Of a stretch of DNA of 43,810 nt, positions 1 through 43,810 are shown one piece after another. The DNA comes from an uncultured Bacteroidota bacterium (GTDB taxonomy: Bacteria; Bacteroidota; Bacteroidia; Flavobacteriales; Flavobacteriaceae): positions 1-43,810 of the forward strand of contig CABXBH010000007.1 of the NCBI GenBank assembly GCA_902510415.1. The letters run 5' to 3'. A program made the translations under genes and the position numbers. Position 1 is the first letter of the stretch; the number at the start of each line of letters is the position of its first letter. Under the pieces are notes generated by a model. The model was not told the DNA's origin. It did not search any database and worked only from the letters and a program-made list of their open reading frames with translations.

Positions 1-1
1 T

Positions 2-1054
2 ACTTCATGGTCTATGACTGGTGACGGAGCAGAGTTTGATGGTGTAAACCAAGATGGTGTTATTGGATATCAAATTGAATATAGTACATCTTCATTTACA
101 CCAGGTGATGGAACTGCTACTGTTTATGAGTTTGATTCATTCCCTCATACAATGACTGGCTTAGAACCAACAACTACATATTATTTTACCATAAGATCAA
201 TATGTGGTGATGATAATTATTCTGATTGGACTGACAATGGAGATGATGGCCCAGATGCATGGACAACTACAATTTGCCCAAGTAGTTATGGTCTTCCATA
301 TTTAAATGATTTTAACGACCCTGATACTTGGACTAATTGTCAGACTTTCTACGATAATGATGGTGATGGCAATTATTGGTTCTATGTAAACTATGCAGAT
401 GTTGACGAGGCGGGCAATAATGTTGCTGCTTCTGCTTCATATCAAAATGGTGCTGTTTTAACCCCTGATAATTGGGTAATAATGGGGCCTATAGATTTAA
501 CAGATCATTCGGATGCTTTATTAGAATGGAAAGTTAGAGGTATTGACCCTTCTTGGTGTCAAGAAAACTATTCAGTTTATGTAGGTGCGTCAGACAATTA
601 TAATGACCTTATCAATGGTTCAGTTAGTTATAATGAAACTATTGCTAATGGAGGAGATGCTTGTGGTCAAACTTTTGCAGACAGATCGCTTGATATTTCA
701 GCCTCTACGGGTGGTTTAGTTTATATTGGATTTAGACATCATGACGTGAGCGATATGTTTGTTTTAAATATTGATGATGTTTCGGTTACTTCTTCTACGA
801 TGAGTAATGAGGACTTCACTCTTGAAAATATTAATTACACGTTTAATCAAGAGACAGATATTCTTAGAATCACTTCTGAAGAGCTATTATCAAAAATTGA
901 AATTTACAATATGCTTGGTCAACAAGTTTTAAATAAAAACTTAAATGATAGTTCGGCAACATTGAATTTATCGAATTTAAGTAGCGCTATTTATATAGTT
1001 AATATTGAAGGAAATAATTCGAAAACAAAAACCTTTAAGTTAGCTATAAAGTAG
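2..1054 (+). CDS. T9SS-secreted FN3 / choice-of-anchor J protein (5'-partial)
   Basis: The reading frame is open from base 2, so the N-terminus lies upstream of the window; the first internal ATG at 14 is not a credible start. Visible domains in order are a fibronectin-III-like module (roughly the first 90 residues, with a TTTYYFTIRS strand), a choice-of-anchor J/cleaved-adhesin-like beta-sandwich (about 90-265, starting near CPSSYGLPYLNDF and ending in NIDDVSV), and a type A T9SS sorting tail over the last 80 residues (IYNMLGQQV, then LSNLSSAIYIVNI). The family role is secretion through the T9SS and retention on the cell surface, often carrying catalytic or glycan-binding modules further N-terminal. 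It sits immediately before the xylanase operon, so a surface xylan-binding or xylan-degrading role is plausible but inferred only from position. Confidence 0.85.
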   Translation, partial: TSWSMTGDGAEFDGVNQDGVIGYQIEYSTSSFTPGDGTATVYEFDSFPHTMTGLEPTTTYYFTIRSICGDDNYSDWTDNGDDGPDAWTTTICPSSYGLPYLNDFNDPDTWTNCQTFYDNDGDGNYWFYVNYADVDEAGNNVAASASYQNGAVLTPDNWVIMGPIDLTDHSDALLEWKVRGIDPSWCQENYSVYVGASDNYNDLINGSVSYNETIANGGDACGQTFADRSLDISASTGGLVYIGFRHHDVSDMFVLNIDDVSVTSSTMSNEDFTLENINYTFNQETDILRITSEELLSKIEIYNMLGQQVLNKNLNDSSATLNLSNLSSAIYIVNIEGNNSKTKTFKLAIK

Positions 1055-1075
1055 ATTTTTAAATAATTAATAACC

Positions 1076-1109
1076 ATAGAAAAGGGCATTGATAAATGCC
1101 CTTTTCTAT
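1076..1109 (+). terminator. Intrinsic hairpin between T9SS protein and xylanase operon
   Basis: A perfect 15-bp stem (1076-1090 with 1095-1109) closes on a GATA tetraloop, with the core AAAAGGGC paired to GCCCTTTT. It begins 21 bp after the stop of the T9SS protein and ends 29 bp before the xylanase start. The A-rich 5' arm and T-rich 3' arm would let it terminate either strand. A weak -7-like box TATATTTA (1109-1116) abuts the 3' arm, so GH10 may have its own promoter or be fed by read-through. Confidence 0.8.
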
Positions 1110-1138
1110 ATATTTATATCATAATTAATTAGAAAAGT

Positions 1139-2251
1139 ATGAGAAACATATTTTTGTTGTTTTTTGCATATTTGCCTTTGGTTATGTGCTCACAAAAACC
1201 GGATAATTTAAAGGATAAATTTGCAAACTATTTTTTAATTGGAGCAACCATCAATCAAGAGGATTATCAAATTATCGACAAGGATAATAAAGTGCTAAAA
1301 ATTGTTTCTGAGGACTTTAATTCAGTTACTCCTGAAAACTCTATGAAGTGGATGCATTCACATCCTGAGTATTCAAAGTTTACATTTTCAAATGCACAGA
1401 AAATTACAGATTTTGCTAAAGAAAACGATATGTTTTTATTAGGTCATACTTTGGTTTGGCACAACCAAGTACCTGAGTATGTTTCCGATATAAAGGACAA
1501 GATTAAATTTGACCTACACATAAAAAATCACATATTTCAACTTGTAACAAGATTCAAGGGAAAAGTTGATATGTGGGATGTTGTCAATGAAGCTTTAAAT
1601 GATGATGGTACGCTAAGAGAGACTGTGTTTCTTGACATGATGGGAGAAAGCTATATTGAAAAAGCATTTCAGTATGCAAATGATTTTGACCCTAATGTTG
1701 AGTTGGCTTACAATGATTACAATTTATATAAACCAAACAAACGTGCAGGAGCTATCAGAATAATAAATTCTTTAAAAGAAAAGGGAATAAGAATTGATGC
1801 AGTTGGAATTCAAGCTCACTGGGACCTTCATTTTCCAAGTATTAAGGAAATCGAGCAAACTATAATTGATCTTGCTGAAACTGGTGTTGATGTAATGATT
1901 ACTGAACTTGATATAACTGTAATTCCAAACCCTTATGAACTAGCAGGTATTGCAAGAGAGGAATTTAAAAAGTTTGAAGGGGATAAAAAATGGGACCCTT
2001 ACCAGGCTGGTATCCCTGATAATGTTCAAAAGAAATTAACAAAAAGGTATCGTGATATTTTTGAGTTATTTGTCAAGCATCATGATAAAATTAGCAGAGT
2101 AACTTTTTGGGGTACAACCGATAAATATACATGGAGAAATCAAAATCCAATTAATAATAGAGCAGATTATCCATTATTATTTGACAGAGAATATAACAAG
2201 AAACCTGCATATTATGAATTATTAGATATTGATCTCTCTGAAAAAAATTAA
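1139..2251 (+). CDS. GH10 endo-1,4-beta-xylanase
   Basis: This is a 370-aa single-domain glycoside hydrolase family 10 enzyme that cleaves the beta-1,4-xylan backbone with retention. Diagnostic motifs are HTLVWHNQ (103-110, substrate-binding His/Trp), WDVVNEA with acid/base Glu151, and ITELDI with nucleophile Glu256. A hydrophobic N-terminus (about 1-17) directs export. A Cys at 17 (LVMC) resembles a lipobox, but the Met at -1 is atypical, so lipoprotein status is uncertain. There is no T9SS tail. The gene is first in a plus-strand operon, 3 bp before the GPH symporter and 13 bp ahead of it by start codon only in the sense of tight packing with no room for a terminator. Periplasmic or outer-membrane placement fits cutting xylo-oligosaccharides for the downstream importer. 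Confidence 0.95.
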   Translation: MRNIFLLFFAYLPLVMCSQKPDNLKDKFANYFLIGATINQEDYQIIDKDNKVLKIVSEDFNSVTPENSMKWMHSHPEYSKFTFSNAQKITDFAKENDMFLLGHTLVWHNQVPEYVSDIKDKIKFDLHIKNHIFQLVTRFKGKVDMWDVVNEALNDDGTLRETVFLDMMGESYIEKAFQYANDFDPNVELAYNDYNLYKPNKRAGAIRIINSLKEKGIRIDAVGIQAHWDLHFPSIKEIEQTIIDLAETGVDVMITELDITVIPNPYELAGIAREEFKKFEGDKKWDPYQAGIPDNVQKKLTKRYRDIFELFVKHHDKISRVTFWGTTDKYTWRNQNPINNRADYPLLFDREYNKKPAYYELLDIDLSEKN

Positions 2252-2254
2252 TTT

Positions 2255-3688
2255 ATGATAACACACCCTCTTTCGATAAAAGAAAAGATAGGATATAGTC
2301 TTGGTGATCTTTCAGCCAATCTTGTTTTTCAAACACTGATTACATACTTAGCATATTTTTATACTGATATATATGGGCTAAATGCTGATGATGCTACGGC
2401 AATCATATTTATAGTTGGTACTGTTGCAGCAATTGGATTTAACCCAATTGTTGGTGCTCTGGCTGATAGAACAAACAGTAAATGGGGAAAATTTAGACCC
2501 TGGATATTATGGACTGCGATTCCATTAGGAATAACCTCAGTTTTAGCATTTACCACACCAGATTTCTCCTATAACGGCAAAGTTATTTATGCTGTTGTTA
2601 CTTATACATTATTGCTGCTTTTATACGCTGGCAGTAATCTTCCATACTCGGCATTAAGCGGAGTAATTACTGGAGACATGAAAGAAAGAAATAGTATTTC
2701 AGCATACAGATTTGTTGCTGTAATGTTTGCTCAATTTTTCGTTCAAGTATTCATGCTGCCTATCATAATGTATGCTGGAGGCGGAGATAAAGCTGTAGGT
2801 ATAGAAATCACAATGACTTGGCTTGCTATTATTGGCACAATACTTTTGATAATTACATTTATCACAACGAAAGAAAGAATCATTCCTAAACCAGAACAAT
2901 CTTCAAGTTTAATAGATGATATTCAAGATTTAATCAAAAATATTCCATGGGTAATAATGTTAACAGTTACCATTCTGCTTTTTACAACATTAGCAATGAA
3001 AGGTGGTGCTTATGTTTATTATTTTGAAAACTATGTTTCTAAAAATTCTTTAAGTGATTTCATTTCTCCAATTTTAGATTTTTTATCAAGTATAGGAATT
3101 AACTTTTTTGGAAGTGATCCAGTTTCAGCAGGTTTTGGACTTTTTAATGCAGGCGGAATTATATTCATGATTATTGGTATCGGCTTATCAAAAATGTTGG
3201 CAGATAAATATGGAAAAAGAAATGTTTTCGGAATATTTTTATTTATCTCAACACTATTTGTTTTGGTATTTTATTTTCTTTCTCCAAATTCAATTAGCTT
3301 AATTTTTGGTGCTCAGATTTTTCATGGATTCTTTTATGGGATTACTATACCGCTACTTTGGGCTATGATTGCAGATGTTGCTGATTATTCAGAGTGGAAA
3401 AATAATAGACGTGCCACAGCAATTATTTTTTCTGCTATGATGGTTGGACTAAAATTGGGATTAAGTATTGGCGGTGCATTAGTTGCAAAAATATTAGGTA
3501 ATTATGGATATGTTCCAAGTAGTGATGGAGAGCAGGTGGAGTCTGCAATTTTAGGAACTAAGATGCTGGTTAGTATTTACCCTTCAATCCCCTTTTTAAT
3601 AGCCGCAGCATTATTATTCTTTTATTCAATTGACAAAAATTTAGAAGATAAAATTGAACAAGAACTCTTAGAAAGAAGAAATAAGTAA
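2255..3688 (+). CDS. GPH-family (MFS) xylo-oligosaccharide/xyloside cation symporter
   Basis: This 477-aa polytopic inner-membrane protein shows the glycoside-pentoside-hexuronide (GPH) signature: an N-terminal GYSLGDLSANLVFQ helix start, the loop motif DRTNSKWGKFRPW (about residues 70-82), and IADVADYSEWKNNRRATAI late in the protein. Around 12 hydrophobic segments are visible. The family imports glycosides or pentosides with Na+ or H+. Placed between a secreted xylanase and a cytoplasmic GH43, it most likely imports xylobiose or short xylo-oligosaccharides, which is an inference from context. The start codon lies 3 bp after the GH10 stop and its stop is 10 bp before the GH43, so the three genes are almost certainly co-transcribed. 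Confidence 0.92.
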   Translation: MITHPLSIKEKIGYSLGDLSANLVFQTLITYLAYFYTDIYGLNADDATAIIFIVGTVAAIGFNPIVGALADRTNSKWGKFRPWILWTAIPLGITSVLAFTTPDFSYNGKVIYAVVTYTLLLLLYAGSNLPYSALSGVITGDMKERNSISAYRFVAVMFAQFFVQVFMLPIIMYAGGGDKAVGIEITMTWLAIIGTILLIITFITTKERIIPKPEQSSSLIDDIQDLIKNIPWVIMLTVTILLFTTLAMKGGAYVYYFENYVSKNSLSDFISPILDFLSSIGINFFGSDPVSAGFGLFNAGGIIFMIIGIGLSKMLADKYGKRNVFGIFLFISTLFVLVFYFLSPNSISLIFGAQIFHGFFYGITIPLLWAMIADVADYSEWKNNRRATAIIFSAMMVGLKLGLSIGGALVAKILGNYGYVPSSDGEQVESAILGTKMLVSIYPSIPFLIAAALLFFYSIDKNLEDKIEQELLERRNK

Positions 3689-3698
3689 TAGATATTTT

Positions 3699-4739
3699 AT
3701 GCCAGAAGAAAGCATTGATCATATTGATTTTGAGGAATTAAATAGGAAAGCTATTTCGCCTCCGATTGCAACCCATCTTTATACTGCTGATCCTTCTGCG
3801 CATGTGTTTAATAATAAAATATATATCTATCCGTCCCATGATATTGATGCTGGAGACGCTTTCGATGATTTAGGTAGTCATTTTGCAATGGAAGATTATC
3901 ATGTTTTCTCCATGGATGACATTAGTGGTAATGTGATAGACCATGGAATGGCTTTACATGTCGATAATGTTAAGTGGGCAGAAAGACAGATGTGGGCTCC
4001 TGACGCTAATGAGAAAAACGGACAATATTTTCTTTTTTTCCCAGCCAAAGATTACAATGGTATTTTTAGAATAGGTGTTGCAATAAGTGATAATCCTCAT
4101 GGCCCTTTTATTCCTCAGGATAATCCTATTAAAGATAGTTTTTCAATTGACCCTGCTGTGTTTAAGGATGATGATAGAAGTTATTATATGTACTTTGGAG
4201 GTATATGGGGAGGCCAATTACAAAGATGGAGAACTGGAGTTTTTAATGGAGATCATCCAGAAAGTCCTACAGCATTTTTACCAAAAGATGATGAACCTGC
4301 TTTATTGCCTTATGTAGCTAAAATGACAGATGATTTGCTGCAGTTTGATGAGTCTCCCAAGGAAGTTGAAATATTAGATGAAAATGGCGATTTATTATTA
4401 GCCGGTGATAATGATAGAAGATTTTTTGAGGCTGCTTGGCTTCATAAATACAACGGAAAATATTACTTCTCATATTCAACCGGTGATACTCATTTTATTT
4501 GCTATGCAATTGGGGAGAATCCTTATGGTCCATTCACTTATAAAGGAAGAATTTTAAACCCAGTAGTCGGTTGGACATCACATCATTCTATTTGTGAGTT
4601 TAAAGGAAAGTGGTATTTATTTTATCATGATTCTTCACTTTCTAAAGGAGTTACCCATTTGAGATCAGTCAAAATTGCTGAGATTAAATATAATGACGAT
4701 GGTACTATTCAAACTTTAGAACCATACGGAAGAAATTGA
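3699..4739 (+). CDS. GH43 beta-xylosidase / alpha-L-arabinofuranosidase (cytoplasmic)
   Basis: This 346-aa five-bladed-propeller hydrolase has the GH43 triad: general base Asp31 in YTADPSAHVF, pKa-modulating Asp151 in SIDPAVF, and general acid Glu244 in FFEAAWLHK. There is no signal peptide (the N-terminus MPEESIDHIDFEE is acidic and polar), so it should act in the cytoplasm on sugars brought in by the adjacent GPH symporter, releasing xylose or arabinose. Family members split between xylosidase and arabinofuranosidase activity, and the sequence alone does not decide. No accessory beta-sandwich domain is present. It is the last gene of the operon. Confidence 0.92.
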   Translation: MPEESIDHIDFEELNRKAISPPIATHLYTADPSAHVFNNKIYIYPSHDIDAGDAFDDLGSHFAMEDYHVFSMDDISGNVIDHGMALHVDNVKWAERQMWAPDANEKNGQYFLFFPAKDYNGIFRIGVAISDNPHGPFIPQDNPIKDSFSIDPAVFKDDDRSYYMYFGGIWGGQLQRWRTGVFNGDHPESPTAFLPKDDEPALLPYVAKMTDDLLQFDESPKEVEILDENGDLLLAGDNDRRFFEAAWLHKYNGKYYFSYSTGDTHFICYAIGENPYGPFTYKGRILNPVVGWTSHHSICEFKGKWYLFYHDSSLSKGVTHLRSVKIAEIKYNDDGTIQTLEPYGRN

Positions 4740-4748
4740 CTCTTTGAG

Positions 4749-4823
4749 ATGAATAAAAATCCTCAAAGTAAAACATCAGAAAGAGCAGCTTATTCGGTAT
4801 TAAGAATTACCTTTAAAGATTAA
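4749..4823 (+). other. 24-codon micro-ORF in frame downstream of GH43 (doubtful)
   Basis: After the GH43 TGA stop the same frame stays open for 28 further codons and contains an ATG at 4749 followed by 24 codons to TAA. The ATG falls in the loop of a weak 7-bp hairpin (4742-4748 with 4762-4768). The peptide would be polar and basic (starts MNKNPQSKTSERAAY). It may be chance, a remnant of a longer GH43 C-terminus, or a tiny peptide; nothing in it identifies a function. Confidence 0.15.
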
Positions 4824-4840
4824 ATCAAAAAATTCTTAGT

Positions 4841-6049
4841 TTAGAGACTTTTTGCATCATATAATGCTTTCAAAACAGCATAATATGCTCCCTTCCTAGA
4901 ATAATCTTTATTAACCATCCAAGCCTTTTGATCCTTTCTCCATCCTCCATAAGGAATATCATCTCTAAAACCCCAATCACTAATTATTTTAACACCAGCC
5001 TCTTTTGCTGTTTTTACTAAGTTGTAGTAAATTTTATTTTGTTCTTCAAAGAACCATTCCCAATCAGCTTCAGTTTTAATTACATCAGAAACTTTTTTGC
5101 GACTATCTCCTTGTCCCCAAAGATTTAAACCCACGTCAAGCTCAGTTATATAAACCTCAACACCTAAATCGATAAATCGTAAAATATTTTTTCTCAAATT
5201 CTCATAGTTGTAATTTAAACCAGCATTTAAATGACATTGAAAACCAACAGCATCAACCCTAACTCCAGTGTTTTTTAAATGCTTAATTAATTGGTAAACA
5301 CCATCAGCTTTTTTACCTCCAAAAGCTATATTAAAATCTCTTATTTCTAATTTTGCATCAGTTAAATTAGAGGCTATGTCAAAAACTTTTCTAACAAAAA
5401 CTGGATGCTCTTCATTAATTTTTTGCCCACCCTTTAAGCCTGACATATCTTTTTCAAATCCCATATCCATCCACTTACAATCTTCTTTCTCATCACCAGA
5501 AACTCTGTATTTACCAGATTTACCCATTGCAAATATTTCATTAATTACATTGAAAACATCAACCTTATTTTTATTGTCATTTGAATTAATCACTTCGGTA
5601 ATGAATGTTTCAATTATAAACTCTAATTCGCTGGCAGAGTAATTTGTTTTTGAAAACCAAGAAGGAAAATATTTATTTGGAAAAATCAAACAATGATGCA
5701 TTATATGAAATTCATTCTCAACCCCCCAATTTACCAACTCATCAAGAAATGCCGTTTCAACTTTAAAATTTTCCAATGAACTAGGTTTTTTCTTAGGCCA
5801 AAATCCTCCATCCCACGCCGGATATATAGATGGTTGGATGCCGGTATAATTTCTTAACACAAATTCTCTATTTTTATCCGCCTCTGTTCCACGTAAAATT
5901 GCCTTATTTCTTTCACCCCTAACTTGAGTAGTAATTATCATCTCGCCAGAATAGTCTTTTAGAAAAGCATCCTTATTGTAGTCTTGGGCAAACATTTTAC
6001 TTGCCACTAATAAAATTATTATTGAATAGTGTATAATTAATCTTCGCAT
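4841..6049 (-). CDS. Divergent GH10-family endo-xylanase
   Basis: This 402-aa protein has a GH10 fold signature with acid/base Glu171 (FNVINE) and nucleophile Glu303 (VYITELDVGL). An N-terminal hydrophobic segment ending near ...KMFAQ (1-21) predicts Sec export. It is clearly less canonical than the upstream GH10: the usual HTLVWHNQ glycone-site motif is replaced by FHIMHHCLIF (about 114-123), and there is an insertion-rich stretch between the two catalytic Glu (KSGKYRVSGDEKEDCKWMD). Its reading direction is opposite to the operon on either side, and it is divergent from the sulfatase with an 81-bp shared promoter region. The changed subsite residues may indicate a decorated (sulfated, acetylated or glucuronylated) xylan or oligosaccharide substrate; this is inference. 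Confidence 0.88.
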   Translation of the reverse strand: MRRLIIHYSIIILLVASKMFAQDYNKDAFLKDYSGEMIITTQVRGERNKAILRGTEADKNREFVLRNYTGIQPSIYPAWDGGFWPKKKPSSLENFKVETAFLDELVNWGVENEFHIMHHCLIFPNKYFPSWFSKTNYSASELEFIIETFITEVINSNDNKNKVDVFNVINEIFAMGKSGKYRVSGDEKEDCKWMDMGFEKDMSGLKGGQKINEEHPVFVRKVFDIASNLTDAKLEIRDFNIAFGGKKADGVYQLIKHLKNTGVRVDAVGFQCHLNAGLNYNYENLRKNILRFIDLGVEVYITELDVGLNLWGQGDSRKKVSDVIKTEADWEWFFEEQNKIYYNLVKTAKEAGVKIISDWGFRDDIPYGGWRKDQKAWMVNKDYSRKGAYYAVLKALYDAKSL

Positions 6050-6130
6050 ATTTGTTATTTAACCTGCACTAAAGTTATGATAATTATTAATTTTTATTGA
6101 TATTTAGTAAACAGGAAATTAAACTTACTT

Positions 6131-8035
6131 ATGATAAATATCAAATTTCTCAATTCATTATTATTTTACTTTCTCTTTATAACTTTAACAACTTCTTATT
6201 CTCAAGAAAATGATAAACCAAATGTTTTGTTTATCTCTATTGATGATTTGAAGCCAACCATTGGTAGTTTTGGCGATGAATTTGCTGTGACTCCAAATAT
6301 TGATAAGCTTTCTGAAACCTCAACAGTTTTTTTAAATAACCATACCCAACTTGCTATTTGCGCTGCATCAAGAGTTAGTTTTTTAACTGGATTAAGACCT
6401 GATAAAACTAAAGTTTGGGATTTAAAAACTAAAATGAGAGATGTTAATCCTGAAGTTTTAACCTTACCAGAACATTTTAAAAATAACGGCTATCAAACAG
6501 TTGGCGTTGGTAAAATTTATGACCCTAGAGCTGTAGATAGCGGAAGGGATAGACGCTCATGGTCAGTTCCTTTTATTACTCAGAATCAATTAACTTTTTC
6601 CGATGGTTATAGCTTTCCGTCAGGAGGTTTTTACCAAGGTAAGGAGAATAGAAAAATAAGGTCTAAACTTAGAGAAGAAGCAATAGCAAAAGGGGTTAGC
6701 AATTTAAATAAATATGAGTCTGATAGGTATAAGCCTCCTTATGAAAAAGCTGATGTTCCTGATGGCGCTTACATGGATGGAGCAATTGCTAATAGAGCAG
6801 TTGAATTAATCGATGAAATGGATACTTCAAAACCATTCTTTTTGGCAGTTGGTTTTTTAAGACCTCACCTGCCTTTTAATGCACCTACAAAATATTGGGA
6901 CATGTATAACGAAGATGAAATTCAGCTCGCTTCATTTAGGACAAAAAGTAAAAATCCCGTTGACATAGCTTATAAGGGTGGGTGGGAAATTAACACATAT
7001 AAGGCGCCTGGTATCGAATATATTGAAAATGATGAGGGGCTTTTAATTCTACCCGATGATATTCAAAGAAAATTAATTCATGGATACTATGCTGCAACTA
7101 GCTATATTGATGCTCAAATAGGAATAGTTCTTGAAAAACTTAAAGAAAAAGGACTTGATAAAAATACCCTAATTGTCTTGTGGGGTGATCATGGTTTTCA
7201 TTTAGGAGACCACAGTCAATGGACAAAACATACAAACTTTGAACAATCAACTCGTTCCCCATTATTAATCAAAGACCCAAGAGTTAATAAAACAGTGAAG
7301 GTTAACACACCTACAGAGTTTATTGATGTTTTCCCAACCTTATGTGAATTAGCAGAAATAGAAACTCCTGAGGTTCTTGACGGGATAAGTTTAAAACCTC
7401 AGTTAATTGGCAAACAAACAACTTCAAAAATATTTGCAGTAAGTCAATATCCAAGACGTGGAAACATTATGGGGTATAGTTTTAGAACTAAAAGGCACAG
7501 GTATACAGTTTGGGTAAATAATAAAAAGAGTTCTGAACCAATTTATATCGAAGATATATATGCAGAGGAATTATATGACTATAATAAAGACCCTTTAGAA
7601 ACAGAAAACATTATTAATCGTCCAGATCAACAGAGAGTTAAGACAACATTTCAAACATTAGCTGCTAGATTTTTTAATTCTCAAATTGTCAATGATCTGG
7701 AGCCAGTAATTGAAGAAATAAAGTATGAAGTAGCCAAGCCTGCACCGAATAATAAATGGGCTAATCAAAGATCAATGGCTATAAGTCAATATATTTCGAC
7801 GGAAATGCTTATGAATAAAAATCAAACAAAATTTCTTCAACAGGTGCTTTATGATAAATATGCTAGAAATAATGAATCGACGGTCGGTAAAAAATTATCA
7901 AAGGAAAAAATTGAATCTATTTATAAAGAAAATTTTTCTGTTGCTTCGCAAGAATTAATGAGCAAATTCACTAAGAAACAATTTGAAAGAATAACAGAAT
8001 TAGAAAGACAAAAAATGAATCAAATAAGAAACTAA
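6131..8035 (+). CDS. S1-family sulfatase (iduronate-2-sulfatase-like)
   Basis: This 634-aa arylsulfatase-superfamily enzyme has a signal peptide (about 1-25, TSYSQ). Visible motifs are the metal-binding pair Asp38-Asp39 in ISIDDL, the formylglycine core CAASR with Cys77 and Arg81, and the C-terminal metal/substrate motif WGDHGFHLGDH (Asp353, His354, Lys366). The overall pattern (DDLKPTIGSFGD, GKIYDPR) matches iduronate-2-sulfatase-like S1 subfamilies. Cys77 must be oxidised to formylglycine, and an FGE gene lies about 6 kb away in the same locus. The core has Ala where Pro is usual. An extra C-terminal region of about 130 residues (about 505-634) is Lys/Gln-rich and helical. In this locus the expected substrate is a sulfated xylan-type polysaccharide; the start is followed by a co-directional esterase 11 bp after its stop. 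Confidence 0.93.
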   Translation: MINIKFLNSLLFYFLFITLTTSYSQENDKPNVLFISIDDLKPTIGSFGDEFAVTPNIDKLSETSTVFLNNHTQLAICAASRVSFLTGLRPDKTKVWDLKTKMRDVNPEVLTLPEHFKNNGYQTVGVGKIYDPRAVDSGRDRRSWSVPFITQNQLTFSDGYSFPSGGFYQGKENRKIRSKLREEAIAKGVSNLNKYESDRYKPPYEKADVPDGAYMDGAIANRAVELIDEMDTSKPFFLAVGFLRPHLPFNAPTKYWDMYNEDEIQLASFRTKSKNPVDIAYKGGWEINTYKAPGIEYIENDEGLLILPDDIQRKLIHGYYAATSYIDAQIGIVLEKLKEKGLDKNTLIVLWGDHGFHLGDHSQWTKHTNFEQSTRSPLLIKDPRVNKTVKVNTPTEFIDVFPTLCELAEIETPEVLDGISLKPQLIGKQTTSKIFAVSQYPRRGNIMGYSFRTKRHRYTVWVNNKKSSEPIYIEDIYAEELYDYNKDPLETENIINRPDQQRVKTTFQTLAARFFNSQIVNDLEPVIEEIKYEVAKPAPNNKWANQRSMAISQYISTEMLMNKNQTKFLQQVLYDKYARNNESTVGKKLSKEKIESIYKENFSVASQELMSKFTKKQFERITELERQKMNQIRN

Positions 8036-8046
8036 GCTTTTAAAAA

Positions 8047-8901
8047 ATGTACAAATTTAGATTCTTTTTCGTCTTACTTTTTCTTCTTTTAAGCTACATA
8101 TCATTCTCTCAAAATGATAAAGTTTTTATAAAACATGAAAAAGTACTATATAAATCTACTAAACAAGGAGATCTTAATCTATACTTTTATAGACCACTAG
8201 ATTTTGATAAATCTAAGACATATAATTGTATAATTTTTTTTCATGGAGGAGGTTGGAATTCGGGAGACTATAAACAATTCGAAAGACAGTCAATGTATTT
8301 TGCTTCAAGAGGTATGATAGCAATCTCAGCTGAATATAGAATTAAGAATAAACATGGAACAACTCCAATTCAAGCAATGGAAGATGCTAAGTCAGCAATA
8401 AGATTTTTAAGGTTAAATGCAAAATCATTTTTTATTAATCCTAATAGAATTGCAGCAGCAGGCGGTTCTGCGGGAGGTCATTTAGCTGCAGTTACGGCTA
8501 ACATTGATTTATTCGATAATGTGAATGAGGACTTAGGTATAAGTTCTAAACCTAATCTTTTAGTTTTATATAATCCAGTTATCGATTTTGGTTCAAGGAA
8601 GTGGTTGTGGATTGACAATCCTTTAGACGCTTCGCCAGTTCATAATATTTCAAAAGGATCTCCGCCTACTATTATTTTAACAGGCACTAAGGATAAAATT
8701 GTTCCAGTAGAAACCATTATGAATTACAAAAAAATAATGGAATCAGTTGGTAGTAGATGTGATGTTATTTTGTACGAGGGCGCAGAACATGCATTTTTTA
8801 ACAAAGGGGAAGATTTTATAGATACTGTGTTAAAATCAGATATTTTTTTAAAATCAAATTGGTATTTAGAAGGTACACCAACAATTAAGCAACAATATTA
8901 G
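8047..8901 (+). CDS. Alpha/beta hydrolase, probable acetyl-xylan esterase (BD-FAE/esterase-lipase type)
   Basis: This 284-aa exported hydrolase has a signal peptide ending near SFSQ (about 1-22). The fold markers are the oxyanion motif HGGGW (66-70), nucleophile Ser141 in GGSAGG, acid Asp216 in TGTKDKIVP and His248 in EGAEHAF. This pattern belongs to the esterase/lipase group that includes acetyl-xylan and feruloyl esterases. It follows the sulfatase by 11 bp in the same direction, so the pair probably forms a two-gene unit that strips substituents (sulfate and acyl groups) from xylan before GH10 attack. The exact acyl group removed cannot be read from sequence. Confidence 0.85.
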   Translation: MYKFRFFFVLLFLLLSYISFSQNDKVFIKHEKVLYKSTKQGDLNLYFYRPLDFDKSKTYNCIIFFHGGGWNSGDYKQFERQSMYFASRGMIAISAEYRIKNKHGTTPIQAMEDAKSAIRFLRLNAKSFFINPNRIAAAGGSAGGHLAAVTANIDLFDNVNEDLGISSKPNLLVLYNPVIDFGSRKWLWIDNPLDASPVHNISKGSPPTIILTGTKDKIVPVETIMNYKKIMESVGSRCDVILYEGAEHAFFNKGEDFIDTVLKSDIFLKSNWYLEGTPTIKQQY

Positions 8902-8911
8902 AATCTAGGTC

Positions 8912-10564
8912 TTAGCCGGTAAAATAACTGAGCACTCCAATAATTAGTATTACAAGAATTACTGATAATAATACATCAGAAAACTCATAACTATTTCTGT
9001 TTTCATGTTTTTGTTCTTCTGTTAATGTTCCAAATGAAAGTCCTATTATATCATTATAATTTGGCTCCGATGTTGAAAGCGTAACACCAATACATAATAA
9101 GATTGAAAATACAAACATTAATATCGCCATATGAGAAAAATTGATAGTTGCAAACACAAACATGAACCCGTCAACTATTTGATTTGAAGATATTTCAGGC
9201 TGAAAATAAATTTCTGAACCAAGTCTTAAAATTAGAAGTATAAGTCCTGCCATAAGGGTTGTAATTGCAGCTTTTGAGTTAACTCTTTTCCATAGAATTC
9301 CCAGCAAAAAGACGGCAGCTACTGGCGGGGCAATATATGATTGAACATTTTGAAGATATTGATACATAACTCCACCTCCAATTTTTTCCATTATAGGAAT
9401 CCAAATTATTCCAAGAATTACAATTACTGCTGTCGCGATTTTACCAATATTTAATAATTTATTTTCAGATTCATTTGGTTTAAGTTTTTTGTAAATATCA
9501 ATAGTAAATATGGTTGAACATGAATTAAATACTGAAGCAAGAGAACTCATCAGCGCAGCCATAAGTCCACCTGCCACCAAACCTTTCAGCCCAACAGGTA
9601 ATAATGTTTTTACTAACATAGGAAATGCTCTATCTGCTTTTTCAATGGAAAATACTTCTGGATTTTGAACAGATAATGCAAATGCTATAATACCTGGAAT
9701 TAAGAAAATAAATATGGGTAAAAGTTTTAAGTAAGCCCCAAAAATTGCACCACGTCTACCAATTTTAATATTATTTGCAGCAAGTGTTCTTTGAACAATA
9801 TATTGGTCGGTACACCAATACCAAATACCTACAATTGTACCCCCAAATAATAATCCAGTCCAAGGAAAATCAGGGTCATTCATAGGTCTCCACATATTAA
9901 AATGTTCAGGACTTTCTGCAATAACAATACTTCTTAATTCATTCCATCCGCCAACTTCTTGTAAACCTAAATAAGTAATTATTATAGAACCTAATATTAG
10001 TATTACCGCTTGTAGTGTTTCAGTATATATTACCGCCTTCATACCTCCAATTACTGTATATATTCCTGTGAACAAAACAACACCAATTGCACCATACCAA
10101 AAAGGAATTCCAAGTAGTTCAGAAACTACAATACCACCAGCATATATAGTCACTGAAACCTTTGTTAAAACATACGCAATCAGAGAAAATAGAGATAAGA
10201 ACCATCTCGATCTTGAATCAAATCTTTTTTCTAAAAACTCAGGCATTGTAAATGCACCACTTCTTATATAAAATGGAAGGAAAAGCCACCCAAGCAATAA
10301 CACTATCCAGGCATGAAGCTCATAATGAGCCATTGGTGTTCCAGATTCAAATCCGGTTCCGGCTAACCCAACGACGTGTTCTGAACCAATATTAGAAGCA
10401 AAAATTGATGCACCAATTACAAACCACCCAACATTTCTTCCAGCTAAAAAGTAATCTTCAGTATTGCTGTGTTTTTGTAGTGCAACCCAAACCGCAACAA
10501 CTATTAATGCAAGAAAATAAACTCCTAATACAACCCAATCTAAAGCCTCTAAAACTGTATTCAA
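8912..10564 (-). CDS. SSS-family sodium:sugar symporter (SGLT-like), likely xylose importer
   Basis: This 550-aa sodium:solute symporter has about 14 hydrophobic segments, the N-terminal pattern NTEDYFLAGRNVGWFVIGAS and the TM motif GLMAALMSSLASVFNS characteristic of vSGLT-like transporters. It is the last gene of a minus-strand operon, 6 bp after xylA, which points to import of free xylose. The start is a TTG at 10564: the only codons between it and the in-frame TAA of xylA are ATC and ATT, and the next Met would remove the first membrane helices. The two genes therefore share a frame, separated only by the xylA stop, which suggests translational reinitiation. Confidence 0.92.
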   Translation of the reverse strand: MNTVLEALDWVVLGVYFLALIVVAVWVALQKHSNTEDYFLAGRNVGWFVIGASIFASNIGSEHVVGLAGTGFESGTPMAHYELHAWIVLLLGWLFLPFYIRSGAFTMPEFLEKRFDSRSRWFLSLFSLIAYVLTKVSVTIYAGGIVVSELLGIPFWYGAIGVVLFTGIYTVIGGMKAVIYTETLQAVILILGSIIITYLGLQEVGGWNELRSIVIAESPEHFNMWRPMNDPDFPWTGLLFGGTIVGIWYWCTDQYIVQRTLAANNIKIGRRGAIFGAYLKLLPIFIFLIPGIIAFALSVQNPEVFSIEKADRAFPMLVKTLLPVGLKGLVAGGLMAALMSSLASVFNSCSTIFTIDIYKKLKPNESENKLLNIGKIATAVIVILGIIWIPIMEKIGGGVMYQYLQNVQSYIAPPVAAVFLLGILWKRVNSKAAITTLMAGLILLILRLGSEIYFQPEISSNQIVDGFMFVFATINFSHMAILMFVFSILLCIGVTLSTSEPNYNDIIGLSFGTLTEEQKHENRNSYEFSDVLLSVILVILIIGVLSYFTG

Positions 10565-10570
10565 AATGAT

Positions 10571-11884
10571 TTAAATATACTGGTTTAAAATATTTTCAAA
10601 CAACTCTTGTTTTCCACTTTCAGGATTTATTTCACTAGCTCCTTTCGCAATATCATATAAGTCATTTAATTCTAATTTACCATTTTCAAAATCTTTTCCC
10701 TGACCACTATCAAACGTTTGATATCTCTTTTCTCTAAGGTCCGTGTATGATGATGAATTAATAATTTTGTCTGCTGTAATTAGTGCTCTAGCAAAAGTAT
10801 CAGCCCCTCCAATATGAGCATAAAATATATCTTCCATGTCAGTTGAATTTCTTCTAATTTTAGCATCAAAGTTTATTCCACCTCCTTGAAGACCACCAGC
10901 TTGAAGGAAAACCAACATAGCTTCGGTGGTTTCTAAAATATTGTTCGGAAATTGATCTGTGTCCCAACCATTTTGATAATCACCTCTATTGGCATCAATA
11001 CTACCTAACATTCCTGCTTTAGCAGCAACAGCAAGTTCGTGCTGCATTGTATGTTGGGCAAGAGTAGCATGATTCACTTCAATATTTAGTTTAAAGTCTT
11101 TATCTAATCCATACTCTTTTAAAAATCCAATTGCTGTAGCAGAATCAAAATCATATTGATGTTTCATAGGCTCCATTGGTTTTGGCTCTATGAAAAAAGT
11201 TCCTTTAAATCCTTGTGATCTAGCATAATCTTTAGCCATTGTTAAAAAACGAGCCATGTGGTCAAGCTCTCTACCCATATCGGTATTTAACAATGACATG
11301 TATCCTTCTCTTCCTCCCCAAAAAACATAATTCTCACCACCAAGTGCGATAGTTGCATCCAAAGCAAGTTTTACCTGAGCACCAGCTCTTGCTACTACAT
11401 TAAAATTCGGATTTGTTGCAGCCCCATTCATATATCTTGGATTTGAAAAACAGTTTGCCGTTCCCCATAAAAGCTTAATTCCAGATTCACTTTTTTTATC
11501 CTTTATATAATTTACTATAGTATCAAGTCTTTTTTCTGATTCAGAAAATGTTGAAGCCTCTCTTACCAAGTCAAAATCATGGAAACAGAAATAATCAAAC
11601 CCCATTTTTTGAATAAATTCAAATGCCGCATCTGCTTTGTCTTTTGCTGCTTGAATCGGGTCAGGATTTTTATCCCATTCAAAATTTAATGTTCCAGGCC
11701 CAAAGGGATCTGAACCAACCCCACAGAATGAATGCCAATAAGCAATAGCAAATTTGAAATGATCTTTCATTTTTTTGCCTGCTACTACTTTGTTTGGATC
11801 ATAATATTTAAATGCTAAAGGGTTATCCGATTCTGACCCTTCGTATTGAATTTTATCTATACCTCTATAATATTCTTTGCTCAT
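10571..11884 (-). CDS. xylA: Xylose isomerase
   Basis: This 437-aa cytoplasmic enzyme interconverts D-xylose and D-xylulose. Its length fits class II xylose isomerases. Motifs are FHDFDL with His102 and Asp105, VFWGGREGY, the metal-ligand Glu in [17 protein letters not shown] and [19 protein letters not shown], all typical of the TIM-barrel family. The gene lies 7 bp downstream of xylB and 6 bp upstream of the SSS symporter on the minus strand, so it is co-expressed with xylose import and phosphorylation and completes catabolism of the xylan released by the surrounding hydrolases. Confidence 0.97.
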
Positions 11885-11891
11885 AATTAAA

Positions 11892-13376
11892 TTATTTATT
11901 TTTTAAAATTCCTTGTAAATCTTTTTTCCATCTTAAATATGCATCCTCATATTCTGATTTATTTTTAAGTGGTAAGAATGTCATTACGTGATCATTCTTT
12001 GTAATTTTTTCTCTGAATGAACTTAAATCACTATTTACAATTCCTGAAGCTCTTGCCGCACCATATGCACCTGTTGTATTGTATATTTCTATTTCATGAC
12101 CGATTAATGTTGCAACAGTATTTGCAAATATTTTAGATCTAAACAGATTATCATTACCTGCTCTTATTACATTTATTGAAGCATTATCATTTTTTAAAAT
12201 TTCCATACCATATACAAAAGAAAATGCAATGCCTTCTAATGATGACCTGTAAAGGTGCCCATGACTGTGCTTGTTTAAATTTATATTACAAATATGTGTA
12301 CCGATATTTTTGTTGTTTAGCATTCTTTCAGCACCGTTTCCAAAAGGAATTACAGAAATACCATCAGATCCAACAGAAATGCTAGATGCTTGCTCATTCA
12401 TTTTTTCATATGACTTGCCAACACTATGATTTCTAAGCCATCTGTATTGAATTCCAGCTCCATTTATGCAAAGTAATTTTCCGATTGATTTATTATTGTC
12501 ATTATAATTTACGTGAGCAAAATGATTTATTCTTGAAGGTTCACTAGAATTAAGATTATTGGTAATAGAATAGATAACCCCAGAAGTACCACCCGATGCA
12601 GCTACCTCACCATTATCAAAAACGTTTAAAGACAAAGCATTATTTGGCTGATCTCCAGCTCTATATGTAATTGGCACACCAACACTTAATCCTGTTTCCT
12701 CCGATGACCTTAAATTTATCACACCTTGATTGCTAAAATTATCTACTACATCAGGTGTTAAATTTGTATCAATTCCATAATAATCAAGAAGCCAATCGGC
12801 AGTTGAATTATTTTTATAATCCCAAATCATGCCCTCAGACAATCCGTTTCTTGTTGTATTAATTTCCCCTGTTAATTTATACGCGATATAATCACCCGGC
12901 AGCATATATTTATAAATTTTCTCATAAATATCAGGCTCGTTTTCTTTAACCCATTTTAACTTTGAAGCTGTAAAATTTCCCGGCGAGTTTAGTAAGTGTG
13001 ACATACATTTATCTTGTCCCAAATTCTCAAATGCATCATTACCAATTTTAACGGCTCGACTATCACACCAAATAATTGAATCTCTAAGTGGATTTCCGTT
13101 TTTGTCAATCACAACTAACCCATGCATTTGATATGAAATACCGATAGAAATAATTTTTTTTGAATCAATATTAGATTCTTTACAAACTCTCTTTATAGCA
13201 TCACATGCATAGTTCCACCACATATTAGGATCTTGCTCAGCCCAGTCATTTTTTATTGAATTGATACTCATCTCATTTTTAGGCTCATGAACACTTAATA
13301 CACTTTTGCCAGATTTTGCATCTACTATAGCAGCTTTTACTGAAGAACTACCAACATCTAAGCCTAGGTAATACAT
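11892..13376 (-). CDS. xylB: Xylulokinase
   Basis: This 494-aa FGGY-family sugar kinase phosphorylates D-xylulose to xylulose 5-phosphate. The ATPase-fold N-terminus is [17 protein letters not shown] (Asp7), MHGLVVID marks the first domain, and the catalytic base is Asp242 in [10 protein letters not shown], followed by the phosphate-binding AASGGTSG. Length is normal for XylB. It precedes xylA by 7 bp. A 70-bp gap separates it from the upstream FGE gene and contains a -7-like TATATTTA on the minus strand, so a separate xylB promoter is possible. Confidence 0.96.
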
Positions 13377-13446
13377 TTGGATTGAGTTTGTTTAATTTAA
13401 TTTTATTAAATATAAAAAAATAGCGAATTAAAGCTTAACAAAACAC

Positions 13447-14499
13447 TTATTTATTTAGAAGCATTTCTGGTGTAACAATGGTTCTAAATCCAGTGTGGTC
13501 AGAACCCGAATCAATACTTACCCCCATTCTTGCAGAAATTCTATAACTAGCACAATATGAATCGTGACATAAAAAAGACCCTCCCTTCATTACATGCTGA
13601 ATTTCATAAGGGTTACTGGGATTGTAACAACTACTAGCACCTTTTAAGTTTTTTAAGTCTGAATTTAAACTTAATTCAGAATAATAATTGACATTGAAAA
13701 GATCATTAGTAATTTCCCAAACATTTCCAATCATATCATATACCCCAATAGTGTTTGGAGGAAAAGATTTCACAGGTGCAATCATTTCAAATCCATCGAT
13801 AGATTCATTGTTCACAGGAAAATTACCTTGCCATGTATTAGCATTAGAATTTAATAAATCCACTTCATTACCCCAAGTATAAATAGCCTGATTGTAATTT
13901 CCTTGTGCTGCCGACTCCCATTCTGCTTCGCTGGGAAGTTTTCTATTAGACCAATTACAATAAGCTAAAGCATCTTCAAGAGCAACATGAACAACGGGAA
14001 AATTACCTTTATCATTTATATTGGATCCAGGTCCTTCTGGAGATTTCCAATTTGCTCCAGGTTGCCATTTCCACCATTGAAAATAGTTAGTCATATTAAC
14101 TATTTCTTTAATTTCTTTATTAAATATTAAACTTCCAGGCTGAAGTAGTGAATCATGTGGTTTTGGAGTGCCGGCAGGTAGACTTTTTTTAATTTCATCC
14201 CATTCAATTTTTCTTTCAGCTATTGTTATATATCCAGTTTCATTAACAAATTTTTGAAACTGATTATTAGTAACTTCAGTAGCATCAATAAAAAACCCAT
14301 CAATATATACATCGTGAGATGGTTTTTCTCTCATCATTGCATATCCATCCTGATTTTTTGCTCCTTTTGTATATGATTTGCTTTCAACCCAAATCATACC
14401 TTCTGGCGCATCTAAGGATACATCTTGCATTTTATTTATATCCTTACAACCAGTTAATAGTAAAGAAAATATTATTAAAAATTTTAAGCTATTTGCCAT
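13447..14499 (-). CDS. Formylglycine-generating enzyme (sulfatase-activating), exported lipoprotein
   Basis: This 350-aa FGE-sulfatase/SUMF1-domain protein retains both active-site cysteines, Cys311 and Cys316, in GGSFLCHDSYCASYR, which lines up with the copper-dependent aerobic FGE site. Other family marks are MIWVESKSYTKG, IDGFFIDATEVTNNQF, RKLPSEAEWESAA, GNVWEITND and the terminal GFRTI. The family oxidises the sulfatase core Cys to formylglycine with O2. The N-terminus has a clear lipobox, LLTGC with Cys18, predicting an exported lipoprotein. The Cys pair separates it from gliding proteins GldJ/GldK, which share the fold but are structural. It lies 70 bp upstream of xylB in the same direction, so sulfatase maturation may be co-expressed with xylose catabolism. 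The probable client is the locus sulfatase. Confidence 0.88.
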   Translation of the reverse strand: MANSLKFLIIFSLLLTGCKDINKMQDVSLDAPEGMIWVESKSYTKGAKNQDGYAMMREKPSHDVYIDGFFIDATEVTNNQFQKFVNETGYITIAERKIEWDEIKKSLPAGTPKPHDSLLQPGSLIFNKEIKEIVNMTNYFQWWKWQPGANWKSPEGPGSNINDKGNFPVVHVALEDALAYCNWSNRKLPSEAEWESAAQGNYNQAIYTWGNEVDLLNSNANTWQGNFPVNNESIDGFEMIAPVKSFPPNTIGVYDMIGNVWEITNDLFNVNYYSELSLNSDLKNLKGASSCYNPSNPYEIQHVMKGGSFLCHDSYCASYRISARMGVSIDSGSDHTGFRTIVTPEMLLNK

Positions 14500-14568
14500 T
14501 TAACTTTGGTTATTGTCTGAATTTAATCAAAAATTTAATAACTTAAAATTTATAATAAAAAGAAAGCC

Positions 14569-14718
14569 ATGCCAAGTAAATTTTTCGGGAATAGATTTGA
14601 TAAACAATCAAATAATAAATCCAAAAACTCAAACCAAAAATCTTCTAAAAATAAAGCTAGTAATCAAAATAATAATGCAAAGTCTGGAGGTATTAGAAAA
14701 GTAGGAAGAGGAGGTTAA
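14569..14718 (+). CDS. Small basic Asn/Lys/Ser-rich protein (49 aa)
   Basis: A 49-codon frame starts at ATG 14569 and stops at TAA 14716-14718. It encodes a protein with a short aromatic N-terminus (MPSKFFGNRFDKQ), a low-complexity N/K/S centre and a Gly/Arg-rich tail ending GGIRKVGRGG. It is strongly basic with no hydrophobic segment, so it should be cytoplasmic and could bind nucleic acid or the ribosome, which is only inference. An A/G-rich stretch (AGAAAG) precedes the start. The SGNH hydrolase begins 4 bp after the stop, implying co-transcription. A 63-codon frame covering the same DNA in another phase is less convincing (Ile/Lys-rich without organisation). The family is not recognised. 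Confidence 0.6.
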   Translation: MPSKFFGNRFDKQSNNKSKNSNQKSSKNKASNQNNNAKSGGIRKVGRGG

Positions 14719-14722
14719 TCCA

Positions 14723-15424
14723 ATGAAAGGATTTATTACAATATTATTTAGTTTAATTTTTATTAACATGAATTCTCAGGTTGATTTTATTCAGGGAGGT
14801 GGTACTCTTGATGATTGGGCTAATTTATCTAAATACAAATCGGATAATTTAGAAATCCTCAAAAAACCCACAGATAATCTTGTTGTTTTTATGGGTAACT
14901 CAATTACGGAGAATTGGTCTTTATATAGCCCAGATTTTTTTAAAAACAATCCATTTTTAAATAGAGGCATTGGCGGTCAAACAACTCCACAAATGTTAAT
15001 TAGGTTTAAGCCTGATGTTGTTAATCTAAACCCACAGTCTGTTGTAATTTTAGCAGGCATCAATGATATAGCTGGGAATACTGGCCCAATGGAAATTTCA
15101 AATATTGCAGAGAATATTTTTTCAATGGCTGAGATTGCTAAGGAATATGGAATTCAGGTTTATATATGCTCAGTGCTTCCTGCAAAAGATTTTCCATGGT
15201 CACCAAACATAGAGCCAGCAAAAAAAGTCATTAAACTTAATAATTTCTTAAGAGAATATTGTTTAAAAAACGACATAGTGTATGTTGATTATTATTCTAA
15301 AATGGAAGATGGTAGGGGTGGATTGAAAGTGCCTGAATATACTTCTGCAGTAGATTTAGTTCATCCAAATAGTGATGGATATACAGTAATGGAATCCATA
15401 ATATTGAAAGCAATAAAACTATAG
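14723..15424 (+). CDS. SGNH/GDSL-family hydrolase (esterase), exported
   Basis: This 233-aa hydrolase has a short signal sequence (about 1-18, ending NMNSQ). All SGNH blocks are visible: Ser60 in FMGNSIT (block I), Gly in NRGIGGQTT (block II), Asn114 in AGINDIAG (block III), and Asp211/His214 in DLVHPNSDGY (block V). Bacteroidota members of this type often deacetylate carbohydrates, so acetyl-xylan or another glycan ester is a plausible substrate given the neighbouring locus, but lysophospholipid or other ester substrates cannot be ruled out. It follows the 49-aa basic protein by 4 bp and ends just before a bidirectional terminator. Confidence 0.88.
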   Translation: MKGFITILFSLIFINMNSQVDFIQGGGTLDDWANLSKYKSDNLEILKKPTDNLVVFMGNSITENWSLYSPDFFKNNPFLNRGIGGQTTPQMLIRFKPDVVNLNPQSVVILAGINDIAGNTGPMEISNIAENIFSMAEIAKEYGIQVYICSVLPAKDFPWSPNIEPAKKVIKLNNFLREYCLKNDIVYVDYYSKMEDGRGGLKVPEYTSAVDLVHPNSDGYTVMESIILKAIKL

Positions 15425-15442
15425 TCGTTTATTGAGAATTTT

Positions 15443-15474
15443 ATAAAAGGGCTTCTATTTAGAAACCCTTTTAT
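15443..15474. terminator. Bidirectional intrinsic terminator
   Basis: ATAAAAGGG (15443-15451) pairs with CCCTTTTAT (15466-15474), and after one C/A mismatch TTCT pairs with AGAA around an ATTT loop. It sits between the convergent ends of the SGNH hydrolase (15424) and the NTF2-like lipoprotein (15484), with T-rich arms on both strands. Confidence 0.8.
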
Positions 15475-15483
15475 TATAAGCTT

Positions 15484-15972
15484 TTAGTCTAAAGAAGATA
15501 TTGAAGCAGTCCAATCACAATACCATTGAACATATATTGCTTTACCTTCCTGGTCAAAATCAAACGATTCGTAAATAGGCACTACAACTGATTTTCCATT
15601 TGAAGAATTAGTTACTTGCATATCATAATAAAACCTAACTGAACCATCTGATTCTCCCGTTTCAGGATTTACACCTTGAAGAAAATTAAATGGAGCCATA
15701 TGCTTTACATCGTATTTTTCAAAAAAATCTTTATGAATTGCTTTAATTTGATCTAATTTTAAAGAATCTGGAGATCCAAACACCGTTCCTTTGAACACAA
15801 CATTATCAGCAAAACGAGAATAATCAACATTTTCATTTGCATAACTGTCAAGCAATGCTTGCATTGTTTTTGAATTTTCTTCAAAAGATTGATTGGTAGA
15901 TGAAGCATCATCTGGAGAATCACATGAAAAAATAAAAACACATAATAATATCGAACACAGAATTTTTTTCAT
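15484..15972 (-). CDS. NTF2/SnoaL-like lipoprotein
   Basis: This 162-aa protein has a lipoprotein signal (MKKILCSILLCVFIFSC, Cys17). After a Ser/Asp-rich linker, a compact alpha+beta domain follows with the feel of NTF2/SnoaL-like proteins: an N-terminal helix around MQALLDSYANENVDYSRFADN, a second helix IKAIHKDFFEKYDV, then four predicted strands (VRFYYDMQVTN, KSVVVPIYESFDFD, AIYVQWYCDW). The fold is used for ligand binding or small-molecule catalysis; no catalytic residues are obvious. It converges on the SGNH hydrolase and is divergent from a 50-aa membrane protein. Confidence 0.75.
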   Translation of the reverse strand: MKKILCSILLCVFIFSCDSPDDASSTNQSFEENSKTMQALLDSYANENVDYSRFADNVVFKGTVFGSPDSLKLDQIKAIHKDFFEKYDVKHMAPFNFLQGVNPETGESDGSVRFYYDMQVTNSSNGKSVVVPIYESFDFDQEGKAIYVQWYCDWTASISSLD

Positions 15973-16066
15973 TTTATATATTTTTTGGTTAACAATTAAA
16001 TATAAAAAAAGTTATTGATTTTATAGTTAAATCGTCTTACTTTAAAATTATTGTAAATTGTAAGTC

Positions 16067-16219
16067 ATGTATGATAATTCACATTTTAATTCTGGAAAAA
16101 TTGATCTAAGTAATGCGGGAAGTAAAAAAGAAAAAAGAAAAACCAAAATTATTATTCTAATCCTATTTGTCGTCTTTCTATCAATGCTTATCGCTTCAAT
16201 ATTTATGGGAGATAATTAA
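16067..16219 (+). CDS. Small single-pass membrane protein (50 aa)
   Basis: ATG at 16067 opens 50 codons to TAA at 16217-16219. The product has a polar N-terminal half with a basic cluster (KKEKRKTK, residues 20-27), then one hydrophobic helix of about 18-20 residues (IIILILFVVFLSMLIASIF) and a short acidic end (MGDN). By the positive-inside rule the N-terminus should face the cytoplasm. It is divergent from the NTF2-like lipoprotein and converges on the 70-aa protein with an 7-bp gap. The family is not recognised; the basic-then-hydrophobic layout argues against chance. Confidence 0.55.
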   Translation: MYDNSHFNSGKIDLSNAGSKKEKRKTKIIILILFVVFLSMLIASIFMGDN

Positions 16220-16226
16220 TTCACAA

Positions 16227-16439
16227 TTAACAACAGCCACAACTTTTTTGATTGATATGGTTTTCAGGTTTTTTAATTCTACAAGAATATGAAGGATATT
16301 TAGAAAGAAATATTTCAGTTAAAATGACATTAGAAATACTACCATCTGCACCAAATTTATTCCTTAAAAGAGAACCAAATTCCTCAGAGGTATATAGTTT
16401 ATTTTCTAAGCCTAATGGGTTTTCATTACTTTCTTTCAT
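16227..16439 (-). CDS. Small Cys-tailed hypothetical protein (70 aa)
   Basis: This 70-aa frame begins at ATG 16439 and ends in KSCGCC. It is amphipathic rather than random: LYTSEEFGSLLRNKFG, then SNVILTEIFLSKYPSYSCR, giving two or three predicted helices, and four cysteines of which three are in the last four residues. A CGCC tail suggests a metal-binding or redox role, which is inference. A -7-like TATCTTG box lies about 35 bp upstream on the minus strand within a palindrome shared with the divergent neighbour, supporting the call. A frame on the opposite strand covers the same DNA but has no promoter-like sequence of its own and looks like a shadow. Confidence 0.55.
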   Translation of the reverse strand: MKESNENPLGLENKLYTSEEFGSLLRNKFGADGSISNVILTEIFLSKYPSYSCRIKKPENHINQKSCGCC

Positions 16440-16466
16440 AAGTAAGTTTTAGGATTGATTTAAATT

Positions 16467-16490
16467 CAAGATACGAAATTTAGTATCTTG
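16467..16490. promoter_or_regulatory. Perfect palindrome carrying divergent -7-like boxes
   Basis: CAAGATAC (16467-16474) and GTATCTTG (16483-16490) are perfect 8-bp inverted arms around an 8-nt spacer. Each arm reads TATCTTG outward, resembling the Bacteroidota -7 box (TAnnTTTG with one T missing). It lies between the divergent starts at 16439 (minus) and 16505 (plus), giving leaders of about 10-25 nt on each side. It could be a divergent promoter, an operator, or both. Confidence 0.5.
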
Positions 16491-16504
16491 CATTAAAATA
16501 ATAT

Positions 16505-19500
16505 ATGAGGTTTTTCTTACTAATTTTTTTAGCGCTATTTGCCAATTCTGCATTTTCACAACAGTGGAAAGAAATGGCTAATGATATTAATATAAATATT
16601 TATGATGTTGTTGCTGAAGCAGAAGCATATTTTGAAACTATTGATAAAACAAAAAAAGGATCTGGATGGAAAGCTTATCAAAGATGGCTCTATGAAAATG
16701 AGCCTAAGTATTATCCTAGCGGAGAAAGAAATATAGTTAAGTCAAATTTTGTTTCTGATGGATTTAAAGATTTTCTTGCTAAAAACCCAACTTCGAATAA
16801 ATCAAATTTTGATAATGGCTGGGAAGAGTTAGGCCCATATTATATTGAAGAGGTTACTGGACACTATGCAGTTGGATTAGGAAGAATTGAATCGTTTTAC
16901 ATTGATCAAAATGATGATAATAGAATTTTTCTTGGTTCAAGAAGTGGGGGTTTTTGGAAGACATTAGACGGCGGCGAAAGTTGGGAGAATACAACGGATT
17001 TTTTATTCGCATCAGGTGTAAATACAATAGCTGTCGCTCCTGAAAATCCTGAAAGAGTTTTAATTAATGTAAGAAACTCATACAATGGAACAACTCATGG
17101 AATTTATGAGTCAATTGATGGTGGAGAGACTTGGTCTATCACAAATTTTAATCCCGATAATTTAAACTGGGGAGGACTTGGTACAAATAATAGAATCTAT
17201 AAAATAATGTATCACCCTACGATTCCAAATCTTGTTTTTGCTGGAACTAGTGAAGGACTTTTCAAATCTAATAATAATTTTGAATCATTTTCTTTCGTTC
17301 CAACTGGAAATACTTGGGAATATAATCAAGATTATGATTACATCGAATTTCATCCAACAAATGAAAATATAATCTATATATCTACCTTTAATAACGACTC
17401 ACAAATATATGTTTCAACTGATGCTGGGGCAAGCTTTACCTCGTCTGGATCTATACCTGGTAATAACAGTAATATACAATTGTCTGTTTCAGCTGCTTGT
17501 GAAAATTGTGTTTTTGTTGGCTCTAGTGATGGTGTTTGGAAATCTGATAATTTAGCGGATACTTTTACACTTTCTGGAAATCCAAATATTTCAAATTATG
17601 GTGCTTTTGCTGTAAGCGATACGGATGATAATTATATGCTATTTGGAGATATTGATACACATATGAGTAATGATGGAGGTCAGACTTGGAATCAAGTTAC
17701 ATATTGGGCAACTGGTAATGCAAATTATGACACTACTGGCCAATATGTTCACGCAGATATTAGAGGGTCTAGAAGTTATAACGGAGTATTTTGGGTAAAC
17801 ACAGATGGTCTTTTAGCAAAAAGTAATGATAATGGTATTACCTGGGAAATTTTTGAAGGCCAATCAATAAGAGAAAACTACTGTCTCGGCGCAAGTCAAT
17901 CAAATCATTATAGAACAATAACAGGGTCACAGGATAATGGAACAAGTATAAAAAATGAAGATACTTGGATAGAATTTTATGGAGCTGATGGTATGGAAGG
18001 AATTATTCATCCTCTAAATGATGATTGGATGATTGGTAGTTTGCAGTTTGGAGGTAAGCGAAGAACTAAGGATGGTGGATACAACCAAGATGGTGTAAAT
18101 CCTGATGATTTCAATGGTGATTGGGTAACCCCTTTAATGTATGATCCAAATGAGCAGATGAGTATTTATACAATGACAAATATTTTATATCGAAGCGACG
18201 ATTTTGGGTCGAATTGGACAACGCTTGGTAATAGCTTTTTTGGAGGAAATATTCAAAACGCTGCAATTGCTGAAAATAATTCAAACACACTAGCAATTTC
18301 TAATTATAACAGACTTAAAATATCTAATGACGGAGGATTAACGTTTACAGAAGTCTCTCAATCTCTCCCAAATCAGTTCATAACTGATATTGCTTTTGAT
18401 CCAAAGGATGATGATACTATTATAGTTACCTACGGAACATATGGAAATAATAGTCAGAAGGTATATATGTCATCTAATCAGGGTAGTAGCTGGCAAAATA
18501 TTACTCATAATTTAGGCAATATGCCAATAAGAAGTGTGGTTATCGATCATACTGACGATTCAACAATTTATTTAGGAGCTGAAATAGGAGTTTATAAGAA
18601 ATCTATGTCCGAAAATACTTGGGAATTGTATAATGAAAATTTACCAAATACTACAGTGATGGAGCTTGAAGTAGTATATGGGTCAAACACCCTAAGAGGT
18701 ACGACATGGGGAAGAGGCGTTTGGGAATACTCCCTTACGGGGAGAGAGAATTTTCCTTCAATTTTAACCACTAGAATTTCTAATCAACCCACTGACACAC
18801 AACCAAAGGAAGGCATAGATCAATTTGTCACATCAATGATAGAATATGATGGGGATTTAAATAGTGTTTATGTTGAGTGGATAACAGAATCATCATCTGA
18901 AATAATCCAAATGTCTAACTCAGAGAATAATATTTGGATTTCAGATTCTGCTATTCCAAATTTTGAAGCAGGCACAAAAGTTTTCTTCAAAGTCTTTGCA
19001 GAATCTTCTAACGGACTACTGTCTGAAACGTATAAGTTTATGTATCAAGTAAGAGATAATGTTTTATGTACACCATCAATGAATTGTGATTATAATGATG
19101 GTTTTCAATTGTTTCAACTGCAGGATATTGATAATACCTCTGGATGCGAAGGCTATGGTGATTTTACTTCGATTTCAACTGATTTAGAGCAAGGTTCAGA
19201 GTATGAATTAACTGTAACAACTGGCTATGGAGACCAGTATATTAAAGTATGGATTGACTACAATGATGATTTAGATTTCACTGAAGATGAAGTAGTTGTA
19301 AATAATTATGTAATTGCTCCAGGTTTAGCAGGCGGGTCTTATACCGAAACTATAAGTTTTGAGATTGCACAAGATGCTGTTTTGGGGCAACATATTTTAA
19401 GAGCAAAAGCTAATTGGAGTGGAGATGTACCAACTGATGCATGTGTAGAGACAACATACGGAGAAACAGAAGATTATTCTGTGACTATTGTAGAATCATC

Positions 19501-19762
19501 ATTAGGGATAATTGAAAATAGTTTTCAAGAAAATCCAATTATTTATCCAAATCCTACAGATGGAAATATTTCAATTGATCTTAGAAAAAATTACGATAAT
19601 GTAACAATTCAATTAAACGATATTTTAGGTAGGCAGATAATAACTAAATCTCATAATCAAGGCAGAATATTTAATTTAAGTATAAACGAGAGTCCTGGAG
19701 TTTATTTCCTTTCGATTATTGCTGAAAATAAAAAGGTTGTATTTAGGTTAGTTAAAAATTAA
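16505..19762 (+). CDS. Large T9SS-secreted Asp-box (VPS10/sialidase-like propeller) protein with GEVED domain
   Basis: This 1085-aa protein has a signal peptide (1-19, NSAFSQ). From about residue 130 to 750 it carries at least eight Asp-box motifs of the S-x-D-x-G-x-(T/S)-W type, such as TLDGGESW, SIDGGETW, SNDGGQTW, SNDNGITW and SDDFGSNW, indicating one or two beta-propellers like VPS10/BNR proteins. A GEVED domain follows at about 900-1000 (IKVWIDYNDDLDF), then a type A T9SS sorting tail from about 1010 (IIYPNPTDGNI to GVYFLSII). Such propellers occur in GH74-like xyloglucanases, sialidases and non-enzymatic adhesins; catalytic residues were not identified, so surface binding or peptidase-associated roles remain open. 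Its stop overlaps the convergent GH53 stop by 4 nt. Confidence 0.85.
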   Translation: MRFFLLIFLALFANSAFSQQWKEMANDININIYDVVAEAEAYFETIDKTKKGSGWKAYQRWLYENEPKYYPSGERNIVKSNFVSDGFKDFLAKNPTSNKSNFDNGWEELGPYYIEEVTGHYAVGLGRIESFYIDQNDDNRIFLGSRSGGFWKTLDGGESWENTTDFLFASGVNTIAVAPENPERVLINVRNSYNGTTHGIYESIDGGETWSITNFNPDNLNWGGLGTNNRIYKIMYHPTIPNLVFAGTSEGLFKSNNNFESFSFVPTGNTWEYNQDYDYIEFHPTNENIIYISTFNNDSQIYVSTDAGASFTSSGSIPGNNSNIQLSVSAACENCVFVGSSDGVWKSDNLADTFTLSGNPNISNYGAFAVSDTDDNYMLFGDIDTHMSNDGGQTWNQVTYWATGNANYDTTGQYVHADIRGSRSYNGVFWVNTDGLLAKSNDNGITWEIFEGQSIRENYCLGASQSNHYRTITGSQDNGTSIKNEDTWIEFYGADGMEGIIHPLNDDWMIGSLQFGGKRRTKDGGYNQDGVNPDDFNGDWVTPLMYDPNEQMSIYTMTNILYRSDDFGSNWTTLGNSFFGGNIQNAAIAENNSNTLAISNYNRLKISNDGGLTFTEVSQSLPNQFITDIAFDPKDDDTIIVTYGTYGNNSQKVYMSSNQGSSWQNITHNLGNMPIRSVVIDHTDDSTIYLGAEIGVYKKSMSENTWELYNENLPNTTVMELEVVYGSNTLRGTTWGRGVWEYSLTGRENFPSILTTRISNQPTDTQPKEGIDQFVTSMIEYDGDLNSVYVEWITESSSEIIQMSNSENNIWISDSAIPNFEAGTKVFFKVFAESSNGLLSETYKFMYQVRDNVLCTPSMNCDYNDGFQLFQLQDIDNTSGCEGYGDFTSISTDLEQGSEYELTVTTGYGDQYIKVWIDYNDDLDFTEDEVVVNNYVIAPGLAGGSYTETISFEIAQDAVLGQHILRAKANWSGDVPTDACVETTYGETEDYSVTIVESSLGIIENSFQENPIIYPNPTDGNISIDLRKNYDNVTIQLNDILGRQIITKSHNQGRIFNLSINESPGVYFLSIIAENKKVVFRLVKN

Positions 19763-20835
19763 TTCAAATTAAATTCTTTTAGTACAGGAAGCTCTTTGTT
19801 ATCAAAATCAAATACGGCTTGGTTCTCCCAAGTTGACCCATTTGTAGAGGTTTCACCATCCCAAGCAATTCTATCGGCACCCCAATAGCAAAAACCTATC
19901 CCATTATTAACTTCTAATATTAGATTTTTAACATCTCTGATAAAATCTTTTTGACCCTGTGGACTTGCTGGATAATCTGGGAGAATAAGATGTTCTTCTA
20001 ATCCCACATTATTATTAGTCCAATCATTCCAACCTAAGGTAAATGGATAAGAAGTTTCTGCAATTAAAACCTCTTTATTAAAATTAATTGAAAGGTTTGA
20101 TAATTGATTTTGTAAGTCATCTAATGACTTACCATGGTGCCACGGATAGTAAGAGATTCCTATAATATCATAATCAACCTCTTCAACGATATTAAAAAAC
20201 CAATTAGAGGATTCAAATCCAGCACAATGAAGAATAATTTTTGCATTAGTTGAATTATTTCTGACAGCATTCGCACTTACATTTACCAATTCAACAAATT
20301 GTTCTTGATTATCTGCAATCTTTCCATGTGGAAATAATATACCTGTGTTTATTTCATTACCAATTTGTATATAATCTGGATCTATTTCATTCATTATTTG
20401 ACTGGTATAAGCATATAATTGATTTTTTAATTCTTCAAAATTTAAAGATTCCCAATTAGTTGGAATTTGTTGTTGCCCTGGATGAGCCCATGTGTCTGAA
20501 AAATGAGGAGTAATCCATATTTTAAACCCCAATGATTTTAATTCATCCGAAAACTCTTTCACCTCATTAAGTGATGACGATTCATCGGCAGGATTTACCC
20601 ATAATCTTAATCTAATTGTGTTGACACCATTTTGAATTAGTGTATTAAGAAAGTTGATTTCATTATTATTTTCATCATAAAAAGTTGGATTATAACTTGA
20701 AACTTTTGGATAATCTGAAATATCAACAGCAGATATTAAATCTGGTGATATACCCCCCCAATGATCATTATTTTCTGAGTCTGATTGACAACTAAAAATC
20801 AATATAATTATTAATATGTACGTTAATCTATTCAT
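19759..20835 (-). CDS. GH53 endo-beta-1,4-galactanase, lipoprotein
   Basis: This 358-aa glycoside hydrolase family 53 enzyme cleaves beta-1,4-galactan (arabinogalactan type I). Acid/base Glu161 lies in IQIGNEINTG and nucleophile Glu260 in VLIAETSYPF. Other family marks are the start of the barrel AVDISDYPKV, TIRLRLWVNP and the terminal FCYWGADRIAWDG. A lipobox (IFSC, Cys16) predicts attachment to a membrane, with the enzyme probably exposed on the cell surface or periplasm. Its start overlaps the stop of the SDR-like gene by one base (TAATG), so translation is likely coupled. No galactan transporter or beta-galactosidase is next to it, so its products would rely on unlinked genes. Confidence 0.93.
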   Translation of the reverse strand: MNRLTYILIIILIFSCQSDSENNDHWGGISPDLISAVDISDYPKVSSYNPTFYDENNNEINFLNTLIQNGVNTIRLRLWVNPADESSSLNEVKEFSDELKSLGFKIWITPHFSDTWAHPGQQQIPTNWESLNFEELKNQLYAYTSQIMNEIDPDYIQIGNEINTGILFPHGKIADNQEQFVELVNVSANAVRNNSTNAKIILHCAGFESSNWFFNIVEEVDYDIIGISYYPWHHGKSLDDLQNQLSNLSINFNKEVLIAETSYPFTLGWNDWTNNNVGLEEHLILPDYPASPQGQKDFIRDVKNLILEVNNGIGFCYWGADRIAWDGETSTNGSTWENQAVFDFDNKELPVLKEFNLN

Positions 20836-21509
20836 TAATCCTTTATATGCATTTTACAAAGATTATTAATTTTTTTGTTATCCAAATATTTGTTTTTTAA
20901 AGGAAAGTAAAAGCAATTAATCATAGCTAATCCCAATTTACTACTCGTAGTTATTGTTGGCAGTAATCTCATTAATGGATAAAGAGGTTTCATTAAAGCG
21001 TAAAACAAATTATATAATTTAGTTTTGGCTTTAATACCATTTTCTGGAATTAATAGTCCTAGCCTTATCATATAGGCATCCTTCAGACCTTTATTTAAAA
21101 TATAGTTTTCAGCTTTGCCTTTTACATTGGCCCAAGGTATTTTGCTGTTTTCATTTTTACTTGTTCCTTCGCCTGAAACATATGTCATTACTGAGTTAGG
21201 GTTAATTTCGTAAACTAGATCGGTTAATAATTTAGTCATTTCAAAAGTGACCCTGTAATAGTAATCAGATTTTTGTCCGAAAGAGGTAATGCCCATACAA
21301 TGAAAACAAGCATCACAATTCGTTATTTTATCCTTTAGCTCACCAACATGTAAAAAATCTTTTAGTATAAATTCAGAAATTTTTGAACTTTTTAAATTTG
21401 TGGATATTCTATTTATAAGATAGATGTTTTTTACTCTCTTATCTTTAATACATTCATATAATACAGATTTTCCAACCATTCCAGTGCTTCCTGTAATTAA
21501 TACATCCAT
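20835..21509 (-). CDS. SDR-family NAD(P)-binding oxidoreductase-like protein
   Basis: This 224-aa protein has an N-terminal Rossmann motif GSTGMVG (residues 7-13) followed by a CFHCMGITSFG strand and a YRVTFEMTKLL helix; the pattern resembles HTATIP2-like atypical SDRs that sense NADPH. The extended-SDR YxxxK is not clear, although Ser/Tyr occur in VMTYVSGEGT. The C-terminus (MKPLYPLMRLLP) is hydrophobic and Pro-rich. Substrate is unknown. It is translationally coupled to the GH53 downstream and starts only 25 bp from the divergent GH3 start, so both promoters must be compressed or overlap coding sequence; a TAATTTAC -7-like box lies in the minus-strand gap. Confidence 0.8.
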   Translation of the reverse strand: MDVLITGSTGMVGKSVLYECIKDKRVKNIYLINRISTNLKSSKISEFILKDFLHVGELKDKITNCDACFHCMGITSFGQKSDYYYRVTFEMTKLLTDLVYEINPNSVMTYVSGEGTSKNENSKIPWANVKGKAENYILNKGLKDAYMIRLGLLIPENGIKAKTKLYNLFYALMKPLYPLMRLLPTITTSSKLGLAMINCFYFPLKNKYLDNKKINNLCKMHIKD

Positions 21510-21534
21510 GTTGTTTTTTATTGTAAATTAGAAT

Positions 21535-23733
21535 ATGTGGCAAATTAAATTAAAATTTCTATTATTCTTTTTACTCTCAGCTTTAATTTTTCATGACTCT
21601 ACTTCACAAGAAATGAATTACAGCCCGTCGATTGAAATAATTAATTCATTTGAAAAAACTGCAGATAGCCTACTTTCCCTTTTAACAATTGAAGAAAAAG
21701 CATCTCAAATGTTGAGTACTTCTAGGTCTATTCCAGAACATGAAATTGAAATGTATAATTGGTGGAACGAAGCACTACATGGAGTAGCAAGATCTGCAAA
21801 GGCAACAGTCTTTCCCCAAGCTATTGCAATGGGAGCTACATTCGATCCTGAGTTAATTCAAAAAACAGCAGATGTAATTTCAACTGAAGCTAGAGCAATG
21901 TATAATATTTTTGATAATAAAGGAATGCGAACAGAGTATACTGGATTAACATTTTGGTCTCCTAATATAAATATATTTAGAGACCCAAGATGGGGAAGAG
22001 GACATGAGACTTATGGAGAAGATCCGTTCTTAACAGGAGAAATTGGAAAATCATTTGTTCTAGGTTTGCAAGGCAATCATCACAAATATCTGAAGGTTGC
22101 TGCAGGAGCAAAACATTTTGCTGTTCACTCCGGTCCTGAAGCAAATAGACATAGTTTTAACGCTAAAGTAAGTGCGCAAGATTTAAACGAAACATATCTA
22201 CCGGCATTTAAAGAATTAGTTGATGCAAATGTAGAAATAGTTATGTGCGCATATAATAGATTAAATGATAATCCTTGTTGTGGAAGTGAATCGTTATTAA
22301 ATGATTTATTGAGAAATTCTTGGGGATTCAAGGGTCATGTTGTTTCTGATTGCGGAGCAATATATGATATAAAACCAAATCATAATTTTACGACTTCAGA
22401 CGAAGAGAGTGTCGCCTATGCAATAAAAGGCGGAGTAGATTTAAATTGCGGCTCATTATATAATTTGATACCTAGTGCTTTTAATCAAGGCCTTCTTACA
22501 GAAAATGACATTGATATTTCCTTGAAAAGATTATTCATGACAAGATTAAAGCTTGGAATTTTAAAAGACGTAAATGATAATCCATTTGAAAAGCTAAATG
22601 AAAATCATATAAATACTAAGGAACATATAAGTTTAGCTAGAAATGTAGCTGCGAAGTCAATAGTATTATTAAAAAATCAAAACAATGTCCTTCCTTTATC
22701 AAAAAGTATAAATAGCCTTTTTATCACTGGCCCAAATGCAGCAAACCTAAATACATTACTTGCAAATTATAACGGATTAAGTCCCAATATTGTCACACCA
22801 TTAGAAGGCATAGCAGAAAAAGTTTCTAACGGTACAATTATTAGATTTAACGAAGGAGTAGGCTTAATTAATAATAGTGACAGGCAAAAATGGTCAACAG
22901 GTTTGGCCAGTTCTAGCGATGTAACAATTGCAGTAATGGGTATTTCAGCTTTAATTGAAGGAGAAGAAGGCGATGCAATTTCATCAGATGCAAATGGTGA
23001 CAGAAACTCAATAAGACTACCTAGTAATCAGATAAATTATTTAAAAGATTTAAGAAAAAGTGCAGGTAGTAAGCCAATAATTTTAGTTTTAAAATCAGGC
23101 TCTGCAATTGATCTTTCAGAAATTTCTGATTATGTTGATGCAATAGTTTATGCTTGGTATTTGGGCGAACAAGGTGGAAATGCTTTAGCTGATATTATTT
23201 TTGGAGATGTTAATCCCTCAGGGAAGCTACCTATAACAATCCCTGAATCCATATCGCACCTTCCAGATTATAATGATTATAGTATGGAAAATAGAACTTA
23301 TAAATTCACAAAGTATAAACCAATGTATCCATTTGGTTTTGGATTAAGCTATTCAAGTTTTGATTATTCGGAGCTATTCCTTAAAAAAAATAAAATAGAG
23401 ATTGGGGATATGATTCACTTAAATTTTGAAGTGTTTAATAACAGTGATATTGCTGGAGAAGAAGTCGTTCAAGTTTACATAAAGGATGTTAATTCTTCCT
23501 TTAGAACACCTAATTCTTCTTTAATATTTTTTAAACGAATTCATCTTGAGCCTGGCGAAAAGAAGAAAATAAACGTAGCTCTTGATCATAATATGATTGG
23601 CTCTTTTAACGAGAAAGGTATAAAAGAAATAGAGCCAGGAATCTTCAATATATTTGTTGGTGGAAGCTCACCAGGAGACCGTAGTGTAGAACTTGGTAAA
23701 GAAATTAAAGAGATAACCTTTACTGTTAATTAG
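21535..23733 (+). CDS. GH3 beta-xylosidase/beta-glucosidase
   Basis: This 732-aa enzyme has a signal peptide (about 1-25, HDSTSQ), the GH3 N-terminal TIM barrel, the GH3 C-terminal alpha/beta sandwich and an FnIII-like C-terminal domain (about 640-730). The nucleophile is Asp272 in HVVSDCGAI; KHFAVHSGPE (193-202) binds substrate and NWWNEALHGVAR (75-86) is characteristic of the beta-xylosidase/alpha-arabinosidase subgroup. It probably removes terminal xylose from xylo-oligosaccharides in the periplasm, complementing the cytoplasmic GH43, although glucosidase activity is also known in the family. It begins 25 bp from a divergent SDR gene. Confidence 0.93.
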   Translation: MWQIKLKFLLFFLLSALIFHDSTSQEMNYSPSIEIINSFEKTADSLLSLLTIEEKASQMLSTSRSIPEHEIEMYNWWNEALHGVARSAKATVFPQAIAMGATFDPELIQKTADVISTEARAMYNIFDNKGMRTEYTGLTFWSPNINIFRDPRWGRGHETYGEDPFLTGEIGKSFVLGLQGNHHKYLKVAAGAKHFAVHSGPEANRHSFNAKVSAQDLNETYLPAFKELVDANVEIVMCAYNRLNDNPCCGSESLLNDLLRNSWGFKGHVVSDCGAIYDIKPNHNFTTSDEESVAYAIKGGVDLNCGSLYNLIPSAFNQGLLTENDIDISLKRLFMTRLKLGILKDVNDNPFEKLNENHINTKEHISLARNVAAKSIVLLKNQNNVLPLSKSINSLFITGPNAANLNTLLANYNGLSPNIVTPLEGIAEKVSNGTIIRFNEGVGLINNSDRQKWSTGLASSSDVTIAVMGISALIEGEEGDAISSDANGDRNSIRLPSNQINYLKDLRKSAGSKPIILVLKSGSAIDLSEISDYVDAIVYAWYLGEQGGNALADIIFGDVNPSGKLPITIPESISHLPDYNDYSMENRTYKFTKYKPMYPFGFGLSYSSFDYSELFLKKNKIEIGDMIHLNFEVFNNSDIAGEEVVQVYIKDVNSSFRTPNSSLIFFKRIHLEPGEKKKINVALDHNMIGSFNEKGIKEIEPGIFNIFVGGSSPGDRSVELGKEIKEITFTVN

Positions 23734-23754
23734 CTTTTCATTTAATTGCGTGAA

Positions 23755-23958
23755 TTATTTTACAAAAAAGAAATAATAAATTGTATAAGCAATCATACTA
23801 AAACTGATGAAAAAACTTAATTTCATTAATGATTTATTTTGAGGATTTTTTCTTATCAGAATTCTTATAATCCAATTAATAACGAATAAACTGACGATAA
23901 TTATTAAGGGTGTTGGCAGAAGTTCTTGTAGACCTGCATCTTGATGGAGGTAAATCAT
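23755..23958 (-). CDS. Small two-helix membrane protein (67 aa)
   Basis: A 67-aa frame with two predicted membrane helices (about 16-36, PLIIIVSLFVINWIIRILI, and 45-66, LSFFISFSMIAYTIYYFFF) joined by a basic loop (RKNPQNKS). The loop charge and helix spacing make it look like a genuine small inner-membrane protein rather than noise. It lies 29 bp downstream of the DUF457 gene in the same direction, so the two may be co-transcribed. Family not recognised. Confidence 0.5.
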   Translation of the reverse strand: MIYLHQDAGLQELLPTPLIIIVSLFVINWIIRILIRKNPQNKSLMKLSFFISFSMIAYTIYYFFFVK

Positions 23959-23987
23959 TTAAGTTATTATTTAGATTCAAAATTAAA

Positions 23988-25040
23988 TTAAATTCCTTTT
24001 AATCTCTCATAAAACTTACTAAATTCTTCTGAGTATTTTCTGTTATTTCTAAATGATTTTCCTTCTTGGATTTTCAAAGCATCCATTTTTTTGTTTGTTT
24101 CACCTAATAGTAATTGCCCTTTATTATTTTTTTCGATAATATATGACCATATATACGGGGAAGCTTTTTCATCAAACCCCTTTAACCCGAGCTTTAAATT
24201 CCAGAAAATTAATTCATCATTTTCATTAGTCATGATGTAATGATTATTTGATAAAATTATTAATTGTTGAATTTTTTTGTCATTGATAAATGGCTGTAAC
24301 ATATCATGGTTTTTAGGAAACTTTTTGGTAAAAACAGGCACTGATTTATCAAATAACGAGTAATAAGTGAACATATAAGAATCTTCTAATTCAATTTGAC
24401 TAGACCACAAAATACTGTTAAAGTATGTGGCTCTTGTATTAATATCTATATATTCAATATTTTTTTCCTCTAATGCTTTCGCAATATTATAATGTGCGAT
24501 TCCTTTAAATGACAAGGTAATAAGCAAATATGCTGAACTTATAATTAGACCTAGTGAATTGTAGAGCCTCCTTTTTTTTGAAAGCCTGTCTTGAAATGAA
24601 GTAAGTATGAGAAAAGTTAAAAAAGGAAGAGTATATATAAAATCAATAATGAATATGTTTTCAATAGCTACCCGCCATTTAAATGGCCAAAACAATTGAG
24701 TTCCCCAAGTTGTTTGGGCATCAAGTAAAGGATGTGTAATTATTGCTAAAAAGAACATTTTTAACCAATCGTAGAAGCTTACATCAGAATACTTATAATA
24801 TATTTTTTTTAAAATCCATCCAAGAATTGGGGCAGCGATGAAGGGGAATATAAGTGAATGGGAAAACCCTCTATGCATTACCGAAGCAGTAAGATCGTCA
24901 ACAAAAAATCTGATGACTATATCTAAGTCTGGAATTGTTCCTGCAATTGCACCAAGCACAATGGCTTTGTTTCCTATTTTTTTTCCAAGAGTTGCTTCAG
25001 CAACCGAAGCACCTAATACAATTTGGGTTAATGAGTCCAT
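23988..25040 (-). CDS. YdjM/DUF457-family membrane-bound metal-dependent hydrolase
   Basis: This 350-aa protein opens with MDSLTQIVLGASVAEATLGKK and GAIAGTIPDLD, typical of the DUF457/YdjM (LexA-regulated inner-membrane hydrolase) family. Family histidine motifs HRGFSHSL (about 56-63) and HPLLDAQTTWG (about 101-111) are present, with about four to five membrane helices in the first 200 residues and a soluble C-terminal domain of about 150 residues (rich in Lys/Asn) that is longer than in E. coli YdjM. The reaction catalysed is not established for the family. It is divergent from sixA with 68 bp between. Confidence 0.85.
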   Translation of the reverse strand: MDSLTQIVLGASVAEATLGKKIGNKAIVLGAIAGTIPDLDIVIRFFVDDLTASVMHRGFSHSLIFPFIAAPILGWILKKIYYKYSDVSFYDWLKMFFLAIITHPLLDAQTTWGTQLFWPFKWRVAIENIFIIDFIYTLPFLTFLILTSFQDRLSKKRRLYNSLGLIISSAYLLITLSFKGIAHYNIAKALEEKNIEYIDINTRATYFNSILWSSQIELEDSYMFTYYSLFDKSVPVFTKKFPKNHDMLQPFINDKKIQQLIILSNNHYIMTNENDELIFWNLKLGLKGFDEKASPYIWSYIIEKNNKGQLLLGETNKKMDALKIQEGKSFRNNRKYSEEFSKFYERLKGI

Positions 25041-25108
25041 AAAAATAAAAATGCTAATTTAGGATTTTTATAATCGACTAAACTTTAAAATTTTATTAAA
25101 ATTTTTAA

Positions 25109-25597
25109 TTGAAAAAAATTATTATTGTTAGGCATTCAAAATCTTCGTGGAAAGATTTAAGTTTAAGTGATTTCCATAGACCTCTTAACAATCGGGGTAA
25201 GACTGACGGCCCTTTAATGTCTAAATATTTAAGTAATGCAATGGATAATATTGATTTTCTTCATTCAAGTAGTTCATTAAGAACTTTTGAAACATCTAAA
25301 TTTTTTAGATTAAATATTGAATTTAAAAATATAAATTATGACGACAATTTGTATCATTGTTCAGCCAATTCGATTTTAAGTTTTATAAAAAATTATCCTA
25401 ATCAATATAATTCGGCTATGATTATAGCCCACAATCCAGGGCTTACAAATTTTATAAATATTATTACAAATATTACATTAGATAACTTGCCAACTACAGG
25501 AATTGCGATTATTGATTTTGACTGCAATAACTGGAATAATATCTCAACTGAAAATTGTAATCTTATTGATTTAAAATTCCCCAAGCAATTAAAATAA
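25109..25597 (+). CDS. sixA: SixA-type phosphohistidine phosphatase (histidine phosphatase family)
   Basis: This 162-aa protein begins KKIIIVRHSKSSWKD, the SixA signature of the histidine phosphatase superfamily with the catalytic RH pair (Arg8-His9), then NNRGKTDGPLMSKYL and a second His in IIAHNPGLT. SixA dephosphorylates phosphohistidine on signalling proteins. The start is a TTG at 25109 and must be so: the codon directly upstream in the same frame is TAA (25106-25108), and the next Met would delete the RHS motif. It is the first gene of a plus-strand run with the DoxX gene 38 bp downstream and the alpha/beta hydrolase 23 bp after that. Confidence 0.88.
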   Translation: MKKIIIVRHSKSSWKDLSLSDFHRPLNNRGKTDGPLMSKYLSNAMDNIDFLHSSSSLRTFETSKFFRLNIEFKNINYDDNLYHCSANSILSFIKNYPNQYNSAMIIAHNPGLTNFINIITNITLDNLPTTGIAIIDFDCNNWNNISTENCNLIDLKFPKQLK

Positions 25598-25635
25598 TTT
25601 TATATATTTAAGCTACTAACCAAAATTTTTTTGAT

Positions 25636-26004
25636 ATGAAATTTATTATGATCTTACAATTAATAATTTCAATTGGGCTTATTAATGTATGGCTATTTAG
25701 ATTTAATAAAGCTACCGAATATAGAGGTGGTACTGCCCAAAATATGAAGGAAGAATTCATAGCTTATGGTCTCCCTGAGTGGTCTATGTACCTTGTGGGA
25801 TTTCTAAAAGTAGCTATTGCAATAATGCTAATCGTGAGTATATGGGTGGAAGTTTTACTTCTTTATAATCTAATTATTTTAGCTGGTCTTATGATTGCAG
25901 CTGTTTTTATGCATTTGAAAGTTAAAGACCCAATAAAGAAATCATATCCTGCATTATCAATCCTATTTATGATTGCCTTGATAATGTATTTTACAATGGG
26001 ATAA
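25636..26004 (+). CDS. DoxX-like four-helix membrane protein
   Basis: This 122-aa protein has four hydrophobic helices (about 5-20, 49-72, 76-98, 106-121) with short polar loops and a cytosolic loop between helices 1 and 2 (FNKATEYRGGTAQNMKEEF), matching the DoxX-like/DoxD family of small inner-membrane proteins. Homologues have been linked to thiol or oxidative-stress roles, but this cannot be assigned here. It lies 38 bp downstream of sixA and 23 bp upstream of the alpha/beta hydrolase, so the three may form an operon. Confidence 0.75.
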   Translation: MKFIMILQLIISIGLINVWLFRFNKATEYRGGTAQNMKEEFIAYGLPEWSMYLVGFLKVAIAIMLIVSIWVEVLLLYNLIILAGLMIAAVFMHLKVKDPIKKSYPALSILFMIALIMYFTMG

Positions 26005-26027
26005 TTTTTATTTTCATTCTTTAACTT

Positions 26028-26948
26028 ATGAATAAATTTTTCATATTTTTTTTATTTGCTTTTAACAGCTTAATAAGTCAAGAGATAGTAATAAGTAGTT
26101 TTGATAACCATAAAATATATGGTTCATTATTAAAATATGAAAAATCAAAATCTAATTTAGCTATTATAATTTCAGGTTCAGGACCAACTGATAGAAATGG
26201 GAATAATTCTTCAATAAAAGGCAATTATTTGAAAATTTTAGCTGATGAACTTTATAAGAAAGGTATAAGCTCATATCGATTTGATAAAAGAGGAGTTGCT
26301 AAAAGTATAGGAGATTTAACATCTGCTAATCAAATTAAATTTCAAGATTTTATTAATGATGTAGATGAAATAATAAAATTTTTTATACAATCTAATGATT
26401 ACAATTCAATAACAGTTATTGGTCATAGCGAAGGGTCATTAATCGGAATGATTGCTGGTCAAAAATCAGAGCTTGATAAATTTATTTCCATAGCTGGAGC
26501 TGGTGAGGATTATTTGACCGTCATTCAAAGGCAACTTTCTAATAGAGCTCCATATATTAAGTCAATGTCTGACCCTATTATTGCACAATTAAGGGATAAA
26601 AAACTAGTTGATTCTGTTCCGCCTATGCTGAACAATTTGTTTGATCCTGGTATTCAAAGGTTTCTTATTGATGCCGCCAGTTATGATCCTAGAGAAGAAA
26701 TCCCAAAATTAAATATTCCTATTTTGATAACTCAAGGCACAAACGATATTCAAATTGAGGTTAAAGATGCTCAAATGCTTTATGATGCCGCGCCTAGCTC
26801 AACATTAGAGATTATTGAAGGAATGAATCATGTTTTTCGTCAAGCAAGTGAAAATTTTATTCTAAATCTTCAAACCTATGGTAATCCTGATTTACCAATT
26901 GACAACAGTTTAGTTAATATAATAGTAGAATTTATAAATAAAAATTAA
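26028..26948 (+). CDS. Exported alpha/beta hydrolase (peptidase S9/esterase type)
   Basis: This 306-aa protein has a signal peptide (about 1-18, NSLISQ). It carries an oxyanion-region motif IIISGSGPTDRNGNN, nucleophile Ser134 in IGHSEGSLIG, an acid in TQGTNDIQIEV and a base in EGMNHVFRQ. The GSGPTDRNGN motif is typical of Bacteroidota alpha/beta hydrolases with an FdnHxlxG-type N-terminal strand (SSFDNHKIYGSLLK). Substrate is unknown; an ester or peptide is possible. It is the last gene of the sixA-doxX run and ends before a strong terminator. Confidence 0.85.
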   Translation: MNKFFIFFLFAFNSLISQEIVISSFDNHKIYGSLLKYEKSKSNLAIIISGSGPTDRNGNNSSIKGNYLKILADELYKKGISSYRFDKRGVAKSIGDLTSANQIKFQDFINDVDEIIKFFIQSNDYNSITVIGHSEGSLIGMIAGQKSELDKFISIAGAGEDYLTVIQRQLSNRAPYIKSMSDPIIAQLRDKKLVDSVPPMLNNLFDPGIQRFLIDAASYDPREEIPKLNIPILITQGTNDIQIEVKDAQMLYDAAPSSTLEIIEGMNHVFRQASENFILNLQTYGNPDLPIDNSLVNIIVEFINKN

Positions 26949-26954
26949 GGTAAA

Positions 26955-26981
26955 AAAAACCGCCCATTGGGCGGTTTTTTA
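26955..26981. terminator. Strong bidirectional intrinsic terminator
   Basis: A 12-bp perfect stem (AAAAAACCGCCC at 26955-26966 with GGGCGGTTTTTT at 26970-26981) closes on an ATT loop and is flanked by A/T runs on both strands. It lies between the convergent hydrolase (stop 26948) and the barrel protein (stop 27002). Confidence 0.9.
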
Positions 26982-27001
26982 ATCATTAAATATCTGATAC
27001 T

Positions 27002-27436
27002 CTAAAATCTAATAGCAAACCCAATACTTAAGGTAATAACCTCAGAATCAAGGTTGTAATCTAATGTTGGAGCAAATTCCACATTATCAGCAACATCCCA
27101 GCCATATCCTAATCCTGCAGTAATACCAGTATCGGTATCACCTAAGTCATAAGAAGCAGCAACGAAAATATCACTAAAGTAGTAACGTGCTTGAGCATGG
27201 ATAGCTTCACCTTCAAAATCTCCGAAGTTTAATCCAACCATTGCACCGACCATAAGATCGTCAGTAACGCTGTAAAGTGCATCTACACTAATCATACCGC
27301 CGTCAGCAGCATCAGAAGACATGTACATTGCACCTGTAGAAGCTCCTACAAGCCATTTGTGATCTGAATCACCGTCTTGCGAAAATCCTGCAAAAGACAA
27401 TGATAATGCTAAAATAAAAAGTGTTATTTTTCTCAT
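27002..27436 (-). CDS. Small outer-membrane beta-barrel protein
   Basis: This 144-aa protein has a signal peptide (1-20, SFAGFSQ). The mature part is a run of alternating-hydrophobic strands with Asp/Gly-rich turns (HKWLVGASTGAMYMSS, DLMVGAMVGLNFGD, HAQARYYFSDIFVAASYDLG, VITLSIGFAIRF) and a terminal Phe, the signature of an eight-stranded outer-membrane barrel. Its base composition and codon choice (many GCA/GTA, balanced G+C) look like a well-expressed gene compared with its neighbours. A textbook promoter lies 29-56 bp upstream. Confidence 0.82.
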   Translation of the reverse strand: MRKITLFILALSLSFAGFSQDGDSDHKWLVGASTGAMYMSSDAADGGMISVDALYSVTDDLMVGAMVGLNFGDFEGEAIHAQARYYFSDIFVAASYDLGDTDTGITAGLGYGWDVADNVEFAPTLDYNLDSEVITLSIGFAIRF

Positions 27437-27464
27437 TTTAAATCAATTTTTAGTTAATATGATG

Positions 27465-27492
27465 CAAATATACGAAATTATTTAAAAAACAA
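27465..27492 (-). promoter_or_regulatory. Bacteroidota promoter for the barrel protein
   Basis: On the minus strand a TTG (27490-27492) and a perfect -7 box TATATTTG (27472-27465) are separated by 17 nt, matching the Bacteroidota sigma-ABfr consensus. The transcript would start near 27459, giving a leader of about 22 nt to the ATG at 27436. This agrees with the expected strong expression of an outer-membrane protein. Confidence 0.75.
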
Positions 27493-27595
27493 CTTTTTTA
27501 TTGCGAATTCAGCAACTTTTATAACCTTTTTTTGTGAAATATACATCTGTTATGCTGTGATATACAGGGGTTTAGCTCAAAAACCCAAAATTTGC

Positions 27596-27603
27596 TAAAT
27601 TTG
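27596..27603 (+). promoter_or_regulatory. -7 box upstream of the BI-1 gene
   Basis: TAAATTTG matches the Bacteroidota -7 box exactly and lies 20 bp before the ATG at 27624. No good -33 TTTG is present at the usual spacing; instead a 6-bp hairpin (GGGTTT 27568-27573 with AAACCC 27581-27586) covers that position. The box also lies in a short tandem repeat (AATTTGCTA twice). Confidence 0.5.
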
Positions 27604-27623
27604 CTAAAAAATATACTCAAAAA

Positions 27624-28373
27624 ATGAGAAAAAAGCATCTTTCATACAGAACATCTAATCCAACACTTAACTCTAAGACTTTCAAGAAATCTAAAAATGA
27701 TTCTTTATTCTTAGGTAAAAGTATGACTATTAAGGGTACTGTAGATAAAACAGCTTTAGCGCTAGTATTACTGATCATCGCTGCCTATTATACATACTCT
27801 AATGGGATGAGTGAAATGATAATGATAGGATCAATAGGAGGTCTAATTGTGGCTTTTATTACTATTTTCAAGATGGAATGGTCTCCTTATACAGTTCCAA
27901 TATATGCTATATTAGAAGGCTTAGCTTTAGGTTCAATTTCATTTTTATATAATTCACAATATGAGGGTATTGTACTTCAGGCAGTTGCTTTGACTATTCT
28001 TGTACTGTTTTCAATGCTATTTGCATATCGTTCAAAAATTATTAAACCTACTGAAAATTTTAAACTAGGTGTATTTTCAGCAATTTCAGCAATTATGCTA
28101 TTATATTTAATCAGCTTTATTATGAGCTTTTTCAGTTCTGGATTTCCGCTACTAAATCCTAATAATTCTTCACTGATAAGTATAGGTTTTTCTTTTTTTG
28201 TAGTTGCAGTAGGAGCTTTTAGTTTGGTAATAGATTTTGATTTTATCGAGGAAGGTGCAGAAATGGGAGCTCCAAAATATATGGAATGGTATGGTGCATT
28301 TGGTCTTTTAGTAACCTTAATATGGCTTTATCTGGAAATTTTACGACTTCTAGCAAAATTAAAAAATAGGTAA
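27624..28373 (+). CDS. Bax inhibitor-1/YccA-family membrane protein
   Basis: This 249-aa polytopic protein has seven predicted membrane helices after a polar 45-residue N-terminus (SYRTSNPTLNSKTFKK) typical of the YccA/BI-1 branch in Bacteroidota. Conserved features are YAILEGLALGSISFLYN and the acidic helix pair IDFDFIEEGAEMGAPKYMEWYGAFGLLVTLIWLYLEILRLL at the C-terminus. Family members act in the inner membrane and are linked to FtsH-dependent quality control or Ca2+/proton leak; the role here is not established. It converges on the DUF3078 gene with a 2-bp gap. Confidence 0.88.
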   Translation: MRKKHLSYRTSNPTLNSKTFKKSKNDSLFLGKSMTIKGTVDKTALALVLLIIAAYYTYSNGMSEMIMIGSIGGLIVAFITIFKMEWSPYTVPIYAILEGLALGSISFLYNSQYEGIVLQAVALTILVLFSMLFAYRSKIIKPTENFKLGVFSAISAIMLLYLISFIMSFFSSGFPLLNPNNSSLISIGFSFFVVAVGAFSLVIDFDFIEEGAEMGAPKYMEWYGAFGLLVTLIWLYLEILRLLAKLKNR

Positions 28374-28375
28374 TT

Positions 28376-29290
28376 TTAGATAATATTAGGTATTTCTAAT
28401 ATATCAATTACAAATGCAAGCCCAAAAACTTCCCTTAATTGAATTCTTTTAATTGCATTATCATCGTATAAACATTGCATTATAAGATTTGTTGATAGGT
28501 AATCATTTATTTTCATAAATACTGATAGCGTATAATCAATATCTATATTATCAGCTTTGTAAAGGTAATCTGAGTAGAAGTTTACTCTTTGTTCAAGCAT
28601 TATATTTTCAACTAACTCGAACTTATAAAATGCACTAACGGATGCTCCAAGCTCAAATCTTGAGTTTTGTCCTCTTGGAACTCCAAAATATTCTTCTCCT
28701 TCGCTTAAGTCATTAGTGAATTTTTTACTTGCTAAAATTAATCTTCCTGTTACAGGCGCAAAATTTACCCATAATGAATTGCTTTCCTTCCAATAAACCC
28801 CCACACCTAATTGAATATAAGCAGGTGAAAATATTCTTGTCTTTTCGGTTCTAATTTCACTTCCTTCTTCGTTAGTTGAATATTTAAATCCTTTAGCAAA
28901 CTGAGTTTTAAAGTTCAAGAAACTTGAAAAACTAAACTCTTCAATAAATTTTTTCCCCATTACAGAATTGATTTCGATTCGATCATCAATTTTTTTAAAA
29001 AACTTGCTATCACTATTCTTATTGACTCCAAATGATCCTATCATTTTTGTATCCCAAGACCATCCGTTGTTGTAATAATTTAGATTGTAATCAACAGATA
29101 ATGTTCCTGCTACACTATTTTCCCCTCCTGAAACCCAATTACTAAAAGCAGTTTGATTCACTAAAAAACTGGTTTTTCCAGATTTTTGCCAACCTGTAAC
29201 TTTTGTTGTATCTGTTACTTTTTCTTGAGACCAGCCGGTTATACTTACCAGAAAAAAAATTAATATTAAAAAGTTTTTACTTAATGACAT
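28376..29290 (-). CDS. DUF3078-family envelope protein
   Basis: This protein (304 aa from the ATG at 29290) has a signal peptide ending GWSQ. Diagnostic features of DUF3078 are the WQKSGKTSFLVNQTAFSNW block, SGGENSVAGTLSVDYNLNYY, and later amphipathic strands ending in a C-terminal FVID segment, consistent with an outer-membrane-associated barrel or beta-rich protein of unknown function. A TTG at 29308 in the same frame would add six residues, but the ATG gives a well-formed signal peptide directly. It is divergent from the GH2 gene. Confidence 0.82.
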   Translation of the reverse strand: MSLSKNFLILIFFLVSITGWSQEKVTDTTKVTGWQKSGKTSFLVNQTAFSNWVSGGENSVAGTLSVDYNLNYYNNGWSWDTKMIGSFGVNKNSDSKFFKKIDDRIEINSVMGKKFIEEFSFSSFLNFKTQFAKGFKYSTNEEGSEIRTEKTRIFSPAYIQLGVGVYWKESNSLWVNFAPVTGRLILASKKFTNDLSEGEEYFGVPRGQNSRFELGASVSAFYKFELVENIMLEQRVNFYSDYLYKADNIDIDYTLSVFMKINDYLSTNLIMQCLYDDNAIKRIQLREVFGLAFVIDILEIPNII

Positions 29291-29308
29291 TTTTGTTCTA
29301 AAATTCAA

Positions 29309-29346
29309 AATTCTAAATTATTCATTTTTCTTTAATATTTAGAATT
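29309..29346. repeat. 10-bp inverted repeat between DUF3078 and GH2 genes
   Basis: AATTCTAAAT (29309-29318) and ATTTAGAATT (29337-29346) are perfect inverted copies with an 18-nt spacer, centred in the divergent intergenic region (29291-29364). The spacing of about two helical turns would suit a dimeric repressor, but the arms are A/T-rich and chance is possible. Confidence 0.35.
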
Positions 29347-29364
29347 CATAATTTGTTAATTGTT

Positions 29365-31947
29365 ATGAATTTTAAAAAAACCTGCTTATTACTTTTTTTA
29401 AGTATAATTATTTGTGCTTCTTGCTCTGAAAGAAAAGAGAAATACACTATTGAATTAGATTCCAATTGGGAATTTATGTCTGAAAAAGAAACTACTTTTT
29501 TACCAGCGAAAGTACCCGGAACAGTTCATTTAGATTTAATTAATAATAATACAATAGAAGATCCATTTTACAGATTGAATGAACATGATTTACAATGGAT
29601 TGATAAGTTAGATTGGCATTACAAAACAAATTTTCAAGTAACGGAATATCATTATAATTATGAAAATATTGAATTGAATTTTCAGGGTTTAGATACATAT
29701 GCAGATGTGTTTTTGAATGATTCTTTGATTTACAGCTCACAAAATATGTTTGTTGGTAAAAATGTTGCTGTAAAAAAGCATGTTAACATAGGAAGGAATG
29801 ATTTATTAATAAAGTTTAAGTCTCCGATAAAGGTTGGAATCGAAAAATATGATAATTTAGGCTATAAACTTCCTGATAATGCAAATGACCTTTCAGAAAT
29901 TGGAAAGGTACCAGACAATAAAAAAGTTGGTGTTTTTTCAAGAAAAGCACCTTATTCCTATGGCTGGGACTGGGGTCCTAGATTAGTAACATCAGGAATA
30001 TGGAGACCAATTAATCTTAACTTCTGGAGTAGCTTTAATATAGAAGATTTACATTTTAATCAGAAAATTATAAATGATACCGCTTTTATAAGTGCTGAAT
30101 TTGAAGTTTCTTCCATGGGTACCAATGAAAATATAGAATTGGAATTATTTGTAGATGGGAAAAGTGTTTTAAAAAACCTTGTCTATTTGAATGGTGAAAC
30201 TAACAAATTTTCGTTACCATTTAAAATTGAAAATATTGAAAGATGGTGGCCAAACGGCATGGGTAATCAAAAACTTTATGATATTAGATTAGAAATGAAA
30301 TCTGATAATTATTCCTCTACATCTTCAAAATCAATTGGATTAAGAACAATTGAATTAATTACTGAACAAGATTCAATAGGTGATAATTTTTTTTTCAAAG
30401 TTAACAGCATTCCTACATTCATGAAAGGAGTAAATTATATCCCCCAAGATGTTTTTCTTCCAAGAGTTAAGAAAAGTGATTATGAAAAAATATTATCAGC
30501 TGCAGTTGACGCAAACATGAATATGATTAGAGTTTGGGGAGGAGGAATATATGAAGAAGATATATTTTATGAACTTTGTGACAAGTATGGTTTACTTGTT
30601 TGGCAAGATTTTATGTTTGCTTGTGCTATGTATCCAGGGGATAAAGATTTTATAAAATCTGTCGAACAAGAGGCAATTTATAATGTTAAAAGAATTAGAT
30701 CCCATCCATCCTTGGCCCTTTGGTGTGGAAATAATGAGGTTTTGTCTGCCTGGGAAAATTGGGGCTGGAAAAATAATGTGATTGAAAATCAATCTCAAGC
30801 AATAGCAGACACAATATATAATTCATATGATGAGATTTTTCATAAGTTACTTCCTGAAGTAATAAAAGAATATGATTCTAACACACAATATTGGTCTTCT
30901 TCCCCTAGTAGCTCATTAGGTGTAAAAGAATCTTTATCAAGTGGAGATGCTCACTATTGGGGAGTATGGTGGGGAAAGGAGCCTTTTAGTACATATGAAA
31001 CTAAAATTCCACGTTTTATGTCTGAGTTTGGTTTTCAGTCTTTTCCCGAGTTTTCATCTGTAAAAAAATATACAGATGAGTCTGATTATGATATTTATTC
31101 GGAAGTAATGAAGTCACATCAAAGGTCTAGTATAGGAAATAGTACTATTGAAGAATACATGCTACGTGATTATAATATTCCCAATTCATTTGAACATTTT
31201 CTTTATGTAAGTCAATTGCTTCAAGCTGAGGGAATTAGTATTGGGATGGAAGCTCAGAGAAGAAACAGAGATATTTGTATGGGTAGTTTATATTGGCAGC
31301 TTAATGATTGCTGGCCAGTTGCCTCATGGTCTAGCATAGATTATTTTGGTAAATGGAAGGCTCTTCACTACAAGACAAAGAAATCTTTTGCAGAATCTAT
31401 TCTCTCATTTCATAAGAGTCCCAATGAAGTAATTATTTATTTTGTTACTGATAATCTAGAGAAAAAAAAGTTAAAATTTAATTTAGAATTAAGAGATTTT
31501 AATGGAAAACTTTATAACAGCTGGCAAAAGGAATTCACTTCAAATCCAAATAATTCTAAAGTAATTTATAATCTAGATGTTTCTAAATTAAGCTCTAGTC
31601 AGGAATTTTTCACAGATAAATATATTTATTCATATGTCTCAAATGGGGATGAGATTATATCCGAAAAGGTTGGTTATTTAACTAGTATCAAAAATTTAAA
31701 ACTTGACTTACCTGAGTTTAATTTTAATGTAAATGTAATGGGAGATTATTATGAAATTATATTAGAATCCAAAAACTTAATTAAAAATTTATTTGTTAGC
31801 TCATCATCAGATTATAACTTTTCTGATAATTATTTTGATCTTTTACCAAATCAAACAAAGACTATTAAAATTAAAAGGGATAAATTTGATTCAATGTCAT
31901 TATTTAAAGAAAATCTTTCCTTCATAAGCCTTTATGATACATATTGA
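29365..31947 (+). CDS. GH2 beta-mannosidase, lipoprotein
   Basis: This is an 860-aa GH2 enzyme of the beta-mannosidase subgroup, with N-terminal sugar-binding domain (VPGTVHLDLINN, DWHYKTNFQV), Ig-like domain, TIM barrel and C-terminal beta domain. Acid/base Glu458 is in LWCGNNEV and nucleophile Glu554 in FMSEFGFQSFP; SYGWDWGPRLVTSGIWRP is typical of the group. A lipobox (CASC, Cys20) predicts membrane anchoring. The start at ATG 29365 is chosen because it gives a clean lipoprotein signal; a TTG at 29353 would add four residues. It would release mannose from beta-mannosides. Its last 26 bp overlap the convergent recombinase-like gene. No mannan transporter is adjacent. Confidence 0.92.
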   Translation: MNFKKTCLLLFLSIIICASCSERKEKYTIELDSNWEFMSEKETTFLPAKVPGTVHLDLINNNTIEDPFYRLNEHDLQWIDKLDWHYKTNFQVTEYHYNYENIELNFQGLDTYADVFLNDSLIYSSQNMFVGKNVAVKKHVNIGRNDLLIKFKSPIKVGIEKYDNLGYKLPDNANDLSEIGKVPDNKKVGVFSRKAPYSYGWDWGPRLVTSGIWRPINLNFWSSFNIEDLHFNQKIINDTAFISAEFEVSSMGTNENIELELFVDGKSVLKNLVYLNGETNKFSLPFKIENIERWWPNGMGNQKLYDIRLEMKSDNYSSTSSKSIGLRTIELITEQDSIGDNFFFKVNSIPTFMKGVNYIPQDVFLPRVKKSDYEKILSAAVDANMNMIRVWGGGIYEEDIFYELCDKYGLLVWQDFMFACAMYPGDKDFIKSVEQEAIYNVKRIRSHPSLALWCGNNEVLSAWENWGWKNNVIENQSQAIADTIYNSYDEIFHKLLPEVIKEYDSNTQYWSSSPSSSLGVKESLSSGDAHYWGVWWGKEPFSTYETKIPRFMSEFGFQSFPEFSSVKKYTDESDYDIYSEVMKSHQRSSIGNSTIEEYMLRDYNIPNSFEHFLYVSQLLQAEGISIGMEAQRRNRDICMGSLYWQLNDCWPVASWSSIDYFGKWKALHYKTKKSFAESILSFHKSPNEVIIYFVTDNLEKKKLKFNLELRDFNGKLYNSWQKEFTSNPNNSKVIYNLDVSKLSSSQEFFTDKYIYSYVSNGDEIISEKVGYLTSIKNLKLDLPEFNFNVNVMGDYYEIILESKNLIKNLFVSSSSDYNFSDNYFDLLPNQTKTIKIKRDKFDSMSLFKENLSFISLYDTY

Positions 31948-33289
31948 TTTTCATAAGAAAATTTGAAAAGTCAAGAGGCGTTTTGATATTATTTATATAG
32001 ATTTCATTAAGGTCAAAACCTAAAAAAAAAGTTCTATTTATAATTACTTGAATTAGTTCGCTAGCAGAAATAAGTTCTGAAATTTTATTTTCACAAGTTT
32101 CTATATTTTCTTTTAGAAGTTTAATGTTATGATGTCCTATAATTTCAACTTCTTTTACTCTGGCAAAGAGGATGTCAGCTGTTATCTTATTCATACTCAT
32201 CTCTTCTAAATTTTTATAATATATACTTTTCGCATCACTAAATCTTAATTTTGAAACTTCCTTAAGTTTTGTTTGATAAAAATTCCATAGATTTCTGTAT
32301 GTATTATTGTTTGTTTCTATATCAAAATCAAATATTTCATGCTGAGCTGAATATGCTGCTAACATAAATGGATATTTTTTATAATGCGTTATATAAAAAA
32401 GTGTTTTAACAATTTCTATAAGTTTTATTTTTATATAATCTAATTTGGTATACTTAAAAACGCTGCCTTTATTTGATTTTTTAAATTTTAGAAAATTACA
32501 TTTTTCTTCATATATAATAGATCCTAACAAATCTGATTTGGTAAAATTATATCCAACTTTATATTTCATTACATCAGATGGGCTCATACCTCCACAGATA
32601 ATTAGCATTAGTAAAATTGATATTGACTGAACTTGATATATATCTTCAGAATTATTTATAGATTGAATAATATCTGTTTTATCAAACAATACTTTTTTTA
32701 TTGTCCGATTTGTTCTTTCAACTATATGTTTAGGTATGTTAAAGTTTTTGGTAATAAACCCATCACGACGCGCTTGGTTCATTATCACTCCCATTTTTTT
32801 TATATAAGAGTTTATAGAAGTTGATTTGACACCAGATCTTAAAGCACTTATCTTAAATTCAAAAATTGTGTTTGGTTCCAATATGTCATTGAAATGGATA
32901 TTTACTTTCTTTAAGTGTTTTTTAAAAACCTTGATAACATTTATATAATCATTGCCTGTAATGATACTTTTATTTCTTATAAAATCATTTTTTACATATT
33001 CTTCAACAGAGTATATGTCGATACCTTTCTTTAAATAGTTTTCAAGCTCTAAATTAGACCAGTTATATTCAAAAAATTTCTTTAAAGCATCTTCTCTTTT
33101 ACTTTTCAACTTACTAATAGTAACAGTCAAAGAAATAGGAATACTAAATTTTTCATTTTCAAAGTACTCTTCATCTATAAATACACCAGTATTTATTTTC
33201 TTTCTATAATTTTTAGTACTACAATCAAAAATAATTGCCCTTTTATTGTCCTTGTTTTTATAAGACGATTTAGCTATTTTAATGTTCAT
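31922..33289 (-). CDS. Tyrosine-recombinase-like protein lacking recognisable catalytic residues
   Basis: This intact 455-aa frame has the layout of Bacteroidota phage-integrase-like proteins: an N-terminal arm-binding beta domain (about 1-60), a SAM-like core-binding domain (about 95-200, IFEFKISALRSGVKSTSINSYIKKM) and a C-terminal catalytic-domain fold. The usual Arg-I motif (RGMSxSD) reads GGMSPSD (233-239), no HxxR box is visible around 358-376 (LRFSDAKSIYYK), and after GHHNI (395-399) there is no terminal Tyr at the usual spacing (KLLKENIE). It should bind DNA but probably not cut it. It has its own -7 box and no other phage genes nearby. Its 3' end overlaps GH2 by 26 bp. Alignment is by eye, so residue loss needs confirmation. 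Confidence 0.65.
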   Translation of the reverse strand: MNIKIAKSSYKNKDNKRAIIFDCSTKNYRKKINTGVFIDEEYFENEKFSIPISLTVTISKLKSKREDALKKFFEYNWSNLELENYLKKGIDIYSVEEYVKNDFIRNKSIITGNDYINVIKVFKKHLKKVNIHFNDILEPNTIFEFKISALRSGVKSTSINSYIKKMGVIMNQARRDGFITKNFNIPKHIVERTNRTIKKVLFDKTDIIQSINNSEDIYQVQSISILLMLIICGGMSPSDVMKYKVGYNFTKSDLLGSIIYEEKCNFLKFKKSNKGSVFKYTKLDYIKIKLIEIVKTLFYITHYKKYPFMLAAYSAQHEIFDFDIETNNNTYRNLWNFYQTKLKEVSKLRFSDAKSIYYKNLEEMSMNKITADILFARVKEVEIIGHHNIKLLKENIETCENKISELISASELIQVIINRTFFLGFDLNEIYINNIKTPLDFSNFLMKINMYHKGL

Positions 33290-33353
33290 AACTTTACATA
33301 AAATATTTCATTAATATTACAATTATTTTCTATATTAACTGAGTATATAGTTG

Positions 33354-33361
33354 CAAATATA
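33354..33361 (-). promoter_or_regulatory. -7 box upstream of the recombinase-like gene
   Basis: TATATTTG on the minus strand matches the Bacteroidota -7 consensus and lies in the 129-bp gap before the ATG at 33289, giving a leader of about 58 nt. No matching TTTG/TTG is present at the right spacing upstream. The rest of the gap is A/T-rich without other structure. Confidence 0.45.
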
Positions 33362-33418
33362 TATATTTTTATTAATATATTTTGAATTTTATTCAAGCAT
33401 TTATTACTAATAAAAAAT

Positions 33419-36103
33419 TTAATTTTCAATCAGTATATCCTTGTTTAAGATGTCATCAATTAATCCAAAGATCTCTTTTTTGTAAAGATTTAAATTATAC
33501 TCAGTAAATTGAGTTTCTCCTGCACACTTTCCTTCTAATACTCCATCTTTCATGTTTTTTAATGATATAATACCGCTTTTTATATTTTTATTTCCAATTT
33601 CTTCATGTAATCCTAATGCATAAATCATTAATTGTAGATTATATATTCCTTTTTCAGTTTTTATTTCACCTATATTTTTTATTTCTACATCCTTCTTATA
33701 TAACTTTTTGCCTGATTTATAGTCTATTATTCTTACTACTCCATTATATTCATCTACTCTGTCAACTTTACCTTTAAATCTGTACTCTTTATTTTCACAC
33801 TCTACGATTGTATTAAATCTTTTCTCTATCAAAAGTATCTTTAGTGTATTTCCATTATTAATTGCCTCCCTATCCAGATTTATAATTCTTTCAACATATT
33901 TTTTTGCTGTTTCTATAATGATTACATTTTTACCTTTAATAAGATTTTTCTTCATTACATATCTTTTAGAAATCTTTTCTAAAGCAGTATCGACATTGTT
34001 GATCATTTCATTTAATTCTTTCTCGAAAATCTTCTTTCCTTGATATGGTTTATATATATCTTCTAATATATCATGTATTATATTACCTAAGGTGCTAGAT
34101 GCAATTGTTTCTTCAATTTTCTTTTCATTAATTTTTAAAATATAACTATCAAAAAATTTGATTTTATCAAGTACATATAGCGATAATATTGAAGCACTAA
34201 TTCCATGCTCTACTAACTCATTTAATGTTTTTATTATTACTTCAGATTTAATATAACTTTCTTTGTATTTTTTAATTTCGGGTGTTTTTGGAATAAGAAT
34301 ACTTTTATTTATTTTATGAATGTTTTCTACCTCTAACTGAGTAATAAATCTACTAACCTCCCCATTATTCATCGCATCTGGCTCAGTATTATATGTCATC
34401 CAAATATTTTGAGCTCTTTGTATTATTCTATAAAAATGATAGGCGAAAACAGCATCTTTTTCTTTGAAAGTTTGAAGATCATTATCTTTTTTTATCTGAA
34501 ACGGAATAAAGCTATTATTTTTATTTCCAGAAGGTAATATCCCTTCATTCATTGAAGTAATAATTATATTATCATAATTTAATAACCTTGTTTCAAGCAT
34601 TCCCATTATTTGAATTCCTTTAACAGGCTCTCCGTTAAAAGGGGTTGCACTCATTTCACAAAGTTCTTTGAAAATAGCTCTTAGTGAATTTATATTTTTT
34701 AAATAATTATATTTTTCTGAGACTAATTTAATTTGCAGAAATATCTTATTAATATTGTACAATAATTCAATATCAATTAAATCACTTTTTATATTTTGTG
34801 AATAATACCCTTTAAGCAATTCGATTAGTTTTATACAACAAGTTATTCCATCTATCGGGCTTTCCCATTGGGAAAAAACCAATTGATAAATAAAATCATT
34901 AGACTTGTCCATATCTATTAATTCCTTTTGAGTTAGATATATCAAATTTTCTTTTCTGATTTTTGAGTTTATATCTATATCTTTTATTAAGATTGGATTA
35001 ATTAATTCGTGAGACAGAATAGATTTTATATATCTGTGATAGAATGTCTTGTGTCCTTTAGAATGTATTTTTAACAACAAATTAAAAAAGGAATATACAT
35101 TAGAGTTCCTTAGCGGATACCCCATTGTAACATTTATATCCTTTACATTAGAAGGTATTGAATTAATCATGGGAATCAACATTCTCTCATCAGCTAAAAC
35201 TATTGCGGTCTTATTTAGTTCACTAGAATTCATTGAATTTAATATACTCCCAACAAACTTTATTTGTCCAACATTTTTTGGTGTTCCAATTAGATTAATA
35301 TTTTTGGTGCTTAAATATTCATTTCCTATTATTTTAATTTTATTTCTTTTGTAGAAGGACCATTCCTTTAAATATGATTTAATAAAAAAACTTGCATTAT
35401 TATATTCTGAATTGAGGTAGTTTTTATCTATGTCCCAGTATATTTCACCGTTAGTGGCAATAATTTCTTGAATTACTTTAGACTCAGATTTACTCAACGC
35501 ATTAAAGCCAATAAAAATATGTTTAATATTTTTTTTATTTTCTATATAGCTTTGTATTCTGTCAAATGCTTCCCTGTATATAAGACCTTGGTATCCTTTA
35601 CTGTTTTTGGAAATTCTTGTAATTAAATCTTTGTGATATAATTTAATTTTACTCCAAAATGTCTTATACTTTTTTATTAACTCAGTTTCCTCTTCGTAAT
35701 TTGACCAATGATTCAATTCTTTGAAAGCTTTTAAATAATCAAATAAAGAATCAGTATTACATAGTTCCCTATCAATTTCATTGAAGTCTTTTAAAAGTGT
35801 CTTTCCCCATGAAATAAATTCATCAAATGTTTCGTGTTCTTTGTTACTTGCATGACTTAGATAAACTCCGTAAAACTCAAATAAAAGTTCTGTGTCTGAA
35901 ATTTTTTCAATTCCTGAAATCATTGACATAAATTCATCAATGTCATAAATAATGGGAGAGAATATAGTTTTATTAGAAATCCTGCTAATTTCCTTTTTTA
36001 AGAAGATTTCAGATCTTTTATTTGGTAGTATAATAATGCATTCTGAGATATCAGTTGGCAAACTAAATATCTCTTTAACTACATTTTTTATAAAACCGTG
36101 CAT
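33419..36103 (-). CDS. AddB/RecB-like PD-(D/E)XK nuclease family protein
   Basis: This 894-aa protein has an N-terminal helicase-like fold without a good Walker A (IIILPNKRSEIFLKKEI) and a C-terminal RecB-type nuclease domain: His677 in LGNIIHDILED, Asp781 in GKVDRVD, and Asp794/Lys796 in IIDYKSG. This is the layout of AddB, partner of AddA in double-strand-break end processing. The other subunit, AddA, lies 1.6 kb upstream beyond the OmpA gene. A conserved Cys-rich iron-sulfur cluster of AddB is not obvious. The N-terminus is probably correct, since the ATG at 36103 follows directly after a terminator. Confidence 0.82.
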   Translation of the reverse strand: MHGFIKNVVKEIFSLPTDISECIIILPNKRSEIFLKKEISRISNKTIFSPIIYDIDEFMSMISGIEKISDTELLFEFYGVYLSHASNKEHETFDEFISWGKTLLKDFNEIDRELCNTDSLFDYLKAFKELNHWSNYEEETELIKKYKTFWSKIKLYHKDLITRISKNSKGYQGLIYREAFDRIQSYIENKKNIKHIFIGFNALSKSESKVIQEIIATNGEIYWDIDKNYLNSEYNNASFFIKSYLKEWSFYKRNKIKIIGNEYLSTKNINLIGTPKNVGQIKFVGSILNSMNSSELNKTAIVLADERMLIPMINSIPSNVKDINVTMGYPLRNSNVYSFFNLLLKIHSKGHKTFYHRYIKSILSHELINPILIKDIDINSKIRKENLIYLTQKELIDMDKSNDFIYQLVFSQWESPIDGITCCIKLIELLKGYYSQNIKSDLIDIELLYNINKIFLQIKLVSEKYNYLKNINSLRAIFKELCEMSATPFNGEPVKGIQIMGMLETRLLNYDNIIITSMNEGILPSGNKNNSFIPFQIKKDNDLQTFKEKDAVFAYHFYRIIQRAQNIWMTYNTEPDAMNNGEVSRFITQLEVENIHKINKSILIPKTPEIKKYKESYIKSEVIIKTLNELVEHGISASILSLYVLDKIKFFDSYILKINEKKIEETIASSTLGNIIHDILEDIYKPYQGKKIFEKELNEMINNVDTALEKISKRYVMKKNLIKGKNVIIIETAKKYVERIINLDREAINNGNTLKILLIEKRFNTIVECENKEYRFKGKVDRVDEYNGVVRIIDYKSGKKLYKKDVEIKNIGEIKTEKGIYNLQLMIYALGLHEEIGNKNIKSGIISLKNMKDGVLEGKCAGETQFTEYNLNLYKKEIFGLIDDILNKDILIEN

Positions 36104-36117
36104 ATCTTATAAAAATA

Positions 36118-36148
36118 AAAAACGCCTCGCATTTTGCGAAGCGTTTTT
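36118..36148 (-). terminator. Terminator after the OmpA gene
   Basis: AAAAACGC (36118-36125) pairs with GCGTTTTT (36141-36148), followed inward by one C/A mismatch and TCGCA paired with TGCGA around a TTT loop. Read on the minus strand it ends in a run of T. It lies 26 bp after the OmpA stop and ends 14 bp before the AddB start, so AddB expression would need read-through or its own start signal in that gap. Confidence 0.8.
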
Positions 36149-36174
36149 CAATATAGTATTAAAGAGTTATTTAC

Positions 36175-37572
36175 TTATTTTACAAATAAGATTTCAACTC
36201 TTCTATTATTTGCTCTTCCAGCACCATTAATATTTGTGTCAATTGGATTATTTTCTCCAAAACCAACAGCATTCAATCTATCAGCAGAAACATTTCTGGA
36301 TGATAAGTAGTTAACAACTGCATTAGCTCTTCCTTCAGAAAGTGTTTGGTTAAATCCTTTAGTTCCAATACTATCTGTATGACCTTCAACGCTAAAATTA
36401 GCATTAGGATATTTCAAAATTATCGAAATAATAGCATCAAGAACAGGAGGTGTACCTTCAGTGAAAGTAGTTGCACCAAATGCAAATTGAATACCTCTTG
36501 ATAATTCAGTAATTTTCGCCATATCATCATCAGATGGTCCTTCAGGACATCCATTATTTGCTACAGTACCTGGAACTTCTGGACAATTATCATCTTTATC
36601 AACAACACTATCACCGTCAGAATCTGGCCATGGACAACCTCTGTTTCCTCTTGGACCCGCAACAGTTGGACAGCCATCTTTTCCATCCGTGATACCATCA
36701 CCGTCAGTATCTGGACATCCACCCATGCTTGCTAAACCAGCTACATTAGGACATCTATCTTTATTATCTGAAATACCATCACCATCAGTGTCAGGACAAC
36801 CATTGTATTCAGCTAAACCTGCAACCATAGGGCAGTCATCTTCACTATCTTGGATACCATCACCATCTGTGTCAGGACATCCATTAAATTCTTTTAAACC
36901 AGGTACTTCAGGACATTCGTCATGGTCATCATAAATTCCATCTCCATCAGTATCTGTTCCACCAAATTTAACAGAAAGCATTGCAGACCATCTCATCGTT
37001 CCACCTTCATCAAGTACTGGTGTTGCTGATCTTTGTAAGTCATCCATATTATGTCTGTACTCAGACATCAAAGTAAATCCAAAAACGTCATTGAACCAAT
37101 AATTAACACCAACAGAAAGATTTCCTGTTAAACCGTCTTGATCATCAAACCAAGTCCAACCTGGCCCAACTCCTACAAAAGGCTCAAAGTCCATTCCTAA
37201 CAACCTGATAGGTAGTGCATCTGAAAGATCATATTTTAACATTGCATCAACATTGAAATAATCATTTGTAACATCAGATAATTCAAGATCTGTTGCATAG
37301 TTGCTGATACTGTTAAAAGAAGCACCAACTCCAAAAGATAAATTATCCCCTATGTATTTAGAAATTGTAAACATAGAGATAGGTGATTTTGCTGTATTCC
37401 AATTTTCGTCTACATCAAAGAAATCTACAAACTGTGTATTGGTATCAGCCTCAACATCGATAGCGTTTGTACCAAAACTAAATTGCCATGGGTTATTCTT
37501 ATCTTGAGCTTGTAAAGTTGTAAGCCCAAAAACTAACATTGTAGTTAAGAATAGTGAGTAAAATTTTTTCAT
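36175..37572 (-). CDS. TSP3-repeat OmpA-family outer-membrane protein
   Basis: This 465-aa protein has a signal peptide (1-22, LQAQ), an N-terminal outer-membrane beta-barrel of about 180 residues, five thrombospondin type 3 repeats of about 27 residues with the DTDGDGIxDxxDxCPxVxG pattern and a closing GCP (about 205-345), and a C-terminal OmpA peptidoglycan-binding domain ([22 protein letters not shown], then GFGENNPI and ANNRRVEI). TSP3 repeats bind Ca2+ and stiffen the linker, so the protein anchors the outer membrane to peptidoglycan. It is typically abundant in Flavobacteriia. A -7 box (TATTTTTG) lies 31 bp upstream of the start. Confidence 0.93.
36705..36955 (-). repeat. TSP3-encoding tandem repeats of about 81 bp
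   Basis: Inside the OmpA gene, the DNA encoding the TSP3 repeats is partly conserved at the nucleotide level (ATCACCATC and GTATCTGGACA blocks recur about every 81 bp). This can promote slippage or recombination and can make repeat number vary between strains. Confidence 0.6.
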
Positions 37573-37602
37573 AATTTTTTATTTACTATTTAATATTTTC
37601 CG

Positions 37603-37610
37603 CAAAAATA
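37603..37610 (-). promoter_or_regulatory. -7 box of the OmpA gene
   Basis: TATTTTTG on the minus strand fits the TAnnTTTG consensus and lies 31 bp before the ATG at 37572. A TTTG lies further upstream at a non-standard distance of 7 nt, so no clear -33 element is present. Confidence 0.5.
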
Positions 37611-37697
37611 CGGTTTTCAAAGTAAATTTAATGATTTTCTCTTAAAATATGGCTTTATTTTGGAGACATTAATATATCAGATATTCATCTGATGCTA

Positions 37698-40600
37698 TTA
37701 TTTGGGTATTTTTATTTCGATTTTATCTGCTATATAAACTAATATTTTTTTCACAACCTTAAGCCCCATTTCTTTTAGTATTTGCTCGTATTTTTTTAAT
37801 TGGGTTAAGTGGGATTCCTCTTCCACACCAGTTTTATAATCTATTACTACAACTCTTATTTTGTCTAGAAAAATTAGCCTATCGGGAATTAAACTTTTCC
37901 CTTTACTAGAAATTATCTCTCTTTCGTTAAAGGAGATTAGATTATCATCATAATATCCAATTAATCTAGGATCAAGGGTTATTTTGGTAATAATATTTTC
38001 ATATTTATTTTTTTGATTTAAATCTATATTACCCAATTCAAAAAATTTATTCAATACAATTTTAATGTCTTTGGCTGAATAGACATCAGCCATAATATTA
38101 TGAAAGATATTACCTTCTTCTTTTGCAGTGTCATAATCATAAATCCATGAAGATGTATTTTTAGAACTAATGATTATATTTTGTTTGATTCTTGAATTTA
38201 CTACAATTTCATTTTGAACTATGTTTTTTGAAATTTGAAGCTTCGTTTTATTTTCCGCTTTTTCACCAATTTCATATATAAATTTATTATTGTCCCAATC
38301 CCCAGTTTCTTTTAAATAATTGATGAATATACCAGAGAAAAAATTAATTTTTTCATTGCCCTTACTATCAATATTTTTCTCTGAAATTATATAAAGTTCT
38401 TTTTCGGCTCTTGTTAATGTTACATATAATAAATTTATATTATCAACTTCTAATTCCCATTTATAATTATTATATAAATCAAGATCGATTTTCTCTAAAT
38501 CCTTATTAATATTAATTAATGACTTTTTTAAATTCAACTCTTTGTAATTCTCTAAATTAATCCAAGTTTTTGGGTTTAAATCTCCATGTATATTAATATT
38601 TGCATAGGGATATATTACCACTGGAAACTCAAGTCCTTTAGATTTATGGATAGTCATTATTTCAACAGCATTAATCTCTTGAGGACTGATAATATTTAAT
38701 TTTTCTTTTATTTCATCATAATAATCCAGAAACTCACTTAAGCTTGTTTGAAATTTGTTTGTATAATCAATGGCAAAATCTAAAAAAAACTGAATATAAG
38801 AATTACCTGTTTTCATAATTTCAAATTCGTCAATTATATATTCTAATGCTTCATAAATAGATACACCTTTAAGTTTATTAAGATTAAGTTCAAACCCTTG
38901 AATTGAAATGTGTTTTTGTATTTCATTGAAATTCAAATCCATAACCTCCATTAAAAATTCTTCTTTGGGAATATCAATAAAATTTAGTTGATGTAAAGAC
39001 TTGCAGAATTTAATTTTATTTGAGTTAGATTCTGAAATTGAGTATTCTATTAAATTGAGTATTAGGTTAACTTCTGGACTTGAAGATAGATTTAATACTT
39101 CAGAGGATATTATAGGTATTTTATTTTCTGTCAAAAAATCCCCAATTATTATTCCTTCTTTTTTTCTTCTAACAATAATGCAAATATCTTTGTATGAATA
39201 ACCCCTGCTGATTATATCTAGGATATTTTTTAAAGTAGTAATATTATAAAACTCTTCTTTTTCATATAATTTATTATCACAAAAAGCTAAATTAATGTAA
39301 CCTCCATCAGAAAAAGATTGTTGTTTTGGGAAATCCAATATTTTTGATAGTTTATCATTAAAAGAGTAAATCTTAAAAATATGCTTAAAAAGATTATCAT
39401 TAAAATCAATTATTTCTTTTGAACTTCTATAGTTTTTGTCAAGACTAATATTATATTTTTCACAAAAAAATGGAGATTTACTTGAAACCATGTTCATAAA
39501 TCCTTCAACATCACCACCCCTCCATCTGTATATTGATTGTTTTGGGTCACCTGCAATAGTTAATGAAGAATTTTCAGAAGCCAAACAATTTTCAACGAGT
39601 GGTTTGAGATTTTCCCATTGAATTTTAGAAGTGTCTTGAAATTCATCAATAAAATAATGATTGAATTTGGTGCCAATTTTTTCATAAATAAAAGGAGCAG
39701 GTTGATTTTTTATCTCATCATTTACAATTTTGTTAAATTCTGAAATGAGGATGAAGTTTTCATCTTTTTTTAACAACTCAAGCTCATTTTTTATCTGACT
39801 CAAAACTGAAAGAGGAGTAATATTATTCAATATATTTTTAAATAGCTTTTCCTGGTATATCAAACTCCTGCAATCTCTATATATATTTAGTAATTCTTTT
39901 CTGATTTTCTCGATTTTAAGCTTATCGATTTCTGAAGCTTTGGAAGAAAATAAATTACCATCAATTAAATTATTTTCAATTTTATTTGAATACAAATTAT
40001 TGAAGTCAGCTATTGATATTTTAACAAAATGTTTTGGAATAGTTTGCCTAATAAAGCTTTCGTGATTAATATTTTCTTCTTTAATTATGAGTAGTGCTTT
40101 ATTTCCAAGTTCTTTTGCTTTAAAATTCAAAGCTTTGATTTTTGATTTCAATTCATTTATTAAGTTTTCAAAATCTTCAGAATTGAAATCTTTTAAAGAG
40201 GATATTTCAGAATTGTGGCTTTCATCAAATAATAGTTGTGCAACATTTTGCAAATCATATGTAACATCCCAATTCTTATCATCGTAAGTTTTTTCAAATG
40301 AAAAGTTTATGATATTCTGAGAATCTTTATCATTTAATTTTATTTTTGATATTAAATTATCAACAGCTCTATTTAAAATCTCTTCATGGTCCATTTCAAT
40401 TTCATACTTGCTATCAATACCCAATTCATAAGTAAAATTTCTAACTATTTTTTGAGTGAATTTGTCAATTGTTGAGATTTCAAAAGCACTATAATTTTTA
40501 AGTAAATTATTTAATATTTTTGATGACTTTGAAAATATTTCTTTATCGGTTAAATCAGTTTCATTTTTAATTTCATGAATCATTATATTATCTGGATCAA

Positions 40601-40808
40601 TTGAATTTGAGTAATTAATTAAGTAATTAATTATTCTTTTTTTCATTTCATTTACTGCTTTATTTGTAAATGTAATTGCAAGTATTTTTTTATAAAGTTC
40701 AATATTTTTAGATTCTAGAATAAGTATCAGATAATCCTTCACTAAACTAAAGGTTTTACCTGTTCCAGCGGAGGCGTTAAATACTTTAAAATAATTAGCT
40801 GAATGCAT
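37698..40808 (-). CDS. AddA/RecB-like UvrD-family helicase-nuclease
   Basis: This 1036-aa protein has the superfamily 1A helicase Walker A NASAGTGKTF (residues 11-20), AITFTNKAVNEMKKR (motif Ia), Walker B IDEFQDTS with Asp388-Glu389, GDPKQSIYRWRGGD (motif III) and TIHKSKGLEFPVV (motif V), then a RecB-type nuclease C-terminus with His in GNIFHNIMAD, Asp976 in IPDRL and Asp990/Lys992 in VIDYKTG. This is AddA-like and pairs with the AddB-like gene, acting on double-strand breaks. Its start codon is 75 bp from the divergent SOD start. Confidence 0.9.
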   Translation of the reverse strand: MHSANYFKVFNASAGTGKTFSLVKDYLILILESKNIELYKKILAITFTNKAVNEMKKRIINYLINYSNSIDPDNIMIHEIKNETDLTDKEIFSKSSKILNNLLKNYSAFEISTIDKFTQKIVRNFTYELGIDSKYEIEMDHEEILNRAVDNLISKIKLNDKDSQNIINFSFEKTYDDKNWDVTYDLQNVAQLLFDESHNSEISSLKDFNSEDFENLINELKSKIKALNFKAKELGNKALLIIKEENINHESFIRQTIPKHFVKISIADFNNLYSNKIENNLIDGNLFSSKASEIDKLKIEKIRKELLNIYRDCRSLIYQEKLFKNILNNITPLSVLSQIKNELELLKKDENFILISEFNKIVNDEIKNQPAPFIYEKIGTKFNHYFIDEFQDTSKIQWENLKPLVENCLASENSSLTIAGDPKQSIYRWRGGDVEGFMNMVSSKSPFFCEKYNISLDKNYRSSKEIIDFNDNLFKHIFKIYSFNDKLSKILDFPKQQSFSDGGYINLAFCDNKLYEKEEFYNITTLKNILDIISRGYSYKDICIIVRRKKEGIIIGDFLTENKIPIISSEVLNLSSSPEVNLILNLIEYSISESNSNKIKFCKSLHQLNFIDIPKEEFLMEVMDLNFNEIQKHISIQGFELNLNKLKGVSIYEALEYIIDEFEIMKTGNSYIQFFLDFAIDYTNKFQTSLSEFLDYYDEIKEKLNIISPQEINAVEIMTIHKSKGLEFPVVIYPYANINIHGDLNPKTWINLENYKELNLKKSLININKDLEKIDLDLYNNYKWELEVDNINLLYVTLTRAEKELYIISEKNIDSKGNEKINFFSGIFINYLKETGDWDNNKFIYEIGEKAENKTKLQISKNIVQNEIVVNSRIKQNIIISSKNTSSWIYDYDTAKEEGNIFHNIMADVYSAKDIKIVLNKFFELGNIDLNQKNKYENIITKITLDPRLIGYYDDNLISFNEREIISSKGKSLIPDRLIFLDKIRVVVIDYKTGVEEESHLTQLKKYEQILKEMGLKVVKKILVYIADKIEIKIPK

Positions 40809-40833
40809 GTGAAGTACAAGTTAATAATAGTAG

Positions 40834-40864
40834 TTGATTTTTGATATACTTTATTGTAAATTTG
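40834..40864 (+). promoter_or_regulatory. Bacteroidota promoter of the SOD gene
   Basis: TTG (40834-40836) and a perfect -7 box TAAATTTG (40857-40864) are 20 nt apart. The transcript would start near 40869, leaving a leader of about 15 nt to the ATG at 40884, which is short but typical for these genomes. Confidence 0.65.
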
Positions 40865-40883
40865 ATTAACAAAAATTAAAACA

Positions 40884-41489
40884 ATGAGCTTTACTTTACC
40901 TCAATTAGATTATGCATATGATGCTTTGGAGCCTCATATAGATGCAAGAACAATGGAAATTCATCATTCAAAACACCATCAGGGTTATACTAATAAGTTA
41001 AATGCTGCCACTGAAGGAACTGAAAATGATTCAAAAGATATTTTAGATATTTTATCAAATTTAGATATGACAAACATGCCATTAAGAAATAATGCAGGTG
41101 GTTATTATAATCACAAGCTATTTTGGGAAATTATGAGTCCAAATGGTAACAATAAAATGTCAGATGAATTAAAATCAGCTATTGATAATTCTTTCGGGAC
41201 TTTTGATAATTTTAAAGATAGTTTTTCAAAGGCTGCTGCAATGCGTTTTGGATCTGGCTGGGCATGGCTTTGCGTTAAAGATGGTCAGCTTCAAATATGT
41301 TCTACTGCTAATCAAGATAACCCATTAATGCCTTCAATTGGATGTGGTGGAACTCCTATTCTTGGATTAGATGTTTGGGAGCATGCATACTACCTAAATT
41401 ATCAAAATAGAAGACCTGATTATATTAATGCATTTTTTAGTGTGATAAATTGGGGGGTTGTTTCTGAAAAATTTAATCAAGTTAGCTAA
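40884..41489 (+). CDS. Superoxide dismutase, Mn-type
   Basis: This 201-aa cytoplasmic enzyme dismutates superoxide. Metal ligands are His27 ([10 protein letters not shown]), His77 ([10 protein letters not shown]), Asp163 and His167 (LDVWEHAYY). The second-sphere Gln is at 144 in [10 protein letters not shown], the position typical of Mn-SOD rather than Fe-SOD, and GGxxNH supports this; cambialistic use is possible. No signal peptide. Its stop overlaps that of the convergent amidotransferase by 4 nt. Confidence 0.95.
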
Positions 41490-43381
41490 TATGCTCTTTT
41501 TTTATTTCCTTCAAAGAAATTGATAAAAGCTGTATTGACGACTCTGCTCCCACCAGGTGTTGGATAGTTTCCTGTAAAATACCAGTCACCACTAGAATCA
41601 GGGCATGCCCGATGTAAATTTTCGATAGATTGAAATATAATTTTAACATCTCTATTTTCAAGATGAGAGCTTAATAATTGAGTGATTCTATCAGATATCT
41701 CTTCAGGTGTAAAAGGATCATAAATTTCTTTTACCTGGTTTTTCATTTCCTTCACATCAAGTTCAAGTTCCTTTTTGCACTTATCATAAGTTTCTTTAAT
41801 TAAAGATTCCATTCCCCTATCTTTTAATAGAGATAGAGCTGCATTAAATGCAACTAAGCTTTCTAAATTAGCCATATCAATTCCATAACAATCAGGGTAT
41901 CTAATTTGTGGGGCAGATGATACAATAACAATTTTTTTCGGATTTAATCTATCAAGCATTTTTAATATGCTTTTCTTTAATGTTGTGCCCCTAACTATAC
42001 TATCGTCAATTATTACAAGTGTATCATCAGAATTTACAACTCCGTAGGTTATGTCATAAACATGCTCTACAAGGTCATCTCTACTGTTGTCTTCAGTAAT
42101 AAATGTTCTTAATTTAACATCTTTAACGGCTATTTTTTCAATTCGGGGCCTTACAGATAATATTTTTTTTATTTTATCTTCTGAAAGACTTTTCTTTCCT
42201 ATGATTTCTTCGGTTTTTCGATTATTTAGGTATTCTTCAACACTCTCAATCATACCAAAAAATGAGGTTTCCGCTGTATTAGGTATATAAGAAAAAACAG
42301 TTTTTTCAATCTCGTAATTTATTTCTTTTAAAACATCTGGCATTAATAATTTTCCAAGTTCCTTCCTTTCTTGGTAAATGTTAGAATCATTACCTCTTGA
42401 AAAATAAATTCTTTCAAATGAACAGGCTTTTTTTTCCTTTGTTTTGAGCACGGATTTTATTTTGACACTTCCATTATTTTTTATCACAATTGCACTACCT
42501 GGATCTAATTCTTTGATATCGTTAATATTAAGATTGAATGCAGTTTGTATTGCAGGTCTTTCAGAAGCTACAACAACAATTTCTTCATCTTTATAATAAA
42601 ATGCAGGTCTAATTCCATTGGGATCTCTCATAACAAATGAATCCCCGTGACCTAACAGTCCACCAATGACAAATCCCCCATCCCATTTTTTAGAAGCTTT
42701 TTTTAGAATTTTGAACAAGTCTAACTTTTCAGAAATTTTTATTGAACATTCTTGTTTTGTCAAACCTTCTTTTTTAAAATCTTTATACATTTTTCTAACA
42801 GAGTCATCTAAAAAATGTCCAATCTTTTCCATTATAATAACTGTATCAGTGTATTCTTTTGGATGCTGACCTAATTCTATTAAGCTTTTGAAAAGCTCAT
42901 TTGAATTAGTCATATTAAAATTTCCAGCTAAAATTAAATTTCTATGTTTCCAATTGTTTTGTCTTAAAAATGGATGAACATTTTCTACACTATTTCCCCC
43001 AAATGTCCCGTATCTTACATGCCCTAATAGAGCTTCAGCTAAATATGGAACCTTTTGTTTTAGTTTTTCTATATTATCTGAAATTGAAGGATTTAATTTT
43101 AGTTCATGATTTATTCGTTCGTTTATTTTGCTAAATACATCTTGGATCGGTTGTTTCTCAGTTGACCTTATTCTACTTATAAATCTTCTTCCAGGTTCAA
43201 TATCAAGTTTGATAGATGCAAATCCAGCACCATCTTGACCTCTATTGTGCTGTTTTTCCATTAGTAGATACAATTTATTTATTCCATAAAATGCACTACC
43301 ATATTTTTTTTTGTAAAATTCTAGTGGCTTAAGTAGTCTTATATGGCCTATGCCACACTCGTGTTTTATAGCATCACTCAT
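41486..43381 (-). CDS. Long PurF-like amidophosphoribosyltransferase family protein
   Basis: This 631-aa class II glutamine amidotransferase has a nucleophile Cys9 in KHECGIGH, which would need removal of an eight-residue propeptide, and a PRPP-binding loop [14 protein letters not shown] with Asp459-Asp460. Glutaminase motifs RGQDGAG (53-59) and GHVRYGTFG follow. Canonical PurF is about 470-510 aa, so this protein is about 120 residues longer, the extra being in the middle (about 345-430) and at the C-terminus ([25 protein letters not shown]). Many Bacteroidota have such a second PurF-like protein; its exact substrate is uncertain. AGGAG lies 2 nt before the ATG, an unusual Shine-Dalgarno for this phylum. 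Confidence 0.87.
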
Positions 43382-43433
43382 CTCCTAAGTAGTAAGCATA
43401 CAAAAAAACGAAATAAATATTTAATTTATACAT

Positions 43434-43754
43434 TTAATTATTATGTTTTTTTATAAAATCTATTCGTTTATCGATTTCCTTTTTTGAAATGCTCAGCATA
43501 TTATCGACCCCAAATTTTTCAACGCAGAAAGAAGCTATAGCATTTGCATAAATTAGAGCATTTGAAATTGATTTAAAAGAGTAATCTTGATTTTTAGCTA
43601 TATAACCTGCGAAACCTCCAGCAAATGAATCACCAGCTCCGGTTGGATCAATTACCTTATTTACTTTATATGACTTACATGTAAATTCGGATTCATTTGA
43701 ATATACAGTAGCACCAAATTCACCCCTTTTCATAATAAGATATTCTGGGCCCAT
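43434..43754 (-). CDS. PfkB-family sugar kinase (C-terminal part, apparent frameshift)
   Basis: The readable part (106 aa) is the C-terminal half of a ribokinase/PfkB-type kinase: MGPEYLIMKRGEFGATV, the catalytic DPTGAGDSFAGGFAGY with the base Asp, and ANAIASFCVEKFGVDNM. The ATG at 43754 is inside the protein, not a start. Upstream, this frame hits a TAA about 11 codons back, whereas the neighbouring frame reads DLLHLTELWGQK, which resembles the preceding part of PfkB (the LTxE segment). Removing one base from a run of seven T at 43763-43769 joins the two frames. It may therefore be a true frameshift or a sequencing error, and the rest of the gene lies beyond the window. Confidence 0.8.
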   Translation of the reverse strand: MGPEYLIMKRGEFGATVYSNESEFTCKSYKVNKVIDPTGAGDSFAGGFAGYIAKNQDYSFKSISNALIYANAIASFCVEKFGVDNMLSISKKEIDKRIDFIKKHNN

Positions 43755-43810
43755 ATTTAATATTTTTTTGACCCCAAAGTTCAGTTAAGTGTAATAAATC
43801 AATTTGAAAA

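Follow-up and report, generated by a model that had tools for sequence, protein, structure and literature searches.

Human formylglycine-generating enzyme (FGE) is placed beyond the translocon, and its clients are exported proteins. A second enzyme, anSME, makes formylglycine in sulfatases as well. In PMC4505483, FGE is described as cytosolic in prokaryotes and as an enzyme of the endoplasmic reticulum (ER) in eukaryotes, and the consensus of its clients is given as CxPxR. Formylglycine formation in sulfatases by anSME is also described in PMC6388578, which counts a single anSME in each of two anaerobes, alongside 20 and 11 PF03781 genes, respectively. In PorK, the FGE fold is reused without the cysteines (PMC12421860, accessible part). 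No description of an exported bacterial FGE was found in the literature searched, which consisted of partly accessible texts and had most subscription journals outside it.

Here, we analyzed an FGE gene from a marine bacterium within a window (the whole stretch of DNA analyzed) of 43,810 nucleotides. The open reading frame starts with ATG and has the following features:

13447..14499, minus strand: predicted lipoprotein formylglycine-generating enzyme, 350 aa, assigned by PF03781, PDB matches, the predicted model and Foldseek
13477..14403, minus strand: FGE domain, residues 33-341 (PF03781)
13552..13569, minus strand: Cys311-x4-Cys316, the FGE cysteine pair, conserved in every one of the 34 aligned rows
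14446..14499, minus strand: predicted SPII signal peptide, residues 1-17, followed by the lipobox LTGC with Cys18 (from the sequence and homologue lipoboxes)

The protein matched the Pfam FGE-sulfatase family PF03781 with 218.6 bits (1.5e-64) over residues 33-341, covering profile positions 3-254 of 255, and its best PDB matches were the FGEs of Thermomonospora curvata (5.5e-61) and human (5.3e-57). The alignment with the T. curvata enzyme extends through GGSFLCHDSYC, the segment that contains Cys311 and Cys316. Both cysteines and the preceding GGS were invariant in the 34-row alignment (L047, with a stop within its range, was left out), in agreement with the first-pass annotation, which had read the two residues as the C-x4-C of FGE. 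Structure prediction had been suggested there as a check, and an AlphaFold2 model of FGE alone (pLDDT 88.6, pTM 0.86) resembled the human and Thermomonospora enzymes. Solved FGEs occupied Foldseek ranks 1-26, with human FGE on top (7.6e-31, TM by target 0.89) and a TM by target of 0.83-0.91 for T. curvata FGE. By these sequence and fold tests, the protein is classed as an FGE, and a chance origin of this call was discounted because of the PDB matches and because the lipobox recurs in homologues.

It is conceivable that this exported protein is no longer a sulfatase maturase and, like GldJ, GldK and PorK, employs the FGE fold in a structural role or for another reaction. Bacteroidota do reuse the fold in T9SS/gliding lipoproteins (PMC12421860, accessible part), and sulfatase-rich genomes without a lipoprotein FGE exist. 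In addition, a paper on copper-binding bufferins (PMC12452194) lists a Buf1/cytochrome/FGE-sulfatase fusion, the nearest published hint of an exported protein with an FGE domain, so such domains may also have other roles involving copper. However, the C-x4-C that is kept in the window FGE and in all aligned rows was absent from GldK and the other FGE-like proteins read, and the alignment to FGE spans the whole domain. The window FGE also scored far under the cut-offs of GldK (TIGR03525, the best-scoring NCBIfam model, 109.6 vs 350 bits) and GldJ (TIGR03524, 42.3 vs 458.2 bits), both of which were rejected as identities; no NCBIfam model was above its cut-off for this protein. Co-occurrence with sulfatases argues against such a loss of function too. 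With scoring limited to the four or five top candidates of each genome, 188 of 397 Flavobacteriaceae genomes had a match to the window FGE at 1e-20 (179 at 1e-60 or better) and 328 had a sulfatase at 1e-30; sulfatases were present in all 179 strong-FGE genomes vs 149 of the other 218 (Fisher 5e-21, kinship ignored). We regard a non-maturase role as unlikely.

Residues 1-18 of the protein, MANSLKFLIIFSLLLTGC, begin with a short segment containing a single Lys, followed by a hydrophobic stretch and then the LTGC lipobox. A lipobox at Cys18 had been claimed in the first-pass annotation, and the call is upheld by the sequence and by our own rule, which was used here for lipobox prediction in place of a dedicated predictor. 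Homologues were sampled as 110 rows: of 573 confirmed loci in named genomes, the 80 highest-ranking were taken, and a family search contributed its top 30. These are the nearest homologues, among them an orthologue from Winogradskyella echinorum (L012), and actinobacterial FGEs lie outside the sample. The rows were grouped, after the N-termini had already been seen, into 88 Bacteroidota (including the window FGE as row L090), 15 proteobacterial/acidobacterial and 7 from other phyla or with a doubtful label; L011 and L092 look like one genome. A rule-defined lipobox Cys after a hydrophobic stretch was predicted in 83 of the 88 Bacteroidota rows. Among the remaining five, L059 and L073 had a lipobox by eye, the Cys in L064 and L110 was preceded by Arg or Asp, and L051 had none. 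Lipoboxes were found in none of the 15 proteobacterial/acidobacterial rows, 14 of which lacked a hydrophobic stretch and one of which was borderline, and in two of the 7 other or doubtful rows by rule, the other five having a hydrophobic stretch only.

In a tree of 87 rows, 73 labeled as exported and 14 labeled as cytosolic, with labels assigned by group and not row by row, were split by one branch with 100/100 support. This tree omitted L090 and L092; of the 28 family loci then left, 8 were retained, and L073 and L087, without the anchor motif, were lost. Among the Bacteroidota FGE rows examined, the predicted lipoprotein form is the rule and is not special to this organism. The signal noted in the first-pass annotation thus stood, and it extends to nearly all Bacteroidota rows.

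Surface display of FGE was also considered and is not favoured. Two adjacent acidic residues at positions +2 to +6 were present after only 6 of the 83 FGE lipoboxes, most of which therefore carry no acids resembling K-(D/E)2, a lipoprotein surface signal; SDDFE, the surface signal proposed for Flavobacterium, differs from K-(D/E)2, so surface display may still occur (both signals from PMC5080379).

The FGE gene lies beside a sugar-utilization region with the following features:

11892..13376, minus strand: FGGY kinase, xylulokinase-like (XylB; TIGR01312, 294.6 bits, under the cut-off of 380.25)
10571..11884, minus strand: xylose isomerase XylA (TIGR02630, 679.7 bits, over the cut-off of 533.25)
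8912..10564, minus strand: sodium/solute symporter (PF00474, 313.1 bits)
8047..8901, plus strand: BD-FAE type esterase with an N-terminal signal-like sequence (PF20434, 104.5 bits; kept in L010, L011 and L015)
6131..8035, plus strand: Cys-type sulfatase with a signal sequence, a likely client (PF00884, 154.4 bits; kept in L010, L011 and L015)
4841..6049, minus strand: GH10-related protein, a block neighbour (PF00331, 133.3 bits)

FGE, xylB, xylA and the symporter form a same-strand run with gaps of 70, 7 and 6 bp, the first of which is the distance given in the first-pass annotation. The sugar of the XylB-like kinase is not settled by family alone, because its NCBIfam score is below cut-off. 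The esterase and sulfatase genes are convergent to this run, and further out are GH10, GH43, an MFS transporter and another GH10. Positions 1139-8901, with two GH10 genes, GH43, an MFS sugar transporter, the sulfatase and the esterase, have the appearance of a xylan-type locus; no SusC/SusD pair was present among the window ORFs whose families were scanned. At 16505-19762, the window also encodes a protein of 1085 aa that combines Sortilin-Vps10 and GEVED domains with a T9SS sorting tail, and proteins upstream of FGE in L011 and L015 have, by eye, a similar N-terminus.

The run, together with the esterase and sulfatase, was retained in three loci of the nearest clade (L010, L011 and L015; FGE identity 71-74%), where the sulfatase is followed by a protein whose N-terminus resembles, by eye, that of the GH10-related protein at 4841..6049. 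In L010 and L011, an extra lipoprotein-like gene separates the symporter from the esterase. Upstream of FGE, the window has a GDSL gene, whereas L010, L011 and L015 share a different gene there. FGE-xylB was also visible in short stretches from two genomes of the same genus (L091 and L092, the latter with an N-terminus identical to that of L011). Elsewhere among the 110 loci, neither xylA nor xylB was seen in the vicinity of FGE, but L091-L119 cover approximately 4 kb each and several further loci are short. The link to xylose is thus a gene block of this clade, which suggests a shared locus and not a general mechanism. Regarding the coupling to xylose catabolism that had been proposed for this gene, the co-location was real and recurred in the three nearest-clade loci, but it was not seen in other loci, many of them short, which supports the proposal only in part; whether by regulation or otherwise, coupling would be conjecture.

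This block could also mean that FGE is dedicated to xylose or xylan use, with the neighbouring sulfatase as its sole client. The idea is favoured by the retention of the block in three loci, although the gene upstream of FGE there is not that of the window. A scan listed no terminator-like site in the FGE-xylB gap, which would fit as well, but it gave fewer sites than shuffles and says little. Against such specialization, xylA and xylB were absent beside FGE outside the nearest clade, and FGE was the single PF03781 match in the partial source genome (1,247,281 bases, 67.83% complete), which had nine sulfatase matches, eight of them on contigs other than that of FGE. A dedicated xylan partner is therefore considered highly improbable. 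We also looked for a conserved functional partner beside FGE by clustering the four nearest genes per side in 61 Bacteroidota loci, many of which were from Algoriphagus. Frequent clusters, the commonest of which occurred in 21 of the 61 loci, were judged by eye, without annotation; none looked sulfatase- or copper-related, and no such partner was adopted. A smaller cluster (8 loci, 14 proteins) had a representative protein that scored as a sulfatase.

All nine sulfatases in the source genome were of the Cys type, with Cys in a C-x-[PA]-[SA]-R motif, and all had signal sequences, eight as called and the ninth after a downstream start. The third motif position was Pro in seven and Ala in two. 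As the first-pass annotation had stated, the window sulfatase has its core residue at Cys77 (6359-6361), here within CAASR and in a protein with a signal sequence. This motif has Ala in place of the consensus Pro, and the departure from CxPxR was counted against a periplasmic FGE. The second Ala-type sulfatase has CGASR (locus L120, near 3966).

We compared export signals of sulfatases, at most four per genome from the matches listed, between 11 of 12 chosen lipoprotein-FGE genomes and 12 cytosolic-FGE genomes, a classification that leaves further FGEs possible in either group. By our own rule, all 40 sulfatases sampled from the lipoprotein-FGE genomes had Sec-type signals, 20 with a possible lipobox, and none was of the Tat type or unsignalled. 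From the cytosolic-FGE genomes, 34 were sampled and two had no match; among the 32 scored, 23 carried Sec signals (two of these with a possible lipobox), 5 had Tat signals and 4 had no signal, and the rule missed some RR motifs visible by eye in L159, L162, L165 and L167. In Bradyrhizobium and related genomes (L074-L089), a signal-less FGE was often directly before a sulfatase gene, and several of these sulfatases had twin-arginine-like signals. An all-Sec client set fits, weakly, an enzyme able to meet only unfolded Sec substrates. Because Tat is seldom used by Bacteroidota, the 40/40 count is a weak test of periplasmic action, and the Sec/Tat comparison, although consistent, was not accepted as proof.

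The same comparison bears on the idea that maturation is cytoplasmic, with the FGE precursor or an unlipidated fraction acting before sulfatase export. In other bacteria, sulfatases bound for Sec export can be matured by an FGE or anSME that stays in the cytosol, and Sec-like signals by rule were common in the cytosolic-FGE genomes (23 of 32 sulfatases). However, the lipobox predicted in nearly all Bacteroidota rows would serve no purpose on an enzyme required in the cytoplasm, where copper is scarce. Cytoplasmic action seems very unlikely.

A genome search for anSME had also been suggested in the first-pass annotation. No anSME match was found at 1e-3 in the source genome, which is weak by itself because of the incompleteness of this genome, and none at 1e-60 in the 397 Flavobacteriaceae genomes, with at most a few candidates scored per genome. 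At the phylum level, the anSME profile had matches at the same threshold in 10 of 198 genomes, 8 of them above cut-off.

The sequences thus provide an FGE domain with its Cys pair, a predicted lipobox, Cys-type sulfatases with signal sequences and no anSME match in the genome searched. The most probable interpretation, in which we have good confidence, is an aerobic, copper-type FGE that would be exported by Sec, lipidated at Cys18 and oriented to the periplasm, maturing Sec-exported sulfatases after translocation. Lipidation, orientation, copper, activity and timing are argued from FGE biochemistry. The enzyme would cross the inner membrane by Sec and, given the few surface-signal-like sequences, would face the periplasm. 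Copper would be bound by Cys311 and Cys316, and the active-site Cys of type I sulfatases would be oxidized to formylglycine while the client is unfolded and emerging from the translocon. Maturation would then follow translocation and take place where O2 is present and copper is easier to obtain, matching the topology of the animal ER enzyme, and FGE would serve the whole sulfatase set of the cell, beyond the sulfatase of the xylan locus. Co-expression of a flavobacterial FGE, that of Formosa agariphila, with sulfatases in E. coli (PMC8511951) was counted against this interpretation, although that enzyme may belong to another family or may have been expressed with its signal removed. The earlier proposal of O2- and copper-dependent maturation outside the cytoplasm is consistent with the FGE-type active site, the predicted lipobox, the exported Cys-type clients and the anSME search, but is set, in its simplest form, against 51 chosen sulfatase-rich relatives with neither a recognizable FGE nor a recognizable anSME.

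The selection criteria for these 51 Flavobacteriaceae genomes were ten or more first-look sulfatase candidates and the absence of a strong FGE, and PF03781 searches covered all of them (33 + 18 genomes); G067 and G327, which also combine many sulfatase candidates with a lack of strong FGE, are outside this set. The best PF03781 match was read in 48 of them (all but G014, G023 and G025; weaker matches were left out), and none of these matches had the FGE Cys pair, whereas 8 of 8 FGE-positive controls had the pair and a lipobox-like start. Ten of these best-match proteins were compared with NCBIfam; six were GldK over cut-off and four (approximately 300-320 aa) were over none. The anSME model, applied at 1e-5 to 23 of the 51, gave a match in 13, the best with 36.6 bits vs a cut-off of 349.45 and 524.5 for the positive control G424. 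All 20 sulfatases sampled from 12 FGE-less genomes were of the Cys type. In G002, G180, G237, G383 and G389 (loci L229-L233), an FGE-like lipoprotein of 300-319 aa without C-x4-C was observed, with 193-209 bits against our own FGE profile and 33-35% identity to the window FGE (two compared); anSME was not found in these five genomes.

Since neither enzyme was found in these relatives, FGE is unlikely to be the sole maturation route in the family. The 51 genomes point to a further maturase, although a divergent FGE or anSME below the thresholds is possible. Another maturation route seems to operate in Flavobacteriaceae and could also act in the source organism. A third bacterial sulfatase maturation system was reportedly proposed for E. 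coli by Benjdia in 2007 (cited in PMC6315715). Sulfatase maturation in Flavobacteriaceae might be wholly extracytoplasmic, with about half of the sampled genomes using a periplasmic lipoprotein FGE and the FGE/anSME-less ones a probably exported third maturase, perhaps related to that proposed for E. coli; we offer this broader scheme tentatively and with less than even confidence. Sulfatase-rich genomes without a recognizable FGE or anSME provide a genomic handle on the proposed third system.

What is new is the predicted compartment of FGE, a general feature of the Bacteroidota rows examined; the association with xylose genes is local. The lipoprotein FGE is a variant of a known enzyme, because prokaryotic FGE is described as cytosolic (PMC4505483, available text). 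If Bacteroidota FGE is periplasmic, sulfatase maturation would proceed as in the ER, with implications for how copper is supplied, for redox partners and for enzyme tools.

Compared with known systems, the window FGE is similar to human FGE/SUMF1 (PDB 1y1e, 5ssz) in predicted fold and in the GGS-x2-C-x4-C Cys pair, with 36-37% identity in Foldseek alignments; however, the human enzyme is ER-retained, whereas the window FGE would belong to the bacterial envelope and has a predicted lipid anchor. The FGEs of Streptomyces coelicolor (2q17) and T. curvata (6s07) have the domain, the Cys pair and the predicted fold in common with it, and the lipobox signal distinguishes the window FGE from cytosolic bacterial FGE. 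anSME (TIGR03942) likewise makes formylglycine but is a radical-SAM enzyme, and it was not detected in the source genome or, at 1e-60, in the 397 Flavobacteriaceae. GldK, GldJ and PorK share the PF03781 fold and lipoprotein signal with the window FGE but, unlike it, are larger, have no Cys pair and play a structural role (PMC12421860, accessible part).
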